From the NCBI RefSeq assembly GCF_013307245.1, contig NZ_CP028941.1, positions 186,001 to 250,000 on the forward strand: 64,000 nucleotides of DNA, given 5' to 3'. Positions 1 through 64,000 of the stretch are shown in pieces. Positions within the stretch are counted from its first letter, which is position 1. The number at the start of each line of letters is the position of its first letter. The DNA is from Polynucleobacter antarcticus. GTDB taxonomy: Bacteria > Pseudomonadota > Gammaproteobacteria > Burkholderiales > Burkholderiaceae. The notes under the pieces were generated by a model that worked only from the letters and a program-made list of their open reading frames with translations, did not search any database and was not told the origin of the DNA. A program made the translations under genes and the position numbers.

Positions 1-603
1 ATCGATACCTAAGCGTCCCGCTGTATCGACCAATAAGACATCAAAGTAGTGGCGGCGCGCCCAATCTAACGCTGCGATTGCAATGTCATTGGGCTTTTGA
101 TCAATACTGCTTGGGAAAAATTCAGCGCCTACTTGTTTACTGACAGTTTCTAATTGCTCAATCGCTGCAGGACGATAGACGTCACAAGAAACCGTGAGTA
201 CTTTCTTTTTCTTTTTCTCTTGTAAAAACTTGGCTAGTTTTCCAACGGAAGTGGTTTTACCTGCTCCTTGTAGTCCAGCCATCAGTATTACGGCGGGAGG
301 CTGGGTCGCTAAGCTCAGTTCACTACTTTGGGAGGCATCTCCTCGCATCACCTGGGTCAGCTCGCGCTGAACTACGCCTACTAATGCTTGGCCTGGACTG
401 AGGCTTCCAACCACTTCTTCACCAAGGGCTTTGAACTTAATCTGTTCAAGCAGGGATTTGACTACCGGCAGTGCTACGTCAGCCTCCAGTAGGGCTAGAC
501 GGATCTCCCGAAGCATTTCTGCCGTATTACTTTCGGTAAGGCGAGCCTGGCCCCGCATTGTTTTAACAACACGAGATAGGCGGTCGGTGAGATTCTCTAG
601 CAT
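1..603 (-). CDS. ffh: Signal recognition particle GTPase Ffh (5' part; gene runs off the left edge)
   Basis: Ffh binds 4.5S RNA and signal sequences and, with FtsY, brings nascent membrane proteins to the translocon. Translated from the complement, the gene starts at ATG 603 with MLENLTDRLSRVVK, a typical Ffh N-domain start. The P-loop GLQGAGKTT lies near residue 108, and DTAGRLG (G3 region) ends almost at the window edge. About 201 codons are visible, so the rest of the G domain and the methionine-rich M domain lie outside. It is divergent from the membrane-protein gene starting 20 bp away at 624, so both promoters must share or overlap that short gap. The family assignment is secure. Confidence 0.96.
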   Translation of the reverse strand, partial: MLENLTDRLSRVVKTMRGQARLTESNTAEMLREIRLALLEADVALPVVKSLLEQIKFKALGEEVVGSLSPGQALVGVVQRELTQVMRGDASQSSELSLATQPPAVILMAGLQGAGKTTSVGKLAKFLQEKKKKKVLTVSCDVYRPAAIEQLETVSKQVGAEFFPSSIDQKPNDIAIAALDWARRHYFDVLLVDTAGRLGID

Positions 604-623
604 TTATCGATTAGACTTTCCAG

Positions 624-1472
624 ATGGATATTTTAGGTTACTCAGGGTATGGATGGCTTCCACCCGCTCTTTATTTACTTCTTTTGATCTTTTTAAGCTC
701 AAGGTCAAAGGATAAAGTAGAGTCTTCCGCTATGACTGGCTTGATTCGTGCGGCTATTTTTCTTATTTTGGTGATTCATGGGCTGCAGTTACATAACTCA
801 GTCTTTACGCCACAGGGATTTGTGTTTGGCTTTGCCCAGAATCTTTCTCTCATTGCTTGGGTAGGGCTAGCTTTTTATTGGTTCCAGTCTGGCTTCTTAC
901 CGATTGCTAGCTTGCGTTGGTTGGTGTTGGTATTTGCCTTTGTTTGCTCCATCTTTCCCGCTGTATTTTCGGGCACGCTTATTTCGCCTATTGCAGTCTC
1001 AGATCCCTGGTTTAAGGGGCACTTTATCGTCGCCACTATTTCGGTGGGTTTGCTGAGCTTGGCAGCCATGCATGCGATCTTGATGAGCGTTCAAGATCGC
1101 GCTTTACATCGTCAACTAGAGATTGCTCCAAATGGACGACTGGCTCATTGGCTAGAGGATCTCCCGCCTCTATTGACCATGGAAAGCCTGCTCTTTAATT
1201 TACTTTACGTTGGTTTTGCCCTGTTGAGTTTGACGGTATTTTCGGGTTTATTGTTCTCCCAAGCCCTATTCGGTAGGCCTCTGGTTTTTGACCACAAGAC
1301 CATCTTTGCCCTGATTTCTTGGTTTTTGTTTGCCGGCTTACTCATTGCGCGTTGGCGCGTTGGCTTGCGTGGGCGCGTTGCTTTGCGTTGGGTCTTGAGT
1401 GCTTACATTGCCTTACTGTTGGCTTATGTAGGAAGCCGTTTTGTGTTGGAAGTGATTCTTCAGAGAGCATGA
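624..1472 (+). CDS. CcsA/YpjD-type cytochrome c assembly membrane protein
   Basis: A 282-residue integral membrane protein with about eight hydrophobic segments. Its layout fits the YpjD/CcsA (cytochrome c assembly protein) family, and conserved-looking histidines sit near membrane segments (for example HFIVATIS and FDHKTIF). YpjD-type proteins sit next to ffh in many proteobacteria, as here. CcsA relatives handle heme during cytochrome c maturation, but the YpjD branch has no firm function and the tryptophan-rich WWD heme loop of true CcsA is not evident. The stop at 1470-1472 is only a few bases before the next gene, so the two are probably co-transcribed. Confidence 0.85.
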   Translation: MDILGYSGYGWLPPALYLLLLIFLSSRSKDKVESSAMTGLIRAAIFLILVIHGLQLHNSVFTPQGFVFGFAQNLSLIAWVGLAFYWFQSGFLPIASLRWLVLVFAFVCSIFPAVFSGTLISPIAVSDPWFKGHFIVATISVGLLSLAAMHAILMSVQDRALHRQLEIAPNGRLAHWLEDLPPLLTMESLLFNLLYVGFALLSLTVFSGLLFSQALFGRPLVFDHKTIFALISWFLFAGLLIARWRVGLRGRVALRWVLSAYIALLLAYVGSRFVLEVILQRA

Positions 1473-1479
1473 TATTTTG

Positions 1480-1761
1480 ATGAAGTGGTTTCTCTTATTT
1501 GGTGGTATCGCCCTGGCATATTTTTGGTTTAAGGGTAAAAAAAAGGCGGCAGTAGCAGCCACGCAGGCCTCTAAATCTCAGAGCTTGCGGCCTAAAGTCT
1601 CCAATCCAGAAGTGATGGTGCGGTGCCAGTGTTGCGCCGTACATTTGCCTCAATCAGAGGCTATTGCTAAAGACGATCGCTTTTATTGCTCTAGAAAAAC
1701 ATACCCATACTTTGGATGCAACGGGTTGGCTTGGGTCTGCAACTTGGCGTATTTCACCTAA
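1480..1761 (+). CDS. PP0621-family small zinc-ribbon-like protein; 3' end may be frameshifted
   Basis: A short protein with an N-terminal hydrophobic segment (WFLLFGGIALAYFWF), a lysine-rich linker and a C-terminal CQCC...FYCS cysteine cluster. This matches the PP0621 family often found between a ypjD-like gene and ampD. Function is unknown; the cysteines suggest metal binding. The start is ATG 1480, with a TTG one codon earlier. Family members usually end soon after a CSxEH-like motif. Here the frame runs on for about 20 unfamiliar residues to 1761, overlapping ampD. Removing one A from the A5 tract at 1695-1699 would make this ORF read CSRKH and continue in frame into AmpD, so the annotated end is doubtful. 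Confidence 0.72.
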   Translation: MKWFLLFGGIALAYFWFKGKKKAAVAATQASKSQSLRPKVSNPEVMVRCQCCAVHLPQSEAIAKDDRFYCSRKTYPYFGCNGLAWVCNLAYFT

Positions 1762-2293
1762 TCAAGATAATCGACCTGAGGGAGTAACACCCGATTTGCT
1801 GGTGTTGCACCATATTAGCCTTCCGCCTAGTGGCTTTACTGAAAGAAGTAGCACAGCATTCATCGTTGATTTCTTTCAAAATAAACTCAACATATCAAAG
1901 CATCCTTATTTCAGGGAAATAGCCGATCAAGCCGTATCAAGTCATTTCCTCATTTCTCGTAATGGTGAGGTCTTTCAGTTTGTCTCTACCCAAAAGAAAG
2001 CCTGGCATGCAGGTCTGTCTTCTTTTTTGGGTCGGGAAAAGTGTAATGATTTCTCTATAGGTATTGAGCTAGAGGGAGATGAGACACATCCCTTTGAAGA
2101 GATTCAATATGAGGCGCTTGCAAAACTCACTGATCAATTGAGTACAAAGTATCCTAATTTGGCTTTTGCTGGGCATAGCGATATTGCTCCAGGCAGAAAA
2201 ACAGACCCCGGCATTCAGTTTGACTGGAAAAGGTTACAAACAAAAAGCAACATTCCCGCTGAAAAATTTCCCTTCGGATTTGATTCCCGCTAG
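1712..2293 (+). CDS. ampD: 1,6-anhydro-N-acetylmuramyl-L-alanine amidase AmpD
   Basis: Cytoplasmic zinc amidase that removes the peptide from anhydro-muropeptides during cell-wall recycling. Zinc ligands are visible as the first His of LLVLHHISLPP and the His and Asp of GHSDIAPGRKTDPG; the catalytic region is FSIGIELEG. I chose TTG 1712 because it leaves four residues before GWL, close to the five in E. coli AmpD. An in-frame TTG at 1664 is the alternative. Neither has a good ribosome binding site, and both lie inside the preceding PP0621-type ORF. Mpl, encoded at 13278, acts later in the same recycling route. Identity is secure; the N-terminus is not. Confidence 0.9.
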   Translation: MDATGWLGSATWRISPNQDNRPEGVTPDLLVLHHISLPPSGFTERSSTAFIVDFFQNKLNISKHPYFREIADQAVSSHFLISRNGEVFQFVSTQKKAWHAGLSSFLGREKCNDFSIGIELEGDETHPFEEIQYEALAKLTDQLSTKYPNLAFAGHSDIAPGRKTDPGIQFDWKRLQTKSNIPAEKFPFGFDSR

Positions 2294-2328
2294 GGCTAAT
2301 AATTCGAATGTGAGCATACGCTTACTTT

Positions 2329-2361
2329 CTTGCCCTTTGGCTAAGAAGGGCAGTTTTTTTT
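2329..2361 (+). terminator. Rho-independent terminator after ampD
   Basis: A perfect 7-bp stem TGCCCTT/AAGGGCA (2331-2337 with 2346-2352) has an 8-nt loop and is followed by eight T residues at 2354-2361. It lies about 40 bp after the ampD stop and separates that transcript from nrdA. Confidence 0.85.
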
Positions 2362-2430
2362 ACACCAAAATGATCGCAAAATTAATACAAAGCTCAGTGA
2401 AAACCCTGACATTAATTTGTAAGAAATAAC

Positions 2431-2459
2431 TTACTAAGTTTCTATTTTTTCCCTATACT
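2431..2459 (+). promoter_or_regulatory. Putative nrdA promoter
   Basis: A TATACT -10-like hexamer (2454-2459) sits 17 bp after a weak -35-like TTACTA (2431-2436). The -10 falls inside the upstream NrdR box, as expected for a promoter shut off by NrdR. No transcript start is known; the call rests on the hexamers and their position. Confidence 0.5.
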
Positions 2460-2496
2460 TAGTGGCAAATTCAGTTTTAGACACTAGATGTAGTGT
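2450..2496 (+). promoter_or_regulatory. Tandem NrdR boxes upstream of nrdA
   Basis: The downstream box, ACACTAGATGTAGTGT at 2481-2496, is a dyad matching the known NrdR consensus (acaCwAtATaTwGtgt) closely. A second, weaker match, TCCCTATACTTAGTGG, lies at 2450-2465. The box starts are 31 bp apart, about three helical turns, which is the usual paired-box spacing. NrdR is encoded at the right end of this window. The sites predict repression of nrdAB when dATP is high. Confidence 0.82.
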
Positions 2497-2566
2497 TTAA
2501 CTACAGTAATACAGCTTTGATCTTTAATGATTTTTTGTCCAAATAACTATATAAAAGCATAAAAAT

Positions 2567-5533
2567 ATGACATACGCCAATCCAGAGACAGTAGGGCAGA
2601 CAGCCGGCACAATGAACCCAGGTATGAATCCTTCGGATTCAATAAGCCAAACCCCTTCCGCCGGCTTTATTGCTGGTGGTGTAGGTGGTGGTCAAGCTAC
2701 CCAATTGTCTGATTACAAGATTATTCGCCGTAATGGCTCGGTGGTAGCATTTGAGCCGTCCAAAATTGCGATTGCAGTAACAAAAGCATTTTTAGCAGTG
2801 AATGGTGGCCAAGGTGCTGCTTCTGCCCGAGTACGTGAGCAGGTCGAGCAATTAACAAACGCGGTAGTGCGCGCCTTGTTGCGCAGTCGCCCTAATGGCG
2901 GCACTTTCCATATTGAAGATATTCAAGATCAGGTAGAGCTGGCATTAATGCGCAGTGGTGAGCATAACGTTGCTCGTGCTTATGTTCTTTATCGCGAGAA
3001 GCGCAATCAAGAGCGCGCTACACAGCAAGGCATTGCTCAAGAAACGCAAGCCGCTTCACAGGCAACTGACGCTGGCCTTAAGGTTATAGATAACGGCGAA
3101 GAGAAGTGGTTGGATATGGCGGCATTGCGCACCATTATTGAGGCAGCTTGTGAAGGCCTCGGTACCCATATTGTTTCTAGCCCCATCATTACTGAAACGA
3201 TTAAGAATGTATACGATGGCGTCCCAATGGCCCAAGTGTATGATTCCGCAATTTTGGCCTCACGTACTTTAATCGAAATTGATCCGGCTTATAGTCAAGT
3301 CACCGCCCGTATCTTGATGCACGTAATCCGTAAAGAAATTTTAGGTCGTGAAGTCTTGCAAGGCGATATGCAGGCTGAGTACAGCACCTATTTTGCTAAG
3401 TACATTAATGAAGGAATTTCTGCTGAGTTATTAGATCCACGCATGCGTGAGTTTGATCTTCCAAGATTAGCTGCAGCATTGAACGCTAGCCGAGATTTGC
3501 AGTTCAACTACCTTGGACTGCAGACTTTGTATGACCGCTATTTCTTGCACATCGAGGATCGCCGTATTGAAATGCCGCAGGCATTCTTTATGCGTGTGGC
3601 GATGGGCTTATCTTTGAATGAGTTAGATCGTGAGCGTCGTGCTATTGAGTTTTATGAAATCCTATCTACCTTTGATTTCATGTCTAGTACGCCAACACTG
3701 TTTAACTCAGCGACTACACGACCACAGTTGTCGAGCTGCTACTTAACAACTGTAGATGATGATCTTGATGGTATCTACGAAGCCTTAAAAGAAAATGCGC
3801 TCTTGTCTAAGTTTGCTGGTGGTTTAGGTAATGACTGGACTAACGTACGCGCATTGGGAAGTCATATCAAAGGCACTAATGGTAAATCCCAAGGGGTCGT
3901 GCCATTCCTCAAAGTAGTTAATGACACAGCAGTTGCGGTAAATCAAGGTGGTAAGCGTAAGGGTGCGGTTTGCGCCTACCTCGAAACATGGCACTTAGAT
4001 ATCGAGGAGTTCTTAGAGTTGCGTAAGAACACAGGCGATGATCGTCGTCGTACCCATGATATGAATACCTCTAATTGGATTCCAGATTTATTCATGAAGC
4101 GTGTCATGGAGGGTGGTGATTGGACATTATTCTCACCTTCAAATACACCTGACTTACATGACTTATTTGGTAAGGCATTTGAAGCGACTTATGTTGCTTA
4201 TGAGAAAAAAGCAGATGCTGGTGAGCTCAAGCCGTTCCGCCGTATTCCTGCGCAACAATTGTGGCGCAAGATGTTGGGTATGTTATTTGAAACAGGTCAT
4301 CCATGGATTACTTTTAAAGATCCTTGCAACATCCGCAGTCCGCAGCAGCACATTGGCGTAGTTCATTCCTCTAACTTGTGTACTGAAATTACCCTCAATA
4401 CCAATGAGACTGAAATCGCCGTTTGTAACTTAGGCTCTGTGAACTTAACTGCACACATGACAACGGACGCCTCTGGCAAGATGATTTTGGATCATGAGAA
4501 GCTCCAAAAAACAGTGCGCACTGCAATGCGGATGTTGGATAACGTGATCGATATTAATTACTATGCTGTTGCTAAGGCGCGTAACTCGAATTTGAAGCAT
4601 CGTCCAGTCGGTATGGGCATCATGGGCTTCCAAGATTGTTTACATATGCAGCGCATTCCTTACGCTAGCGATGAAGCGGTGAAATTTGCTGATTCTTCTA
4701 TGGAAGCAGTGTGCTACTACGCGTATCAAGCCTCAAATGAATTAGCTCAAGAGCGCGGTGTTTATACGACCTATAAAGGTTCTCTATGGGATCGCGGCAT
4801 TCTTCCGCAAGATTCAGTAGCGCTGTTGGCAGCTGAGCGTGGCGGCTACCTAGAGGTGGATAATTCATCTACTATGGATTGGAGTGGTTTGCGTGCGAAT
4901 ATCAAGCAGTACGGTATGCGGAATTCCAATTGCGTAGCGATTGCACCGACTGCCACAATTTCTAATATTATTGGTGTATCAGCCTGTATTGAGCCTACAT
5001 TCCAGAACTTGTTTGTGAAATCCAACCTCTCAGGTGAGTTCACAGTAGTAAACGAGTACTTGGTACGTGATTTGAAGGATCGCGGCCTGTGGGATGAGGT
5101 GATGATTGCCGATTTGAAGTACTTTGATGGCACTCTGTCCAAGATTGATCGTGTTCCCCAAGATCTGCGCGATTTGTATGCCACTGCTTTTGAAGTGGAG
5201 CCAAGTTGGTTAGTGGAAGCAGCTTCCCGTCGTCAGAAGTGGATTGACCAGGCGCAGTCGCTCAATATCTACATGGGTGGCGCATCGGGTAAGAAGTTGG
5301 ATGATACGTATAAGTTAGCCTGGTTGCGCGGTTTAAAGACAACGTATTACCTTCGCACAATGGCGGCAACCCATATTGAGAAGTCTACTGTGAAGAGTGG
5401 CCAACTTAATGCCGTTTCTAGCGGTGGTGGCGTGAATGGTACCGATGCTGCAGCATCTCAGGAATTAGATGGGCCAGCATGCACTATGCGTCCTGGCGAT
5501 GATGGATTTGAAGAATGTGAAGCTTGTCAGTAA
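2567..5533 (+). CDS. nrdA: Ribonucleoside-diphosphate reductase, large (alpha) subunit, class Ia
   Basis: Large subunit of the aerobic reductase that makes deoxyribonucleotides. The 988-residue protein has a low-complexity N-terminal extension (about 1-48), then an ATP-cone (about 50-147) for dATP/ATP activity control. The catalytic barrel shows SSCYLTT (C391), NLCTE (N603, C605, E607) and VCNLGSVNL (C620), matching the E. coli residues 225, 437-441 and 462. The tail ends CEACQ, giving the CxxC pair that relays electrons from thioredoxin or glutaredoxin. It is longer than E. coli NrdA (about 760), mainly because of N-terminal and inserted sequence. It forms an operon with nrdB 45 bp downstream and is preceded by NrdR boxes. 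Confidence 0.97.
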   Translation: MTYANPETVGQTAGTMNPGMNPSDSISQTPSAGFIAGGVGGGQATQLSDYKIIRRNGSVVAFEPSKIAIAVTKAFLAVNGGQGAASARVREQVEQLTNAVVRALLRSRPNGGTFHIEDIQDQVELALMRSGEHNVARAYVLYREKRNQERATQQGIAQETQAASQATDAGLKVIDNGEEKWLDMAALRTIIEAACEGLGTHIVSSPIITETIKNVYDGVPMAQVYDSAILASRTLIEIDPAYSQVTARILMHVIRKEILGREVLQGDMQAEYSTYFAKYINEGISAELLDPRMREFDLPRLAAALNASRDLQFNYLGLQTLYDRYFLHIEDRRIEMPQAFFMRVAMGLSLNELDRERRAIEFYEILSTFDFMSSTPTLFNSATTRPQLSSCYLTTVDDDLDGIYEALKENALLSKFAGGLGNDWTNVRALGSHIKGTNGKSQGVVPFLKVVNDTAVAVNQGGKRKGAVCAYLETWHLDIEEFLELRKNTGDDRRRTHDMNTSNWIPDLFMKRVMEGGDWTLFSPSNTPDLHDLFGKAFEATYVAYEKKADAGELKPFRRIPAQQLWRKMLGMLFETGHPWITFKDPCNIRSPQQHIGVVHSSNLCTEITLNTNETEIAVCNLGSVNLTAHMTTDASGKMILDHEKLQKTVRTAMRMLDNVIDINYYAVAKARNSNLKHRPVGMGIMGFQDCLHMQRIPYASDEAVKFADSSMEAVCYYAYQASNELAQERGVYTTYKGSLWDRGILPQDSVALLAAERGGYLEVDNSSTMDWSGLRANIKQYGMRNSNCVAIAPTATISNIIGVSACIEPTFQNLFVKSNLSGEFTVVNEYLVRDLKDRGLWDEVMIADLKYFDGTLSKIDRVPQDLRDLYATAFEVEPSWLVEAASRRQKWIDQAQSLNIYMGGASGKKLDDTYKLAWLRGLKTTYYLRTMAATHIEKSTVKSGQLNAVSSGGGVNGTDAAASQELDGPACTMRPGDDGFEECEACQ

Positions 5534-5578
5534 GCCATTTGCTTATTGATCTTATAAAAAAGTATTGAGGAGAAATTT

Positions 5579-6739
5579 ATGTTGAATTGGGAAGAACAAG
5601 TTGCCCCAGCGTTTTTGAAGTCGGGTATTGCACCTCAGCCACTGGCTGCGGAGCAAGAGCGTCCAAAAATAGAAGAGGTTGCGCTAGCCCCATTGGCTGC
5701 AATCGTGGCAGAAAAAATGACTAGTCGCGTGAATGTGGCTGATAAACGCATCATTAACGCTAAGACAGACGTGAATCAGCTAGTGCCATTTAAGTACAAG
5801 TGGGCTTGGGAAAAGTATTTGGCAGGTTGCGCTAACCATTGGATGCCCCAAGAGATCAATATGAATCGCGATATTGCGCTTTGGAAAGATCCTAATGGTT
5901 TAACTGAAGATGAGCGTCGCATCATTAAGCGCAATCTTGGTTTCTTCACCACAGCAGATTCTTTAGCCGCAAACAATATTGTTTTGGGTACTTATCGACA
6001 TATTACGGCTCCAGAATGCCGTCAATACCTATTGCGCCAAGCTTTTGAAGAGGCAATTCATACTCACGCGTACCAATATATTGTCGAATCTTTGGGTTTA
6101 GATCAGAGCGAAATCTTTAATGCGTACAACGAAATTGAGTCGATTCGTGCGAAAGATGAGTTCTTAATTCCGTTTATCAATGTATTAACGGACCCAAACT
6201 TTAAGACTGGCACATTAGAAAACGATCAAAAATTACTTCGTTCACTAATAGTTTTTGCTTGCGTAATGGAAGGTTTGTTCTTTTATGTTGGTTTTACGCA
6301 AATACTTGCAATGGGTCGCCAAAACAAAATGACAGGTGCTGCTGAGCAGTATCAATACATCCTTCGTGATGAGTCGATGCACTGCAATTTCGGGATTGAT
6401 TTAATTAATCAAATCAAGCTGGAGAACCCCCAGATATGGACTTCCGAGTTCAAAGACGAGATCAAATCGATCTTCGAAAAGGCAGTGGAATTAGAGTACC
6501 GTTATGCAGAAGATACGATGCCTCGTGGAGTACTCGGAATGAACGCGCCGATGTTCAAAGGTTACCTAAGATACATCTGTAATCGCAGATGTTTGCAAAT
6601 AGGACTTGACGCCATGTTCCCAAATGAAGAGAATCCATTCCCATGGATGTCAGAAATGATTGATCTGAAAAAAGAGAGAAACTTTTTTGAGACACGCGTT
6701 ATTGAGTATCAAACTGGTGGTGCGCTAAGTTGGGAGTAG
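5579..6739 (+). CDS. nrdB: Ribonucleoside-diphosphate reductase, small (beta) subunit
   Basis: Houses the di-iron centre and tyrosyl radical for NrdA. The 386-residue protein has metal-ligand motifs EEAIHTHAY and [15 protein letters not shown], and an acidic C-terminal tail ending GGALSWE that would dock on NrdA. The Tyr in HTHAYQY lies where the radical tyrosine is expected. A strong ribosome binding site, GAGGAGA (5567-5573), sets ATG 5579 as the start. It is the second gene of the nrdAB operon and a terminator follows at 6882. Confidence 0.96.
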
Positions 6740-7069
6740 TAGTCAGTTAAGCGCATAGCCGGCTAAATAGGAGAGTAGACGGTTGGATAGTTTTAAAAGT
6801 CAGCAAAACCAGACTCAAATCCGAAAACCCTTGTCCAAGGGCGCCTGGATTACTCTCTCTATTTTTTCAAGCAAATTTAAGAAGCCGTTTCCTTTTGGGG
6901 TCACGGCTTTTTTTCCAAGATTCATTAGCGTGCAGCACCTAGTTTCAAGCCGCGCGCCGATGAATGGCTCGCTCGTCTTCTCCAATATGCTGCAAAGCAA
7001 GGCGGAAATGAATGGTCGGGTCTTCTTAATCGGTAGTTTGTATTAATCTTCACGTGAAGGAGTATTACT
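6740..7069 (+). other. 330-bp gap between nrdB and the H1-like gene
   Basis: This stretch holds the nrdB terminator and the leader of the next gene. An 87-codon open frame from TTG 6783 crosses the terminator hairpin and resembles nothing I know, so I do not call it. A 12-bp palindrome CTTCACGTGAAG (7048-7059) overlaps the GAAGGAG ribosome binding site of the H1-like gene. No RNA gene was recognised. Confidence 0.5.
6882..6914 (+). terminator. Rho-independent terminator after nrdB
   Basis: AAGCCGT (6882-6888) pairs with ACGGCTT (6903-6909), followed by a T-run to 6914. It is about 140 bp after the nrdB stop. Confidence 0.75.
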
Positions 7070-7339
7070 ATGGCAATCGCCAAGAAGAAAGTTGCTGCAA
7101 AGAAGCCTGCTGCTAAGAAAAAAGTAGCTGCAAAGAAGCCTGCTGCTAAAAAAGTAGCTAAAAAGAAGCCTGCTGCTAAAAAAGCTGCTGCAAAGAAGCC
7201 TGCTGCAAAGAAGAAGCCTGCCGCTAAAAAGCGTCCAGCTGCTAAAAAGAAGCCTGCTGCTAAAAAAGCTGCTGCAAAGAAGCCTGCTGCTAAGAAGAAG
7301 CCTGCCGCTAAAAAGCGTCCAGCTGCAAAAAAAAAGTAA
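7070..7339 (+). CDS. Lysine/alanine-rich histone H1-like DNA-binding protein (zero-frame product)
   Basis: An 89-residue protein made almost only of K, A, P, V and R in KKPAAKK-type repeats. It resembles the C-terminal tail of eukaryotic H1 and the H1-like nucleoid proteins of betaproteobacteria, and should bind DNA by charge. GAAGGAG at 7056-7062 supports ATG 7070. The gene stops at TAA 7337-7339 directly after an A9-G tract. The -1 frame continues in matching composition to 7461 and ends in a tail typical of this family, so the full product is probably 130 residues. Either frameshifting or an indel in the tract could explain this. Confidence 0.85.
   Translation: MAIAKKKVAAKKPAAKKKVAAKKPAAKKVAKKKPAAKKAAAKKPAAKKKPAAKKRPAAKKKPAAKKAAAKKPAAKKKPAAKKRPAAKKK
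7163..7330 (+). repeat. Near-perfect 84-bp tandem duplication in the H1-like gene
   Basis: Two adjacent 84-bp units (7163-7246 and 7247-7330) differ at only two positions by eye. Each encodes 28 residues beginning KKPAAKKAAAKKPAAKKK. The length is a multiple of three, so the frame is kept. The near identity, even at third codon positions, points to recent duplication or ongoing slippage. Confidence 0.85.
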
Positions 7340-7461
7340 GTAAGCCTGCTGCGAAGAAAGCGGGCAAAGCTGTAAAAAAGCCCGTGGCTAAAAAAGCTGC
7401 TGCTTCAACAACGTTGAATCCTGCTGCTGCTTGGCCCTTCCCAACTGGCACACGCCCGTAA
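7327..7461 (+). other. Candidate -1 frameshift site and C-terminal extension of the H1-like protein
   Basis: The zero frame reads AAA AAA AAG TAA through an A9-G tract (7327-7336). This gives the slippery heptamer A AAA AAG, as in E. coli dnaX. A 7-bp stem, 7344-7350 with 7359-7365 (one G-T pair), starts seven bases later, a suitable spacer. After a -1 shift, 41 more codons (7336-7458) continue the K/A/P style and end LNPAAAWPFPTGTRP before TAA 7459-7461. From memory that tail is conserved in related H1-like proteins. The alternative is a missing A in a homopolymer, by mutation or sequencing error. Confidence 0.65.
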
Positions 7462-7489
7462 GCTTCGGCTTGTAGGCATGTGAAGTTCA

Positions 7490-7517
7490 AAGGGATCTCT
7501 CACGAGATCCCTTTTTT
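7490..7517. terminator. Strong terminator between the H1-like gene and the convergent PfkB kinase gene
   Basis: A perfect 10-bp stem, AAGGGATCTC/GAGATCCCTT (7490-7499 with 7504-7513), has a 4-nt loop and is followed by a T-run to 7517 on the plus strand. It lies between convergent genes and may also end the minus-strand transcript. Confidence 0.88.
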
Positions 7518-7554
7518 ATTATCTAAAAAGAGGCATTCTGCTATTAAGTCGCCC

Positions 7555-8514
7555 CTATAGTGCAAAGCCAAATGCGGTTTTAAACTGAGATCCAATCTGA
7601 TCTTTGCTCATTTGGTGATTTTGTGGTCCCTGGTGGGCAATTTTGATGGAGCCCATCAAACTGGCTAGCCTTCCAGTGGTTTCCCAATCCATGTCATTTT
7701 CTAGTCCAAACAATAGCCCACCACGAAATGCGTCGCCACATCCAGTTGGATCCACTACTTTTGCTGCTGGAACTGATGGAATTGCGATGCATTTACCAGC
7801 ACAGTAAATATCAGCCCCTTCCGCACCTTTAGTAACTATCAGCGCTTTTACTCGTTCTGCTACTTTTTCTAGACTGAGGCCAGTACGCTGAGACAGCATT
7901 TCTCCTTCATAGTCATTGACTGCTAGGTAGCTTGCAATATCAATCAACTCTAAGAGTTCAGGACCATTAAACATCGGTAAACCTTGGCCTGGATCAAAAA
8001 CAAATGGAATGCCTGCTTCAGCCAGCTGATGGCAATGTTCCCACATACCTTGACGTCCATCTGGCGCAACTATTCCAAATTTGGCGACCCCTTTTTGATT
8101 CTGAGTGCGCTCTTTTACTGCTGCGGATACTAAGTTGAGGTGAGAGTCATTCATAGCCCCAGGATGAAAAGCAGTGATTTGATTATTAGCCTGGTCAGTG
8201 GTGATCATAGCTTGGGCTGTAAAGCCGGTTTCAATTTGACGAATATGCGCTGTATCAATCTTTAGTTGCTTTAATCGATCGAGATAAGGAGCGGCATCAT
8301 TTCCAACGGTGGCCATGATGATCGGATCACCGCCAAGAAGCTGAAGGTTGTAGGCAATATTGCCTGCGCATCCACCAAATTCTCGGCGCATTGTCGGTAC
8401 GAGAAAGGCCACATTAAGAATATGAATCTGCTCCGGCAGAATTTGGTCAGCAAATTTGCCTTCAAAGTTCATGATGGTGTCGTAAGCAATAGAACCACAG
8501 ATCAAGCTAGCCAT
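7555..8514 (-). CDS. PfkB-family carbohydrate kinase (adenosine kinase-like)
   Basis: A 319-residue ribokinase/PfkB-fold sugar or nucleoside kinase. It shows the glycine pair GGCAGNIAYNLQLLGG (PfkB signature 1, about residues 47-62) and DPTGCGDAFRGG near the C-terminus (signature 2, holding the catalytic Asp and anion hole). In most members the latter reads GAGD; here it is GCGD. The overall form resembles the adenosine kinase-like proteins annotated in betaproteobacteria, but substrate cannot be read from sequence. It is 60 bp downstream of prmA on the same strand and may share its transcript. Confidence 0.85.
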   Translation of the reverse strand: MASLICGSIAYDTIMNFEGKFADQILPEQIHILNVAFLVPTMRREFGGCAGNIAYNLQLLGGDPIIMATVGNDAAPYLDRLKQLKIDTAHIRQIETGFTAQAMITTDQANNQITAFHPGAMNDSHLNLVSAAVKERTQNQKGVAKFGIVAPDGRQGMWEHCHQLAEAGIPFVFDPGQGLPMFNGPELLELIDIASYLAVNDYEGEMLSQRTGLSLEKVAERVKALIVTKGAEGADIYCAGKCIAIPSVPAAKVVDPTGCGDAFRGGLLFGLENDMDWETTGRLASLMGSIKIAHQGPQNHQMSKDQIGSQFKTAFGFAL

Positions 8515-8574
8515 AAATCATTACTTTCTAAAAAATTGAGTGGAAAATTGGTTATAGGGAGTTTTGAGTAAATG

Positions 8575-10089
8575 TTAAGGATAAAAAATTCTGACGCGGT
8601 AGCCCGCAGTATTCGGCGGAAGTGCAATTGGGAATTGCAAACGGTACATTTCCCCAGAGGGTGCACCGCGTGTTAAAAATTGAGGATGCGCATCTTGCCA
8701 AGTTTGAGGCACCCATGCTTGAGGATTAAATTGAATCGTTTGAATTTCTGATTCCTCTGCATCTGTGAGGAAAATTTCTAAATGCGGGAATAAAACAGGA
8801 ATTGCTAGACGATTTTGTAATGCGACTGCAACCATGGATTGATTTGAGGCGATTTTAAGGCCCTCTCGTGCATTTTCAGTAGATAAGGTGGCTGAAGTTA
8901 TTTGCCATGCAGAAAAATCGCTTACAGGGCGATTTATGCACCCTAGTACGCTACACAATTTTTCATCAAACTTTTGCAAAACAGAAAAAGCAGTACTTGC
9001 TACAGGATGAGATGAGCCATCAATTCGAGTAGCCAATACTGGCAGAAGCGTATTTCTGGAAAGGTGTTCGCCAAATACGACGAGTAGCACTACAAGAAGA
9101 CTGAGGAGAATGAACTTAAGTCTTTTTTTTTGAGCTGGCACTGGTACGTGAGCTTTTTTTTCTGTCAGGGTGCCTTGTAGGCAAACCCAACCTTCACTTT
9201 CTTTCCAAACCGATAGGCTGAGCCACTGGCTATAAGTAGCAATCACCTCGTCAGCTTGTCTAGCAAGCACACCGGATAAAATAATTCTTCCGCCAACTCG
9301 CATTTTATTCACGAGGGCTGGGGCAAGCACTTGAAGTGGATTGGCTAGAATGTTCGCCATCACGATGTCATACTTTGTTTCTGCTGCTAGCTCTGGGGCA
9401 TTCTCATTGGGCAAAACAAAGCAAATGCTCACCTTATTAATTTCCGCATTGCTATTGGCGGCTACCATCGCTTGAGGATCAATATCTGTTCCGACTACAG
9501 GATTGCAGCCTAGTTTTGCTGCGGCAATCGCCAGAATTCCGGAGCCACAACCATAATCTAAGAGACTTTGATTTTGAAGATTAGTGTTTTGTTCTAGCCA
9601 AAGCAGGCAAAGATGGGTAGTAGGGTGGCTACCGGTACCAAATGCTAAACCGGGATCAACCGCTAAACAAATTGCTTGCGGGTCAGTAGGTGCTTCATGC
9701 CAAGAAGGGACGACCCAAATGCGCTCTCCAATTTGAATGGGAGCAAATTGACTTTGCGTGAGGCGCACCCAATCTTGCTCTTCAACAATCCGCTCTTGAG
9801 GTATTGGTAGATGAAAGCCACTCTCTTTGAGGGACTCGAGCAAGGTTGAAACAAAGTCTGCATCGCCGGAATGATCTAATTCAGGATTAAACAGTGCTGT
9901 GACGGAAGAGCGATCCCACGCTTGAACTTCAGGAGAGAGACCTGGTTCGCCATATAGCGGGTTTTCATCGTAACCGCCAGCGGCATCATCCTCAACAGTT
10001 ACCGAAAGTGCGCCTACCTCCAGTAATGCGTCTCCTAAAGGTTCGGCAATTTCAGCGGGTACCGTGAATATGAGTTCACGATAAGACAT
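8575..10089 (-). CDS. prmA: Ribosomal protein L11 methyltransferase PrmA fused to a membrane-anchored DUF3426-like domain
   Basis: Residues 1 to about 308 are a complete PrmA, the SAM-dependent enzyme that trimethylates ribosomal protein L11. The sequence shows the AFGTGSHPTT signature, SAM motif LDYGCGSGILAIAA and NILANPL. A basic stretch (321-325) and a transmembrane helix (about 323-340) follow. A C-terminal domain then has DEKLCSVLGC and ends AGYRVRIFYP, which fits DUF3426. In related bacteria the DUF3426 domain is usually a separate protein with an N-terminal zinc ribbon just after prmA. Here the ribbon is absent and the ORF is continuous to 504 residues. Minus-strand order is accB-accC-prmA. 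Confidence 0.9.
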   Translation of the reverse strand: MSYRELIFTVPAEIAEPLGDALLEVGALSVTVEDDAAGGYDENPLYGEPGLSPEVQAWDRSSVTALFNPELDHSGDADFVSTLLESLKESGFHLPIPQERIVEEQDWVRLTQSQFAPIQIGERIWVVPSWHEAPTDPQAICLAVDPGLAFGTGSHPTTHLCLLWLEQNTNLQNQSLLDYGCGSGILAIAAAKLGCNPVVGTDIDPQAMVAANSNAEINKVSICFVLPNENAPELAAETKYDIVMANILANPLQVLAPALVNKMRVGGRIILSGVLARQADEVIATYSQWLSLSVWKESEGWVCLQGTLTEKKAHVPVPAQKKRLKFILLSLLVVLLVVFGEHLSRNTLLPVLATRIDGSSHPVASTAFSVLQKFDEKLCSVLGCINRPVSDFSAWQITSATLSTENAREGLKIASNQSMVAVALQNRLAIPVLFPHLEIFLTDAEESEIQTIQFNPQAWVPQTWQDAHPQFLTRGAPSGEMYRLQFPIALPPNTAGYRVRIFYP

Positions 10090-10110
10090 GCATACCCCTC
10101 ATGAACGAGT

Positions 10111-11475
10111 TTAGGGTTTGCCGCGGCTAGCAGCTTGCTCTTCAAGCCGATGCTCTAAGTAATGAATACTAGTGCCACCTTCAATAAAGTTAGGATCAAG
10201 CATCAGCTCACGGTGTAGGGGCACATTGGTAGTAATGCCGTCAATCACCATCTCAGAGAGTGCAATCTGCATACGACGAATCGCCTGATCGCGGGTATTG
10301 CCGTAAGAAATGAGCTTACCAATCATGGAGTCGTAGTTTGGTGGCACCATGTAACCACTATAGGCATGAGAGTCAACGCGAATACCGGGACCTCCAGGCA
10401 TGTGAAATGAGCCAATGCGACCGGGGCTGGGCGTAAATTTAAAGGGGTCTTCCGCATTAATACGACATTCGATGGCATGGCCTCGGAAGACAATGTCTTT
10501 TTGGCGATAGCCGAGTTTAAGTCCAGCCGCAATCCGAATTTGCTCTTGAACAATATCGACACCGGTAATCATTTCAGTGACCGGGTGCTCTACCTGAACA
10601 CGGGTATTCATTTCAATAAAGAAAAATTCACCATCTTCATACAAAAACTCGAAGGTACCGGCGCCACGATAACCAATTTTTCGACAGGCTTCTGCGCAGC
10701 GCTCACCAATTTTGGCGATAGCACGACGATCGATGCCTGGCGCTGGCGCTTCTTCAATGACTTTTTGGTGGCGTCGTTGCATTGAGCAGTCCCGCTCACC
10801 TAACCAGATTGCGCTACCGTGGGTATCGGCCAAAATCTGAATTTCTACATGGCGCGGCTTTTCTAAAAACTTTTCCATATAGACTTCTGGATTACCAAAG
10901 GCACGACCCGCTTCCTCTTTGGTCATATTCACTGCATTTAATAATGCCGCTTCGGTATGTACTACGCGCATTCCTCTACCACCACCACCACCCGCAGCTT
11001 TGATGATGACTGGATAACCCACGCGTTTTGCAGTGGTAATAATTTCTTTTGGATCGCTGGGGAGCGCACCTTCAGATCCAGGAACACAGGGCACTCCTGC
11101 CTTGATCATGGCGCGCTTTGCAGACACCTTGTCACCCATGAGGCGAATGGATGCGGCTGTAGGGCCAATAAAAGCAAAGCCAGATTTCTCAACACGTTCT
11201 GCAAAGTCAGCGTTCTCAGACAAAAAGCCATATCCTGGATGAATCGCTTCCGCATCGGTGACTTCCGCCGCTGAAATAATCGCAGGCATATTGAGATAAC
11301 TTAAGGGTGAGGGTGCGGGCCCAATACAAACGGCCTCATCCGCAAGTCGGACATATTTTGCTTCTTTATCGGCAGTGGAATACACCACAACTGTTTTAAT
11401 TCCCAACTCACGGCATGCGCGCTGGATGCGGAGAGCAATTTCTCCCCGATTGGCGATCAGAATCTTATCGAACAT
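10111..11475 (-). CDS. accC: Acetyl-CoA carboxylase, biotin carboxylase subunit
   Basis: ATP-dependent carboxylation of biotin on AccB, the first half-reaction of fatty acid synthesis. The 454 residues match the family length. Visible are the N-terminal [14 protein letters not shown], the ATP-grasp glycine loop [13 protein letters not shown], and the catalytic [12 protein letters not shown] and [13 protein letters not shown] motifs. It lies 12 bp after accB and 21 bp before prmA, forming an accB-accC-prmA transcription unit. Confidence 0.97.
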
Positions 11476-11487
11476 ATTGGCTCAGGG

Positions 11488-11958
11488 TTAGGTAATGATG
11501 AACAGCGGCTGGTCAAATTCAACACCTTGGCCGTTTTCACACAAAATTTGTTTAATCACACCATCTTTTTCAGATTCGATCTCATTGAGTAGTTTCATTG
11601 CTTCAATGATGCAGAGAGTTTGACCTATCTTGACGGTATCTCCTACATTAACAAAGTTTGCAGACTCTGGATTTGCGGCGCGATAGAAAGTACCGACCAT
11701 TGGGGATCGCGCTACAAACCCGGTTTCAACCGGAGTTTCTTCGAGTGCTTGTGGAGCAATAGCAGGGGCCGCGCTTGCTGTAGGCGCAGCTGAAGTTGCT
11801 TGGGTCGGAGTTGCATTGGCATAGACCATCTGGCCGCTTGGGGCCGAAGATCCTGCATTGACGATACGAACTCGGTCTTCGCCCTCGTTCACCTCTAGTT
11901 CAGAAATACCTGATTCAGAAACCAGGTCAATGAGGGTTTTGAGTTTTCTTAGGTCCAT
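11488..11958 (-). CDS. accB: Acetyl-CoA carboxylase, biotin carboxyl carrier protein
   Basis: A 156-residue carrier of the biotin that moves carboxyl groups between AccC and the carboxyltransferase. It has an N-terminal [13 protein letters not shown] segment, an alanine/proline linker (about 50-75), and a biotinyl domain with [10 protein letters not shown]. The Lys in EAMK is the biotinylation site; most homologues read EAMKMMN. First gene of the accBC unit; the 86 bp to aroQ leave space for a promoter. Confidence 0.96.
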
Positions 11959-12044
11959 GGAGAGGCTTCCTCTATCTATTGCTTATGAAGTAATTCGTAT
12001 GAAATAAGGTCTATTTAGTGCTACTTGACTGGTTTGATCTAGCT

Positions 12045-12494
12045 CTATTTTTTAAGACGTGTAATTGCTGCTTGCAGTGCTAGCTCGTAACCGATAGCGC
12101 CAAATCCACAAATTACACCCGTGGCGATATCGGATAAATATGAATGCTTACGGAATTCTTCGCGCTGATAAATGTTCGATAAATGTACTTCCGTAAAGGG
12201 AATGGCTACTCCCGCCAGGACGTCACGTAAGGCAACACTGGTATGGGTAAAGGCGCCTGGATTGATAATGATGAAATCAACCCCATCTATTTTTGCTTTT
12301 TGAATGCGGTCAATGTGCTCGCCTTCATGATTGCTTTGGAAGGTAGATAAATCAATAGAATGGGACTTTGCAATGGAGTCCAGCTTTATATGAATATCTT
12401 CGAGGGTAGTTTTGCCATAAATCTCTGGCTCTCTAGTTCCCAGCAAATTGAGATTTGGGCCCTGGATAACGAGAATTGAAGTATTTTTTGGCAT
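12045..12494 (-). CDS. aroQ: Type II 3-dehydroquinate dehydratase
   Basis: Third step of the shikimate pathway, as a dodecameric type II enzyme. The 149 residues carry [17 protein letters not shown] (catalytic Tyr near residue 26), [17 protein letters not shown] and [14 protein letters not shown], all hallmarks of AroQ. It precedes accB on the same strand. Upstream, on the complement of about 12530-12555, a TTGAAA with a TAAT-like -10 could be its promoter, but this is weak. Confidence 0.96.
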
Positions 12495-12723
12495 AGATCG
12501 ATAATTTTAGAAGCAGTTAGATTTCATTATGGGCAGACAAAATTTCTTTCAATGTGCCTGCTTCTTTAATGCAATTGGCTTATAAACAATTAAGGCAAGT
12601 ATACCCGCACGAGCTCCTAAAATATCCTAAAAACAGGTATAAATTCACTTTATTTTCTTACTTTTTAGTAAAAATAGACCCTAAAAAGCAGTTTTTAAAT
12701 ATTCTAAAATTCAATAAAATTGT
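12495..12723. other. AT-rich intergenic stretch between tlpA-like and aroQ
   Basis: 229 bp, unusually AT-rich for the window. It should contain the aroQ promoter (minus strand). An 89-codon plus-strand ORF (12554-12823) enters the opposite gene and has no recognisable features. I see no clear terminator or RNA gene. Confidence 0.45.
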
Positions 12724-13251
12724 TTATAAAGCAGTTTTAATGGCACTTCTAAGCTCTTCTTCGCTTATCTTTCCTAATTTACTACTGGTAGCTTTACCCT
12801 TGGCATCAATGATGACGGTATAGGGTAGGGCGCCTTGGGCGTTACCCATTTGCTTGGATAGGCTGCTGCCTTCCATTCCACCGATTACAATCGGGTAAGA
12901 AACAGGGGTCATTTCAAGAAATTGACGAATGTTAGAGGGAGAATCAATGCCAATGCCAACAAATAACACATTTTTAGAGGAAAGTTCTGCTTGTAATTTA
13001 TCAAAAATAGGCATTTCCTCAACGCAAGGAGGGCACCAAGAGGCCCAAAAGTTCACAACCAGGATTTTTCCTTTCCATTGTTGAGTGTCGATAGGTTTTC
13101 CATCGGGTCCCTGCCAAGGATTCGCAAAAAAAGCCTCGATGGCGGGGTCGCTAGCCAAGCTACTTCTATAAATCCACTGCGAAGTCAGGACGCCCGCTAG
13201 TAGGGCTAAAAGACTGATTCCAACAATACTCATCCATTGTCTGCGGTTCAT
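12724..13251 (-). CDS. TlpA-like membrane-anchored thioredoxin-fold protein
   Basis: A 175-residue protein with an N-terminal signal anchor (about 8-25), so the domain should be periplasmic. The redoxin domain has FWASWCPPCVEEMP (the CPPC active site) and a cis-Pro region GALPYTVIID. Such TlpA/ResA-like proteins reduce disulfides, often for cytochrome c maturation; the exact partner is unknown. It is divergent from mpl with 26 bp between the starts. Confidence 0.88.
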   Translation of the reverse strand: MNRRQWMSIVGISLLALLAGVLTSQWIYRSSLASDPAIEAFFANPWQGPDGKPIDTQQWKGKILVVNFWASWCPPCVEEMPIFDKLQAELSSKNVLFVGIGIDSPSNIRQFLEMTPVSYPIVIGGMEGSSLSKQMGNAQGALPYTVIIDAKGKATSSKLGKISEEELRSAIKTAL

Positions 13252-13277
13252 TGCAACTCCTTCGCTAAAATTCGTTT

Positions 13278-14699
13278 ATGCATATTCATATCTTGGGCAT
13301 TTGCGGTACTTTCATGGGCGGCATTGCCGCAATTGCTCGGCAGGCCGGACATCGGGTGACCGGTTGTGATGCCAATGTGTATCCACCGATGAGCACCCAA
13401 CTAGAAGCGCAGGGTATTAAGCTCATTGAAGGATTCTCACCAGATCAATTATTACAGTTTGAGACGATGCCTGATTTATTTGTCATCGGCAATGTGGTGT
13501 CGCGTGGTAACCCCTTAATGGAAGCCATCCTCAATCAAGGTCTACCTTACACCTCGGGGCCTCAATGGCTTGGTGAGCAAGTGTTGTTTGGTAGACATGT
13601 CCTAGCGGTAGCAGGCACTCACGGCAAAACAACCACATCCGCTATGCTCACTTGGATTTTGGAATTCAATGGCTTTAAGCCCGGTTATTTAATTGGGGGT
13701 GTACCACTCAATTTTGTCGTGTCCGCGCGCTTAGGTGATAGTCAATATTTCGTGATCGAAGCAGATGAATATGACACTGCATTCTTTGACAAACGGAGTA
13801 AGTTTATCCATTACCGACCACGTACTGCTTTATTGAATAATCTGGAGTTTGATCATGCAGATATTTTTGCCGATCTTCACGCGATAGAAACACAATTTCA
13901 TCACTTAGTTCGTACGGTGCCTAGCGATGGCCTATTAGTCGTTAATGGTGAAGAGGCTGCATTAGAGAGGGTTGTTGCACGAGGAGCGTGGGCTCCAGTA
14001 GAGCGCTTTGGGCAGGACCAAAAGAATGCTTGGTCCTTGCTAACGCAAGAGGCGGATGGTTTCATAGTGGTCAAGGATGGAAAAGAAATGGCAACCGTAA
14101 AGTGGGCGCCTGATGCTGGAGTGATGGGTCGGCACAATCAGCTCAATGCCCTTGCAGCCATTGCTTCTGCAAATCATATTGGCATTACACCAGCCGATGC
14201 AGCGCGCGCTTTGGCGGAGTTTAAAAACGTCAAGCGCCGCCTAGAAACTATTGGCGTAGAAAATGGAATCACGGTGTACGACGATTTTGCACATCACCCG
14301 ACTGCAATTGCTACAACACTTGATGGTTTGCGAAGACGGGTTGGTGATGCACGAATTTTGGCTGTATTAGAGCCTCGCTCCAACACGATGAAGTTAGGCA
14401 TTATGAAAGCCCAGCTCCCCGCTAGCTTAGAGGCGGCAGATATGGTCTATGCATACGGTGCTAGTGACGGTAAAGAGTCATTAGGGTGGGATTTAAGTGA
14501 GGTATTGGCACCTCTTAACTCAAGCAAGTCGGATCGCGCGATGGCCTTTATCGACCTCGGCGCCTTGACGGCAGCGGTTGCTAAACAGGCAAGACCTGGC
14601 GACCATATATTGGTGATGAGTAATGGCGGGTTTGGTGGGGTCCATCAAAAGATTTTGACCGCTATTCAACAAGCTCAGTCAGAGAATTCACAAACATAA
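13278..14699 (+). CDS. mpl: UDP-N-acetylmuramate:L-alanyl-gamma-D-glutamyl-meso-diaminopimelate ligase
   Basis: Mpl reattaches recycled tripeptide to UDP-MurNAc, the step following AmpD and LdcA in wall recycling. The 473-residue Mur-ligase shows [15 protein letters not shown] at the N-terminus, the ATP loop [13 protein letters not shown], the [16 protein letters not shown] block that separates Mpl from MurC, and [12 protein letters not shown] in the C-terminal domain. Length and motifs fit the family. A short-chain reductase follows 28 bp downstream. Confidence 0.95.
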
Positions 14700-14727
14700 G
14701 TGCAATCTACGAAAGCAAACTAATAAC

Positions 14728-15456
14728 ATGAGATTAAAAGATAGGGTAGCCATCATCACAGGCTCTGCAAAAGGGATTGGCTTTGCAACGGCACGGCGAT
14801 TTGCTCAGGAAGGCGCGAAAGTCATCATTACGGATATGAGTCCAGAGGCTATCAAAGTAGCTGCTGATGAGATTCCGAGGTCGGAAGCGTATGTCATGAA
14901 TGTCACAGATCGCTCTTCCATTCAATCGGTGGTTGATGAAGTGATGCAGCGCCATGGACGGATTGATATTTTAATTAACAATGCGGGTATCACCCAGGAT
15001 GCGCGTTTAGTCAAAATGACAGAAGCGCAATTTGATGCGGTGATCGATGTCAATCTTAAAGGCGTCTTTAACTGCTCTCAACTAATCGTGCCGCATATGT
15101 TGGAGGCGGGCAAGGGCGCGATTGTGAATGCCTCGAGCGTAGTAGGTATTTATGGAAATTTTGGACAGACAAATTATTCTGCGACAAAGTTTGGAGTAAT
15201 TGGTTTTACTAAAACTTGGGCACGTGAATTAGGGCCAAAAGGTATTCGGGTCAATGCAATTTGTCCTGGCTTTATTGCGACAGAGATGGTCAAAGCTATG
15301 CCCGAAAATATTTTGCAAGATATTGAGAGGCGCAGTTGGCTTGGGCGCCTTGGAACTCCAGAAGAAATGGCAAACGTCTACTTATTCTTAGCTAGCGATG
15401 AAGCAAGTTATCTGAATGGGGTAGCGCTCGAGGCCAGTGGCGGGATCTCTCTCTAA
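14728..15456 (+). CDS. fabG: SDR-family 3-oxoacyl-ACP reductase-like protein (FabG-like)
   Basis: A 242-residue short-chain dehydrogenase. The nucleotide-binding [10 protein letters not shown] lies near residue 11, then NNAGIT, the catalytic Ser in ASSVVGIYG, and YSATK with the active-site Tyr and Lys. FabG is the best match, but SDR substrates are hard to assign and an acetoacetyl-CoA reductase is possible. It does not sit in the usual fabD-fabG-acpP cluster, so it may be a paralogue. The RNB gene starts 3 bp after its stop, so the two are probably coupled. Confidence 0.8.
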
Positions 15457-15458
15457 GC

Positions 15459-17447
15459 ATGCATCTTTTATATGAAGAGGGTGGTGATATCAAGGTCGCC
15501 ACAGTACAGTCTGCTTCTGGTGCGGGGGATACTGAATCTTGGCAGGCGACAAGTCTTTCAGGGAAGAAGATCAAGCTAAAAGCTAAGGAGGTATGGCTGC
15601 GTTTTGAAAAGCCTGAACCACAAGCTTTAATGGATCAAGCTAAAGCCCTAGCCCAAGAAATTGATCTACAATTTTTATGGGATTGCGCGCCAGATGAAGA
15701 GTTTGGATTGGTCGATGTGGCTCTTGAATACTTCGGCGCACAAGCAACTATTTTTCAGCAGACAGCTTTAGCGATTGCTTTACAAGGTGCCCCTGTATTT
15801 TTTCGGCGTAAAGGCCGTGGCCGTTTCCAACGCGCACCACTTGAGCAGTTACAGGCAGGTTTAGCCGCTTTAGAGCGCAAACAAAAAGAATTAGAACAAC
15901 AAGCTATTTGGCAAGCAGAGTTAGTCGCCGGAGTCTTTCCTGAGAGCCTGCGATCACAAGCCCAACAATTGCTATTTTCTCCTGATAAAAACACCAGCGC
16001 ATATAAAGCTTTTATTGCTGCTTGTACAGAATCTGGTGAATCTCCCGCACAAATGATGATCCGTTGCAAAGCGATTACATCCCCTTTGGCATATCACCAA
16101 GGGATGTTTTTAAAGGCGCATTTTCCGCAAGGTTCTGCTCATGATGCGTCCTTAGCGGTAGATCAAGCTGCATTAAATCAAGCGATTGCAGATTTACCTT
16201 TAGCGGATGTCACGGCTTTTTCGATTGATGACTCTGGTACTACAGAAATTGATGATGCTTTATCAGTGACAGCGTTGGCTGAGGGCGGTCATCGTATTGG
16301 CATACATATTGCTGCCCCGGGGCTGGTCATTACTAAGGATGATCCCTTGGATCATATTGCCCGTGCACGCATGTCTACTGTATATTTTCCGGGCGACAAG
16401 ATTACGATGTTCCCCGATTCAGTTATTCAGCAGTTTTCATTAGATGAGGGCGCGCCTCGTCCTGCTTTATCTATTTACATTGATATCAATAGTGATGGGG
16501 TCGTGAATCAGGACGCTTTGCAATTGCGTGCAGAGATGGTGCCGATAGGGGCTAATCTTCGCCTTGAACATCTAGAGCATAAAGTGATCGAAGCGAGTTT
16601 GCTAGATCCCACTTCAGATTTTCCTTATCGACAAGAGCTCAGTGTGCTTTGGTCTGCTGCCAAACTATTGCATGCTGGACGTCAAGAACAACGGCTTGCT
16701 AATGGACTGCGTGCAGAGCAATTAGGGGCAATAGATCCCAATGCTTTAGCACGAGATTTTCATTTTCATATTCAAGAGCGCGATGGTAAGCAGCATGTAG
16801 ACATTACAGCCCGTCAACGTGGATCCATTTTAGATACGATCGTTGCTGAGTGGATGATTTATTGCAATAGTGCTGCGGGGCGCCTACTGGCAGATCATGG
16901 TTTACCTGGTCTTTTCAGAACACAAAAAGGTTGGGGTCCATTGCGAACGCGGATGCAGACAACACCGGGACCTCACGAAGGCTTGGGATTAGATTACTAC
17001 GCTTGGTGCACTTCCCCTTTACGTCGTTATTCTGATTTAGTGAATCAATGGCAATTGATTGCTATAGCTAAACATGGTGTGACTGCCAAGATGGTGGCGC
17101 CGTTTCCTCCGCGAGATGCAGCGCTGATGGGCATAGCCGTTGATTTTGAGTCTTGCTATCAAGCCTATGGTGAGTATCAAGATCGCTTAGAGAAATACTG
17201 GTGTTTACGTTGGATGATGCAAGACGATCAGCCAAAGCAAGTCTTTGTTCGTCATCTTAAAGAAGGTATGTCACGGGTAGAACCTATTCCTTTGCATCTT
17301 CCCATTCCAGAGCTTGCTACGCATACGCGGATGACTCGAGCCGAAGTAAGCATTGCCGATGTAGATCTATTACAACTCAGTGCTGGTGTTCGCGTGTTGC
17401 AAATAGAAACCCCCGTAGTGATTGAGAGTGATGCAAGCCTCACCTAG
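15459..17447 (+). CDS. RNase II-type 3'-5' exoribonuclease (RNB domain)
   Basis: A 662-residue RNase II-family protein. The catalytic RNB domain carries SIDDSGTTEIDDALSV near residue 265, with the aspartates that bind magnesium, then HIAAPG and the C-terminal YAWCTSPLRRYSDLVNQWQL. It is shaped more like the shorter betaproteobacterial RNB proteins than E. coli Rnb or RNase R; the flanking RNA-binding domains are not obvious by eye. Role: processive degradation of single-stranded RNA. The next gene overlaps its 3' end. Confidence 0.88.
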   Translation: MHLLYEEGGDIKVATVQSASGAGDTESWQATSLSGKKIKLKAKEVWLRFEKPEPQALMDQAKALAQEIDLQFLWDCAPDEEFGLVDVALEYFGAQATIFQQTALAIALQGAPVFFRRKGRGRFQRAPLEQLQAGLAALERKQKELEQQAIWQAELVAGVFPESLRSQAQQLLFSPDKNTSAYKAFIAACTESGESPAQMMIRCKAITSPLAYHQGMFLKAHFPQGSAHDASLAVDQAALNQAIADLPLADVTAFSIDDSGTTEIDDALSVTALAEGGHRIGIHIAAPGLVITKDDPLDHIARARMSTVYFPGDKITMFPDSVIQQFSLDEGAPRPALSIYIDINSDGVVNQDALQLRAEMVPIGANLRLEHLEHKVIEASLLDPTSDFPYRQELSVLWSAAKLLHAGRQEQRLANGLRAEQLGAIDPNALARDFHFHIQERDGKQHVDITARQRGSILDTIVAEWMIYCNSAAGRLLADHGLPGLFRTQKGWGPLRTRMQTTPGPHEGLGLDYYAWCTSPLRRYSDLVNQWQLIAIAKHGVTAKMVAPFPPRDAALMGIAVDFESCYQAYGEYQDRLEKYWCLRWMMQDDQPKQVFVRHLKEGMSRVEPIPLHLPIPELATHTRMTRAEVSIADVDLLQLSAGVRVLQIETPVVIESDASLT

Positions 17448-18291
17448 CTTGAAACTATCGATCGCCTATTTACAAATTTCTTGGCGGCGCTACCCATTTC
17501 GTTTTGCCTTGATTGTTTCAATAGTGGTACATCTTATTTTTTTATCTTTTCGTTGGGGTATGGGAGAGATTCAAAGTCGACGTTTCAATGCGCCGCTGAG
17601 CGTGGTTTTAGTTAACTCAAGCAATTCAACTTCTCCTAAGCAGGCAAGTAAGTTGGCTCAGGCTGACTTAAGTGGCGGTGGCAATACCAATAATCAAGAT
17701 GCTACGGCCATGCATCGAGCAAGGTTAGGTGCCCAGGCTCGCTTAGAGGTTTTGGAGAAACAGCAGAAGCAAATGTTGGCTAAGTTAGATGCGCAGCGTG
17801 CCCTTTCTGGGGGCCGTAAAAGTGGGGATGAGGTTAAGGCAATATCTCAATTAAATGCTCTTGAAGCGGAACTCGCTAAACGCTTGCAGGTAAATGGGCG
17901 TGAGCCACGTCGTAAAGTATTAACTGGTGCCAGCACTAAGGCTGTTGTGTATGCCCAGTATTACGATGCGATGCGGCAAAAGATGGAAGCCTATGGGAGC
18001 GCCTTCTTTCCGAGGGCAAATGGCCGTCCTCTTTATGGAAGTTTGGTGATTGTGGTGAGTGTGGACTCCCAAGGACGCATTGTTAATAATGCACAGGGTA
18101 AGGAGAGTGTGAGCATTGAGCGTAGCTCCGGCAACCCCGAGTTGGATCGGCAGGCACTTGCGATTGTTAGGGCGTCTGCCCCGTTTGGCGCATTTCCTGC
18201 TGAGATGCGTAAGCAAATCGATATCTTAGATTGGGTCTCTACGTTCGACTTCACACGAGATGGTACTGATCGCCTAGATTTGCGTCGTTAA
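17431..18291 (+). CDS. TonB-like energy transducer protein
   Basis: A 286-residue protein with one N-terminal transmembrane helix (about 24-42), a charged, glutamine-rich coiled region (about 90-150), and a C-terminal domain reading YGSLVIVVSVDSQGRI...SSGNPELDRQALAIVRASAPF, typical of TonB C-terminal folds. TonB couples the proton motive force to outer-membrane transport. No ExbB or ExbD gene is adjacent, and the usual proline-rich spacer is missing, so the exact role is uncertain. ATG 17431 is preferred to TTG 17422. Both overlap the RNB stop, pointing to translational coupling. Confidence 0.8.
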   Translation: MQASPSLKLSIAYLQISWRRYPFRFALIVSIVVHLIFLSFRWGMGEIQSRRFNAPLSVVLVNSSNSTSPKQASKLAQADLSGGGNTNNQDATAMHRARLGAQARLEVLEKQQKQMLAKLDAQRALSGGRKSGDEVKAISQLNALEAELAKRLQVNGREPRRKVLTGASTKAVVYAQYYDAMRQKMEAYGSAFFPRANGRPLYGSLVIVVSVDSQGRIVNNAQGKESVSIERSSGNPELDRQALAIVRASAPFGAFPAEMRKQIDILDWVSTFDFTRDGTDRLDLRR

Positions 18292-18318
18292 TCAAAATAC
18301 GCTTATTCTATATCCCAT

Positions 18319-19239
18319 ATGACTCAATCTATATCTGCCGATCTGCATATTGATCTCAATACTTGCCCTGCTCAATTTCCGGGGAAAGATGTCTATGCTG
18401 TTGCTGGCAATCCAATCACCCATAGCAAGTCCCCATTGATTCATCAACGATTTGCTCAACAGTCTCAACAGAAAATTCACTATGGATTTCTTCAGCCTGA
18501 ATTGGATGCATTTAAAAAGACAGCAGACACATTTTTCAGTGCTGGCGGTAAGGGTATGAATGTCACTGTGCCGTTTAAATTAGATGCTCGTGAATTTGCC
18601 CATCAACTAACACCCCGAGCCCAGTTAGCTGGCGCTGTGAATACGCTATACATTCAAAATGCAATCATCTATGGTGACAATACGGATGGTGCTGGTTTAG
18701 TGCGAGATTTACTAGTGCAGGGTATTGCGCTACGCGGTGCGCGTATTTTGTTACTAGGTGCCGGTGGGGCATCTCGCGGTGTAATGGGTCCACTACTAGA
18801 GCAGGCACCCAAACAACTTGTGATTGCCAATCGTTCGGCTGATAAAGCAAATGAGTTAGTGCAATTATTTGGCGCACTTGCGACATCTCACCAGGTTTTT
18901 TTACAGTCTGTTGCATTGGGCGATTTAGAAAAATCTGCCAATACAAATACTCCTTTTGATCTCGTAATTAATGCCACTGCAGCTGGCTTAACAGATGAGT
19001 CCCCTATTAGTGATGCTGCAGCTAGCACCATTTTCACCTCTAAGTCTTTTGCCTACGATATGGTTTACGGTAAAACGACAGCGTTCATGCGACAGGCCCT
19101 TTACAGGGGTGCTCGCGTTAGTGACGGATTGGGTATGTTGGTAGAACAAGCGGCTGACGCATTCTTGATCTGGCGGGGTGCAGACTGCAGTCAAAAGATT
19201 GATCCTCGTGCTGTTTTAAATGAACTTCGTAGTTTATAA
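18319..19239 (+). CDS. aroE: Shikimate dehydrogenase
   Basis: NADPH-dependent reduction of 3-dehydroshikimate. The 306-residue protein has the shikimate-binding NPITHSKSPLIHQRF, the MNVTVPFK motif with the catalytic Lys, NTLY, the DNTDGAG motif, and the Rossmann loop LLGAGGASRGV. It is slightly long because of about 20 extra N-terminal residues. It follows the TonB-like gene by 27 bp and precedes mtgA by 17 bp. Confidence 0.95.
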   Translation: MTQSISADLHIDLNTCPAQFPGKDVYAVAGNPITHSKSPLIHQRFAQQSQQKIHYGFLQPELDAFKKTADTFFSAGGKGMNVTVPFKLDAREFAHQLTPRAQLAGAVNTLYIQNAIIYGDNTDGAGLVRDLLVQGIALRGARILLLGAGGASRGVMGPLLEQAPKQLVIANRSADKANELVQLFGALATSHQVFLQSVALGDLEKSANTNTPFDLVINATAAGLTDESPISDAAASTIFTSKSFAYDMVYGKTTAFMRQALYRGARVSDGLGMLVEQAADAFLIWRGADCSQKIDPRAVLNELRSL

Positions 19240-19256
19240 ATTTTCATCGAGCATTG

Positions 19257-20006
19257 ATGCGCTGGCTTGGCTATTTTTTAAAGTGCGTACTGGGCGGTTT
19301 GTTCGCCATGCAGATTTACTTTGTAGTCCAGATAGGCCTGTGGTCCAGCATTAATCTAGATAGCACTGCTTTTCAGAGGGCTGAGCGCTGGCGTTTATGT
19401 GGCCTACATTGGAATTGTTCAGTTCAATCCGTCTGGATTTCTTACGGTAGTATTTCTCCTAATCTCAAACGTGCTGTTCTGGTGAGCGAAGACGATATCT
19501 TTTTTCAACATAAAGGCGTGCGGATTGAAGATATGCAGAAAGCATGGGAAAAAAATCAACGACAAAGTAATGTATCCAGCGGTAAAGCTCAGACTGCGTT
19601 ACGAGGTGGGTCAACCATTACTCAGCAGTTAGCCAAAAACCTATTTTTATCTTCAGAGCAGAATTATTTTCGCAAAGGCCAGGAGCTTGTTATTGCCGGT
19701 CTTCTTGAGGTGATGCTTTCTAAGGATCGGCTTTTTGAGATCTATCTCAACTCAGTAGAGTGGGGTGAAGGTATATTTGGCGTCGGTGCTGCATCGAGGC
19801 ATTACTTTGGTATTAGTCCTGGCGCTTTGGATAGAGAGCAATCTGCTGCCTTAGCATCGGCCTTACCGGCGCCAAAATGTTTTGATAAAACGCAATATTG
19901 CCGCCGAGCCAATATTCACTTTCCAACACGTCAAAGCTTTATCTTAGAGAACATGGATAAGGTAGCCTTGGCTCCCATACCCACTAAAAAGCAAATTAAG
20001 AAGTAA
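19257..20006 (+). CDS. mtgA: Monofunctional biosynthetic peptidoglycan transglycosylase
   Basis: GT51-family glycan polymerase anchored in the inner membrane. The 249-residue protein has an N-terminal membrane helix (about 8-28). Its catalytic motifs are VSEDDIFFQHKGV (with the first catalytic Glu), the GGSTITQQLAKNLFLS block, and EIYLNSVEWGEGIFGVG. ATG 19257 is used; a TTG one codon earlier is possible. It is last in the plus-strand run, followed by a weak hairpin near 20036-20071 with no T-tract. Confidence 0.95.
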   Translation: MRWLGYFLKCVLGGLFAMQIYFVVQIGLWSSINLDSTAFQRAERWRLCGLHWNCSVQSVWISYGSISPNLKRAVLVSEDDIFFQHKGVRIEDMQKAWEKNQRQSNVSSGKAQTALRGGSTITQQLAKNLFLSSEQNYFRKGQELVIAGLLEVMLSKDRLFEIYLNSVEWGEGIFGVGAASRHYFGISPGALDREQSAALASALPAPKCFDKTQYCRRANIHFPTRQSFILENMDKVALAPIPTKKQIKK

Positions 20007-20096
20007 TGGGGTGGTAAGGCAGTGGTGAAAGGATGGGTAAAGGATGAATCTAGTGAAGATTCTTTACCTTATGCAGCCCACACTTTTTTCTAGACT

Positions 20097-20942
20097 TTAT
20101 TTGTCAGCGGCTAGACGTAGGGCATCACGTGTCTGCAGTGCTACTTTTCTAGCAGCCTCTGCAAAATCACTTCCTGAGCTCGCATACAAAATCGCTCTCG
20201 ATGAATTAATCATCATGCCTGTCCCTGCTTTTTTTGGAATGCTGCCAGCGCTTACTGTGGCATCAATATCACCGCCTTGAGCGCCAATGCCAGGAATGAG
20301 GAGGGGCATCTCACCAACGATTGCACGTACTTGCGCAATTTCTTCCGGGAAAGTTGCGCCAACAACTAGACTAATTTGTCCAGAGGTATTCCATTCTTTT
20401 GCAGCAAGTTTGGCTACGTGAAGGTAGAGTGGCTCGCCGCTCGGAGTTACTTTTAGAAACTGTAAGTCTGAGCCCCCGGGGTTCGAGGTACGACATAAAA
20501 CAATCACCCCTTTACCGGCAAATTTCAGATAGGGCTCGATAGAGTCAAAGCCCATGTAGGGGTTGACTGTCACTGCATCTGCGCCATAGCGTTCAAATGC
20601 TTCGAGTGCGTAATGTTCCGCGGTACTCCCTATGTCACCCCTTTTTGAGTCCAGAATGACCGGGATATGAGGATATGTATTTTTGAGGTATCGGATGAGC
20701 TTTTCTAGTTGTGCCTCGGCCCTTTGTGAGGCAAAGTAGGCGAACTGAGGTTTAAAGGAGCAGACTAGATCTGCAGTCGCATCTGCAACCTCACGGCAAA
20801 ACTCGAAGATCCCCTCGGGCTTGCCTTGAAATACAGCGGGTAAGCGCTTCGGATCTGGATCTAAGCCCACGCATAACATACTGCCTTGGGAGGCCCATAC
20901 AGACTGGAGTTGTTGGGTAAAGGTATTTGAGCTGAGGTTCAT
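20097..20942 (-). CDS. pyrF: Orotidine 5'-phosphate decarboxylase, type 2
   Basis: Last step of UMP synthesis. At 281 residues it belongs to the longer type 2 PyrF group rather than the E. coli form of about 230. Visible are [12 protein letters not shown] at the N-terminus, the catalytic [16 protein letters not shown] motif (Lys and Asp tetrad), and [13 protein letters not shown] with [10 protein letters not shown] for phosphate binding. It is convergent with mtgA and divergent from corA, with 74 bp between the starts. Confidence 0.95.
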
Positions 20943-21016
20943 TGGGTTTCTGCTTATTTTAGTGAAACTGTCATGATCTATAGGATAAACTAGCGCACAT
21001 TCCTTAGGAGTTCACC

Positions 21017-21988
21017 ATGATCAACTTGTTCGTCCTACAAAATGGCCGCCTCTCTCAAGAGCAAGTGGAAGATCGCAATGAATTGTTGCAATATTCAAAC
21101 CCTATCTGGATCGACGTTGTTGACCCTGAGGAGGAGGAGCTTGTCTGGATTAAAGAGGCTTTTGGCGTACTTTTACCTGAATTAGATGATTTGGGCGATT
21201 TAGAGGCTTCGGCGCGCTATTTTGAGGCAGATGATGGGCATCTCCATATTCGTACGGATTTCTTGCTGGATGAAGAAGAAACTTCCCGTAACGTTCGAGT
21301 CGCTTTTGTCATGACCAAACAGGTCTTGTTCTCGATTCATGATGAGGATTTGCCTGTTTTCCGTTTGGTGCGTTTGCGTGCGCGTTTGCGCCCAGGTTCG
21401 GTCAGTAATGCGAAAGATGTATTGCTCGATTTGTACTCCACGGATGCCGAATATTCTGCAGATGCCTTAGAAGAGGTTTATGAAAATCTTGAGCAAGCGG
21501 GTAAGCGCGTTTTGCAAGATGACATTACTGATCATGATGCAGAAGAAGTACTTGAAACTATTGCTAAAGAAGAGGATACCAACGGACGTATTCGTCGCAA
21601 TGTGATGGATACCCGTCGCGCCTTGTCATTTCTCATGCGCAGTAAATTATTGTCTGATGAGCAGCAGGAAGAGGCGCGTCAGATTTTGCGTGATATCGAC
21701 TCATTAGAAAATCATACTGCGTTCTTATTCGATAAGATTAACTTCTTGATGGATGCGACAGTCGGTTTTATTAATTTGAACCAAAGTAAGATCATCAAGA
21801 TATTCTCAGTGGTATCCGTTGCCTTAATGCCACCTACTTTATTGGCTAGTGTGTGGGGAATGAACTTCCGCTACATGCCGGAGTTGGAGCAAACTTGGGG
21901 TTACCCAGTCGCCATTATCTCGATGATGATTTCTGCCATGATTCCATTGTGGTTCTTCCGTCACAAAGGCTGGCTTAGCTCGCGTTAA
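21017..21988 (+). CDS. corA: CorA-family magnesium/cobalt transporter
   Basis: A 323-residue pentameric divalent-cation channel. It has an acidic cytoplasmic N-terminal domain, a long helical region rich in charged residues, and two C-terminal transmembrane helices. The first ends in the GMN signature (SVWGMNFRYMPEL), the ion-selectivity motif. AGGAGTT upstream of ATG 21017 is a good ribosome binding site. It stands alone between divergent pyrF and convergent pncC. Confidence 0.95.
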   Translation: MINLFVLQNGRLSQEQVEDRNELLQYSNPIWIDVVDPEEEELVWIKEAFGVLLPELDDLGDLEASARYFEADDGHLHIRTDFLLDEEETSRNVRVAFVMTKQVLFSIHDEDLPVFRLVRLRARLRPGSVSNAKDVLLDLYSTDAEYSADALEEVYENLEQAGKRVLQDDITDHDAEEVLETIAKEEDTNGRIRRNVMDTRRALSFLMRSKLLSDEQQEEARQILRDIDSLENHTAFLFDKINFLMDATVGFINLNQSKIIKIFSVVSVALMPPTLLASVWGMNFRYMPELEQTWGYPVAIISMMISAMIPLWFFRHKGWLSSR

Positions 21989-22016
21989 TTTCTGAGCGAG
22001 TATGTTGCAGTTATTT

Positions 22017-22532
22017 CTAAGTTTTCAGTAATTCAAGAAATTGGGTGAGTGCATAATCTCGTGCTTGCTCACGAATTTTTTGGCGGTCACCTGAGAAGTG
22101 CATAGTGCAGGCAGTGATATTGCCAGGATCTTGAAGATGACTTCTAATAGCCCAAGCAAAACAAATCGTGCCCACCGGCTTTTCTTGAGAGCCACCAGTA
22201 GGGCCAGCAATGCCAGTGATAGCAATAGCGACATTGACATTGGCGTTGTGTTGAGCGCCCTGTGCCATTGCTGTAGCAACCGGCTCGCTGACTGCGCCAA
22301 ATGAATCAATAGTTTCTGCGCGAACCCCCAAACAGGACGTCTTAGCTGGATTGCTATAAGTAATGTAGCCACGTTCAAACCAATCACTAGAGCCGGCGAC
22401 CTCTGTTAAGGCAGCGCACACCAAGCCTCCAGTGCAGGACTCTGCAAGCGAAATTGTCCAGCCGCGCTCGATGAGGGATACGGCTACCTTTTCGGCTAAT
22501 GTGTGCTGATTAGAAGGCGTATTGTTCACCAT
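22017..22532 (-). CDS. pncC: CinA C-terminal family nicotinamide-nucleotide amidohydrolase
   Basis: A 171-residue CinA-C domain protein without the N-terminal CinA part. It shows SLAESCTGGLVCAALTEVAGSS, the conserved serine/threonine active-site region, and ITGIAGPTGGSQEKPVGTI. PncC deamidates nicotinamide mononucleotide in NAD salvage. Its 5' end overlaps the 3' end of pgpA by a few bases, so the minus-strand thiL-pgpA-pncC genes form an operon. Confidence 0.92.
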   Translation of the reverse strand: MVNNTPSNQHTLAEKVAVSLIERGWTISLAESCTGGLVCAALTEVAGSSDWFERGYITYSNPAKTSCLGVRAETIDSFGAVSEPVATAMAQGAQHNANVNVAIAITGIAGPTGGSQEKPVGTICFAWAIRSHLQDPGNITACTMHFSGDRQKIREQARDYALTQFLELLKT

Positions 22533-23101
22533 ATGAATGTGAGTGCAGTTTGGGTGAGTGCGATGACCACTAGGGTAAACAATGCAGCAGCGAGATCATC
22601 CGCAATAATTCCAAATCCACGCCACAGAATATGTTTGAGATCTGATGATGTAGCTGCAGAGCTCGCATTTATTTTTTTGAAGTAAGCATCAATCATACCG
22701 ATTGGCCCAGGCTTTACTGCATCGAAAAAGCGAAAGAGTGCAAAAGCGAACGCTTGCATCCAAATATCTGCTGGCATGATCAAGATTAGAACCAGCCAGA
22801 AGGCGACGATTTCATCCCAAACAATGCCGCCAAAATCTTTTCTACCTAACTCTTCGCTGACATGTCCGCAGACCCAACAACCCAAAATAATTCCGCTAGC
22901 AATAATCCATAGTAGTTCTTCAGTAGAAAGAAAATACTGGCCCAGTAGAAACGCTGCCCAGGCCCATAATGTTCCTGCGGTACCAGGAGCAAACGGCGCT
23001 AGACCACTACCAAAGCCAAATGCAATTGTGCGACCGGCAGAGCCAAAGACCCATTTGAGGCTTGGGTTTTCAGTGGAATGCTGATCGATAGAGTTACTCA
23101 T
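22526..23101 (-). CDS. pgpA: Phosphatidylglycerophosphatase A
   Basis: Dephosphorylates phosphatidylglycerophosphate to phosphatidylglycerol. The 191-residue membrane protein has GSGLAPFAPGTAGTLWAW, then VWDEIVAFWLVL and FRFFDAVKPGPIGMID, all PgpA signatures, with several hydrophobic segments. Its start overlaps the thiL stop by 4 bp. The thiL-pgpA-pncC order is common in proteobacteria. Confidence 0.95.
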   Translation of the reverse strand: MSNSIDQHSTENPSLKWVFGSAGRTIAFGFGSGLAPFAPGTAGTLWAWAAFLLGQYFLSTEELLWIIASGIILGCWVCGHVSEELGRKDFGGIVWDEIVAFWLVLILIMPADIWMQAFAFALFRFFDAVKPGPIGMIDAYFKKINASSAATSSDLKHILWRGFGIIADDLAAALFTLVVIALTQTALTFIW

Positions 23102-24120
23102 GCAAAGTGATTAAAAGATTGCAGAAGAGGGTTGACTTGCGCCTGTGGGAGCTTGACACCACGACTGTCTAAAAGACAAATTTCTGGTGTAGCACCTTTC
23201 ATGGGCTCAATACTCCCAATGAGCGTGAGCGGAAGAGTCAAATCCACGCTCAGTTTTTTAATCACTTCACGCTGACTGATGGGTGCGGTGAAGCAGAGTT
23301 CGTAGTCATCTCCGCCAGATGCAGCGTATTGATTTTGCAGTTGGATGTTTTGCTTTAAAAGTACCGCAGATTTAGGAAGTTGGTCTAAGAAGATTTCTGC
23401 ATCCATACTCGACTGCTTTAGGACATGTTTTAAGTCACCCAATAAGCCATCAGAAATATCAATCGCGGAGTGGGCGACATCTCTTAAAGCAAGCCCCAAC
23501 TCTACTCGGGGTCTAGGTTGATGCATGCGTGACTGAATTACCTCTAAATCCGTGTTGACTAAATCAATTTCATGACGCAGCGCAGCAAGAGCAAGCCTGG
23601 CATCTCCAGTTGTTCCAGAGACCCAGACATCATCACCCTCTAATGCCCCTGATCTTTTAATGGCTTTTCCTTTAGAGACGCTTCCAAATGCAGTGATGCA
23701 AATATTGAGAGGGCCTGCGGTGGTATCACCACCAATTAGTGGGCAGGCGTATTGGTTTGCAATTTCAAATAGGCCTTTGCTAAATTGTTCCAGCCAGATT
23801 GAATCCACTTTTGGTAAAGCAATCGCCAGCGTAAAGCCAAGAGGCTTGGCTCCCATCGCTGCAAGGTCTGAAAGGCTCACGGCTAGGGCTTTCCATCCCA
23901 GCCACTGTGGATTAGCGCCTGCAAAGAAGTGGCGTCCCTCAAGCAACATATCACTCGTAATGGCAATCTCTTGATCAGGCTGCGAATGAATTAAAGCGCA
24001 ATCGTCACCAATTCCGAGCGCAATTGCACCGGAATGATTGATGAGCATCCGTTCTGATTGCGTTTTAAAGAAACGCTGAATCAGATCAAATTCACCGAGT
24101 TGGGTAGATTGGGTTTGCAT
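23098..24120 (-). CDS. thiL: Thiamine-monophosphate kinase
   Basis: Phosphorylates thiamine phosphate to the active diphosphate. The 340-residue protein of the PurM/ThiL fold shows GIGDDCALI, the TSDMLLEGRHF motif, LSDLAAMGAKPLGFTLA, GGDTTAG and AIDISDGLLGDL, covering both ATP- and magnesium-binding blocks. First gene of the thiL-pgpA-pncC operon; its start faces maeB across about 70 bp. Confidence 0.95.
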   Translation of the reverse strand: MQTQSTQLGEFDLIQRFFKTQSERMLINHSGAIALGIGDDCALIHSQPDQEIAITSDMLLEGRHFFAGANPQWLGWKALAVSLSDLAAMGAKPLGFTLAIALPKVDSIWLEQFSKGLFEIANQYACPLIGGDTTAGPLNICITAFGSVSKGKAIKRSGALEGDDVWVSGTTGDARLALAALRHEIDLVNTDLEVIQSRMHQPRPRVELGLALRDVAHSAIDISDGLLGDLKHVLKQSSMDAEIFLDQLPKSAVLLKQNIQLQNQYAASGGDDYELCFTAPISQREVIKKLSVDLTLPLTLIGSIEPMKGATPEICLLDSRGVKLPQAQVNPLLQSFNHFA

Positions 24121-24191
24121 ACCTCATTTTATGGCTGTTGCGAGTCTGGCATCTAAGAGGAATAGAATTAGGGCTTAAACATGCCTGATTG

Positions 24192-26531
24192 ATGAGTGAG
24201 CTGATGAGTAAACCAAGCAACAGCAGTAAAGAACAGCAAATAGCCGATTTAAGAGCAGCTGCTCTGCACTATCACGAGTTTCCAGTCCCTGGAAAAATCG
24301 AAATTGCTCCAACCAAGCAACTCACCAATCAACGCGATCTTGCTTTGGCCTACACCCCAGGTGTAGCAGCAGCCTGTGAAGAGATCGTAAAAGATCCCGC
24401 TAATGCATTTCGTTATACAGCGCGAGGTAACTTAGTCGGTGTGATTACCAATGGCACTGCTGTTTTAGGCCTCGGCAATATTGGACCATTAGCCAGTAAG
24501 CCGGTGATGGAGGGTAAAGCCGTTCTCTTTAAGAAATTTGCCGGTATTGATGTTTTTGATATTGAAGTGAATGAGAATGATCCTGATAAGTTGGTTGAAA
24601 TTATTGCGGCACTTGAGCCTACCTTCGGGGGCATTAATTTAGAAGATATTAAAGCGCCAGATTGTTTTGTTGTTGAGCGTAAGTTGCAAGCCCGTATGAA
24701 GATTCCTGTTTTTCATGATGATCAGCATGGCACAGCAATCGTAGTTGCAGCTGCTATTTTGAATGGCTTAAAAGTCGTTGGCAAAGAAGTGGATCAGGTC
24801 AAGCTGGTCACTTCGGGTGCTGGAGCTGCGGCATTGGCATGTTTAGATCTATTAGTAGATTTGGGCATACCACGTAAAAATATTTGGGTAACCGATTTAG
24901 CAGGGGTTGCTTATAGGGGTCGTCAAGAACTAATGGATCCTGAGAAAGAGCCATTCTGTCAAGAGACAGAACTGCGTACTTTGAATCAAGTCATTGAAGG
25001 TGCTGATATCTTTTTGGGGCTTTCTGCAGGTGGTGTTCTAAAACAAGATATGGTGAAGAAGATGGCGCCTAAGCCATTAGTATTCGCTTTGGCAAACCCC
25101 ACCCCTGAGATTTTGCCAGAGGAGGTAAAAGAGATTCGTCCTGATGCCGTGATGGCAACTGGCCGCACGGATTACCCTAATCAAGTCAACAATGTTTTAT
25201 GTTTCCCATTCATCTTCCGTGGAGCATTGGATGTAGGTGCCACCACGATTACGCGTGGCATGGAAGTTGCTGCCGTCAAGGCTGTAGCAGAATTAGCGCG
25301 TGCCGAGCAGAATGAAATCGTGACCTCGGTCTATGGTATTGAAAATTTATCTTTTGGTCCTGACTACTTAATTCCGAAACCATTTGATCCTCGCCTCATT
25401 ACTGTAATTGCGCCAGCAGTCGCGAAAGCCGCGATGGATGATGGTGTGGCGCTTCGCCCTATTAAAGATTTTGATGCTTATCGCAATCAGCTCCAGCAGT
25501 TTGTATACCACTCTGGTACGTTGATGAAACCCTTATTTAGTATTGCTAAGAGTGTGCCTGCAAGTCACAAGCGGATTGTATTTGCTGAGGGTGAAGATGA
25601 AAGAGTATTGCGTGCTGTCCAAATTATTATTGACGAGCAACTTGCTACCCCTATTTTAATTGGTCGCCCATCTGTTATTGAGCATCGCATAGAAAAATTT
25701 GGTTTGCGGATTAAAGCGGGTAATGATTTTGTGATCGTCAATCCTGAAAATGATTCTCGTTTCAGAGACTTTTGGCAAACTTATTTAGCGTTAACAGAGC
25801 GTAAGGGTGTGACGGAATCTTTTGCTAAGCTAGAAATGCGCCGTCGTCATACTTTGATCGGCTCAATTATGATCAGCAAGGGTATGGCAGATGGCATGAT
25901 TTGTGGAACTGTCGGTGATATTGCAACCCATCTGAAATATATTAATGAAGTGGTAGGTCATGAGCCAGGCGCAAATGTTTACGGTGCTATGTCAGGATTA
26001 ATTTTGCCGGGTCGTCAAGTATTCTTGGTAGATACCCATGTCAACATCGACCCCACCGCCGAACAGTTGGCCGAATTAACATTGATGGCTGCAAATGAAA
26101 TGCGTAAATTAGGCATCACTCCTAAGATAGCTCTGTTGTCCCACTCTAATTTTGGGTCTAGTGCCGCCCCTTCTGCAGTCAAAATGCGTGAAGTGCTGGC
26201 TTTGATTCAAAAAGCAGAACCCTTGCTGGAGGTCGATGGCGAAATGCATGGTGATAGTGCTTTGGATGAAACCATTCGAGCTGGCGCGGTTACCTCATCT
26301 CCATTAAAGGGTGATGCTAATTTGTTAGTTTTGCCAAATATTGATGCTGCTAATATTTCCTACAACTTACTAAAAACAGCTGCCGGCAACGGTATTGCAA
26401 TTGGCCCCTTATTGTTGGGGGTTGCCAAACCAATTCATATCCTGACCCCAGCAGCGACTGTCCGAAGGATAGTTAATATCACTACTTTGGCAGTGGTTGA
26501 GGCTGCAAGTAATGCGAGAAGTGTTGCCTAA
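24192..26531 (+). CDS. maeB: NADP-dependent malic enzyme with C-terminal phosphotransacetylase-like domain
   Basis: Oxidatively decarboxylates malate to pyruvate. The malic-enzyme part (about 1-430) has [32 protein letters not shown], and [21 protein letters not shown]-like domain (about 445-779) follows, with [14 protein letters not shown] and [20 protein letters not shown]. The latter is thought to be regulatory in MaeB proteins rather than an active acetyltransferase. The start may be ATG 24192 or 24204; TTG 24189 is less likely. An 11-bp inverted repeat follows the gene. Confidence 0.96.
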
Positions 26532-26550
26532 ACACTAAATTGACGTTTAT

Positions 26551-26582
26551 ATTTATGTTAGTTAGCGATAGCTAACATAAAT
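26551..26582. repeat. 11-bp inverted repeat downstream of maeB
   Basis: ATTTATGTTAG (26551-26561) is matched exactly by CTAACATAAAT (26572-26582) around a 10-base centre. The centre can also form an inner GTTAGC/GCTAAC hairpin. There is no T-tract, so this could be a weak terminator, an mRNA 3' end structure or an operator for the following gene. Confidence 0.6.
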
Positions 26583-26669
26583 TATCACTATATAAATCAA
26601 TAGTTTATATAAAAAGTACGAATTTGAGGCTTGATTTGATGGCGGGTTAAGGGTAACCTAGCACCCATA

Positions 26670-27290
26670 ATGAATAATCGCTCTGAAAACGGCACTACAG
26701 TAGGCTTTGATGAACACAGTCGGGCTGAAAGTTGGGACAGTAATGATCGACTCGATACGGAGTCTTCTGCTGCCAATATTTATGCCGAGGGCGGTTTATC
26801 TCGTTTGCAAACCTATGCAGCAAATCAAGTTTCGGGAAAAAAAGTGACAGCTTCTTGGCGTGCCGCTTTAGCCGTTCGTGATGCTGGACCGCCGGCAATG
26901 TTGCGCAGTGTGCGCCCAAATATTGTGCAGTCTATCCGTGCTTTTCGTACGCCTGACTTGCAAGAAGCCGCAACGGAGTTGGGTCAGCATTTTATTTACG
27001 CTAACTGTGCCAATGCGATGACTAAAGGTGAGGTATTAGAGTCCATCGCCATTGCCTATACATTCACTAAACAGCAAGCGAAGAACTTTGATCCTTTGCT
27101 GGATGCTTTGACTACAACCGTTGATAAATCTGGCCCACAGCCTGGTTTCGTCGTGGTGCTAGAAGGTCTGCCGTGCACTCAGAAGTTTGACAAAGAGGCT
27201 CGTGAAACCCTGCTAGATGTGTTCCGTGATGCCGTTGATTTTTGGTCTGAGCGCCGTACTCCTTATCGCGTGTTTTATTCGTTCGCTTAA
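26670..27290 (+). CDS. Barstar-family (barnase inhibitor-like) protein with N-terminal extension; no barnase nearby
   Basis: The C-terminal half (about residues 105-206) reads like barstar: AKNFDPLLDALTT matches barstar KNLDALWDALTT, keeping the two aspartates (D141 and D145 here; 35 and 39 in barstar) that bind barnase. Next comes a strand FVVVLEG, a helix ETLLDVFRDAVDFW and a final strand YRVFYSF. The first 100 residues are polar and unfamiliar. Barstar itself is about 90 residues. No ribonuclease partner lies on either side (maeB upstream, rsmE convergent). Whether it still inhibits an RNase encoded elsewhere is unknown. Confidence 0.8.
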   Translation: MNNRSENGTTVGFDEHSRAESWDSNDRLDTESSAANIYAEGGLSRLQTYAANQVSGKKVTASWRAALAVRDAGPPAMLRSVRPNIVQSIRAFRTPDLQEAATELGQHFIYANCANAMTKGEVLESIAIAYTFTKQQAKNFDPLLDALTTTVDKSGPQPGFVVVLEGLPCTQKFDKEARETLLDVFRDAVDFWSERRTPYRVFYSFA

Positions 27291-27325
27291 TCTATAGATA
27301 CTATTTAAGCAACCAAAGCCAGATG

Positions 27326-27350
27326 AATCGCCTCTACTTGAGGCGATTTT
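27326..27350 (+). terminator. Hairpin terminator after the barstar-like gene, overlapping the rsmE 3' end
   Basis: A perfect 9-bp stem AATCGCCTC/GAGGCGATT (27326-27334 with 27340-27348) has a 5-nt loop and a short T-run. It overlaps the last codons of convergent rsmE and could serve both directions. Confidence 0.6.
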
Positions 27351-28095
27351 GCATTTCAGGATTCCATAGGCTGTGAACGGTAGAGATCGCTACGATCCCA
27401 GCAGTTTCAGTGCGCAAGATACGTTCACCTAAAGAAACCATTTGGTAGCCTGCCGCTTTTGCTTGGGCCTCCTCAGTCGGTGAGCAGCCCCCTTCTGGGC
27501 CAATCATGATGACTATATTTTGGGGTCGGGTATCTATCAGTGCTGAATACAGGCTTTGAGAGCCATTCGGACTCAAGAGTAGTTTCAGTCCCGTCCTGGG
27601 TTCTATCTGAAGGTAGCTATCAAAAGGCTGGATAGGTTCAACAATAGCGAAAACAGAGCGATCACATTGCTCACAGGCGGCCTGAACAATACCTTTCCAA
27701 TGCAAAAGTCGTTTTTGAGCCCGTTCTTGGTCACTTGAGCGGGTTAATTTAAGTACAGAGCGCTCACATTGCAGCGGGTAGATAGTCTGGACCCCAATTT
27801 CTACTGCTTTTTCAATGATCCAGTCCATCTTGTCCCCGCCAGCCAGTCCTTGGGCCAAGGTAATGGCATAGGGGCTCTCTCGGCCAATATCCAGATGAAT
27901 CTCGCTCAGCTCTGCCTCGCCGGACTTATTGCCCAGTGAAAGCAGTTTTGCATGGGCTACCTGACCCTTTCCATCAAATATCGGGAAGGATTCACCCACC
28001 TCAATGCGACGTACACGCAAGTGATGGGCGAGCTCAGGGGTCAGCGGCGTTGGGTTTTGGATTTCCCATGGCCCGGGAAGATAAAATTGAGGCAT
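27334..28095 (-). CDS. rsmE: 16S rRNA m3U1498 methyltransferase
   Basis: SPOUT-family methyltransferase acting on 16S rRNA. The 253-residue protein has an N-terminal PUA-like domain (HHLRVRRIEVGE...FDGKGQ), EKAVEIGVQTIYPLQCERS, and the C-terminal knot with MIGPEGGCSPTEEAQA and LGERILRTETAGIVAI. These are family signatures. It is convergent with the barstar-like gene and divergent from tkt, with 44 bp between the starts. Confidence 0.95.
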   Translation of the reverse strand: MPQFYLPGPWEIQNPTPLTPELAHHLRVRRIEVGESFPIFDGKGQVAHAKLLSLGNKSGEAELSEIHLDIGRESPYAITLAQGLAGGDKMDWIIEKAVEIGVQTIYPLQCERSVLKLTRSSDQERAQKRLLHWKGIVQAACEQCDRSVFAIVEPIQPFDSYLQIEPRTGLKLLLSPNGSQSLYSALIDTRPQNIVIMIGPEGGCSPTEEAQAKAAGYQMVSLGERILRTETAGIVAISTVHSLWNPEMQNRLK

Positions 28096-28139
28096 TACTG
28101 CAATATAGCTAATTTATTTTCTTCGAGACCAATTTTACG

Positions 28140-30143
28140 ATGTCAAACCTTCAAATTCGTATGGCCAATGCCATCCGCGCTTTATCCATGGATGCAGTAC
28201 AGCAGGCTAATTCTGGCCATCCGGGCATGCCTATGGGTATGGCGGATATCGCAGTAGGTCTTTGGAACGAACACTTACAACACAATCCTACAGATCCACA
28301 TTGGATGAATCGCGATCGTTTTGTTTTATCCAATGGCCATGGGTCCATGTTGCTCTATTCCTTATTGCATTTGACTGGCTATGACCTACCGATTGATGAG
28401 TTAAAAAATTTCCGTCAACTCCATAGTAAAACCCCTGGGCATCCGGAGTATGGAATTACTGCTGGTGTAGAAACTACTACCGGCCCTTTGGGTCAAGGTA
28501 TTGCTAACGCGGTTGGAATGGCTTTAGCTGAAAAGTTACTTGCAGAAGAATTTAATCGCCCAGGACATCAGATTGTTAACCACCACACCTATGCTTTTTT
28601 AGGCGATGGTTGTTTGATGGAAGGAATTAGTCATGAAGTGTGTTCTCTAGCTGGGACCTTGCAACTCAATAAATTGATTGCACTTTGGGATGACAATGGC
28701 ATTTCAATTGACGGCAAAGTAGTTTCTTGGTTTAACGAAGATACGCCTAAGCGTTTTGAAGCATACAACTGGAATGTGATTCGTGATGTCGATGGCCATG
28801 ATACGGAGGCAGTTTCCCATGCGATTACACAGGCTAAGAAAAGTGACAAGCCCACATTGATTTGCTGTAACACCGCGATTGGAAAAGGTTCGCCGAATAT
28901 GGCGGGTAGCGATAAGGTGCATGGTTCACCATTGGGCGCCGCTGAGATTGCTGCAACCCGTATTGAAATGAACTGGCCCTATGCACCGTTTGAGATTCCG
29001 AATGATATTTATGCAGCATGGGATTTTAAAAAGCGGGGTGAAGCTGCCGAGCATGCATGGAACAAAGAATTTCAAGCCTATAAAAATAAGTACCCTGAAT
29101 TCGCTGCTGAATTACAGCGACGTATGCAAGGGGACTTGTCGAAAGATTTTGCGTCGACTTTAGAGACTTATATAAAGACCTGCCAATCAAAAGCAGAAAC
29201 AATAGCGACACGCAAGGCCAGTCAAAATGCAATTGAAGCATTAGCACCTGTCGTACCAGAATTTATGGGTGGATCTGCTGATTTAACCGGCTCTAATCTC
29301 ACCAACTGGAGCGCTTGCAAACCCGTACGTGCTCAGCAATGGGGCAACCACATTAATTATGGTGTACGTGAGTTCGGTATGAGCGCCATCATGAATGGCA
29401 TCGCTTTACATGGTGGCTACATTCCATTTGGAGGCACCTTTTTAACCTTCTCAGATTACAGTCGCAATGCCTTGCGGATGGCAGCATTAATGAAACTGCG
29501 CAGTATCTTTGTCTTTACTCATGACTCTATTGGATTGGGTGAGGATGGCCCAACCCATCAGTCGGTTGAGCAGGTGGCGAGTTTGCGTCTGATCCCAAAT
29601 TTAATGGTGTGGCGTCCTTGTGATACGACTGAAAGTGCAGTGGCTTGGGGTGCTGCAGTAGAGCGCAAACAGGGTCCGAGCGCCTTGATTTTTAGCCGAC
29701 AAAATTGCCCATTTGTATCTCGTAGTAGTCAGCAGATAAAAGATATTTCAAGAGGTGGATACGTTTTGCGCGATGCCCCTAAAAAGAAAATAGATGCAGT
29801 CATCATCGCTACTGGCTCTGAGATTGCATTGGCCTTACAAACGGCTGAATGCTTAGAAAAAGAGAGTGCAGGTAAGCTCGGTATTCGAGTCGTATCGATT
29901 CCTTCGACTTCAGTATTTGATCAACAAGACACTGCCTATAAAGCAAAGGTATTGCCTGCGAATATTCCACGAATTGCAGTAGAAGCTGGGGTAAGTGATT
30001 ATTGGTGGAAGTATGGTTGTGCAGCTGTGCATGGTGTAGATACCTTCGGTGAGTCAGCACCTGCACCACAGCTTTACGAATACTTTGGGTTAACAGTGGA
30101 TCAGATCGCAAAAACAGTGAAACAATGTATCGGGAAAAAATAA
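28140..30143 (+). CDS. tkt: Transketolase
   Basis: Thiamine-diphosphate enzyme moving two-carbon units in the pentose phosphate and Calvin routes. The 667-residue protein has [32 protein letters not shown], the TPP motif [18 protein letters not shown] and, in the pyrimidine domain, [18 protein letters not shown]. Length and motifs are normal. It is followed 54 bp later by gap; the pair is a common beta-proteobacterial arrangement for central carbon flow. Confidence 0.97.
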
Positions 30144-30197
30144 AAAATTAAGAAATAATTTTCTGTTAAAGAATTTAATATTGGCAAGGGAAATAGA

Positions 30198-31226
30198 ATG
30201 ACAATTCGGGTCGCAATTAATGGTTATGGTCGCATTGGGCGCATGGTTTTGCGTGCTTTATATGAAGATCAAGTCGATGGCAAGCCAAGGCGTGACATTA
30301 AGATCGTCGCGATTAATGCGATGGGCGATATAGATATCAATGCTCACTTAACCCAATATGATTCTGCGCATGGCCGTTTCCCTGCGGAAGTAAAAGTGGA
30401 TGGCGATTGCATGGTGGTTAATGGGGATCGTATTAAGATGTTTTCGACACGTAATCCCTTAGAAACACCATGGGGAGAATTGGGTGTCGATTTGGTTTTG
30501 GAGTGTTCTGGTAAGTTCACTTCTAAAGAAAAAGCCATGGTGCATATCTCCCAGGGCGCCAAGAAGGTACTCATCTCTGCGCCTGGAGATAAAGATGTGG
30601 ATGCCACCATCGTCTATGGTGTTAATCAGCAAGTTCTCAAGTCAAGTGACATCGTGGTCTCTAATGCAAGTTGTACTACCAACTGCTTAGCGCCATTAGT
30701 AAAGCCCTTGCTAGAGAAAATTGGCATCGAGTCTGGTTTGATGACCACCATTCATGCTTTTACTAATGATCAAGTATTAACCGATGTGTATCACAGCGAT
30801 AAGCGGCGTGCGCGTTCTGCAGTGAGCAGTATGATTCCCACCAAGACCGGTGCTGCCAAAGCAGTGGGTTTAGTATTGCCGGCCTTAGCAGGGCGTTTTG
30901 ATGGCTTTGCCATGCGCGTCCCTGTCATTAACGTTTCCGTGGTGGACCTAACGTTTGCTGCCAGTCGCGCCACTAGTGTGGATGAGGTGAATACGATCTT
31001 GAAGGCTGCCAGCGAAGGGGAGTTGAAGGGTATTTTGGGCTTTAATACCTTGCCACTCGTCTCTATCGACTTTAATCATGATCCCCGTCCTAGTATTTAC
31101 GATGCATCCCAAACCCGTGTTTCAGCAGATGGCAAGCTCGTTAAGGTATTGGCTTGGTATGACAATGAATGGGGTTATTCCGTTCAAATGCTCAATGCTG
31201 CACAGGCGTTGATGGCAGTGAAGTAA
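30198..31226 (+). CDS. gap: Glyceraldehyde-3-phosphate dehydrogenase, type I
   Basis: Glycolytic and gluconeogenic oxidoreductase. The 342 residues show [15 protein letters not shown] for NAD binding, the catalytic Cys159 in [12 protein letters not shown], the catalytic His in [10 protein letters not shown], and the C-terminal [10 protein letters not shown] few extra residues ([10 protein letters not shown]) lie after the first helix. Erythrose-4-phosphate dehydrogenase is the closest alternative, but the tkt neighbour and the sequence fit gap. A strong terminator follows. Confidence 0.95.
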
Positions 31227-31279
31227 CGATTTTTTAGTAGACTTATTGCTTGCTGTCGTTAAAAACGAGTTTTATATGC

Positions 31280-31307
31280 AAAAAAGACCTTAATTTAGGT
31301 CTTTTTT
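31280..31307. terminator. Bidirectional terminator between gap and fur
   Basis: AAAAAAGACCT pairs with AGGTCTTTTTT around TAATTT, so both strands carry a T-run. It sits between the convergent gap and fur genes. Confidence 0.88.
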
Positions 31308-31403
31308 CATTATCTTGGCTTATCTTTCAGAAAATACTATCTCAGCCACTCCGCTTTGGTAGCTTATGAAGCTTTCTGTTTATTGCGGCAATTCTTTTTT
31401 TGG

Positions 31404-31826
31404 TCAGTGGCCATACATAGCCAAAGCATGTTCCTGAAGCTTAAAACCGAGGTTTTTCGCGATATCACGCTGCCTTTTTTCAATCGCCTCATCTACAAAC
31501 TCCTCTACATGCCCGCAATCTAGGCAAACGAGATGGTCGTGATGCTGTCCCTCATTTAACTCATAGATTGCTCTACTATCGCCTTTACTAGACTCAAAAT
31601 GGCTACGCAATAAGAGCCCCGCTTGTTCAAACTGGGTGAGAACCCGATATACAGTGGCTAAACCAATTTCTTTATCCTCCTGAGCTAATGCCATGAAGAC
31701 ATCTTCAGCGCTAAAGTGGGTGCCCCCATTTTGATGAAAAAAGTCGAGTATTTTGATGCGTGGCCCGGTAGCTTTTAGGCCAATATCACGTAAATCTGCA
31801 GGAGTAGGGTTTTGGTTCTTATTCAT
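31404..31826 (-). CDS. fur: Ferric uptake regulator Fur
   Basis: Metal-responsive repressor. From ATG 31826 the protein is 140 residues: N-terminal [19 protein letters not shown], recognition-helix region [19 protein letters not shown], and the dimer domain with [16 protein letters not shown] (metal-binding His and CxxC). I prefer ATG 31826 to the upstream start at 31871 because Fur proteins begin close to this point and the longer form would overlap bamE. It is divergent from bamE with 43 bp between the starts, a conserved proteobacterial pairing. Confidence 0.95.
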
Positions 31827-31869
31827 GGGTTTGAGAGCTAAAATCAATGTCTTAATGATACGGCCTGCC

Positions 31870-32487
31870 ATGCAAAATTGTCTTCAACTTTTTAGTCGTT
31901 TTTTGAGCTCCTTTTCAGGTGTTTTTGCCCTATTACGTTCGGGTCTTGTCATCGCTGTGATTGGAGGCACTTTTGTCATCACGGGATGTACGAGTGCGGT
32001 AGACGATACGCAACGTGCTTTTATGAATAAAGTATTTAGGCCCTACGTTCCAGACGTGGTGCAGGGCAACTTTATATCTAGCGAGCAATACGCTAAGTTA
32101 CAAGTGGGTATGAGTCGTGAACAGGTACGTCAGATTTTAGGTACTCCATTATTGGCTAGTTACTTTCATGTCAATCGCTGGGATTATATTTTTGAATTTA
32201 AGCGCGCTTCACAGGTGATGGGTTCGGAGCGTCGTGTCACTGTATTTTTTGATGGCGATAAGTTGGTCAAGTTTCAAGGTGATGCCTTACCAACCGAAAT
32301 CGAGCTGGTTGCAGAGATTGATAACTATGCCAAAACAAAGCGCTCTTTTTGGGACGTGATGACGGGGTCTAACAAACCTCCTGTAACAAAGCCTTTGCAA
32401 AGCCCAGAGCTACTGGTGCCTAGTCCAACGAATAACTTACCTGCAGGGGCACCGTCCCCGATAGGTGGGGCTGTCAATACTAAGTAA
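31870..32487 (+). CDS. bamE: Outer membrane assembly lipoprotein BamE (SmpA/OmlA family)
   Basis: Accessory lipoprotein of the BAM complex, which inserts beta-barrel proteins in the outer membrane. From ATG 31870 there is a long signal peptide ending in a VITGC lipobox (Cys40). The SmpA fold follows with [22 protein letters not shown] and [11 protein letters not shown], and a proline-rich C-terminal tail. The signal peptide is unusually long (39 residues). It is divergent from fur and upstream of dapB. Confidence 0.93.
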
Positions 32488-32567
32488 ATCTGGTCGCTAT
32501 TACAAGAATGAGTGACCTTGCTTGTCTCGAGTCCGTTAGAGTTTCTAGATTTTTTAAATAAGAAGTG

Positions 32568-33386
32568 ATGAATCAAATGATGAAAATCGCAATTGCCGGT
32601 GCTACTGGCCGAATGGGAAAAATGTTGATTGAGGCTGTGTTGAGCAGCCCAGATACTCAATTGGTTGGAGCTTTGGAGCATGACGCCTGTCCGCAGCTAG
32701 GTGAAGATGCCGGTGCATTTTTGGGCAAGAAGACCGGCGTTGCTATTACTGCTGATATTACAAAGGCATTAACAGATGCAGAATTTTTAATCGACTTTAC
32801 TCGGCCAGAAGGAACCATGGCGCACTTAGCGCTTGCGCAAAAGACGGGTAGCAAAATGATTATTGGTACAACGGGCCTGAATACAGAGCAAATTAATAGT
32901 CTGAAAAAAGCTTCAGCGAATTTGGCAATCGTTTTTGCGCCCAATATGAGTATTGGTGTGAATGCGACGTTTAAGTTGCTCGAGATCGCCGCTAAGATGC
33001 TGAACCAAGGCTACGATATTGAAATTATTGAGGCGCATCATCGCCATAAGGTTGATGCGCCGTCAGGCACGGCATTGAAGATGGGTGAAGTCATTGCAGA
33101 TGCCATGGGTGAGAACTTAGATGATGTGGCGGTCTATGCTCGCGAAGGACATACTGGCGAACGCAAAGCGGGTTCGATTGGTTTTGCAACGATTCGTGGT
33201 GGCGATATTGTGGGTGACCATACGGTCTTATTTGCAGGCGATGGCGAACGTATTGAAATTAGTCACAAGTCCTCTAGTCGTCAGTCGTATGCTCAAGGCG
33301 CCTTACGTGCAGTACGTTTTTTACAAACTCAGAATGCTGGTCTTTACGATATGCAAGATGTTCTGGGTTTGCGTCAGCACTCTTGA
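32568..33386 (+). CDS. dapB: 4-hydroxy-tetrahydrodipicolinate reductase
   Basis: Lysine and meso-diaminopimelate pathway. The protein begins [18 protein letters not shown] (NAD(P)H loop) and has the catalytic block [17 protein letters not shown]. About 272 residues, normal for DapB. ATGs at 32568, 32577 and 32580 and a GTG at 32565 all fit; family N-termini favour 32577 or 32580, while an AAGAAG at 32560 gives no clear choice. leuS follows 67 bp later. Confidence 0.95.
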
Positions 33387-33453
33387 GCTGGGAAGCCAGG
33401 TAGCTCAATTAAAAAATTTAGTAAGTCAGAATAGAAGAAAAGAGTCGCATTGA

Positions 33454-36123
<2,670 letters not shown>

Positions 36124-36157
36124 ATGACGCGAACTATTTTTAATAGAAACTAAAGAC

Positions 36158-36685
36158 ATGAGCGTAAATCAACTTCGACGAACTCTGCTTGGTGGGCTAA
36201 TCTTGGCTCCGGTCAGTGGTTTGCTGGCGTGTGGGTTTCGTCTGCGGGGGATGGTAGATTTACCTTACAAAGTGCTTGCCATTACTGGCAGTCCATCACC
36301 TCCCTTACGAGCTGATCTGCAAACGGTCATCCTGACAGGAACCAATGCAAAGGTAGCCATTAACCCGAAGGATGCCGATCTTATTTTAGATATCACGAGT
36401 GATTTAAGTAATCGAGAGATATTGGCCTACAACTCAAATGGTCAAGTATCTGCCTATCGCTTAAACATTCGGGTTGGATTTAGGGCGTATGACAATAGTG
36501 GTGCAGATATTGTCCCTGACGCTGAAATTTATGTCACTAGAGATATGGATTTCTCGGTATCTACAGTATTAGCCTCTGATGCACAGATGCAGCAATTTTT
36601 TACCTCGATGCGAAGAGATCTCTCAGTGCAAATTTTGCGCCGAGTTGCTGCAGCTGCTAAATCTCCTCAATCCAGAAGTTTTTAA
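36158..36685 (+). CDS. lptE: LPS-assembly lipoprotein LptE
   Basis: Partner of LptD in placing lipopolysaccharide in the outer membrane. The 175-residue protein has a signal peptide ending in the lipobox LLAC (Cys25), followed directly by GFRLRG, the typical LptE start, and a short alpha/beta domain. The signal contains a twin Arg (LRRTLLGG), but the lipobox fits the ordinary Sec route. It lies between leuS and holA, where lptE (rlpB) is expected. Confidence 0.92.
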   Translation: MSVNQLRRTLLGGLILAPVSGLLACGFRLRGMVDLPYKVLAITGSPSPPLRADLQTVILTGTNAKVAINPKDADLILDITSDLSNREILAYNSNGQVSAYRLNIRVGFRAYDNSGADIVPDAEIYVTRDMDFSVSTVLASDAQMQQFFTSMRRDLSVQILRRVAAAAKSPQSRSF

Positions 36686-36704
36686 AGTATGAATATGAAC
36701 CAGC

Positions 36705-37766
36705 ATGGTTAAGAGCGATGCACTACAGGTTCATTTAAAGTCCTTGCACTCTGCGGCAGCGTTAAAGCCGCTCTATGTTTTTAGTGGGGATGAGCCGCTA
36801 TTAATGATGGAGGCGATGGACCAACTGCGTGCTACCGCCAAAACCATGGGATTTACAGAACGAGAAGTGTTACTACAAGAGCGTGGCTTTGACTGGAGCG
36901 CTCTATTAAGTAGTGGGCAAACCATGTCTCTCTTTGGCGATAAGCGTTGGGTGGAGTTGCGCATTCCAACGGGTAAGCCTGGTCGTGACGGTGCGGATGC
37001 TTTAAAGCAATTTGCTGCCCAAATTGAATCTCAAGATATTGGTCAAGACGGCCCAGATACGATTGTTTGCATTATTTTGCCAAAACTGGACGGTAAGACT
37101 AAAACGTCTGGCTGGTTTATCGCCTTAGATGAGGCTGGAATGGCAATACAGTTAGATTCATTAGATCGGACTCAACTCCCGCAATGGATTGCAGGACGCC
37201 TCAAAAAGCAAGGTCAAGAAGTGGAGTCTGGACCTAATGGGCACCGCGCCTTAAGTTTCATTTCCGAACAGGTTGAAGGAAATTTGATTGCTGCCCATCA
37301 AGAGATTCAGAAGTTAGGTTTATTGCATCCTAGTGGCGTTCTGACGGAGGAGCAAATTCGTTCTGCCATATTAAAGGTTGCTCGTTATAACGTTTTTGAG
37401 CTCACTGAGGCGATGTTGGCAGGCGATCTTCCCCGTTTAAATAGAATGTTGGATGGTTTAAAAGGCGAGGGCGAGCCACTCGTTTTAATTTTATGGAGCG
37501 TTACTGAAGAGCTTCGGATACTATCGAAGCTGAAGGTAGCAAGTGATGCAGGTGAGTCATTGCAGCAGTTAATGCGTGCTAATCGCATTTGGGGTAACAA
37601 GGAGCGTCTTTATCCGATGGCTTTAAAAAGAGTTCAACCTTTGAAGTTACGCAGAGCCATCCAACTTGCTGCAGGATTAGATCGCCAAGCAAAAGGTTTG
37701 TATGCAGCAGAATTACCAGCCAATCCTTGGGATGGCTTGCGCTTGGTTGGCAATCTGTTGCGCTAG
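36705..37766 (+). CDS. holA: DNA polymerase III subunit delta
   Basis: Clamp-loader subunit that opens the beta clamp. The 353-residue protein fits HolA: LKPLYVFSGDEPLLMMEAMDQLR at the N-terminus, a degenerate AAA+ domain and a C-terminal helical collar domain (RNVFELTEAML-like region, then DGLRLVGNLLR). It follows lptE by 19 bp and should be co-transcribed. Confidence 0.94.
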   Translation: MVKSDALQVHLKSLHSAAALKPLYVFSGDEPLLMMEAMDQLRATAKTMGFTEREVLLQERGFDWSALLSSGQTMSLFGDKRWVELRIPTGKPGRDGADALKQFAAQIESQDIGQDGPDTIVCIILPKLDGKTKTSGWFIALDEAGMAIQLDSLDRTQLPQWIAGRLKKQGQEVESGPNGHRALSFISEQVEGNLIAAHQEIQKLGLLHPSGVLTEEQIRSAILKVARYNVFELTEAMLAGDLPRLNRMLDGLKGEGEPLVLILWSVTEELRILSKLKVASDAGESLQQLMRANRIWGNKERLYPMALKRVQPLKLRRAIQLAAGLDRQAKGLYAAELPANPWDGLRLVGNLLR

Positions 37767-37836
37767 TCAAGGGTAATGTATTGAGGACGATTAGTAGTAA
37801 CGATTAATTGATGATGATGAAATAGTGAATTAAAGA

Positions 37837-39114
37837 ATGAGCAATGAAATAAAACAAATGATGCTGAATATCGGTCAGCGTGCACGCCAAGCATCGCGTG
37901 CCATGGCGCGCGCATCTAGCGAGCAAAAAGACCAGGCCTTGCTTCATATTGCCAAGTTGATTCGTGAGAAGGCGAACGAGATTCAGCGGGTGAATCAACT
38001 CGATGTCGAGCGAGCAACATTAAAAGGTCAAGATGCCGCCTTTATTGATCGTCTCACCATGACCCCAAAGACCATTGAATCCATGGCTTTAGGCTTAGAG
38101 CAAATAGTTTCCTTAGAGGACCCTATCGGAAAAATGACTGCCTTACAAAAGCAGGCATCCGGTATTGAGTTGGGGCAAATGCGCGTTCCACTGGGTGTGA
38201 TCGGGATTATTTATGAGTCACGCCCTAATGTCACGATTGATGCTGCGGCACTCTGCCTTAAGTCAGGTAATGCTGTTATTTTGCGGGGCGGCTCGGAGGC
38301 GATTGATTCCAATACCTTGTTGGCGCAACTGATTCAGGCTGGCTTAGATGCTGCTCAATTGCCAATGGATGCGGTGCAGGTCGTCACTACGACTGATCGT
38401 AGTGCTGTAGGGGAGATGATCACCATGACGGAATATATCGATGTGATTGTTCCTCGTGGCGGTAAGAGCTTGATTGCGCGCTTGATGGCTGAGGCACGCG
38501 TACCGATGATTAAACATTTAGATGGCATCTGTCACACCTACATTGATGCTGATGCGGATATTGCGATGGCTATTAAGGTGTGTGATAACGCGAAGACTCA
38601 GCGTTATGCACCTTGTAATGCGATGGAGACATTATTGGTCAACCAGGCAATTGCACAACAAGTACTACCTACTTTATGCAAGATCTATCAAGACAAGGGT
38701 GTTGAGTTGCGTGTCGATGCTCTGACACGAAAAGCCTTAGAAGAAAATGGGTTTGAGGGTTTAGTGGATGCGACTGAAGAAGACTGGCAGACTGAATATT
38801 TAGCCCCTATTTTATCGATTAAAACAGTCGCTAATATGGATGAAGCCATGAGTCATATTGAGCAATACGGTAGTAAGCATACCGATGCCATCATCACCAA
38901 TAATCAAGCGCAAGCGAATCGTTTTTTACGTGAAGTAGATAGTGCCAGCGTGATGGTCAATGCAAGTACCCGCTTTGCAGATGGGTTTGAATATGGCCTT
39001 GGTGCTGAAATCGGGATTTCCAATGACAAACTCCATGCGCGTGGTCCTGTAGGCCTCGATGGCTTAACCTCTTTGAAATATATCGTCATGGGTCATGGCG
39101 AGATTCGTAGCTAA
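37837..39114 (+). CDS. proA: Gamma-glutamyl phosphate reductase
   Basis: Second step of proline synthesis. The 425-residue aldehyde dehydrogenase-fold enzyme shows [48 protein letters not shown] and the catalytic Cys in [12 protein letters not shown], and ends [16 protein letters not shown]. Length is normal. It is preceded by holA and followed 22 bp later by the hemJ-like gene. Confidence 0.97.
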
Positions 39115-39136
39115 TTCATTTAATAAAGGATTGATC

Positions 39137-39562
39137 GTGGGAAATGCTTATCTTTGGACTAAGACACTACATATTGTCTTAATTACCTCGTGGTTTGCGG
39201 GCTTGTTTTATCTGCCAAGAATTTTCGTTAACTTAGCAGATGAAAAAAATCCGGAAGTATATGCGCGGCTCTTAGGTATGGCGGATCGACTCTTTCGGTT
39301 TATGACCATCTTGGCAATACCCGCTGTGATTTTGGGGATTGCACTCTGGATGCATTTTAAGATTGGCCGTGGTGAAGTTTGGATGCATGCGAAGTTATTC
39401 TTTGTGATTCTATTGATTGGGTATCACCATGCTTGCTGGGGCATGCTTAAGAAGTTTCGTAAATCCATCAATACGCATTCAGGTGTCTGGTACCGTTGGT
39501 TTAATGAAGTCCCTGTAGTTCTATTATTGATTGTGGTTGCTTTAGTCGTCATTAAGCCTTAA
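39137..39562 (+). CDS. hemJ: HemJ/CopD-like membrane protein (probable protoporphyrinogen oxidase HemJ)
   Basis: A membrane protein of 141 residues with four hydrophobic segments: AYLWTKTLHIVLITSWFAGLFYLPRIFV, then FRFMTILAIPAVILGIALW, HAKLFFVILLIGYHHACWG and VVLLLIVVALVVI. The conserved His of KTLH and the RIFV stretch match HemJ (UPF0093), which oxidises protoporphyrinogen IX in heme synthesis. Some databases label it CopD family. GTG 39137 is chosen because AAAGGA (39125-39130) is well placed and this avoids overlap with proA; the longer frame begins at 39095. hemL lies close by. Confidence 0.82.
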   Translation: MGNAYLWTKTLHIVLITSWFAGLFYLPRIFVNLADEKNPEVYARLLGMADRLFRFMTILAIPAVILGIALWMHFKIGRGEVWMHAKLFFVILLIGYHHACWGMLKKFRKSINTHSGVWYRWFNEVPVVLLLIVVALVVIKP

Positions 39563-39612
39563 TGAATTCTTTACCGTATTTTGTTCTATTCCTTTTTTAG
39601 ATTGCTAGTCCC

Positions 39613-41043
39613 ATGAGATTTTTTGTTGTTTGTCCAGGTGGACTAGAGCTAGCTCTTGCACAAGAGCTAGCGAGCATTGCGCAGCGTGCGGATTCTAAGG
39701 CTTTAGGGGCTTGGGTGATTGATCCTACTCCTACGAGTCCTACTGGTGGGGTAGGCTTAGCTGCACCACTTTCTGCTGCCATGGCTTTGAATTTACATTC
39801 TCGTATAGCTAGCCGAGTGTTGTTGCAGATGGCAGAGTCAGCTTATCGTCAGGAAGATGACTTGTACAAATTGGCTAGTGGCTTGGCTTGGGAGGAATGG
39901 TTTTCTTCTAAACAGACTTTGCGAGTCGATGTGACGGCACATCGCTCACCCTTAAAAAGTTTAAACTTTGCCACTCTGAAAATTAAAGATGCGATTGTGG
40001 ATCGTTTGCGTGATGTCACAGGAGATCGTCCTAGTATTGATACCGCCTTTCCGGATGTTCGAGTGCAGGCTCATCTGACGGCTACCCATGTGACTATCTA
40101 CTTAGATACTTCAGGCGAGGCTTTATTTAAGCGTGGCTGGCGAGATGAAAAAGGTGATGCCCCTTTAAAAGAAAATTTAGCTGCAGGTATCTTGTCTATT
40201 ACCGGCTGGAAGCCTTCGCAAACTTTATTTGATCCGATGTGCGGTAGCGGTACTTTCTTAATTGAGGCTGCGCAAATCGCTTTGGCTATTCCTCCAGGTG
40301 CAATTCGGGCAGGAATGTATGGTGATGATGCTAAACCTAGTCGACTGGCATATCGTCCTTTAGTCACCTCTGCTCATGGTTTTGGCTTCCAAAGACTGAA
40401 ACCCTTTAGTCAGGCAGCTGAGCAACAGCGGTGGGCTGGATTAAAAGAGGCTGCCCTCAATGAAATGCTGGAAAAACGAAAGCAATTTCCTGATGCACAG
40501 TCTTTAGGAATTAGTGGCGGCGATATTAATGAACGCTTAGTAGCAATGTTTAAAGGTAATTGGCAGCGCGCACAGCTGCCTGGAACTCCTATTACTCGTC
40601 AGATCGATGCCTTGGCCAGCAAGCCGCCGACAGGTGCACCGCATGGTGTGATGTTGCTCAATCCTCCTTATGGCGAGCGCCTAGTAATTAAAGGGGGGCG
40701 AGGTCAGGGATCGGTATCTGATGATGAGGTGGCAGGTACAGAGCAGCCAGAAGATCGCTTTGCCCATAATTTGGAAACGGGTCGTCAAAGTGCTAAACGT
40801 TCTAGTCGTGAATCATTGAAAAAGCTACAGGCACAAGAGGAGCAAGATCCCCATTTTGTCGAGTTTTTAAGGCAATTTGGTCAGCATTTAAAAGACGCTT
40901 ATGGTGGCTGGAATGTGTTTGTGCTGACAGCGGATATGGCGCTGCCAGGACAGCTACGCATCAAGGAATCTAAACGTACGCCTCTATTTAACGGACCGCT
41001 GGAGTGTCGCCTATTTAAGTTCGAGATGCATCAAAAAACATAG
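39613..41043 (+). CDS. rlmL: THUMP-domain 23S rRNA m2G2445-type methyltransferase (RlmL-like)
   Basis: A 476-residue class I SAM methyltransferase with an N-terminal THUMP RNA-binding domain (about 50-160), the SAM motif DPMCGSGTFLIEAAQIAL and catalytic LNPPYGERL. It corresponds to the RlmL half of E. coli RlmKL; no RlmK half is present. After NPPYGERL a polar, low-complexity insert of about 50 residues (GGRGQGSVSDDEV onward) separates it from the C-terminal helices. A perfect 24-bp palindrome lies near the start of the gene (39648-39671). Confidence 0.9.
   Translation: MRFFVVCPGGLELALAQELASIAQRADSKALGAWVIDPTPTSPTGGVGLAAPLSAAMALNLHSRIASRVLLQMAESAYRQEDDLYKLASGLAWEEWFSSKQTLRVDVTAHRSPLKSLNFATLKIKDAIVDRLRDVTGDRPSIDTAFPDVRVQAHLTATHVTIYLDTSGEALFKRGWRDEKGDAPLKENLAAGILSITGWKPSQTLFDPMCGSGTFLIEAAQIALAIPPGAIRAGMYGDDAKPSRLAYRPLVTSAHGFGFQRLKPFSQAAEQQRWAGLKEAALNEMLEKRKQFPDAQSLGISGGDINERLVAMFKGNWQRAQLPGTPITRQIDALASKPPTGAPHGVMLLNPPYGERLVIKGGRGQGSVSDDEVAGTEQPEDRFAHNLETGRQSAKRSSRESLKKLQAQEEQDPHFVEFLRQFGQHLKDAYGGWNVFVLTADMALPGQLRIKESKRTPLFNGPLECRLFKFEMHQKT
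39648..39671 (+). repeat. 24-bp perfect palindrome within the 5' coding region of rlmL
   Basis: GCTAGCTCTTG (39648-39658) and CAAGAGCTAGC (39661-39671) flank CA. As RNA this folds to a 10-bp stem with a GCAC tetraloop, 36-59 nt into the gene. It encodes the in-frame ELALAQELAS. It may slow or tune translation, or be chance. Confidence 0.6.
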
Positions 41044-41101
41044 CCAACTCGATTTAAAATAAATGCCGTGATGATTTAATACTCAAAGAGATGAGATAGC
41101 A

Positions 41102-41272
41102 ATGGAATACAAAACCTATATGTGCTTAATTTGTGGCTGGGTATATAACGAAGCTACTGGCTTACCAGAAGAAGGCATTGCTGCAGGAACCCTTTGGAAG
41201 GATGTCCCAATGAATTGGACCTGTCCTGAGTGCGGCGCACGTAAAGAAGATTTTGAGATGATGGCAATTTAA
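41102..41272 (+). CDS. Rubredoxin
   Basis: A 56-residue iron-sulfur electron carrier with MCLICGWVYNEATGLPEEGI and WTCPECGARKEDFEM. The two CxxCG knuckles hold one iron. The small ORF runs from ATG 41102 to TAA 41272, with AGAGATGAGATAGCA upstream. It lies between rlmL and hemL; rubredoxin next to hemL is a recurring betaproteobacterial arrangement. Confidence 0.95.
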   Translation: MEYKTYMCLICGWVYNEATGLPEEGIAAGTLWKDVPMNWTCPECGARKEDFEMMAI

Positions 41273-41325
41273 TCGTCAATATATTGATTGACAAAAAAAA
41301 TAATAGCGAAAGTTAGGAAGCCATC

Positions 41326-42618
41326 TTGGGAAAAAACGACATTTTATTTGAGCGTGCGCAAAAAACAATTCCTGGGGGTGTGAATTCTCCAGTGCGTGCA
41401 TTTCGTCAAGTGGGTGGCACTCCTCGTTTTGTAACGAGGGCAAAAGGCCCCTATTTTTGGGATGCAGATGACAAGCGTTATATCGATTTAATTATGTCTT
41501 GGGGCCCTATGATTGCTGGTCACGCCCATCCTGAAGTAGTGGCTGCGGTTCAAAAGGCCGCTGAAACTAGCTTTAGTTACGGCGCGCCTACTGAAGGAGA
41601 AATTGAATTAGCAGAACGCATTTGTCAATTGGTACCTAGTATTGAACAGGTGCGAATGGTATCGAGTGGCACCGAGGCAACTATGAGTGCTCTCCGTCTT
41701 GCGCGGGGCTACACTGGCAGAGATCTCATTATTAAATTTGAAGGTTGTTATCACGGTCATGCCGATAGCTTGTTAGTGAAAGCGGGATCAGGATTATTGA
41801 CGTTTGCAGACTCTACCCAAAATGCTCCCTCCTCGGGGGGCGTGCCTCAGGATTTAGTAAAACACACCCTGGTTTTACCTTATAACGATGTTGCTGCACT
41901 GGAAGAAGTCTTTAAGAAACAGGGCAATGAAGTGGCTGCGGTCATCATTGAGCCGATCGCAGGCAATATGAATTTAATTCAACCCTCCAAAATATTTTTA
42001 GCGACATTGCGAGACCTTACCACTCAGTATGGCAGTGTTTTAATTTACGACGAGGTCATGACAGGCTTTCGGGTAGCATTGGGCGGTGCGCAATCTTTGC
42101 AAGGTATTGTCCCGGACTTAACTTGCCTTGGTAAGGTGATGGGTGGCGGTATGCCTATGGCAGCATTCGGTGGCAAGAAAGCCATCATGTCTAAGTTAGC
42201 CCCTCTAGGTAATGTGTATCAGGCAGGTACTTTATCTGGTAACCCGGTTGCGGTAGCCGCAGGCCTCAAGAATTTAGAGATTATTTCTCGAGAAGGTTTT
42301 TTTGAGTACTTGACAGGTCAGACTACTAAGCTGATGACAGGCCTCAAGCAAGCTGCAGATGAGTCTGGCGTACCATTTTCAGTTGATAGTGTTGGCGGTA
42401 TGTTTGGGTTTTACTTTACCGATAAGGTACCCACCTCATTTGAGGAGGTGACTAAAACCAATATTGAGGCGTTTAAGAAATTCTTCCATCTGATGTTGGA
42501 TCAAGGGGTATACCTTGCGCCATCAGCATATGAAGCTGGCTTTACTTCAATTGCCCACGATAATGCGATAGTAGATGACATTATTAGGGCTGCACGGACT
42601 TCATTTAAGAGTTTGTGA
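41326..42618 (+). CDS. hemL: Glutamate-1-semialdehyde 2,1-aminomutase
   Basis: PLP enzyme making 5-aminolevulinate in the C5 heme route. The 430-residue class III aminotransferase has [20 protein letters not shown], the PLP region [15 protein letters not shown], and [16 protein letters not shown] with the Schiff-base Lys. The start is TTG 41326, supported by AGGAAG about seven bases upstream and by family N-termini; no ATG is suitably placed. Apart from the probable HemJ at 39137, no other heme gene is in this window. Confidence 0.96.
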
Positions 42619-42645
42619 GCGACTTTTAAAGATCTCTTGCCCGTA

Positions 42646-43485
42646 TTACATTCTGAGGGGATGGTCATAACCAGCCACTTGAATAGTTTCGAGTTTATCG
42701 CTAGGCTTACCTGATTCAACAATTTTCATGGCAGTGAGTTTGCCACCCCATACGCAACCTGTATCAAGGCCAATCACATTTTCGTGACGTACGAGTCCTA
42801 GAGTGGACCAGTGTCCAAAATAAATCAAAGCGTCACAGGTTTTTCTTTTAGGGGTTTTGAACCACGGAATGTAACCCTCGGGACCCTTCTCAAAGCCTTC
42901 TTTACTTTCGAATTCCATCATACCTGCAGGAGTGCAAAACCGAATGCGGGTCAATGCATTAGTAATCACTCGTAAGCGTTCATAGCCTTTAAGCGAGTTG
43001 CTCCATTTATTTGGTGTATTGCCATACATATTGGCTAGAAAATCTCGATAGTTTTTTTTGCGAAGTACTTTTTCAACTTCTTGTGCGCATTCGATGGTTT
43101 GCTGTAGGTCCCATTGAGGCAATACGCCAGCATGAACAGTCAATACCTTTCCATTACTGAGCGCCATAGGCCGATGGCGCAACCAATCTATTAACTCTGC
43201 TCTATCTGGAGCATCCAAAATCGACTGAATAGTATCTAAGCCCTTTGATTTTCGGAGTCCTGCATCTATAGCGAGTAGGTGGAGATCATGGTTACCTAGC
43301 AGGCATTCAATACGCTTATCTTCTTGTAACTGTTTGAGGTAGCGCAGTGTACCCAAGGAATCTGGGCCACGATTCACTAAATCACCCAAAAAAATTAATT
43401 TTGATGTGGATGGAAGTTTTTTAACGAGACTCTTTAAGGAGGGCGCGCAACCTTGTACATCTCCAATAGCATAAATCTTACTCAT
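42646..43485 (-). CDS. apaH: Symmetrical diadenosine tetraphosphatase
   Basis: Hydrolyses Ap4A to two ADP and can remove Np4 caps from RNA. The 279-residue metallophosphatase shows AIGDVQGCAPSLKSLVKKL, FLGDLVNRGPDSLGTLRYL and LLGNHDLHLLAID, and ends with the GLDTGCVWGGKLTAM region. Length is typical. It is convergent with hemL and follows the photolyase gene by about 40 bp. Confidence 0.95.
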   Translation of the reverse strand: MSKIYAIGDVQGCAPSLKSLVKKLPSTSKLIFLGDLVNRGPDSLGTLRYLKQLQEDKRIECLLGNHDLHLLAIDAGLRKSKGLDTIQSILDAPDRAELIDWLRHRPMALSNGKVLTVHAGVLPQWDLQQTIECAQEVEKVLRKKNYRDFLANMYGNTPNKWSNSLKGYERLRVITNALTRIRFCTPAGMMEFESKEGFEKGPEGYIPWFKTPKRKTCDALIYFGHWSTLGLVRHENVIGLDTGCVWGGKLTAMKIVESGKPSDKLETIQVAGYDHPLRM

Positions 43486-43525
43486 GCTCTATATTAAATC
43501 GGAACGGTATTTAGTGATAGCTGAT

Positions 43526-45016
43526 CTACGCTTCTGATGTCTCAGAATTGACTTTTTTAACTACGCTGTATCGTACTAAGGTTTTTTTACGAGCCTCATC
43601 ATGATTCACGATGGGTAAGGGGTAGTCTCTACCCAATAAGATACTGGCCGCTTCAAGTTCAATATGACCAGCCTCCCAAGGTGCATGAATGGATTTCTTA
43701 GAAAGTTTCTCTAATTGGGGAAGATAACGACGAATAAATTTACCTTCACTATCAAATTTTTCAGATTGGGTTATTGGATTAAATATCCTAAAGTAAGGTT
43801 GCGCATCACATCCCGAGGAAGATGCCCATTGCCAACCACCATTATTAGAGGAGAGTTCAAAATCATTGAGGTGTTTAGCAAAGTAGGCTTCACCCCAGCG
43901 CCAATCAACACCTAAGTCTTTAGTTAAAAAACTAGCTACTACCATTCGCAAGCGGTTATGCATATAGCCACTTTGATTCAGCTGATGCATGGCCGCATCT
44001 ACTAAGGGATAGCCCGTCTTTCCTTCACACCAAGCACTAAAGAGTTTTTTTGCTGTAGCCCCGCTCTCCCATTGAATCTGGTCATAATCTGGTTTAAATG
44101 CGACGCCACTGGAAAGTCTTGGGTGGTTAGCAAGAATCATGAAATAAAAATCTCGCCAAATGAGCTCACTGAGCCAGATGGTGGCGCCCATACTGCCTGC
44201 AAGCATTCGGCGGTGACCTTCACGTACTAAGCCACGAATAGATAGCATCCCAAAGCGTAAGTGAGTGGAAAGATAGCTGACGCCTTTAATAGCAGGAAAA
44301 TCTCTACCTATTTGGTATTGATCGATCCGGTGTAGGAAGTCTTCTAGAAATTGCTGCCCACCCTCAGATCCTGGCGGAAGATACGCCTCAATGCCGGTTG
44401 AGCAAAAGCCCATTGATTCTAATGAGGGGAGGGGCGACTGTAATGATTTCGGTATCGCAGCAAACTGCCCTTTTTTGGGAGTGCAATCATATGAAGCAAT
44501 ATGCTTTTCTTGCAGTGTCTTGAGCCAATTATTTTTATAGGGGGTGAATACTGAAAATACGGTATTGGAGTTCGTGAGAATCTCTTTTTTCTCAAAAATG
44601 ACCTGATCTTTAAAACTTTCAAAATGAATATTCAGCTTATTTAATGAGGCTTGAACCGCAGCATCGCGTGAAATAGCTGAAGGCTCATAGTCATGGTTGG
44701 TATAGACACAATCCACTCCAAGCTCGCAAGCAATCTTAGGAATGCATTCAGTTGGTTTACCTACCTGAACAATCAGTCCTCCACCCTGTTTGCGAAGCGC
44801 CTCATCAATCTGTTGGAGGCCTTGCCAGATAAAGTCTACACGCCTGTCATGAGAAAGAGCTTGATTCTTGATATTGTCAGTTCGTAGGGGTTCCAGAATA
44901 TCGATATCGAAAATAAAGGTGAGCCAGACTTGTTGGCTATTTTTAAGGGCGTGATGAAGTGCGGCATGGTCATAAAGACGAAGATCACGACGAAGCCAAA
45001 CAAGTGCTTTTTGCAT
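43526..45016 (-). CDS. phrB: Deoxyribodipyrimidine photolyase (CPD photolyase/cryptochrome family)
   Basis: Light-driven repair of cyclobutane pyrimidine dimers. The protein begins ALVWLRRDLRLYDHAALHHAL (antenna-binding Rossmann domain). The FAD domain has PLVDAAMHQLNQSGYMHNRLRM, the DWRWGEAYFAKHLNDFE region, and the WQWASSSGCDAQPYFRIFNP block. ATG 45016 gives a normal N-terminus; the longer frame to 45052 adds 12 residues. It lies after the TolC-like gene on the same strand. Confidence 0.95.
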   Translation of the reverse strand: MQKALVWLRRDLRLYDHAALHHALKNSQQVWLTFIFDIDILEPLRTDNIKNQALSHDRRVDFIWQGLQQIDEALRKQGGGLIVQVGKPTECIPKIACELGVDCVYTNHDYEPSAISRDAAVQASLNKLNIHFESFKDQVIFEKKEILTNSNTVFSVFTPYKNNWLKTLQEKHIASYDCTPKKGQFAAIPKSLQSPLPSLESMGFCSTGIEAYLPPGSEGGQQFLEDFLHRIDQYQIGRDFPAIKGVSYLSTHLRFGMLSIRGLVREGHRRMLAGSMGATIWLSELIWRDFYFMILANHPRLSSGVAFKPDYDQIQWESGATAKKLFSAWCEGKTGYPLVDAAMHQLNQSGYMHNRLRMVVASFLTKDLGVDWRWGEAYFAKHLNDFELSSNNGGWQWASSSGCDAQPYFRIFNPITQSEKFDSEGKFIRRYLPQLEKLSKKSIHAPWEAGHIELEAASILLGRDYPLPIVNHDEARKKTLVRYSVVKKVNSETSEA

Positions 45017-45070
45017 AGCCTCTATATTAGGGCTAAAACCATGACCTTGCATGGAATCGAAGGTAATGCC

Positions 45071-46693
45071 TTAGCGCAACAAAGTATTGATGGAGATCAG
45101 GTCTTCATCGGATAAAGCGGCGGCATTTGCCTTTAATTTAATCGCATTCAGAATCGTGTTGTAGCGTGCCTGTTGAAGCTGTGAGCGTGTTGTGATGACA
45201 GTGTCTAAAGCAATTAAGACATCAATATTAATTAAAGTCCCCACCTGAAAACCGAGCTTGCTGGATTCTAGTGCCGAAGCGGAAGAGCGCTCTGCTGCTT
45301 CAAATGCTTTTACGCTAGCTAAGCCACCGTAGAAGCCAGTAAAAGCAGCTCGGGTATTTTGAGCTGCAGTACGGCGAGCATTGTCATAGTTCGCTTTAGC
45401 AACATCAACTAAGGCTGCATTTTGACGAATAACTGAACTGCTAAATCCTCCAGAGACTAGAGGAATAGTCATTTGTAGAGCAATCGTATTATTGTAAATA
45501 TTAGTCTGCGATGGCGTTAGGCTATTCGCCGCAGCATTCGAAGTGTTGTAGCCGGTGGTCCCAACAAAGTTCACTGATGGATAGTTGAGGGCTTGAGATG
45601 CTCTGAATGAGCTTTCCGCTAAGCTCACAGACATCTGCCCTGCTAAGACGTTAAAGTTAGCGGCCTCAGCTTGCGCAATCCAGTCATCTAGCGTTTGGCC
45701 TTTAGGTAGCTGTGGGTTTACGCTATCAATCAGCGGGGTATTGCTGCTAACTTTATTTTTGGAGCGGGGATCCTTTAGCACACCATCAATTCTTACTTCT
45801 TTGGTGAGAGGAGTTAAGGCTCCGATAGGGCGACCTGCTAACTGCTCTAAGATGCCTCGCTTTACTATTAAATCTGCTTGTGCAGCAATCTCTTGTGAGT
45901 TTGCTAGGTCTAAAGCAGCTTGTGCAGTATTGACATCAACAATAGTAGCTAAGCCCGCATCAAACTTTGCTTGTGCAATGTCAAGTTGTTGCTGAATTAA
46001 ACTTTTTTTATTACGAAAAAGTGCTACATTGTCTTGGCTGGTGAGGGCGTCAAAGTAGGCCTGCGAGACCCGAATAATTAAATCTTGTTGTGCGGAGTAA
46101 AAACGCATATCCGCAATCTTGGTATTGAGGTCACCCTGCTTAAAAGCTTCTAGCGCCGCCATGTTAAAGACGGGTTGCGTTAGGCTAACAGTGTAGTTTT
46201 TTTGGTCGTATACCCTTGAGCTGGGTGCATTGGCTGGCGCATTCCCTCCGCTATGTTGATAGTAGCGAGTTGCACCTGGTGTGGCACTCGCTTGAGGGAG
46301 CAGAAGTGATAAACCTTGCCAATAGAGCTCTTTACTAGCTTGATAATTAAAGCGGGCAGCATTCAAGACTGGGTCGCTAAACGCCGCTTCTTGGTAAAGC
46401 CGAATTAAATCGGTTGTTTGCCCAGGATTGCTTGAGTTACTGCTGTTGAGATTGGACGGGGCGAGCACATCATTCGGAATGGCTTGCTTAGGAGTGACCA
46501 CTATTTGTGGAGGTGCATCAAGCCCCATCATGGATGGGGCACTCAATCGAGTGGGCAAAGACGGTTTCGTTCCGCTGCTATTTTGTGCAATGGCATCAGG
46601 GGCATACAAACCGAATCCAAGCCCCTGACTCAGGATTAAACCCAAGCTAGCAAACAGGGATAGGCGAGATAGGGGCAAACGTGCTGGTGTCAT
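45071..46693 (-). CDS. TolC-family outer membrane efflux protein
   Basis: A 540-residue outer-membrane channel protein. It has an N-terminal signal peptide (about 1-36, ending YAPDAIAQ), a Ser/Pro/Asn-rich stretch to about residue 85, and two tandem OEP repeats rich in Ala, Gln and Asn with coiled-coil character (SQAYFDALTSQDNVALFRNK; KLGFQVGTLINIDVL). The second repeat holds the conserved LxxxxxxYNxxxNAIKLKANAAAL ending. TolC proteins pair with RND or MFS pumps or type I secretion, none of which is adjacent. Exact export substrate is unknown. Confidence 0.92.
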   Translation of the reverse strand: MTPARLPLSRLSLFASLGLILSQGLGFGLYAPDAIAQNSSGTKPSLPTRLSAPSMMGLDAPPQIVVTPKQAIPNDVLAPSNLNSSNSSNPGQTTDLIRLYQEAAFSDPVLNAARFNYQASKELYWQGLSLLLPQASATPGATRYYQHSGGNAPANAPSSRVYDQKNYTVSLTQPVFNMAALEAFKQGDLNTKIADMRFYSAQQDLIIRVSQAYFDALTSQDNVALFRNKKSLIQQQLDIAQAKFDAGLATIVDVNTAQAALDLANSQEIAAQADLIVKRGILEQLAGRPIGALTPLTKEVRIDGVLKDPRSKNKVSSNTPLIDSVNPQLPKGQTLDDWIAQAEAANFNVLAGQMSVSLAESSFRASQALNYPSVNFVGTTGYNTSNAAANSLTPSQTNIYNNTIALQMTIPLVSGGFSSSVIRQNAALVDVAKANYDNARRTAAQNTRAAFTGFYGGLASVKAFEAAERSSASALESSKLGFQVGTLINIDVLIALDTVITTRSQLQQARYNTILNAIKLKANAAALSDEDLISINTLLR

Positions 46694-46834
46694 CTCATTT
46701 GGGTGCTTTTCAATATGACATGAAGTTTAAGCTTATTTGTTTGCAAGGTCTTATTTGAGTTTGATTTGGCTCTAATTTAAGGCTTATTTTCTCAAATCTC
46801 GTAGTGCCGTGCATCTATCTATAAAATTGAGCCT

Positions 46835-47680
46835 ATGGATCTTATTTTGCTAGGTAAAGCAGTCATTCTTGGGGTGGTAGAGGGCTTAACGGAATTTTTG
46901 CCAATTTCCAGCACCGGACATCTCATTTTAGTGGGAGATTTACTCAATTTTAATGACGATCGAGGCAAAGCCTTTGAGGTCATCATTCAGTTTGGTGCTA
47001 TTTTGGCAGTCTGTTGGGAATTTCGAGAAAAGCTCTGGAAAGTGATATCCACAATTCAAACCAGTTCTAGCTCTCGAAAATTTATGTTGAATTTATTGAT
47101 CGCCTCCATTCCGGCAATGAGTTTGGCTTTCATCTTTGGCAAATACATTAAAACGTATTTATTCTCACCTATACCTGTAGCGATGGCGTTTATTGTAGGT
47201 GGTTTCATTATTTTTTGGGCCGAACATCGACAGAAAAATATTGTGATGAGAGAGAGTAAGATTCAATCTGCTGATGATTTAACTTACTTGGATGCTTTTA
47301 AGGTTGGGCTAGCTCAATGTGCCGCGTTGATCCCAGGTACATCCCGTTCTGGAGCAACGATTATTGGTGGTATGTTATTCGGTCTACCCCGTGCGGTAGC
47401 AACCGAATTCTCTTTCTTCTTAGCCATTCCTGTGATTGGTGGCGCAACTGCCTATGAATTACTCAAACTTTGGAAGTCACCAGTATCGCTTTCTGGAGAC
47501 TTTAGCCTTGCGATAGTAGTAGGATTTATCTCTGCATTTATCTCCGCATTTATTTGCGTGCGGTGGTTGATTCATTATGTCGCTAGTCATAACTTTATCC
47601 CTTTTGCATGGTATCGAATTATCTTTGGAGTATTAGTTTTAGTGAGCGCCTATAGTGGTTTGGTTGTTTGGTCTCAGTAA
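46835..47680 (+). CDS. uppP: Undecaprenyl-diphosphate phosphatase
   Basis: Recycles the lipid carrier of peptidoglycan by removing phosphate from undecaprenyl diphosphate. The 281-residue membrane protein has [17 protein letters not shown] and [16 protein letters not shown], the two catalytic motifs of BacA/UppP, plus about eight hydrophobic helices. It is divergent from the TolC-like gene; the 141-bp gap contains TATAAA close to the start. Confidence 0.96.
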
Positions 47681-47746
47681 GCATATAAAGTGAAACATCA
47701 GAACAGATTTAAGAAAATTACAAAAGAGTAAAAATAAAGAAATAAT

Positions 47747-48205
47747 ATGGATGTATCGATCGACGCTATTACGAGCAATATCCAACTTGCATTGGCACCA
47801 GTGTTTTTATTAACTGCAGTGGCAACCTTGATCAATGCTATTTCAGCTCGCTTGGCAAGATCAGTTGACCGCATGCGCTCTATTCGACAAAAAATACAAG
47901 ATGGTCACATCACAGATTCAGTCGTGGTGCAGCATCTCATGTTAGAGGCAAACGAAGCAAAGAGACGCGGTCGTTTATGCACTATCGCGATCTTTTTTAA
48001 TGTCTTGAGTGGCGTTTTTATTTCCTTGACAGTATTAGAGTTATTTTTCTTTCAAGCGGGTGCAGTGCGCTCTATGCAAACAACTTATGTGGTGTGGACT
48101 TTTGTACTAGGCTTAGTATTTTTTATGACATCGCTTGCCGTCGTCTTAGTAGAAGTAATATGCGCCTATATGTCTGCTGGTTGGAATACGCCTTTTCCAA
48201 AATAA
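47747..48205 (+). CDS. DUF2721 membrane protein of unknown function
   Basis: A 152-residue protein with three hydrophobic segments. The APVFLLTAVATLINAISARLARSVDRMRSIRQ N-terminus is characteristic of DUF2721, followed by RGRLCTIAIFFNVLSGVFISLT. Function is unknown. It stands between uppP and trmB, 66 and 27 bp away. Confidence 0.85.
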   Translation: MDVSIDAITSNIQLALAPVFLLTAVATLINAISARLARSVDRMRSIRQKIQDGHITDSVVVQHLMLEANEAKRRGRLCTIAIFFNVLSGVFISLTVLELFFFQAGAVRSMQTTYVVWTFVLGLVFFMTSLAVVLVEVICAYMSAGWNTPFPK

Positions 48206-48232
48206 GCCTAGAGCAAAATAGGTACCCAAAAA

Positions 48233-49030
48233 ATGATCAGAACGGATCGCATTCGCTCTTTTGTTTTAAGAGCAGGCAGAACAACCACCGGTCAACAACG
48301 CGCTATTGATGGGTTGGGACCACAGTTTTTACTACCCTTTCAAAATACCCCTCTGCATTTAGAAGCAGCGTTCGGTAATTCAGCTAGTCCGAAGATATTA
48401 GAAATTGGTTTTGGTATGGGTGAAACTACAGCCAAAATTGCAGCTTTACGACCTGATGATGATTTTCTGGCAATTGAAGTCCATACGCCAGGAGTAGGTG
48501 CCTTACTCAAGCTGATTGGTGAAAATCAACTCTCTAATCTTCGTTTGATTCAGCATGATGCTGTTGAGGTATTGGAAAAGATGATTGCGCCGCATTCCTT
48601 AGATGGCATACATATTTATTTTGCTGATCCCTGGCATAAAAAACGTCATCATAAGCGTAGACTTATCCAAGCAGAATTCGTTCAATTACTGACATCCCGT
48701 TTAAGGTCTGGTGGTTATTTACATTTAGCGACGGATTGGCATAACTATGCCGAGCAAATGCTGTTAGTACTCAATGCTGAGTCAGTATTGAGGAATGTCT
48801 CCACTGAGCAGGTCAGGATTGAAACTTTTACCGCAGCGGATGTTGCAACTACATCAGCACTTTCAAAAGATGTTTTAAAAGAATTTAAGCCCAGCCAAGT
48901 TCAGTTAAGTAGTCAGCATCCTGGATATGTTGAACGGCCTGCGTACAGGCCGATCACCAAGTTCGAAAATCGTGGCCTCAAGTTGGGTCACGGCGTGTGG
49001 GACTTAGTCTATAAAAAGCAGCAGAATTAA
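48233..49030 (+). CDS. trmB: tRNA (guanine-N7)-methyltransferase
   Basis: Forms m7G46 in tRNA. The 265-residue SAM enzyme has [15 protein letters not shown] (SAM loop), [14 protein letters not shown], and [17 protein letters not shown] with the substrate-binding block. Typical length. It is convergent with gabD, only 20 bp apart. Confidence 0.95.
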
Positions 49031-49050
49031 GGAAGTTCCAGCTGATTAGT

Positions 49051-50529
49051 TTAGAGGCCTAAACAAACGTATTTGAGCTCTAAATACTCATCCATACCGT
49101 AGACACTACCTTCGCGCCCCAAGCCAGATTGCTTGACACCACCGAATGGTGCAACCTCATTGGAGATAATTCCCGTATTCACGCCAACAATGCCGTACTC
49201 CAATGCTTCCGCTGCCTTCCAAATGCGACCAATATCTCGGCTGTAAAAGTAAGAGGCCAAACCAAACTGACTCTCATTAGCTAATCGAATAGCTTCTTCA
49301 TCGCTCTCAAAAGTAATAATTGGTGCCACTGGGCCAAACGTTTCCTCATAAGTGATCAGCATATCGCTCGTTACGTTAGACAGAATAGTAGGTTCATAGA
49401 AAGTTCCACCAAGTGTGGAAACTTTTCCACCAGTCACTAACTGGGCACCTTTACTAAGGGCATCCGCTACATGGCGCTCTACCTTCTCCAGAGCAGCCTT
49501 CTCAATGAGTGGTCCTTGCGAAACACCAGCGTCCATGCCGTTACCTACTTTAATTTCTTGTACTGCTTTGGCAAATTTTTCCGTAAATGCAGCTTGCACT
49601 TTCTTGTGGACGTAAAAGCGATTCGCGCAAACACAGGTTTGTCCAGAGTTTCTATATTTTGAGAGAATGGCACCAGAAACAGCTGAATCAATATCTGCAT
49701 CTTCAAAGACGATAAAAGGGGCATGCCCACCCAGCTCAAGCGCTATTTTTTTAACGGTCGGTGCAGACTGTGCCATCAAGATACGGCCTACTTCAGTTGA
49801 CCCGGTAAATGAGAGATGACGAACTACAGGTGAGGCACAGAGAGTCTTGCCAATCGCAACGGATTGATCTGCATCCGCGGTCAGAATATTGATTACACCG
49901 GGGGGTATTCCAGCGCGTAATGCAAGTTCTGCCAGTGCTAAGGCAGAAAGGGGGGTGAGCTCTGCTGGCTTAATGATCACAGTGCAACCAGCAGCTATAG
50001 CTGGAGCAATTTTTCGGGAAATCATAGCATTTGGAAAATTCCAAGGGGTGATAGCAACACAGACGCCGATAGGCTGCTTCATAACGACAAAACGCTTGTC
50101 ATTCGCAGTCGTACTCGGTATTGCCCCTGTGATTCGTTTAGCCTCTTCTGCAAACCATTCAATAAATGATGCGCCGTATACAACTTCACCCTTTGATTCT
50201 GTTAAAGGTTTACCTTGTTCAAGTGTCATTAGAACAGCCAGATCTTGAGTATTTTGAATAATTAAATCAAACCACTTGCGCATGATGCTGGCACGCTCTT
50301 TACCCGTTTTGTTTTTCCAGTGCTGAAAAGCGCCTTCAGCAACAGCGATTGCTATCTCAGCTTCTTGTGGCCCTAAATTACTTACCTGTCCGATGAGCTC
50401 CCCAGTTGCGGGATTGGTCACTGAAAAACGACTATCAGCACTTGCTTTTACCCATACCCCATTAATGAATGCATCCTCTTTAAATAAGCTAGGATCTTTA
50501 AGGAGTTTACGAATATCGATTTTCTGCAT
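49051..50529 (-). CDS. gabD: NAD(P)-dependent succinate-semialdehyde dehydrogenase
   Basis: A 492-residue aldehyde dehydrogenase-family protein. It has the LELGGHAPFIVFEDAD region (catalytic Glu) and NSGQTCVCANRFYV (catalytic Cys), and ends with FGGVKQSGLGREGSVYGMDEYLE. The closest family is GabD, which oxidises succinate semialdehyde in GABA breakdown, but other ALDH substrates are possible. No gabT or gab transport genes are adjacent. Confidence 0.88.
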   Translation of the reverse strand: MQKIDIRKLLKDPSLFKEDAFINGVWVKASADSRFSVTNPATGELIGQVSNLGPQEAEIAIAVAEGAFQHWKNKTGKERASIMRKWFDLIIQNTQDLAVLMTLEQGKPLTESKGEVVYGASFIEWFAEEAKRITGAIPSTTANDKRFVVMKQPIGVCVAITPWNFPNAMISRKIAPAIAAGCTVIIKPAELTPLSALALAELALRAGIPPGVINILTADADQSVAIGKTLCASPVVRHLSFTGSTEVGRILMAQSAPTVKKIALELGGHAPFIVFEDADIDSAVSGAILSKYRNSGQTCVCANRFYVHKKVQAAFTEKFAKAVQEIKVGNGMDAGVSQGPLIEKAALEKVERHVADALSKGAQLVTGGKVSTLGGTFYEPTILSNVTSDMLITYEETFGPVAPIITFESDEEAIRLANESQFGLASYFYSRDIGRIWKAAEALEYGIVGVNTGIISNEVAPFGGVKQSGLGREGSVYGMDEYLELKYVCLGL

Positions 50530-50622
50530 GATGGGCCTTAATGGCTAATGAGATGAATTTATTGTATCTCTAAGAGAGGGCTTTGATAGATTATTAAAGA
50601 TGAGTCTTATGCTTGTTGTTAC

Positions 50623-51132
50623 CTAGCCTGCTTGCATTTCTGTACTGCGCAACTTCTGCGCTAAAACATCTAGAACACCGTTGACATACTTATGACCATC
50701 CGTACCCCCAAATGTTTTGGCAAGCTCTACAGCCTCATTGATGGCTACTTTGTAGGGGACTGAGAGATCCATAGCAAGCTCGTAAGTACCAATTAATAAT
50801 GCCGCATGCTCTACCGGAGAAAGTTCATTAATAGGCCGATCAAGCGCTGGGGTAATGAGGCCCTCTAGTTCGTCGGTATGCTCTAGTACCCCTGTAAAGA
50901 TGCCTTGGAATAAATCGAGTTGGCAGCGACGAAATCCAGGATCTTCAGCTAATTGCTTGGCAATCGCAGTGGCATTGGGCAGGCTGCCAGCACGACGCAT
51001 CACCAGACTTTGATACACGCCTTGTAAGGCATATTCACGGGCACGGCGGCGTGGTGTCAGCGAGCGCGAAGGACGCTTCACTTCGTTACTATTGGCAGTA
51101 GATGGATTGGGTGACATTTTTGACATTGCCAT
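50623..51132 (-). CDS. nusB: Transcription antitermination factor NusB
   Basis: A 169-residue RNA-binding antitermination factor acting at rRNA boxA sites with NusE. It has ARREYALQGVYQSL-like N-terminal helix (RRRAREYALQGVYQSL), SPVEHAALLIGTYEL, and KVAINEAVELAKTFGGTDGHKYVNGVLD, the core NusB signature. The start codon overlaps the ribH stop by one base (TAATG), so the two are translationally coupled in the ribBA-ribH-nusB operon. Confidence 0.95.
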   Translation of the reverse strand: MAMSKMSPNPSTANSNEVKRPSRSLTPRRRAREYALQGVYQSLVMRRAGSLPNATAIAKQLAEDPGFRRCQLDLFQGIFTGVLEHTDELEGLITPALDRPINELSPVEHAALLIGTYELAMDLSVPYKVAINEAVELAKTFGGTDGHKYVNGVLDVLAQKLRSTEMQAG

Positions 51133-51674
51133 TACTGCGCTTCGTTAGGATGGATTTCAAAATCGATCTCAGGAGTGAGGGCTAAAGCTAGGTTTGCCAT
51201 CTCCACCACTGCACGAGCGCAATCGGCACCCTTAATCTGAACACGGGCCTCTGCTTGCTCATCGGTATCGCAAGTCAGTACACCATTAGCAATGGGGAGG
51301 CCAGATTCAAGGCAGACTCGAGTAATGCCGGCAGCAGATTCATTAGAGACTAGTTCAAAGTGGTAGGTCTCGCCACGAATCACAGCACCCAATGCAACCA
51401 AGCCGTCAAACTCATCGGTCTCTGCTAATTTTTGGAGCGCAAAAGGAATTTCTAGCGCACCTGGCACAGTGACTAATTTAATATCTGCTTGGGAGACGCC
51501 GAGCTTGATCAGCTCTTCGATGCAGGCAGTTGTTAGTGCAACACAGTAGGTCTCATTAAAGCGGCCTTGCACAATACCGATACGCAAGTCTTCGCCATTG
51601 AAATCAGCAGCCAAAACGCCGACTGAATCTTCATTGGTGGGTAAGTTATCGGATGTGCTGGCAGAGGTATTCAT
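51132..51674 (-). CDS. ribH: 6,7-dimethyl-8-ribityllumazine synthase
   Basis: Penultimate riboflavin step. The protein has [27 protein letters not shown], and [22 protein letters not shown] with the catalytic His, and [14 protein letters not shown]. About 180 residues from ATG 51674, chosen because it removes overlap with ribBA; the longer frame starts at 51707. It is flanked by ribBA and nusB in one operon. Confidence 0.95.
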
Positions 51675-51703
51675 AGTATTTTTTAGGCAACAGATGTTAC
51701 CAA

Positions 51704-52840
51704 TCAATTTTTTTCAAAAGGAATGTAGCCAGTGACTTCCAGTTTATATCCGGAAAGACTCGGGATTGAAGTGGGGTTAGAGAGCAAGCGCATTTTTCCA
51801 ACGCCAATATCTTTCAAAATTTGCGCACCAATACCATAGCTTCGGAAGTCCGTTTTTCGAGCGAGTGGCTTAGCTGCCTTATCAGCATGTGAGCCATTCA
51901 GTTTGTGGAACTGTGCGAGCCAGTCAACATCATTAGGGGATGCAATACCTGAGGCATTTAACAGAACAGCCACACCAGCTGGTGCTGCAGCTAGTTTCTC
52001 AAGAGCCTGTACTAGTGGCCATGAATGATTGCTGACAGTGGCATCTAGAAAATCTAATACAGTGACTGGCTCATGGACTCGCACCAAAGTTTCTTCAGTC
52101 TCGGAAGGCTTGCCATGAATTAATGCAATATGCACACATGAACTAGGCGTATCTCGATAAATGATTCCTTGAAACTTACCCCAAGGGGTAATGAACTCGC
52201 GTTCACCTTCGCGCACCACAATGCTCTCATGCTGGCTGCGATATTGAATCAAGTCGGCAATGCTACCAATTTTTAATTGATGCTCTTTTGCAAACTCAAG
52301 CAAATCAGGAAGGCGTGCCATGCTGCCATCGTCCTTCATGATTTCACATATGACTGCGGTAGGAGAACAACCTGCCAATGCAGCCAAGTCACAGCCTGCT
52401 TCAGTATGGCCTGAGCGAATCAGCACACCGCCAGGTTGTGCCATCAAAGGAAAAATATGACCTGGTTGAACAAGGTCATTTGGCTTTGCATGGGTAGCCA
52501 CAGCAGTTTTGATGGTGAGTGCGCGATCTGCTGCAGAAATTCCTGTAGTGACGCCCATAGCAGCTTCAATGGAAACGGTAAAGTTTGTACCCATCGAGGT
52601 GCCGTTATCCCGCACCATCAAAGGCAGATTGAGCTGTTGGCAGCGCTCACGGGTCAAAGTAAGGCAAATCAAGCCACGACCATGTTTAGCCATGAAATTC
52701 ACTGCCTCAGCACTGACATGATCTGCAGCCAAGACTAAATCACCTTCGTTCTCGCGATCTTCTTCATCAACCAGAATCACCATCTTGCCAGCCTTGAGCT
52801 CAGCAATGATTTCTTCTGTAGGGGAGAGGGTATTTTGCAT
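51704..52840 (-). CDS. ribBA: 3,4-dihydroxy-2-butanone-4-phosphate synthase with degenerate GTP cyclohydrolase II domain (RibBA-type)
   Basis: The N-terminal half (about 1-205) is a complete Rib[41 protein letters not shown] and the [10 protein letters not shown] block. The C-terminal half keeps RibA-like features ([25 protein letters not shown]). It lacks the clustered zinc cysteines of GTP cyclohydrolase II, where RVHSECLTGD and RCDCG are expected. The domain is therefore probably inactive as RibA, as in many RibBA/RibBX proteins. A separate RibA would be needed elsewhere. It heads ribBA-ribH-nusB. I see no FMN riboswitch in the 153 bp upstream. Confidence 0.93.
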
Positions 52841-52993
52841 AGCCCTCTATTTTAAGCTGAGGAGGGTTTTTTGGCCTGCAAGCCCAGATCTGCTCTCCAT
52901 GCCCAACGGCTTCCTGCGCAATATCCAGCTTTTCTGACAATAGATACCTATCAAAGGCATTTTTTTGTCTTTCAAGTCTCGAGACAATGATTC

Positions 52994-53377
52994 ATGCCTC
53001 AATGGATCAAAAAATCTGCAATAAGCTCCAAATTACTACGAGACCTCAGACAGGCTGAGCAAACTAATCAAGCCAAGGCAGCCAATGGCTTTATTTTACT
53101 CGAAGCTTTAGTTGCTATGACTCTAGTGGCTACGAGTTGGGTAGCTTTGGGAAATACCTACCAAACCGTTGTTTTGCGTTTAGGCCAAGCACAGGCGCAG
53201 CAAATAAAAATACATCAGGAGTTAGATCAACATGAAATTACTATCTTGGCGAGTCGGCAGCTGCAAGCTATTACACCAACCCCATCTCTATCAAAGAGCG
53301 CATTGAATGAGTCTACTGGAATGTCTCGTCGGTCTCGCCCTATCACTCATTCTGGTAGCGCCACTAATAAAAAATAG
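52994..53377 (+). CDS. Type IV prepilin-like minor pilin (PilV-like)
   Basis: A 127-residue prepilin. A long 32-residue leader ends NG, and the mature helix starts FILLEALVAMTLVATSWVALG; cleavage would be between G32 and F33 with Glu at +5. This is the prepilin peptidase signature. The small C-terminal part is polar. The PilV label rests on gene order and N-terminus. Its last 71 bp overlap the next pilin-like gene in another frame, and the last residues (TGMSRRSRPITHSGSATNKK) look like read-through of the neighbouring gene's DNA. Confidence 0.78.
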   Translation: MPQWIKKSAISSKLLRDLRQAEQTNQAKAANGFILLEALVAMTLVATSWVALGNTYQTVVLRLGQAQAQQIKIHQELDQHEITILASRQLQAITPTPSLSKSALNESTGMSRRSRPITHSGSATNKK

Positions 53378-53930
53378 TGGCGAGCTCATTGCAAAGCAGA
53401 TTGAATATGAAAAAACACAATCACTTTCTGCAGAAGCAGATCGTGCCTTAGAGTTAATTGGAAGATCCATTCGGATGGCTGGCTATCAACATGCTAACTC
53501 ATTATCTCGAACTCACCAAAGGGAGCAACGGGTTGCTGATTTCATTCAGATTCAAAAACATAGCGGTTATCAAAGATCAGATGCTGTGATGGTGAAGCAT
53601 GAACTTTCTAGCGGGGTAGATTTTGATTGCATCGGCAACACCTTAACCCCAGAGCGTACTAAAAATGGTTTAGCGCAGCAAGGATTTTTAGTAGACCGAC
53701 AGGCCTCAGCACCCAAGGGTAAGAAAGTCAATGGTGGATCTTTAATCTGTCAATCGCTAGATCGACAAGGGCGCATACAAAATACGACCTTGATGAATGG
53801 GGTTCAATATCTGTCGATTGAGGTATTACCAGGTTTGGCTGGAAAAGCCTTTAGAGTCAAGCTAGAAATGACCGATGGTGGCTGGATTCAGCGAGAGTTT
53901 GAGCGAACATTTTCCACGCGCAATCTTTAA
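53307..53930 (+). CDS. Minor pilin-like protein (PilW-like) with no leader peptide
   Basis: A 207-residue protein starting MSLLECLVGLALSLILVAPLI, the mature N-terminus of a type IV pilin (Met at +1, Glu at +5), then ADRALELIGRSIRMAGYQH, common in PilW proteins, and a Cys-containing C-terminal domain. No basic leader with -1 Gly precedes it. The codon before ATG is TGA (53304-53306), exactly where GGA for -1 Gly would be. In frame upstream an ORF of 24 codons runs back to ATG 53232 and could be the leader. The gene may therefore carry a nonsense mutation. Confidence 0.72.
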   Translation: MSLLECLVGLALSLILVAPLIKNSGELIAKQIEYEKTQSLSAEADRALELIGRSIRMAGYQHANSLSRTHQREQRVADFIQIQKHSGYQRSDAVMVKHELSSGVDFDCIGNTLTPERTKNGLAQQGFLVDRQASAPKGKKVNGGSLICQSLDRQGRIQNTTLMNGVQYLSIEVLPGLAGKAFRVKLEMTDGGWIQREFERTFSTRNL

Positions 53931-54265
53931 TGATCATTGCTTGGGTCTTATCTCTATTGCTGCTGCTGTCCTCTTTAGTCTTTCATCTTGAGCGACTCGC
54001 CTCACTCGAAATCATTAGTACTCATACGGGACTGCAGTCATCACAACAATTTATTGCTGCTGAAAAAGCTTTACTTGAATGTGAACAACATCTTTCTAAT
54101 ATTACCGAGATCATAAATGCCTCATGCCATATTCAGTCGGCCGGTAAAAATCGTTGGTTACTGTCAAGTAAAGAAATGCCCACCATTGAAATTCTCGTGT
54201 TGCTGGATGAAAAAACACATACGGCGACTCGTCTTAATTGGCGGCAAAAATTTGACCCACTTTGA
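53930..54265 (+). CDS. Small membrane-anchored pilin-like protein (PilX-like position)
   Basis: A 111-residue protein with an N-terminal hydrophobic helix (MIIAWVLSLLLLLSSLVFHLERLASLEI) and a small C-terminal domain with two cysteines. It has no prepilin cleavage site, but its position between PilW-like and FimT-like genes and its helix suggest a PilX-like minor pilin. The start overlaps the preceding stop (TAATG), and its stop overlaps the next TTG start. It could be something else; I recognise no domain. Confidence 0.6.
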   Translation: MIIAWVLSLLLLLSSLVFHLERLASLEIISTHTGLQSSQQFIAAEKALLECEQHLSNITEIINASCHIQSAGKNRWLLSSKEMPTIEILVLLDEKTHTATRLNWRQKFDPL

Positions 54266-54828
54266 CTGAATCTGAAATCAGAGTAGGCCAAGAGCTGGGT
54301 GCAAGTCTGCTGGAGTTGATGGCAGTTGTATTGATTGTTGCCATCATGGCGGTAATGACAGTACCGCTCATGCATGAGCATATGGCTGCTAGAGAAATTG
54401 ATTTGATTGCGAGGCGTTTTATTGCCCATGCTCAATTTGCATGTAGCCAATCATTGAAGTTAGGTAGGTCAGTTCACATTACCCCACTAGCCGGGAATGT
54501 TTGGGAAGCAGGCTGGCTGGTTAAAAACAACTGTGGTAAATCGCAAGTCAAGACAGGGTGTGTTGAGCGTATCTGGTTTTCTCAGGGCAAGATCACACCG
54601 GTGTACTTTAAGGGTGGGGGCAAGCAATTTATCGACCCGCATTCCTCTCAAAGAGGGATCACGTTTAATGCTGCTGGCGCCGCGAAGACTGCTCAAGGGG
54701 GTTTTGTAGCTAATCGATTGATACTGGGGCATGAGCGCGATACAAGGCTAGAGCGGCAGCTCATTTTGGGTAGCGGAGGCCGCTGGAGAATCTGTGATCC
54801 CCATAAAGATAGCAAGGCTTGTCGGTAA
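54262..54828 (+). CDS. FimT/GspH-like minor pilin
   Basis: A 188-residue prepilin with a 13-residue leader ending ELG, then ASLLELMAVVLIVAIMAVMTVPL. Cleavage would be after G13, with Glu at +5. The C-terminal GspH/FimT-like domain has four cysteines, ending WRICDPHKDSKACR. TTG 54262 overlaps the stop of the previous gene, indicating coupling; no ATG or GTG upstream of the signature is suitable. Last gene of the pilin block; ribD starts 39 bp later. Confidence 0.78.
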   Translation: MTESEIRVGQELGASLLELMAVVLIVAIMAVMTVPLMHEHMAAREIDLIARRFIAHAQFACSQSLKLGRSVHITPLAGNVWEAGWLVKNNCGKSQVKTGCVERIWFSQGKITPVYFKGGGKQFIDPHSSQRGITFNAAGAAKTAQGGFVANRLILGHERDTRLERQLILGSGGRWRICDPHKDSKACR

Positions 54829-54867
54829 ATTTGCCGTGATGCCCCACAATCGGTTTTAATAGAGCCC

Positions 54868-55983
54868 ATGTATACCGCTGTTGACTATCAATTTATGGCT
54901 TTGGCTCTGGCCGAAGCTCAAAAAGCCTTGTATTTGCCTAATCCTAATCCACGGGTCGGATGTGTCATTGTCAAAGATGCCCAAGTAATTGGGCGTGGTT
55001 TTACCCAAAGAGTGGGTGGATCCCATGCGGAGGTGCAGGCTTTAGCAGATGCCAAGGCGAAGGGCTTTGATCCCGCTGGCGCTACTATTTACGTGACCTT
55101 AGAGCCCTGCAATCACACTGGTAAGACGCCTCCCTGCGTAGATGCCTTTATTGCTGCTAAGCCTGCCAAGCTCATTGCCGCGATGTTAGATCCTAATCCA
55201 ATAGTAAATGGCAAAGGATTAGAGCGTTTGAAGGCCGCAGGCATTCAGGTGGATTGCGGTTTGATGGCATCAGAGGCGCAGGCATTAAACCCAGGATTTA
55301 TTTCTAGAATGACACGCGGCTTGCCATGGGTGCGCATGAAAATTGCCGCGAGCTTAGATGGGAAGACGGCACTCCCTAATGGCAAAAGTCAATGGATTAC
55401 CGGGCCCCTAGCTAGAGCAGATGGCCACCATTGGCGTGCACAGGCGTGCGCTATTTTGACGGGTATGGGGACGGTGAAAGAAGATGATCCGACCTTAAAT
55501 GTGCGGGATGTCAAAACCGATCGTCAACCTTCGAAGATTATTGTGGATTCCAAATTAGAGACGCCGCTCAATGCGAAAGTATTGAAGGGCTTAGATGAAG
55601 CGAGCGTGATTTTGGTATGTGCTTCACTGGATTCGCAAGAGGCTCAAGAAAAAGCAAAAGCGTTTGAGAACTTGGGCGTTCAGGTAGTTTCTATGTCCAA
55701 CTTTGCAGGTAAGGTAGATTTACCAAAACTTTTCGCTTACTTAGCCCAAGAACATCATATGAATGAAATCCATATCGAGGCAGGCTGTAAGTTAAATGGC
55801 TCCTTATTGAGGGAGAATTGTGTAGATGAGCTATTACTCTACTACGCTCCTTTTTTTGTAGGTGAGGGAATTGGCATGGCCAATGTCAGTTCTTTAGCAG
55901 AGCTCAATGATCGTCAAGATTGGCAAATCGTTGATCAAACTATGTTCGCCCCAGATCTACGCATTCGTCTGATTAAAAATTAA
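54868..55983 (+). CDS. ribD: Bifunctional riboflavin deaminase/reductase RibD
   Basis: Deaminates and reduces the early pyrimidine intermediate of riboflavin synthesis. The 371-residue protein has a deaminase domain with PNPNPRVGCVIV, the GSHAEVQALADA His-Glu pair and TLEPCNHTGKTPPCVDAF (zinc cysteines). The reductase domain follows with MKIAASLDGKTALPNGKSQWITG. Length is typical. ribE follows 24 bp later. Confidence 0.96.
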   Translation: MYTAVDYQFMALALAEAQKALYLPNPNPRVGCVIVKDAQVIGRGFTQRVGGSHAEVQALADAKAKGFDPAGATIYVTLEPCNHTGKTPPCVDAFIAAKPAKLIAAMLDPNPIVNGKGLERLKAAGIQVDCGLMASEAQALNPGFISRMTRGLPWVRMKIAASLDGKTALPNGKSQWITGPLARADGHHWRAQACAILTGMGTVKEDDPTLNVRDVKTDRQPSKIIVDSKLETPLNAKVLKGLDEASVILVCASLDSQEAQEKAKAFENLGVQVVSMSNFAGKVDLPKLFAYLAQEHHMNEIHIEAGCKLNGSLLRENCVDELLLYYAPFFVGEGIGMANVSSLAELNDRQDWQIVDQTMFAPDLRIRLIKN

Positions 55984-56007
55984 TTAACCCTACATTTCAA
56001 TCCCACT

Positions 56008-56619
56008 ATGTTTACTGGAATCATTACTGCTGTTGGCAATATTAAGAGTGCTGAACCGAAAGGTGATGGCATGAAATTATTGATCGAGACGCCAGCCGGC
56101 TATCTTGATGATGTTACTTTGGGCGATAGTATTGCGATTCAAGGAGCTTGTATGACCGCCACCCAATTTACAAGCAATACCTTTGAATTGGATATTTCTA
56201 GAGAGTCTCTCAATAAAACGGTGGGGCTTGATCAAGTCGGGCCCGTCAATCTTGAAAAAGCCTTACGACTCAATGATCGTTTGGGTGGCCACCTTGTGAG
56301 TGGCCATGTGGATGGTGTGGGTAAGGTAGCCCACTTTGCCGCTGTAGCTAAAGATGCTTATGGATCTTGGCTATTACGTATTGAAGCTCCTAAGGATTTG
56401 GCGCCATTCTTAGCCTATAAAGGATCGATTGTGGTCAACGGTGTATCGCTCACCGTCAATCAAACGCTAGATGCAACAGAGGCTTGCATGGTGGATATCA
56501 ATATCATTCCTCATACCTTACAAAATACGACTTTGGGAAATCTACAACAAAGCGATCAAGTCAATTTAGAAGTAGATCTGATTGCCCGTTATGTGGCGCG
56601 GATGCTTAGTAAGCCATAA
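56008..56619 (+). CDS. ribE: Riboflavin synthase, alpha subunit
   Basis: Dismutates two lumazines into riboflavin. The 203-residue protein has two lumazine-binding repeats: MFTGIITAVGNIKS with DSIAIQGACMTAT, and GGHLVSGHVDGVGKV with GSIVVNGVSLTVNQTL. Length is normal. Paired with ribD as a plus-strand operon, separated by the pilin genes from the other rib genes. Confidence 0.96.
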   Translation: MFTGIITAVGNIKSAEPKGDGMKLLIETPAGYLDDVTLGDSIAIQGACMTATQFTSNTFELDISRESLNKTVGLDQVGPVNLEKALRLNDRLGGHLVSGHVDGVGKVAHFAAVAKDAYGSWLLRIEAPKDLAPFLAYKGSIVVNGVSLTVNQTLDATEACMVDINIIPHTLQNTTLGNLQQSDQVNLEVDLIARYVARMLSKP

Positions 56620-56673
56620 GTATCTCTAAAGCTAGGGTTAAAAAGCCCTATTGACAGTTCAGATAGAGGAAAT

Positions 56674-57057
56674 ATGAAGAACTTAAAACCTATTCGCAAT
56701 GAATTGGAATATCAATCTGTATTAGATGAAATATCGTATTTGATTGATCATGAGCCAGATCCTGGAAGTAAAAAAGGGGATAGGTTTGAGATACTTTTAA
56801 TACTAGTAGAAGCTTATGAGGCAAAGCACTATGCTATTGCGCACCCTGATCCAATTGAAGCTATCAAATTTAGGATGGAGCAAGCGGGCCTTAAACCAAA
56901 AGATCTCCAACCTATGATTGGAGGGTTAAACCGGGTTTATGAAATACTAAACCGCAAGAGACCTTTGACATTAAAAATGATTTGGAACTTGCATACGGGG
57001 CTAGGTATTCCTGCAGAAAGTCTGATTCAACAAGCAGTAGATCTTGAGGCAGCGTGA
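56674..57057 (+). CDS. HigA-family antitoxin-like HTH protein; no HigB next to it
   Basis: A 127-residue protein matching the HigA group (COG5499): PIRNELEYQSVLDEISYLID at the N-terminus, GDRFEILLILVEAYEAKHY, then an HTH core DPIEAIKFRMEQAGLKPKDLQPMIGG followed by LNRKRPLTLKMIWNLHTGLGIP. Proteins of this type normally sit just after a HigB mRNA interferase gene. Here only 54 bp separate it from ribE, and queC is convergent, so no toxin is present. It may be a plain regulator or a remnant. Confidence 0.82.
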   Translation: MKNLKPIRNELEYQSVLDEISYLIDHEPDPGSKKGDRFEILLILVEAYEAKHYAIAHPDPIEAIKFRMEQAGLKPKDLQPMIGGLNRVYEILNRKRPLTLKMIWNLHTGLGIPAESLIQQAVDLEAA

Positions 57058-57063
57058 TTTTTT

Positions 57064-57810
57064 TTAATTAGATCGTAGTTGATAGCGAGTAGGGTCAGAT
57101 AAGTCTGCTTGCTGAAAACCTATTTTCCTGAGACGACAAGACTCACATTCTCCACAGGCCTCACCCAAATCATTAGCTTGATAGCAAGATACCGTTTGTG
57201 AGTAGTCCACACCTAAAGTAGTGCCTAAGTGGATGATCTCCGCCTTCGTCATGCTGATAATCGGAGCATGTACCCGAAAGCGGCTTTCAGGTTTTATCGC
57301 TTCTACGCCTGCTTTAGTCGCTAGGTTAGCCATAGCTTCAAATGAGGCAACATAATCAGGACGACAGTCTGGATAGCCTGAATAATCAACGGCATTCGCA
57401 CCATAGAATATATCTAAACCACCAAGAGATTCTGCCCAGCCTAGTGCGAGTGAAAGCAAAATCGTATTGCGTGCTGGTACATAAGTCACCGGAATTTCTT
57501 GATCCTTACCGGGAGTAGTCGGTATATCAATTGATGCATCCGTCAGTGCAGACCCGCCAAAGCGTGTAAGGTCTAAATGGACTACTTCATGGCGAATGAC
57601 GCCCATCTTTTTGGCAATGTGTTTAGCGGCCGCCAGTTCAGAGGAGTGACGTTGACCATAGCTAACTGATAGGACATAAGGGGCATAAGCTAAATCCTTA
57701 GCGAGCGCCAAAATCGTACTGGAATCTAAGCCACCCGAAAATAAAATGACTGCAGGGGCATGAGGCTTGCGGGGGGCAATATTCTGAAAGGCGGCGGACA
57801 ACTGAGACAT
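57064..57810 (-). CDS. queC: 7-cyano-7-deazaguanine synthase
   Basis: Makes preQ0 for queuosine in tRNA. The 248-residue enzyme has the PP-loop [46 protein letters not shown], and the zinc motif [21 protein letters not shown]. It lies 35 bp downstream of cpoB; queC after the tol-pal genes is a known arrangement. Confidence 0.96.
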
Positions 57811-57845
57811 AGGTAAGTTTAACTAAAAAGTATTGCTGAGTACGC

Positions 57846-58577
57846 TTACTTCGTTGCAGCCATTAGTTGCTGTGCATCCTTAGCCGCCTCACTATCGGGA
57901 TACTTGCTAATAACTTCAGAGAAGGTTTTTTTGGCAGCTGCTTTATTGCCGCTCTCTAATTGCGCATTACCCAGTGTCACCATTGCCGCAGGTATGCGCG
58001 GATGATTTGGGAAGCGTTTAATTAGACCTTGAACTTGTGTAATAGCGCCAGGATAATCCTTAGTGGCATATTTACTATTACCACTCCAAAAAAGTGCTAG
58101 TGGTAAGTAGGGGCTATTCGGATAGCGCTTAGCAAAGGCTGAAAAGTCTACATCTGCCTTTTTTAAACTTCCCGCTTGAAAGACTTTTAAGGCATCGTCA
58201 TAGGCTTTTTTCTCACCAGGCTGTACGATTCCACTCACGCCCTCGATCGTTTCTGTTCGTGGCTCAAGATTCCCTAAGCGATTATCTAAATCTTGATAAT
58301 AAGTTTTTTGACTAGTAGAAACATCATCACCTTGTTTTTCAAGGCCTTCAATTTTGCCGCGGAGTATTGCGTTATCCGCCCTGAGTTTCTCAATTTGATT
58401 TTGTAATTCCAGTTGCGTTGTTGCTAGTGTCTTGCGTAAATCCAAGATTGCTTTGCGAGCATCATCATCGGCAAAGAGTGCCCAGGCATTTCCAGATAGA
58501 CTCAGAAAAACAGTCGCTGCACTTAGACAAAACGCTCGTGAGAGCGTTTGTTTAATAGTGTTAGAAAGCCTAATCAT
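57846..58577 (-). CDS. cpoB: Cell division coordinator CpoB (YbgF)
   Basis: Periplasmic protein linking Tol-Pal outer-membrane constriction to peptidoglycan synthesis. The 243-residue protein has a signal peptide ending GNAWA, a coiled-coil (TLATTQLELQNQIEKLRADNAIL), and TPR-like repeats (YDDALKVFQAGSLKKADVDF onward; SPYLPLALFWSGNSKYATKDY). Its ATG overlaps the pal stop region at 58577. Confidence 0.94.
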   Translation of the reverse strand: MIRLSNTIKQTLSRAFCLSAATVFLSLSGNAWALFADDDARKAILDLRKTLATTQLELQNQIEKLRADNAILRGKIEGLEKQGDDVSTSQKTYYQDLDNRLGNLEPRTETIEGVSGIVQPGEKKAYDDALKVFQAGSLKKADVDFSAFAKRYPNSPYLPLALFWSGNSKYATKDYPGAITQVQGLIKRFPNHPRIPAAMVTLGNAQLESGNKAAAKKTFSEVISKYPDSEAAKDAQQLMAATK

Positions 58578-59080
58578 TAGTTCGTAATGTAAACGATGTC
58601 AGCACGGCGATTTTCTGCCCAAGCTGCCTCATTGTCACCTTCGGCTTTAGGTTTTTCTTTGCCATAACTGACTGCTTCCATTTGGTCATCAGAAACACCC
58701 ATTAAGTTTAGGGATTTCCGCACGGCATCGGAACGGCGCTGACCTAATGCTAAGTTGTACTCAGCAGTGCCACGCTCATCGGTATTGCCTTGAATAATGA
58801 CTTTTTGTTTTGGGTTAGCCTTTAAGAAGCTAGCATGTGCCGATAGCTGTTTTTGATATTTGGTCTGTACGGTGTACTCATTCAAGTCAAAGTAAACACT
58901 TTTTTCAAACAAGGGGCTCTTTGGGTCATTCCAAGGTTGGGAGCTAAAGTTGCCGCTACCGCTACCGCTATTAGCGCTATCAACATCATCTAGTTTGACA
59001 CTGGAGCAAGCAGCCAATAGCAAGGCGGTGGCGCCTAAAAGGGTAAATGTCGCTGCACGACGTGCGATAGAAATTGTCAT
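58577..59080 (-). CDS. pal: Peptidoglycan-associated lipoprotein Pal
   Basis: Outer-membrane lipoprotein tethering the envelope to peptidoglycan and binding TolB. The 167-residue protein has a signal peptide ending LLLAAC (lipobox Cys25), a Gly/Ser linker, and an OmpA-like domain with YFDLNEYTV and the peptidoglycan-binding GNTDERGTAEYNLALGQRRS. It is preceded by a 122-bp gap after tolB. Confidence 0.96.
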   Translation of the reverse strand: MTISIARRAATFTLLGATALLLAACSSVKLDDVDSANSGSGSGNFSSQPWNDPKSPLFEKSVYFDLNEYTVQTKYQKQLSAHASFLKANPKQKVIIQGNTDERGTAEYNLALGQRRSDAVRKSLNLMGVSDDQMEAVSYGKEKPKAEGDNEAAWAENRRADIVYITN

Positions 59081-59202
59081 AATCTTTCCTTTTCCTGCGA
59101 TTGAAGCAAATAAATAAGCTGATAACTCTTATTATGCCTCCAAGAAGCCTAAAAATGACATGCTACGGCATCAGTATTTCAATATTGGGCTAGTCAAGAG
59201 AC

Positions 59203-60507
59203 TTAGTCCATAAAAGGACCCCAAGAGGGCTGACGCACATCAGAACCAGGAATACTGAGCACTTGCTTTGAGTTTCCATCTACTGAAACCGCTGCCAAGA
59301 CCCGTTTGCCGCCGACCTTCGTTGAGTAAAGGACATAACGACCATTTGCCGCAAATGAGGGGGATTCGTCACTACTGCTATTGGTTAGGGCTTGGGTATC
59401 TCCTGTAGCGAGATTGAGAATGTGCAAACGAAATGCACCACCAATATTGGCGATATACGCTAAATACTTCCCATCTGGTGAGATGCGGGGTGAAGTCACA
59501 AAACCTTGCTTGAAGGTAATGCGCTTAGCACCTTCCACTTGTTCGCCTTCAGCGCTCATGCGATAAATCTGTGGACTACCGCCACGATCACTCGTGAAAT
59601 AAATATAGCGGTTATCCGCTGAGTACTGCGGCTCAGTATCAATTGTCTGCCCACGTGTGAGGCGAGTTAATCCAGTGCCATCCGCGTTAATGCTGTAGAC
59701 CTGAGTGTTGCCATCTTTCGATAGTGAGATAGCTAATTTTTTACCATCCCCTGACCAGGCTGGCGCACTGTTATTGCCTTTTTGATTGGACAAAGGCGTG
59801 CGCCGACCCGTAGCAAGCTCATGCACATAAATGACCGGCTTACGATCTTCGAAAGATACATACGCTACTTTTTTGCCATCGGGTGACCACGAAGGAGAGA
59901 TGATGGGCTCACCACTACTCATTGCCGTGCGAATATTTTGACCATCTGCATCGGAGATGACCAGGCGATAACGTTTACCTTCTTTAATCACGTAGGATAG
60001 CCGTGTAGAAAAGATGCCACGTTCCCCTAACAATTTCAGAATGATGTCATCAGCGATCTTGTGAGCAACGGCGCGTAAGTTATCGGCACTAGAATTGAGA
60101 TTAAGGCCACCTAAGCTCAGAGATTTGCGCACATCAAACAATTTGTATTGAATCTCAAACTGCGTAGGACCTGTTTGAACAACCGAGCCAACAACCAGGG
60201 CATCTGCACCCCGTGCAGCCCAAGCTTTGTAGTTTGGGGTGTCCTCAACGCTCTCGCTAGCATTACCATTTTCTGTGTTTTTAAAGTAGCCACTGCGCGC
60301 TAGATCTTGACGAATAATATCGGTCACACCAATCGGTAATTTCGCTTCATCTTTGAAGCGGATCACGGCGATCGGGTAAAGCGACTGCCCTACGCCAGTG
60401 ATTTCAATACTCATTTGTGCTTGGCTCGGTAGGCTCATCATGCCTAGGCCTAGAGCTAAAAACATGAGTGCAGACTTGATGACAGAGCGGGCGATAGTTT
60501 TGGTCAT
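59203..60507 (-). CDS. tolB: Tol-Pal system protein TolB
   Basis: Periplasmic beta-propeller that binds Pal. The 434-residue protein has a signal peptide (ending PSQAQ), an N-terminal domain (IAVIRFKDE...DIIRQDLARSGYFK), then repeats with SPSWSPDGKKVAYVS, APAWSGDGKKLA, EPQYSADNRYIYFTSDRGGSPQIY and SPRISPDGKYLAYIA. Length is typical. Eleven bases separate it from tolA. Confidence 0.96.
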   Translation of the reverse strand: MTKTIARSVIKSALMFLALGLGMMSLPSQAQMSIEITGVGQSLYPIAVIRFKDEAKLPIGVTDIIRQDLARSGYFKNTENGNASESVEDTPNYKAWAARGADALVVGSVVQTGPTQFEIQYKLFDVRKSLSLGGLNLNSSADNLRAVAHKIADDIILKLLGERGIFSTRLSYVIKEGKRYRLVISDADGQNIRTAMSSGEPIISPSWSPDGKKVAYVSFEDRKPVIYVHELATGRRTPLSNQKGNNSAPAWSGDGKKLAISLSKDGNTQVYSINADGTGLTRLTRGQTIDTEPQYSADNRYIYFTSDRGGSPQIYRMSAEGEQVEGAKRITFKQGFVTSPRISPDGKYLAYIANIGGAFRLHILNLATGDTQALTNSSSDESPSFAANGRYVLYSTKVGGKRVLAAVSVDGNSKQVLSIPGSDVRQPSWGPFMD

Positions 60508-60517
60508 GTCTATTAAT

Positions 60518-61339
60518 TTACTTTGGTTTGAGTTTGAGTTCAGGCGTTAGTGTCGGGAATGCGCCATTATCGTCTTTAGGAAGGCTTTGAGTGGCATCTA
60601 TTGCACTTAAGACTGCCTGATCCCAAGCGCTGTCACCGCTACCGGAAGTAATGACCCTCGTGAGAATGGCGCCATCGGGGGCTAGCTTTACTTGAATCAC
60701 AGTTTGTTTATTGCCCTTAAAGGAATCCGCATTAAAGGTGATGTTGGCTCGTACCTTTTTAATGACCTTATCACTCCAACCAGGAGGAGCATTACCTCCT
60801 GCACCCACGCCACTGCCAACAGAGCCGCCCGTACCGCCATCGGTAGCGGCGAGTCCTCTTAAGCTCGCAATATTGGCCTCACGTCTTTTATCAGCCTCCG
60901 CATTTGCTTTGATTTGCGCTGGGGTCAGCGCAGCTGGCTTAGGCGCCTCGACTTTTTTGGGCTCTTCTTTTTTCTTCTCAGGGGGAGGAGGTGGAAGTGC
61001 TTTTACTGGCTTTGGTGTTTCTTTAGGAATTTCTTTTACAACTTCTTTCTTGGGAGGTTCTTTTTCAACTGGCTTTTTCTTGATGGCAATATCAGCTGCC
61101 CCTTCTTTCATTTCTACTTTAACTTCTGGTGCAACCGGAGTTTGAATTTGTGGTGTGGAATCCCAAAGCTCGACTTCAACACCAGAAGGTGTGCTGTTAT
61201 TCCAGCTAATGCCAATCACCAGAAAAGCAACTAAACCTAAGTGCGCTGCTAAGGAGTACGTAAAAGCTTTTTTTGTACCCCCTCTTTTTGTCTGCCGACC
61301 TCTTGATGAGGATGAGGACCAGGTTTGCGCGCTATTCAT
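60518..61339 (-). CDS. tolA: Tol-Pal system protein TolA (TonB-like C-terminus)
   Basis: Inner-membrane-anchored protein crossing the periplasm and driven by TolQR. The 273-residue protein has one N-terminal helix (about 26-46), a Lys/Glu/Pro-rich linker (EKEPPKKEVVKEIPK and PPPPPEKKKEEPKK), and a C-terminal domain reading KVRANITFNADSFKGNKQTVIQVKLAPDGAI. It is shorter than E. coli TolA (421), mainly in the linker. ATG 61339 is preferred to the upstream frame start at 61396 because it avoids overlap with tolR. Confidence 0.93.
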   Translation of the reverse strand: MNSAQTWSSSSSRGRQTKRGGTKKAFTYSLAAHLGLVAFLVIGISWNNSTPSGVEVELWDSTPQIQTPVAPEVKVEMKEGAADIAIKKKPVEKEPPKKEVVKEIPKETPKPVKALPPPPPEKKKEEPKKVEAPKPAALTPAQIKANAEADKRREANIASLRGLAATDGGTGGSVGSGVGAGGNAPPGWSDKVIKKVRANITFNADSFKGNKQTVIQVKLAPDGAILTRVITSGSGDSAWDQAVLSAIDATQSLPKDDNGAFPTLTPELKLKPK

Positions 61340-61358
61340 CAATGTAATGCAAAGAGGC

Positions 61359-61778
61359 TTACTGAGTCTTGACGGCAAGGCCAACGCGCTTAACACCGTT
61401 TTCTTTAAGTTTGGACATGACGTCCATTACCACTTCGTACTTAATCGATTTATCGGCGGCTAATACTACGGGTTGTTCAGCAGATTTTTCAGCTTGGGTG
61501 CGGGCAAAGCTTCCCAACTCAAATTTATTAAGGGTTTGAGTAGGTTCACCATCCTTACGCACAATCACATTTTCATTGGCATCAATCGTTAAAAATACGG
61601 GGGGTAAAGTTTGCACCTTTGCACCGCCTACCGTCGGTAAATTAACAACCCCAGGATTCACCATAGGTGCTGTCGCCATAAAGATGATGAGTAGCACCAG
61701 CATCACATCGATGTAAGGCACTACATTAATATCGGATATCGCCCGACGCTTGGAAGATCTTCTCAGAGAGTCGGCCAT
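61359..61778 (-). CDS. tolR: Tol-Pal system protein TolR
   Basis: ExbD-like partner of TolQ. The 139-residue protein has the N-terminal helix INVVPYIDVMLVLLIIFMATAPM, with the conserved membrane Asp that carries protons, and a periplasmic domain. It follows tolQ by 2 bp. Confidence 0.96.
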   Translation of the reverse strand: MADSLRRSSKRRAISDINVVPYIDVMLVLLIIFMATAPMVNPGVVNLPTVGGAKVQTLPPVFLTIDANENVIVRKDGEPTQTLNKFELGSFARTQAEKSAEQPVVLAADKSIKYEVVMDVMSKLKENGVKRVGLAVKTQ

Positions 61779-61780
61779 GC

Positions 61781-62437
61781 CTATTTACTCAGACCTTGGC
61801 GTTGCAAGATGTTAGTGAATTCTTCGATGAAGGTTTCAAAACGAATAGCTAAGCGATCGACATCCGTAGCGGCTCGGTTATAGGCAACCACCGCCGGGAT
61901 CGCCGCAAAAAGGCCAATTGCAGTGGCGATCAATGCCTCAGCAATACCTGGGGCAACCGCAGCTAAGGTAGCATTTTGGACATTAGCCAGACCACGGAAT
62001 GCATGCATGATCCCCCAGACGGTGCCAAAGAGGCCAATATAAGGGGATACAGAGCCAACCGATGCTAGGAAAGGCAGGTTGGCCTCAAGTAGGTCCATCT
62101 CGCGCTGGTAGGTCGCTTTCATGGCACGACGGGCAGCATCGATTTCGCGGACTTTGATGAACTCCTCCATGCCGGCTTCGAAAATGTGTTCCAAAACAGC
62201 ATTACTGCGATTATTGCGTTTGGATGCACCTAAAAGCGTATTGAGGTCACCACCAGACCAAAAATCTCGCTCAAAACGCTCTGTATCTCGTCGCACGCTG
62301 CGTAATACCGCCGTTTTCTTGAAAATAATCGTCCATGAGGCTACGGAGAGTCCGATTAATAACAACATTACCAACTGTACTAATAGGCTGGCATTGAGGA
62401 TGAGAGAGAGAAATGAGAGGTCTTGAGTAGGGGTCAT
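61781..62437 (-). CDS. tolQ: Tol-Pal system protein TolQ
   Basis: ExbB-like proton channel subunit with three membrane helices in 218 residues. Shows LEANLPFLASVGSVSPYIGLFGTVWGIMHAF and GIAEALIATAIGLFAAIPAVVAYN, the hallmark channel helices. First gene of tolQRAB-pal-cpoB-queC; its start faces glyA across 65 bp. Confidence 0.96.
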   Translation of the reverse strand: MTPTQDLSFLSLILNASLLVQLVMLLLIGLSVASWTIIFKKTAVLRSVRRDTERFERDFWSGGDLNTLLGASKRNNRSNAVLEHIFEAGMEEFIKVREIDAARRAMKATYQREMDLLEANLPFLASVGSVSPYIGLFGTVWGIMHAFRGLANVQNATLAAVAPGIAEALIATAIGLFAAIPAVVAYNRAATDVDRLAIRFETFIEEFTNILQRQGLSK

Positions 62438-62502
62438 GGTGGATTTTTGTATGATGTAGGTTGATTTTACTTAAGCAATCCAACTTCATCAGGATTATGA
62501 CC

Positions 62503-63747
62503 ATGTTTGACCGCCAAAACACCTTAGCCAAAACCGACCCTGAATTATGGGCATCCATTCAGAATGAGAATAAACGCCAAGAAGACCATATTGAGCTGAT
62601 TGCTTCTGAGAACTACACCTCTCCGGCAGTAATGCAAGCCCAGGGCTCCCAGTTGACCAATAAGTACGCCGAGGGTTATCCAGGTAAGCGTTATTACGGG
62701 GGTTGTGAGTTCGTAGACGTTGCTGAGCAATTGGCGATTGATCGGGTGAAAGTCTTATTTGGTGCTGAGGCAGCAAACGTACAGCCCCATTGCGGTGCTT
62801 CTGCAAACCAGGCAGTGTTCTTGGCTTTTCTAAAGCCTGGAGATACCTTTATGGGCATGAGTTTGGCTGAGGGCGGTCATTTGACCCATGGCATGGCCTT
62901 GAATATGAGCGGTAAGTGGTTTAACCCTATCGCGTATGGCTTGGATAAAAACGAAGAGATTGATTACGAGCAAATGGAGCGTTTAGCTCGTGAACACAAG
63001 CCAAAACTCATTATTGCTGGCGCCTCTGCTTACTCTAGAAGAATCGATTTTGAGCGCATCGGTAAACTGGCCAAAGAAGTGGGCGCAATCTTTTTGGTGG
63101 ATATGGCCCATTACGCTGGCTTGATTGCTGCGGGCGTTTATCCCAATCCTATCCCGCATGCTGATGTCGTGACATCCACTACCCATAAAGGTTTGCGCGG
63201 CCCACGTGGCGGTATTATTTTGATGAAGGCGGAACACGAAAAGGCTATTAACTCGGCAATCTTTCCTGGCTTGCAAGGCGGCCCGTTGATGCATGTGATT
63301 GCCGCTAAGGCGACTGCTTTTAAAGAGGCATTAGAACCTAGCTTTATCGATTATCAAAAACAAGTGATTGCCAATGCAAAAGCGTTAGCGGAAACACTCA
63401 TCGAGCGAGGACTACGCATTGTTTCAGGTGGGACAGATTCTCATGTGATGTTGGTGGATTTACGTGCCAAGAAAATGACCGGTAAAGAGGCTGAGCGGAT
63501 CTTAGGCGAGGCGCATATTACTTGTAATAAAAATGGCATTCCAAACGATCCAGAAAAACCCATGGTGACAAGCGGAATTCGTTTGGGTTCACCTGCTATG
63601 ACTACCCGCGGCTTTAAAGAAGCTGAGGCGAGACAGGTTGGTCATTTTATTGCAGACGTATTAGATAACCCTACGGATGCCAATAATATTGCTAAGGTTC
63701 GTGAGCAAGTGTCTGAACTTACTAAGCGCTTTCCGGTATACGGCTAA
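62503..63747 (+). CDS. glyA: Serine hydroxymethyltransferase
   Basis: PLP enzyme converting serine and tetrahydrofolate to glycine and methylene-THF, a source of one-carbon units for dTMP synthesis. The 414-residue protein has [56 protein letters not shown], and [14 protein letters not shown] with the PLP Lys. AGGA at 62491-62494 is 8 bp before ATG 62503 and only 2 bp before ATG 62497, so 62503 is the better start. nrdR starts 18 bp after the stop. Confidence 0.97.
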
Positions 63748-63765
63748 AGATTAAGAAAGAATAGA

Positions 63766-64000
63766 TTGCGCTGCCCCTTTTGCCATAACGACGATACCCA
63801 AGTTCTTGATACACGGGTATCGGATGAGGGTGACACGATCCGTCGTCGGCGTCGGTGCGCTAAGTGCGATAAGCGTTTTACTACCTATGAGCGTGTAGAG
63901 TTAGTGCTACCAGCGATTGTCAAAAAGAATGGCAGTCGCGTGGAATACAGCCACGATAAATTGGCTAGTTCAATCAAATTGGCTTTGCGTAAGCGCCCAG
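63766..64000 (+). CDS. nrdR: Transcriptional repressor NrdR (5' part; gene runs off the right edge)
   Basis: Zinc and nucleotide-responsive repressor of ribonucleotide reductase genes. The visible 78 codons show a zinc ribbon ([42 protein letters not shown]) and the start of an ATP-cone ([27 protein letters not shown]). The start is TTG 63766; the normal NrdR N-terminus MRCPFC fits it exactly, and no ATG is available. It is co-oriented with glyA. Its expected targets include the boxes at 2450-2496 upstream of nrdA. Confidence 0.95.

Follow-up and report, generated by a model that had tools for sequence, protein, structure and literature searches.

An A9 Tract Conserved across Polynucleobacter Probably Gives an H1-Like Gene a Short and a Long Product by Slippage

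Introduction

In Polynucleobacter antarcticus, the reading frame of a gene for an H1-like protein closes directly after nine A's and a G, and another frame, shifted by −1, stays open beyond the stop. The question that this locus raises is whether the gene makes two products and, if so, which machine changes the frame. A sequence-only reading had proposed a programmed −1 ribosomal frameshift that yields forms of 89 and 130 residues, with an indel in the homopolymer as the rival explanation. To our knowledge, few chromosomal genes of bacteria undergo programmed slippage or frameshifting, apart from mobile elements, dnaX, prfB, and certain secretion genes.

Results and Discussion

Layout of the Locus and Proposed Slippage

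The window, that is, the whole stretch of 64,000 nucleotides that was analysed, belongs to a genome of one contig (2.15 Mb). The relevant features are as follows, in window coordinates.

7070-7339, + strand: zero-frame ORF of the H1-like short form, 89 aa, ending GCA AAA AAA AAG TAA
7327-7335, + strand: A9 run, the proposed slippage site, followed by G at 7336
7330-7336, + strand: heptamer A_AAA_AAG, in phase with the zero frame as read from the codon phase
7337-7339, + strand: zero-frame stop TAA; the third frame is also shut two codons on (AGT AAG TAA)
7336-7461, + strand: tail in the −1 frame, 41 codons and a stop, with GTA (7336-7338) first, the stop at 7459-7461, and the end LNPAAAWPFPTGTRP
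7344-7350/7359-7365, + strand: 7-bp stem with an 8-nt loop and one G-U pair, a predicted fold and candidate element 7 nt past the heptamer
7489-7514, + strand: terminator-like hairpin and then T's, 27 nt past the tail stop
8575-10089, − strand: fused PrmA-DUF3426 ORF, both Pfam domains above cut-off
9123-9131, − strand: A9 run in the PrmA-DUF3426 linker, a probable twin site
about 9154-9161, − strand: A8 run in the PrmA-DUF3426 ORF, a side observation

The A9-G tract, the AAA AAA AAG TAA end, and the phase of the heptamer are, base for base, as the sequence-only reading had described them, and the same holds for the 41 open codons of the −1 frame with their stop and end, and for the stem with its loop and spacing in the predicted fold. 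The short form is a Lys/Ala/Pro-repeat protein. Upstream of its gene lies what we take to be nrdB, and downstream, on the other strand, presumably a PfkB-type (adenosine-kinase-like) gene. Terminator-like sites number two in the region against 1.3 expected from shuffles, and an Rfam search of positions 6700-7700 gave a single match, far under the cut-off.

In the reading that we favor, with a probability of roughly 0.9, the gene would make a short and a long product by slippage at the A9 tract. The unslipped reading would give the 89-residue form ending KKK-stop, and a slip of one A (net −1 frame) would join the 41-residue tail to it, giving a 130-residue form; the remaining frame would end two codons on. 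That RNA polymerase is the main machine, inserting an extra A in the transcript, is a part of the proposal that we hold with moderate confidence, with ribosomal −1 slippage on the A9 tract as an alternative or a contributor. Two other routes to the tail have also been considered. Stop readthrough was rejected on reading the sequence, as what follows TAA in the zero frame is short and differs from the conserved tail, and reinitiation inside the tail is unlikely, judged in the same way.

Conservation of the Frame Break

A degenerate pattern for the tail end matched 150 of 186 same-genus genomes, its reversed control giving no match, and a DNA search of the 37 genomes in which the pattern match was missing or unlisted found 23 more tails. 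The loci read number 173, from 172 genomes. Their frame class was assigned by reading from the start codon (on cut contigs, by the frame that is open) and made no use of the heptamer or the run. The tail is in the −1 frame in 142 loci, in frame in 28, and in +1 in two; the one unclassed locus (L005) lies on a cut contig and has A9-GTAA. The sequence-only reading had named, as evidence that would speak against it, close relatives that are all continuous and have no slippery site; with 142 of 173 loci out of frame, this is not what is found.

The AAAAAAG-TAA break is at this site in 140 of the 142 −1 loci, P. antarcticus included, and the counts that follow leave out L047 and L050, which break at other sites. 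In L047, the zero frame breaks earlier, within the repeats, and the nearest row in a weak tree of 336 nt of nrdB, L132, is in frame. L050 has an apparently separate break, GCA AAA AAG TAG; an A10 run lies just before it, and the tail frame is open from there as well.

The run is A9 in 129 of the 140 loci, A8 in nine, and A10 and A6 in one each, so that 139 have A8 or longer at the frame break; the heptamer is in phase and the zero-frame stop is TAA in all 140, and the third frame is shut after two codons in 139, these counts not being independent because the gene is made of repeats and the species are related. The tail spans 37-45 codons and its frame is never lost.

Homopolymers are generally error-prone, and a sequencing or assembly error, or a pseudogene, could in principle produce such a break. 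Nothing in favor of it was found for this site, and we consider this explanation extremely unlikely, given that the break is identical in 140 separately assembled genomes of the genus and that the tail is under purifying selection (see below). The indel named as the rival in the sequence-only reading is excluded by this conservation.

No tail was found in 14 of the 186 genomes, 10 of which are less than 85% complete; the other four are 84-99% complete (G122 85, G151 87, G161 92, and G134 99%). In a scan of 84,980 named species genomes, A7-GTAA with the start of WPFPT 85-112 nt on was found in 78 contigs, such a match alone not being proof of frameshifting. The contigs are titled Polynucleobacter or betaproteobacterial/Burkholderiaceae MAGs, plus one Clostridia. 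This last contig (L304, titled uncultured Clostridia bacterium) has a Polynucleobacter-type site and is probably a mis-binned MAG contig.

In a sample of the family, the tail pattern is present in 258 of 299 genomes, or in 224 of 259 when 40 same-genus genomes are taken out. All 30 loci read from one other genus (code g12) are in frame, as are 14 of 16 from other genus codes, the remaining two (L185 and L188) being unclassed by the script.

Because 44 of these 46 loci of other genera are in frame, with two unclassed, the in-frame state looks ancestral. This favors an explanation in which the break is a tolerated lesion: the A-run lost one base long ago, slippage compensates for this to a sufficient extent, and the short form has no function of its own. 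Such an explanation agrees with the proposed slippage on the mechanism and differs from it in function only. Rescue by poly-A is moreover a known outcome, according to the part of PMC4256274 drawn on here. However, return to frame in a homopolymer should be easy, yet it is rare here, in a genus in which the kinase-like neighbor goes down to ~70% identity.

Selection on the Tail

Among 106 main-clade loci, comparing tails of equal length by codon position of the −1 frame gives 2050/2025/6773 differences, and dN/dS over the whole tail is 0.255 (562 pairs). The basal frameshift clade (12 loci) shows 0/0/124 differences over the last 18 codons. The tail pattern occurs once in the P. antarcticus genome. 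Position-biased differences, low dN/dS, and a single copy of the tail together argue that the frameshift species very probably do produce the tail as protein.

For the last 12-18 codons, dN/dS is 0.15-0.27 in main-clade frameshift loci, ~0.07 in in-frame loci of the genus, and ~0.03 in other genera. Constraint on the tail is thus present, but weaker in the main frameshift clade than where the gene is in frame, which again fits a tolerated lesion.

Run Length and Heptamer

The genome of P. antarcticus has only nine runs of at least nine A or T, compared to ~27 predicted by a zero-order and ~80 by a first-order model, both fitted to the window. In a permutation of synonymous codons over 155 genes, runs of A8 or longer outside the tract number three against 127 expected. 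At the tract itself, A is the last base of the codon that precedes the final AAA AAA AAG at 131 of 140 sites, compared to 27 of 857 for codons preceding AAA AAA in other parts of the heads; this preceding A is not required for the heptamer. The length of the run therefore looks selected, as far as such counts can tell.

The same does not apply to the heptamer. Whenever A9 precedes a GTA of the tail frame, the zero frame necessarily reads A_AAA_AAG, so that the presence of the heptamer in phase at every locus, which agrees with ribosomal frameshifting, is not independent evidence. As proof of a ribosomal mechanism it was rejected, since any so phased A-run of six or more, followed by G, contains it. 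Elsewhere in the genes, in-phase A_AAA_AAG occurs 138 times against 143 expected in frameshift genes and 17 against 32 in in-frame genes. The partial avoidance in the latter is in favor of the ribosome; the former show no avoidance, which counts against it, as does a run kept beyond the need of the heptamer. The nine A8 loci and the one A6 locus speak, in turn, against the polymerase. The A6 locus (L204) belongs to a genome of 1.6 Mb (G032, with L204 and L412) in which the H1-like gene is drifting to Glu and prmA is in pieces, and which looks like a decaying one.

Among the runs of the P. antarcticus genome, the conservation of A9 was traced for the H1 tract, the prmA linker, and two control ORFs. 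The control in a Lys-rich ORF matched four of 30 other genomes, three of which aligned across the run, and none of the three has A9. For the second control, in an ORF that we take to be DegT-like, 30 other genomes yielded no homologue that could be used.

Stem and Other Candidate Ribosomal Stimulators

In E. coli dnaX, a stem and an SD element stimulate the frameshift. We have considered whether the H1-like site is of the E. coli dnaX type, with programmed −1 ribosomal frameshifting at A_AAA_AAG and the downstream stem. The spacing of the stem is suitable, and the only tRNA-Lys among the 40 tRNA genes read has the anticodon UUU. Stems of at least 7 bp are present in seven of the 12 basal-clade loci, against 6% in random synonymous tails. 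In the main clade, they are present in 102 of 128 loci, which at 80% versus 44% in random synonymous tails, with a mean z of −0.62, is modestly above random. The fold of the 84-nt stretch has a z of −1.32, with 21 of 200 shuffles equally or more stable. The stem claimed as a stimulator is thus well placed, but in the main clade it is not clearly better than its random synonymous versions.

A scan for a set of SD-like motifs 5-20 nt before the heptamer gave no match in any of the 140 loci. Change at 4-fold sites is low directly after the site, as ribosomal frameshifting would have it (0.032 in tail codons 1-10, 0.151 in later codons, and 0.216 in nrdB), and we give this little weight because many later columns are equally invariant (42-codon group). 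Looked at as a positive control, dnaX of the P. antarcticus genome has its sole AAAAAAG on the locus strand just past the gene end, by arithmetic. When stimulators are lacking, the best heptamers of this kind reach ~0.3% in E. coli (PMC4066793), which also weighs against the ribosome. All in all, frameshifting of this type appears doubtful as the main route. From the original proposal of a programmed −1 ribosomal frameshift, the net −1 change at the A-tract is supported, and with it, on sequence evidence, the two probable forms of 89 and 130 residues from one gene; a ribosome driven by heptamer and stem is not established, because the heptamer is a by-product of the run and the stem is not clearly above synonymous random.

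In-Frame Lineages

Among the 28 in-frame loci of the genus, 15 keep A10 (14 loci) or A11 (one locus) near the tail, followed by (G)TAGTTAA, with varied flanks (L023, L106, L114, L122-L124, L132, L138, L140, L147, L149, L153, L213, L221, and L222). Read from the sequences, the unslipped frame in all 15 is the long one, and a slip of one base either way hits a stop within three codons. Slippage at these loci would hence make the short form. A pure rescue leaves unexplained why these loci keep both the run and the close out-of-frame stops, and together with the rarity of return to frame this makes us regard a lesion without function for the short form as rather unlikely.

A tree of NrdB and the kinase-like protein (53 rows, of which five are outgroup rows) places the frameshift loci in a basal group and a main clade, with in-frame lineages between them and the outgroup rows in frame. 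In-frame loci are also present in the basal part of the tree (L211 and L213). At least five state changes are needed on this tree, gains and losses being inseparable by these counts. The main clade, with 133 loci, has 128 in −1, three in frame (L030, L032, and L151), and two in +1. In L032 the run is A7, and in L151 one base is inserted ahead of the run. In L020 and L046, A8 after GC sets the tail in +1, a real change or an assembly error.

Another possibility is phase variation at the DNA level, in which the run length switches between cells and thereby turns the tail on or off. The homopolymer would permit this, and a few tips do differ (L020, L046, L032, and L151). However, random switching would yield a mixture between the sampled genomes and the main clade is nearly of one state, so that phase variation is very improbable.

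As a further observation, two H1-like genes from another genus code of the family (L191 and L192) are in frame and have A8-G ~200 nt before the tail stop, followed by TAGTAG in L192.

The Neighboring prmA-DUF3426 Gene

Two of the long A/T runs of the P. antarcticus genome (nine or more) lie in the window, namely the H1 tract and a run in the PrmA-DUF3426 linker, whose gene is a neighbor of the H1-like gene at 1.8 kb. We have read 50 linker loci, comprising the 30 best matches and 20 further, mostly more distant ones, out of matches in 60 of 61 genomes. The linker run is A9 or longer in 43 of the 50, A8 in one, and lacking in six, although linker length and sequence vary. The reading frame continues past the tract in 41 of the 43. 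Gaining an A in these 41 brings a stop after 0-8 codons; losing one does so after 0-9 codons, or after 28 in L375. In one of them, L394, a stop follows 111 codons after the PrmA end motif. In the basal loci L405 and L408, the unslipped frame ends directly after PrmA, whereas the frame reached by one added A stays open for 199 codons, into the DUF3426 part. As judged from these frames, the fusion would need a slip in L405 and L408, and a slip would end the fusion in most of the others.

The codon phase of the linker run differs from that of the H1 tract. The run looks like the same device, a probable twin, and would thereby support run length over heptamer, even though a ribosome could also slip at the linker, on A_AAA_AAA. 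That run length is kept in the in-frame lineages too, and in prmA in other codon phases, points rather to transcriptional slippage. We tentatively put forward a broader idea, namely that rare A9 runs act throughout the genus as a punctuation that makes C-termini optional, at least in these two neighboring genes. Here a conserved A9/A10 would split short from long products, and in almost every locus the other frames are shut a few codons on; single-A changes would flip the default form, and selection would hold slippage and not a given frame.

Identity of the H1-Like Protein

The tail is, as had been suggested, the C-terminal signature of full-length H1-like relatives, judging by the Burkholderiaceae H1-like loci that have it in common with Polynucleobacter. 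The cut-offs of the family profiles themselves are not reached by the sequences scored. For NF038053 (cut-off 80 bits), the short form scores 31.3 and the in-frame relative L004 70.9. For PF07382, HC2 (gathering cut-off 40 bits), the values are 32.5 and 35.7, respectively, and the tail alone gives 11 bits at the profile end (174-194). We therefore call the product H1-like, rather than a member of NF038053.

The histone H1-like proteins of Burkholderiales (NF038053 and PF07382; BpH1 and Hc2) likewise consist of Lys/Ala/Pro repeats in variable number, according to the part of PMC2848022 drawn on here. The other genera read code the gene in a single frame, whereas most Polynucleobacter loci have the tail in −1. 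Both forms would probably act as DNA-binding proteins of the nucleoid, the long one carrying the C-terminal signature and the short one lacking it.

Comparison with Known Systems

In the parts of the cited papers used here, the closest precedent is tssM1 of Citrobacter rodentium and tssM3 of Yersinia pseudotuberculosis, where poly-A transcriptional slippage at an A-run gives a short and a long product of one gene (PMC4256274). There, slippage yields the long form in one species and the short form in the other, which parallels the two kinds of lineages found here. The tssM run is A11, with a measured slippage of 15-25% (about 20-25% for tssM1) (PMC4256274), and the present case, with A9 (A10/A11 in in-frame lineages), is known from sequence. 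It differs further in belonging to another gene family and in its genus-wide record.

The transcriptional slippage of Thermus thermophilus dnaX, as described in the portion of PMC1088944 considered, likewise has nine A's, close stops in the other frames, and two products. The unslipped product is the long one there, whereas for the H1-like gene it would be the short one. In E. coli dnaX, the −1 frameshift is ribosomal and occurs at A_AAA_AAG (PMC5009743, in part). The heptamer, the single tRNA-Lys UUU, and a downstream stem are common to both sites; the H1-like site differs in its long run, in having no SD-like element, and in a stem that is not clearly selected. The outcome is also opposite, since frameshifting leads to the short product in E. 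coli dnaX and a slip would lead to the long one here.

Conserved frame transitions at A-runs are found among the GeneTack frameshift clusters, e.g., magnesium chelatase (PMC3711429, in part). Three test cassettes gave 10% for 7 As, 40% for 9 As, and 63% for 11 As, the latter two being magnesium chelatase cassettes. The words histone and Polynucleobacter are absent from the main text of that paper. In the portions consulted of the open-access literature on H1-like frameshifting, Polynucleobacter frameshifting or slippage, and PrmA (including PMC9227772), no description of the site was found.

Conclusions

A nucleoid-type protein that keeps two-form coding, very probably with two products, throughout a genus represents an unusual record. 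ORF callers would report the short ORF and overlook the conserved tail, and a like design seems to recur in the gene at 1.8 kb. The natural A6, A8, A9, and A10 variants, together with the in-frame flips, constitute a ready mutant series. They make two matters accessible to experiment, namely which machine slips and whether the ratio of tailed to untailed H1-like protein is of any consequence.
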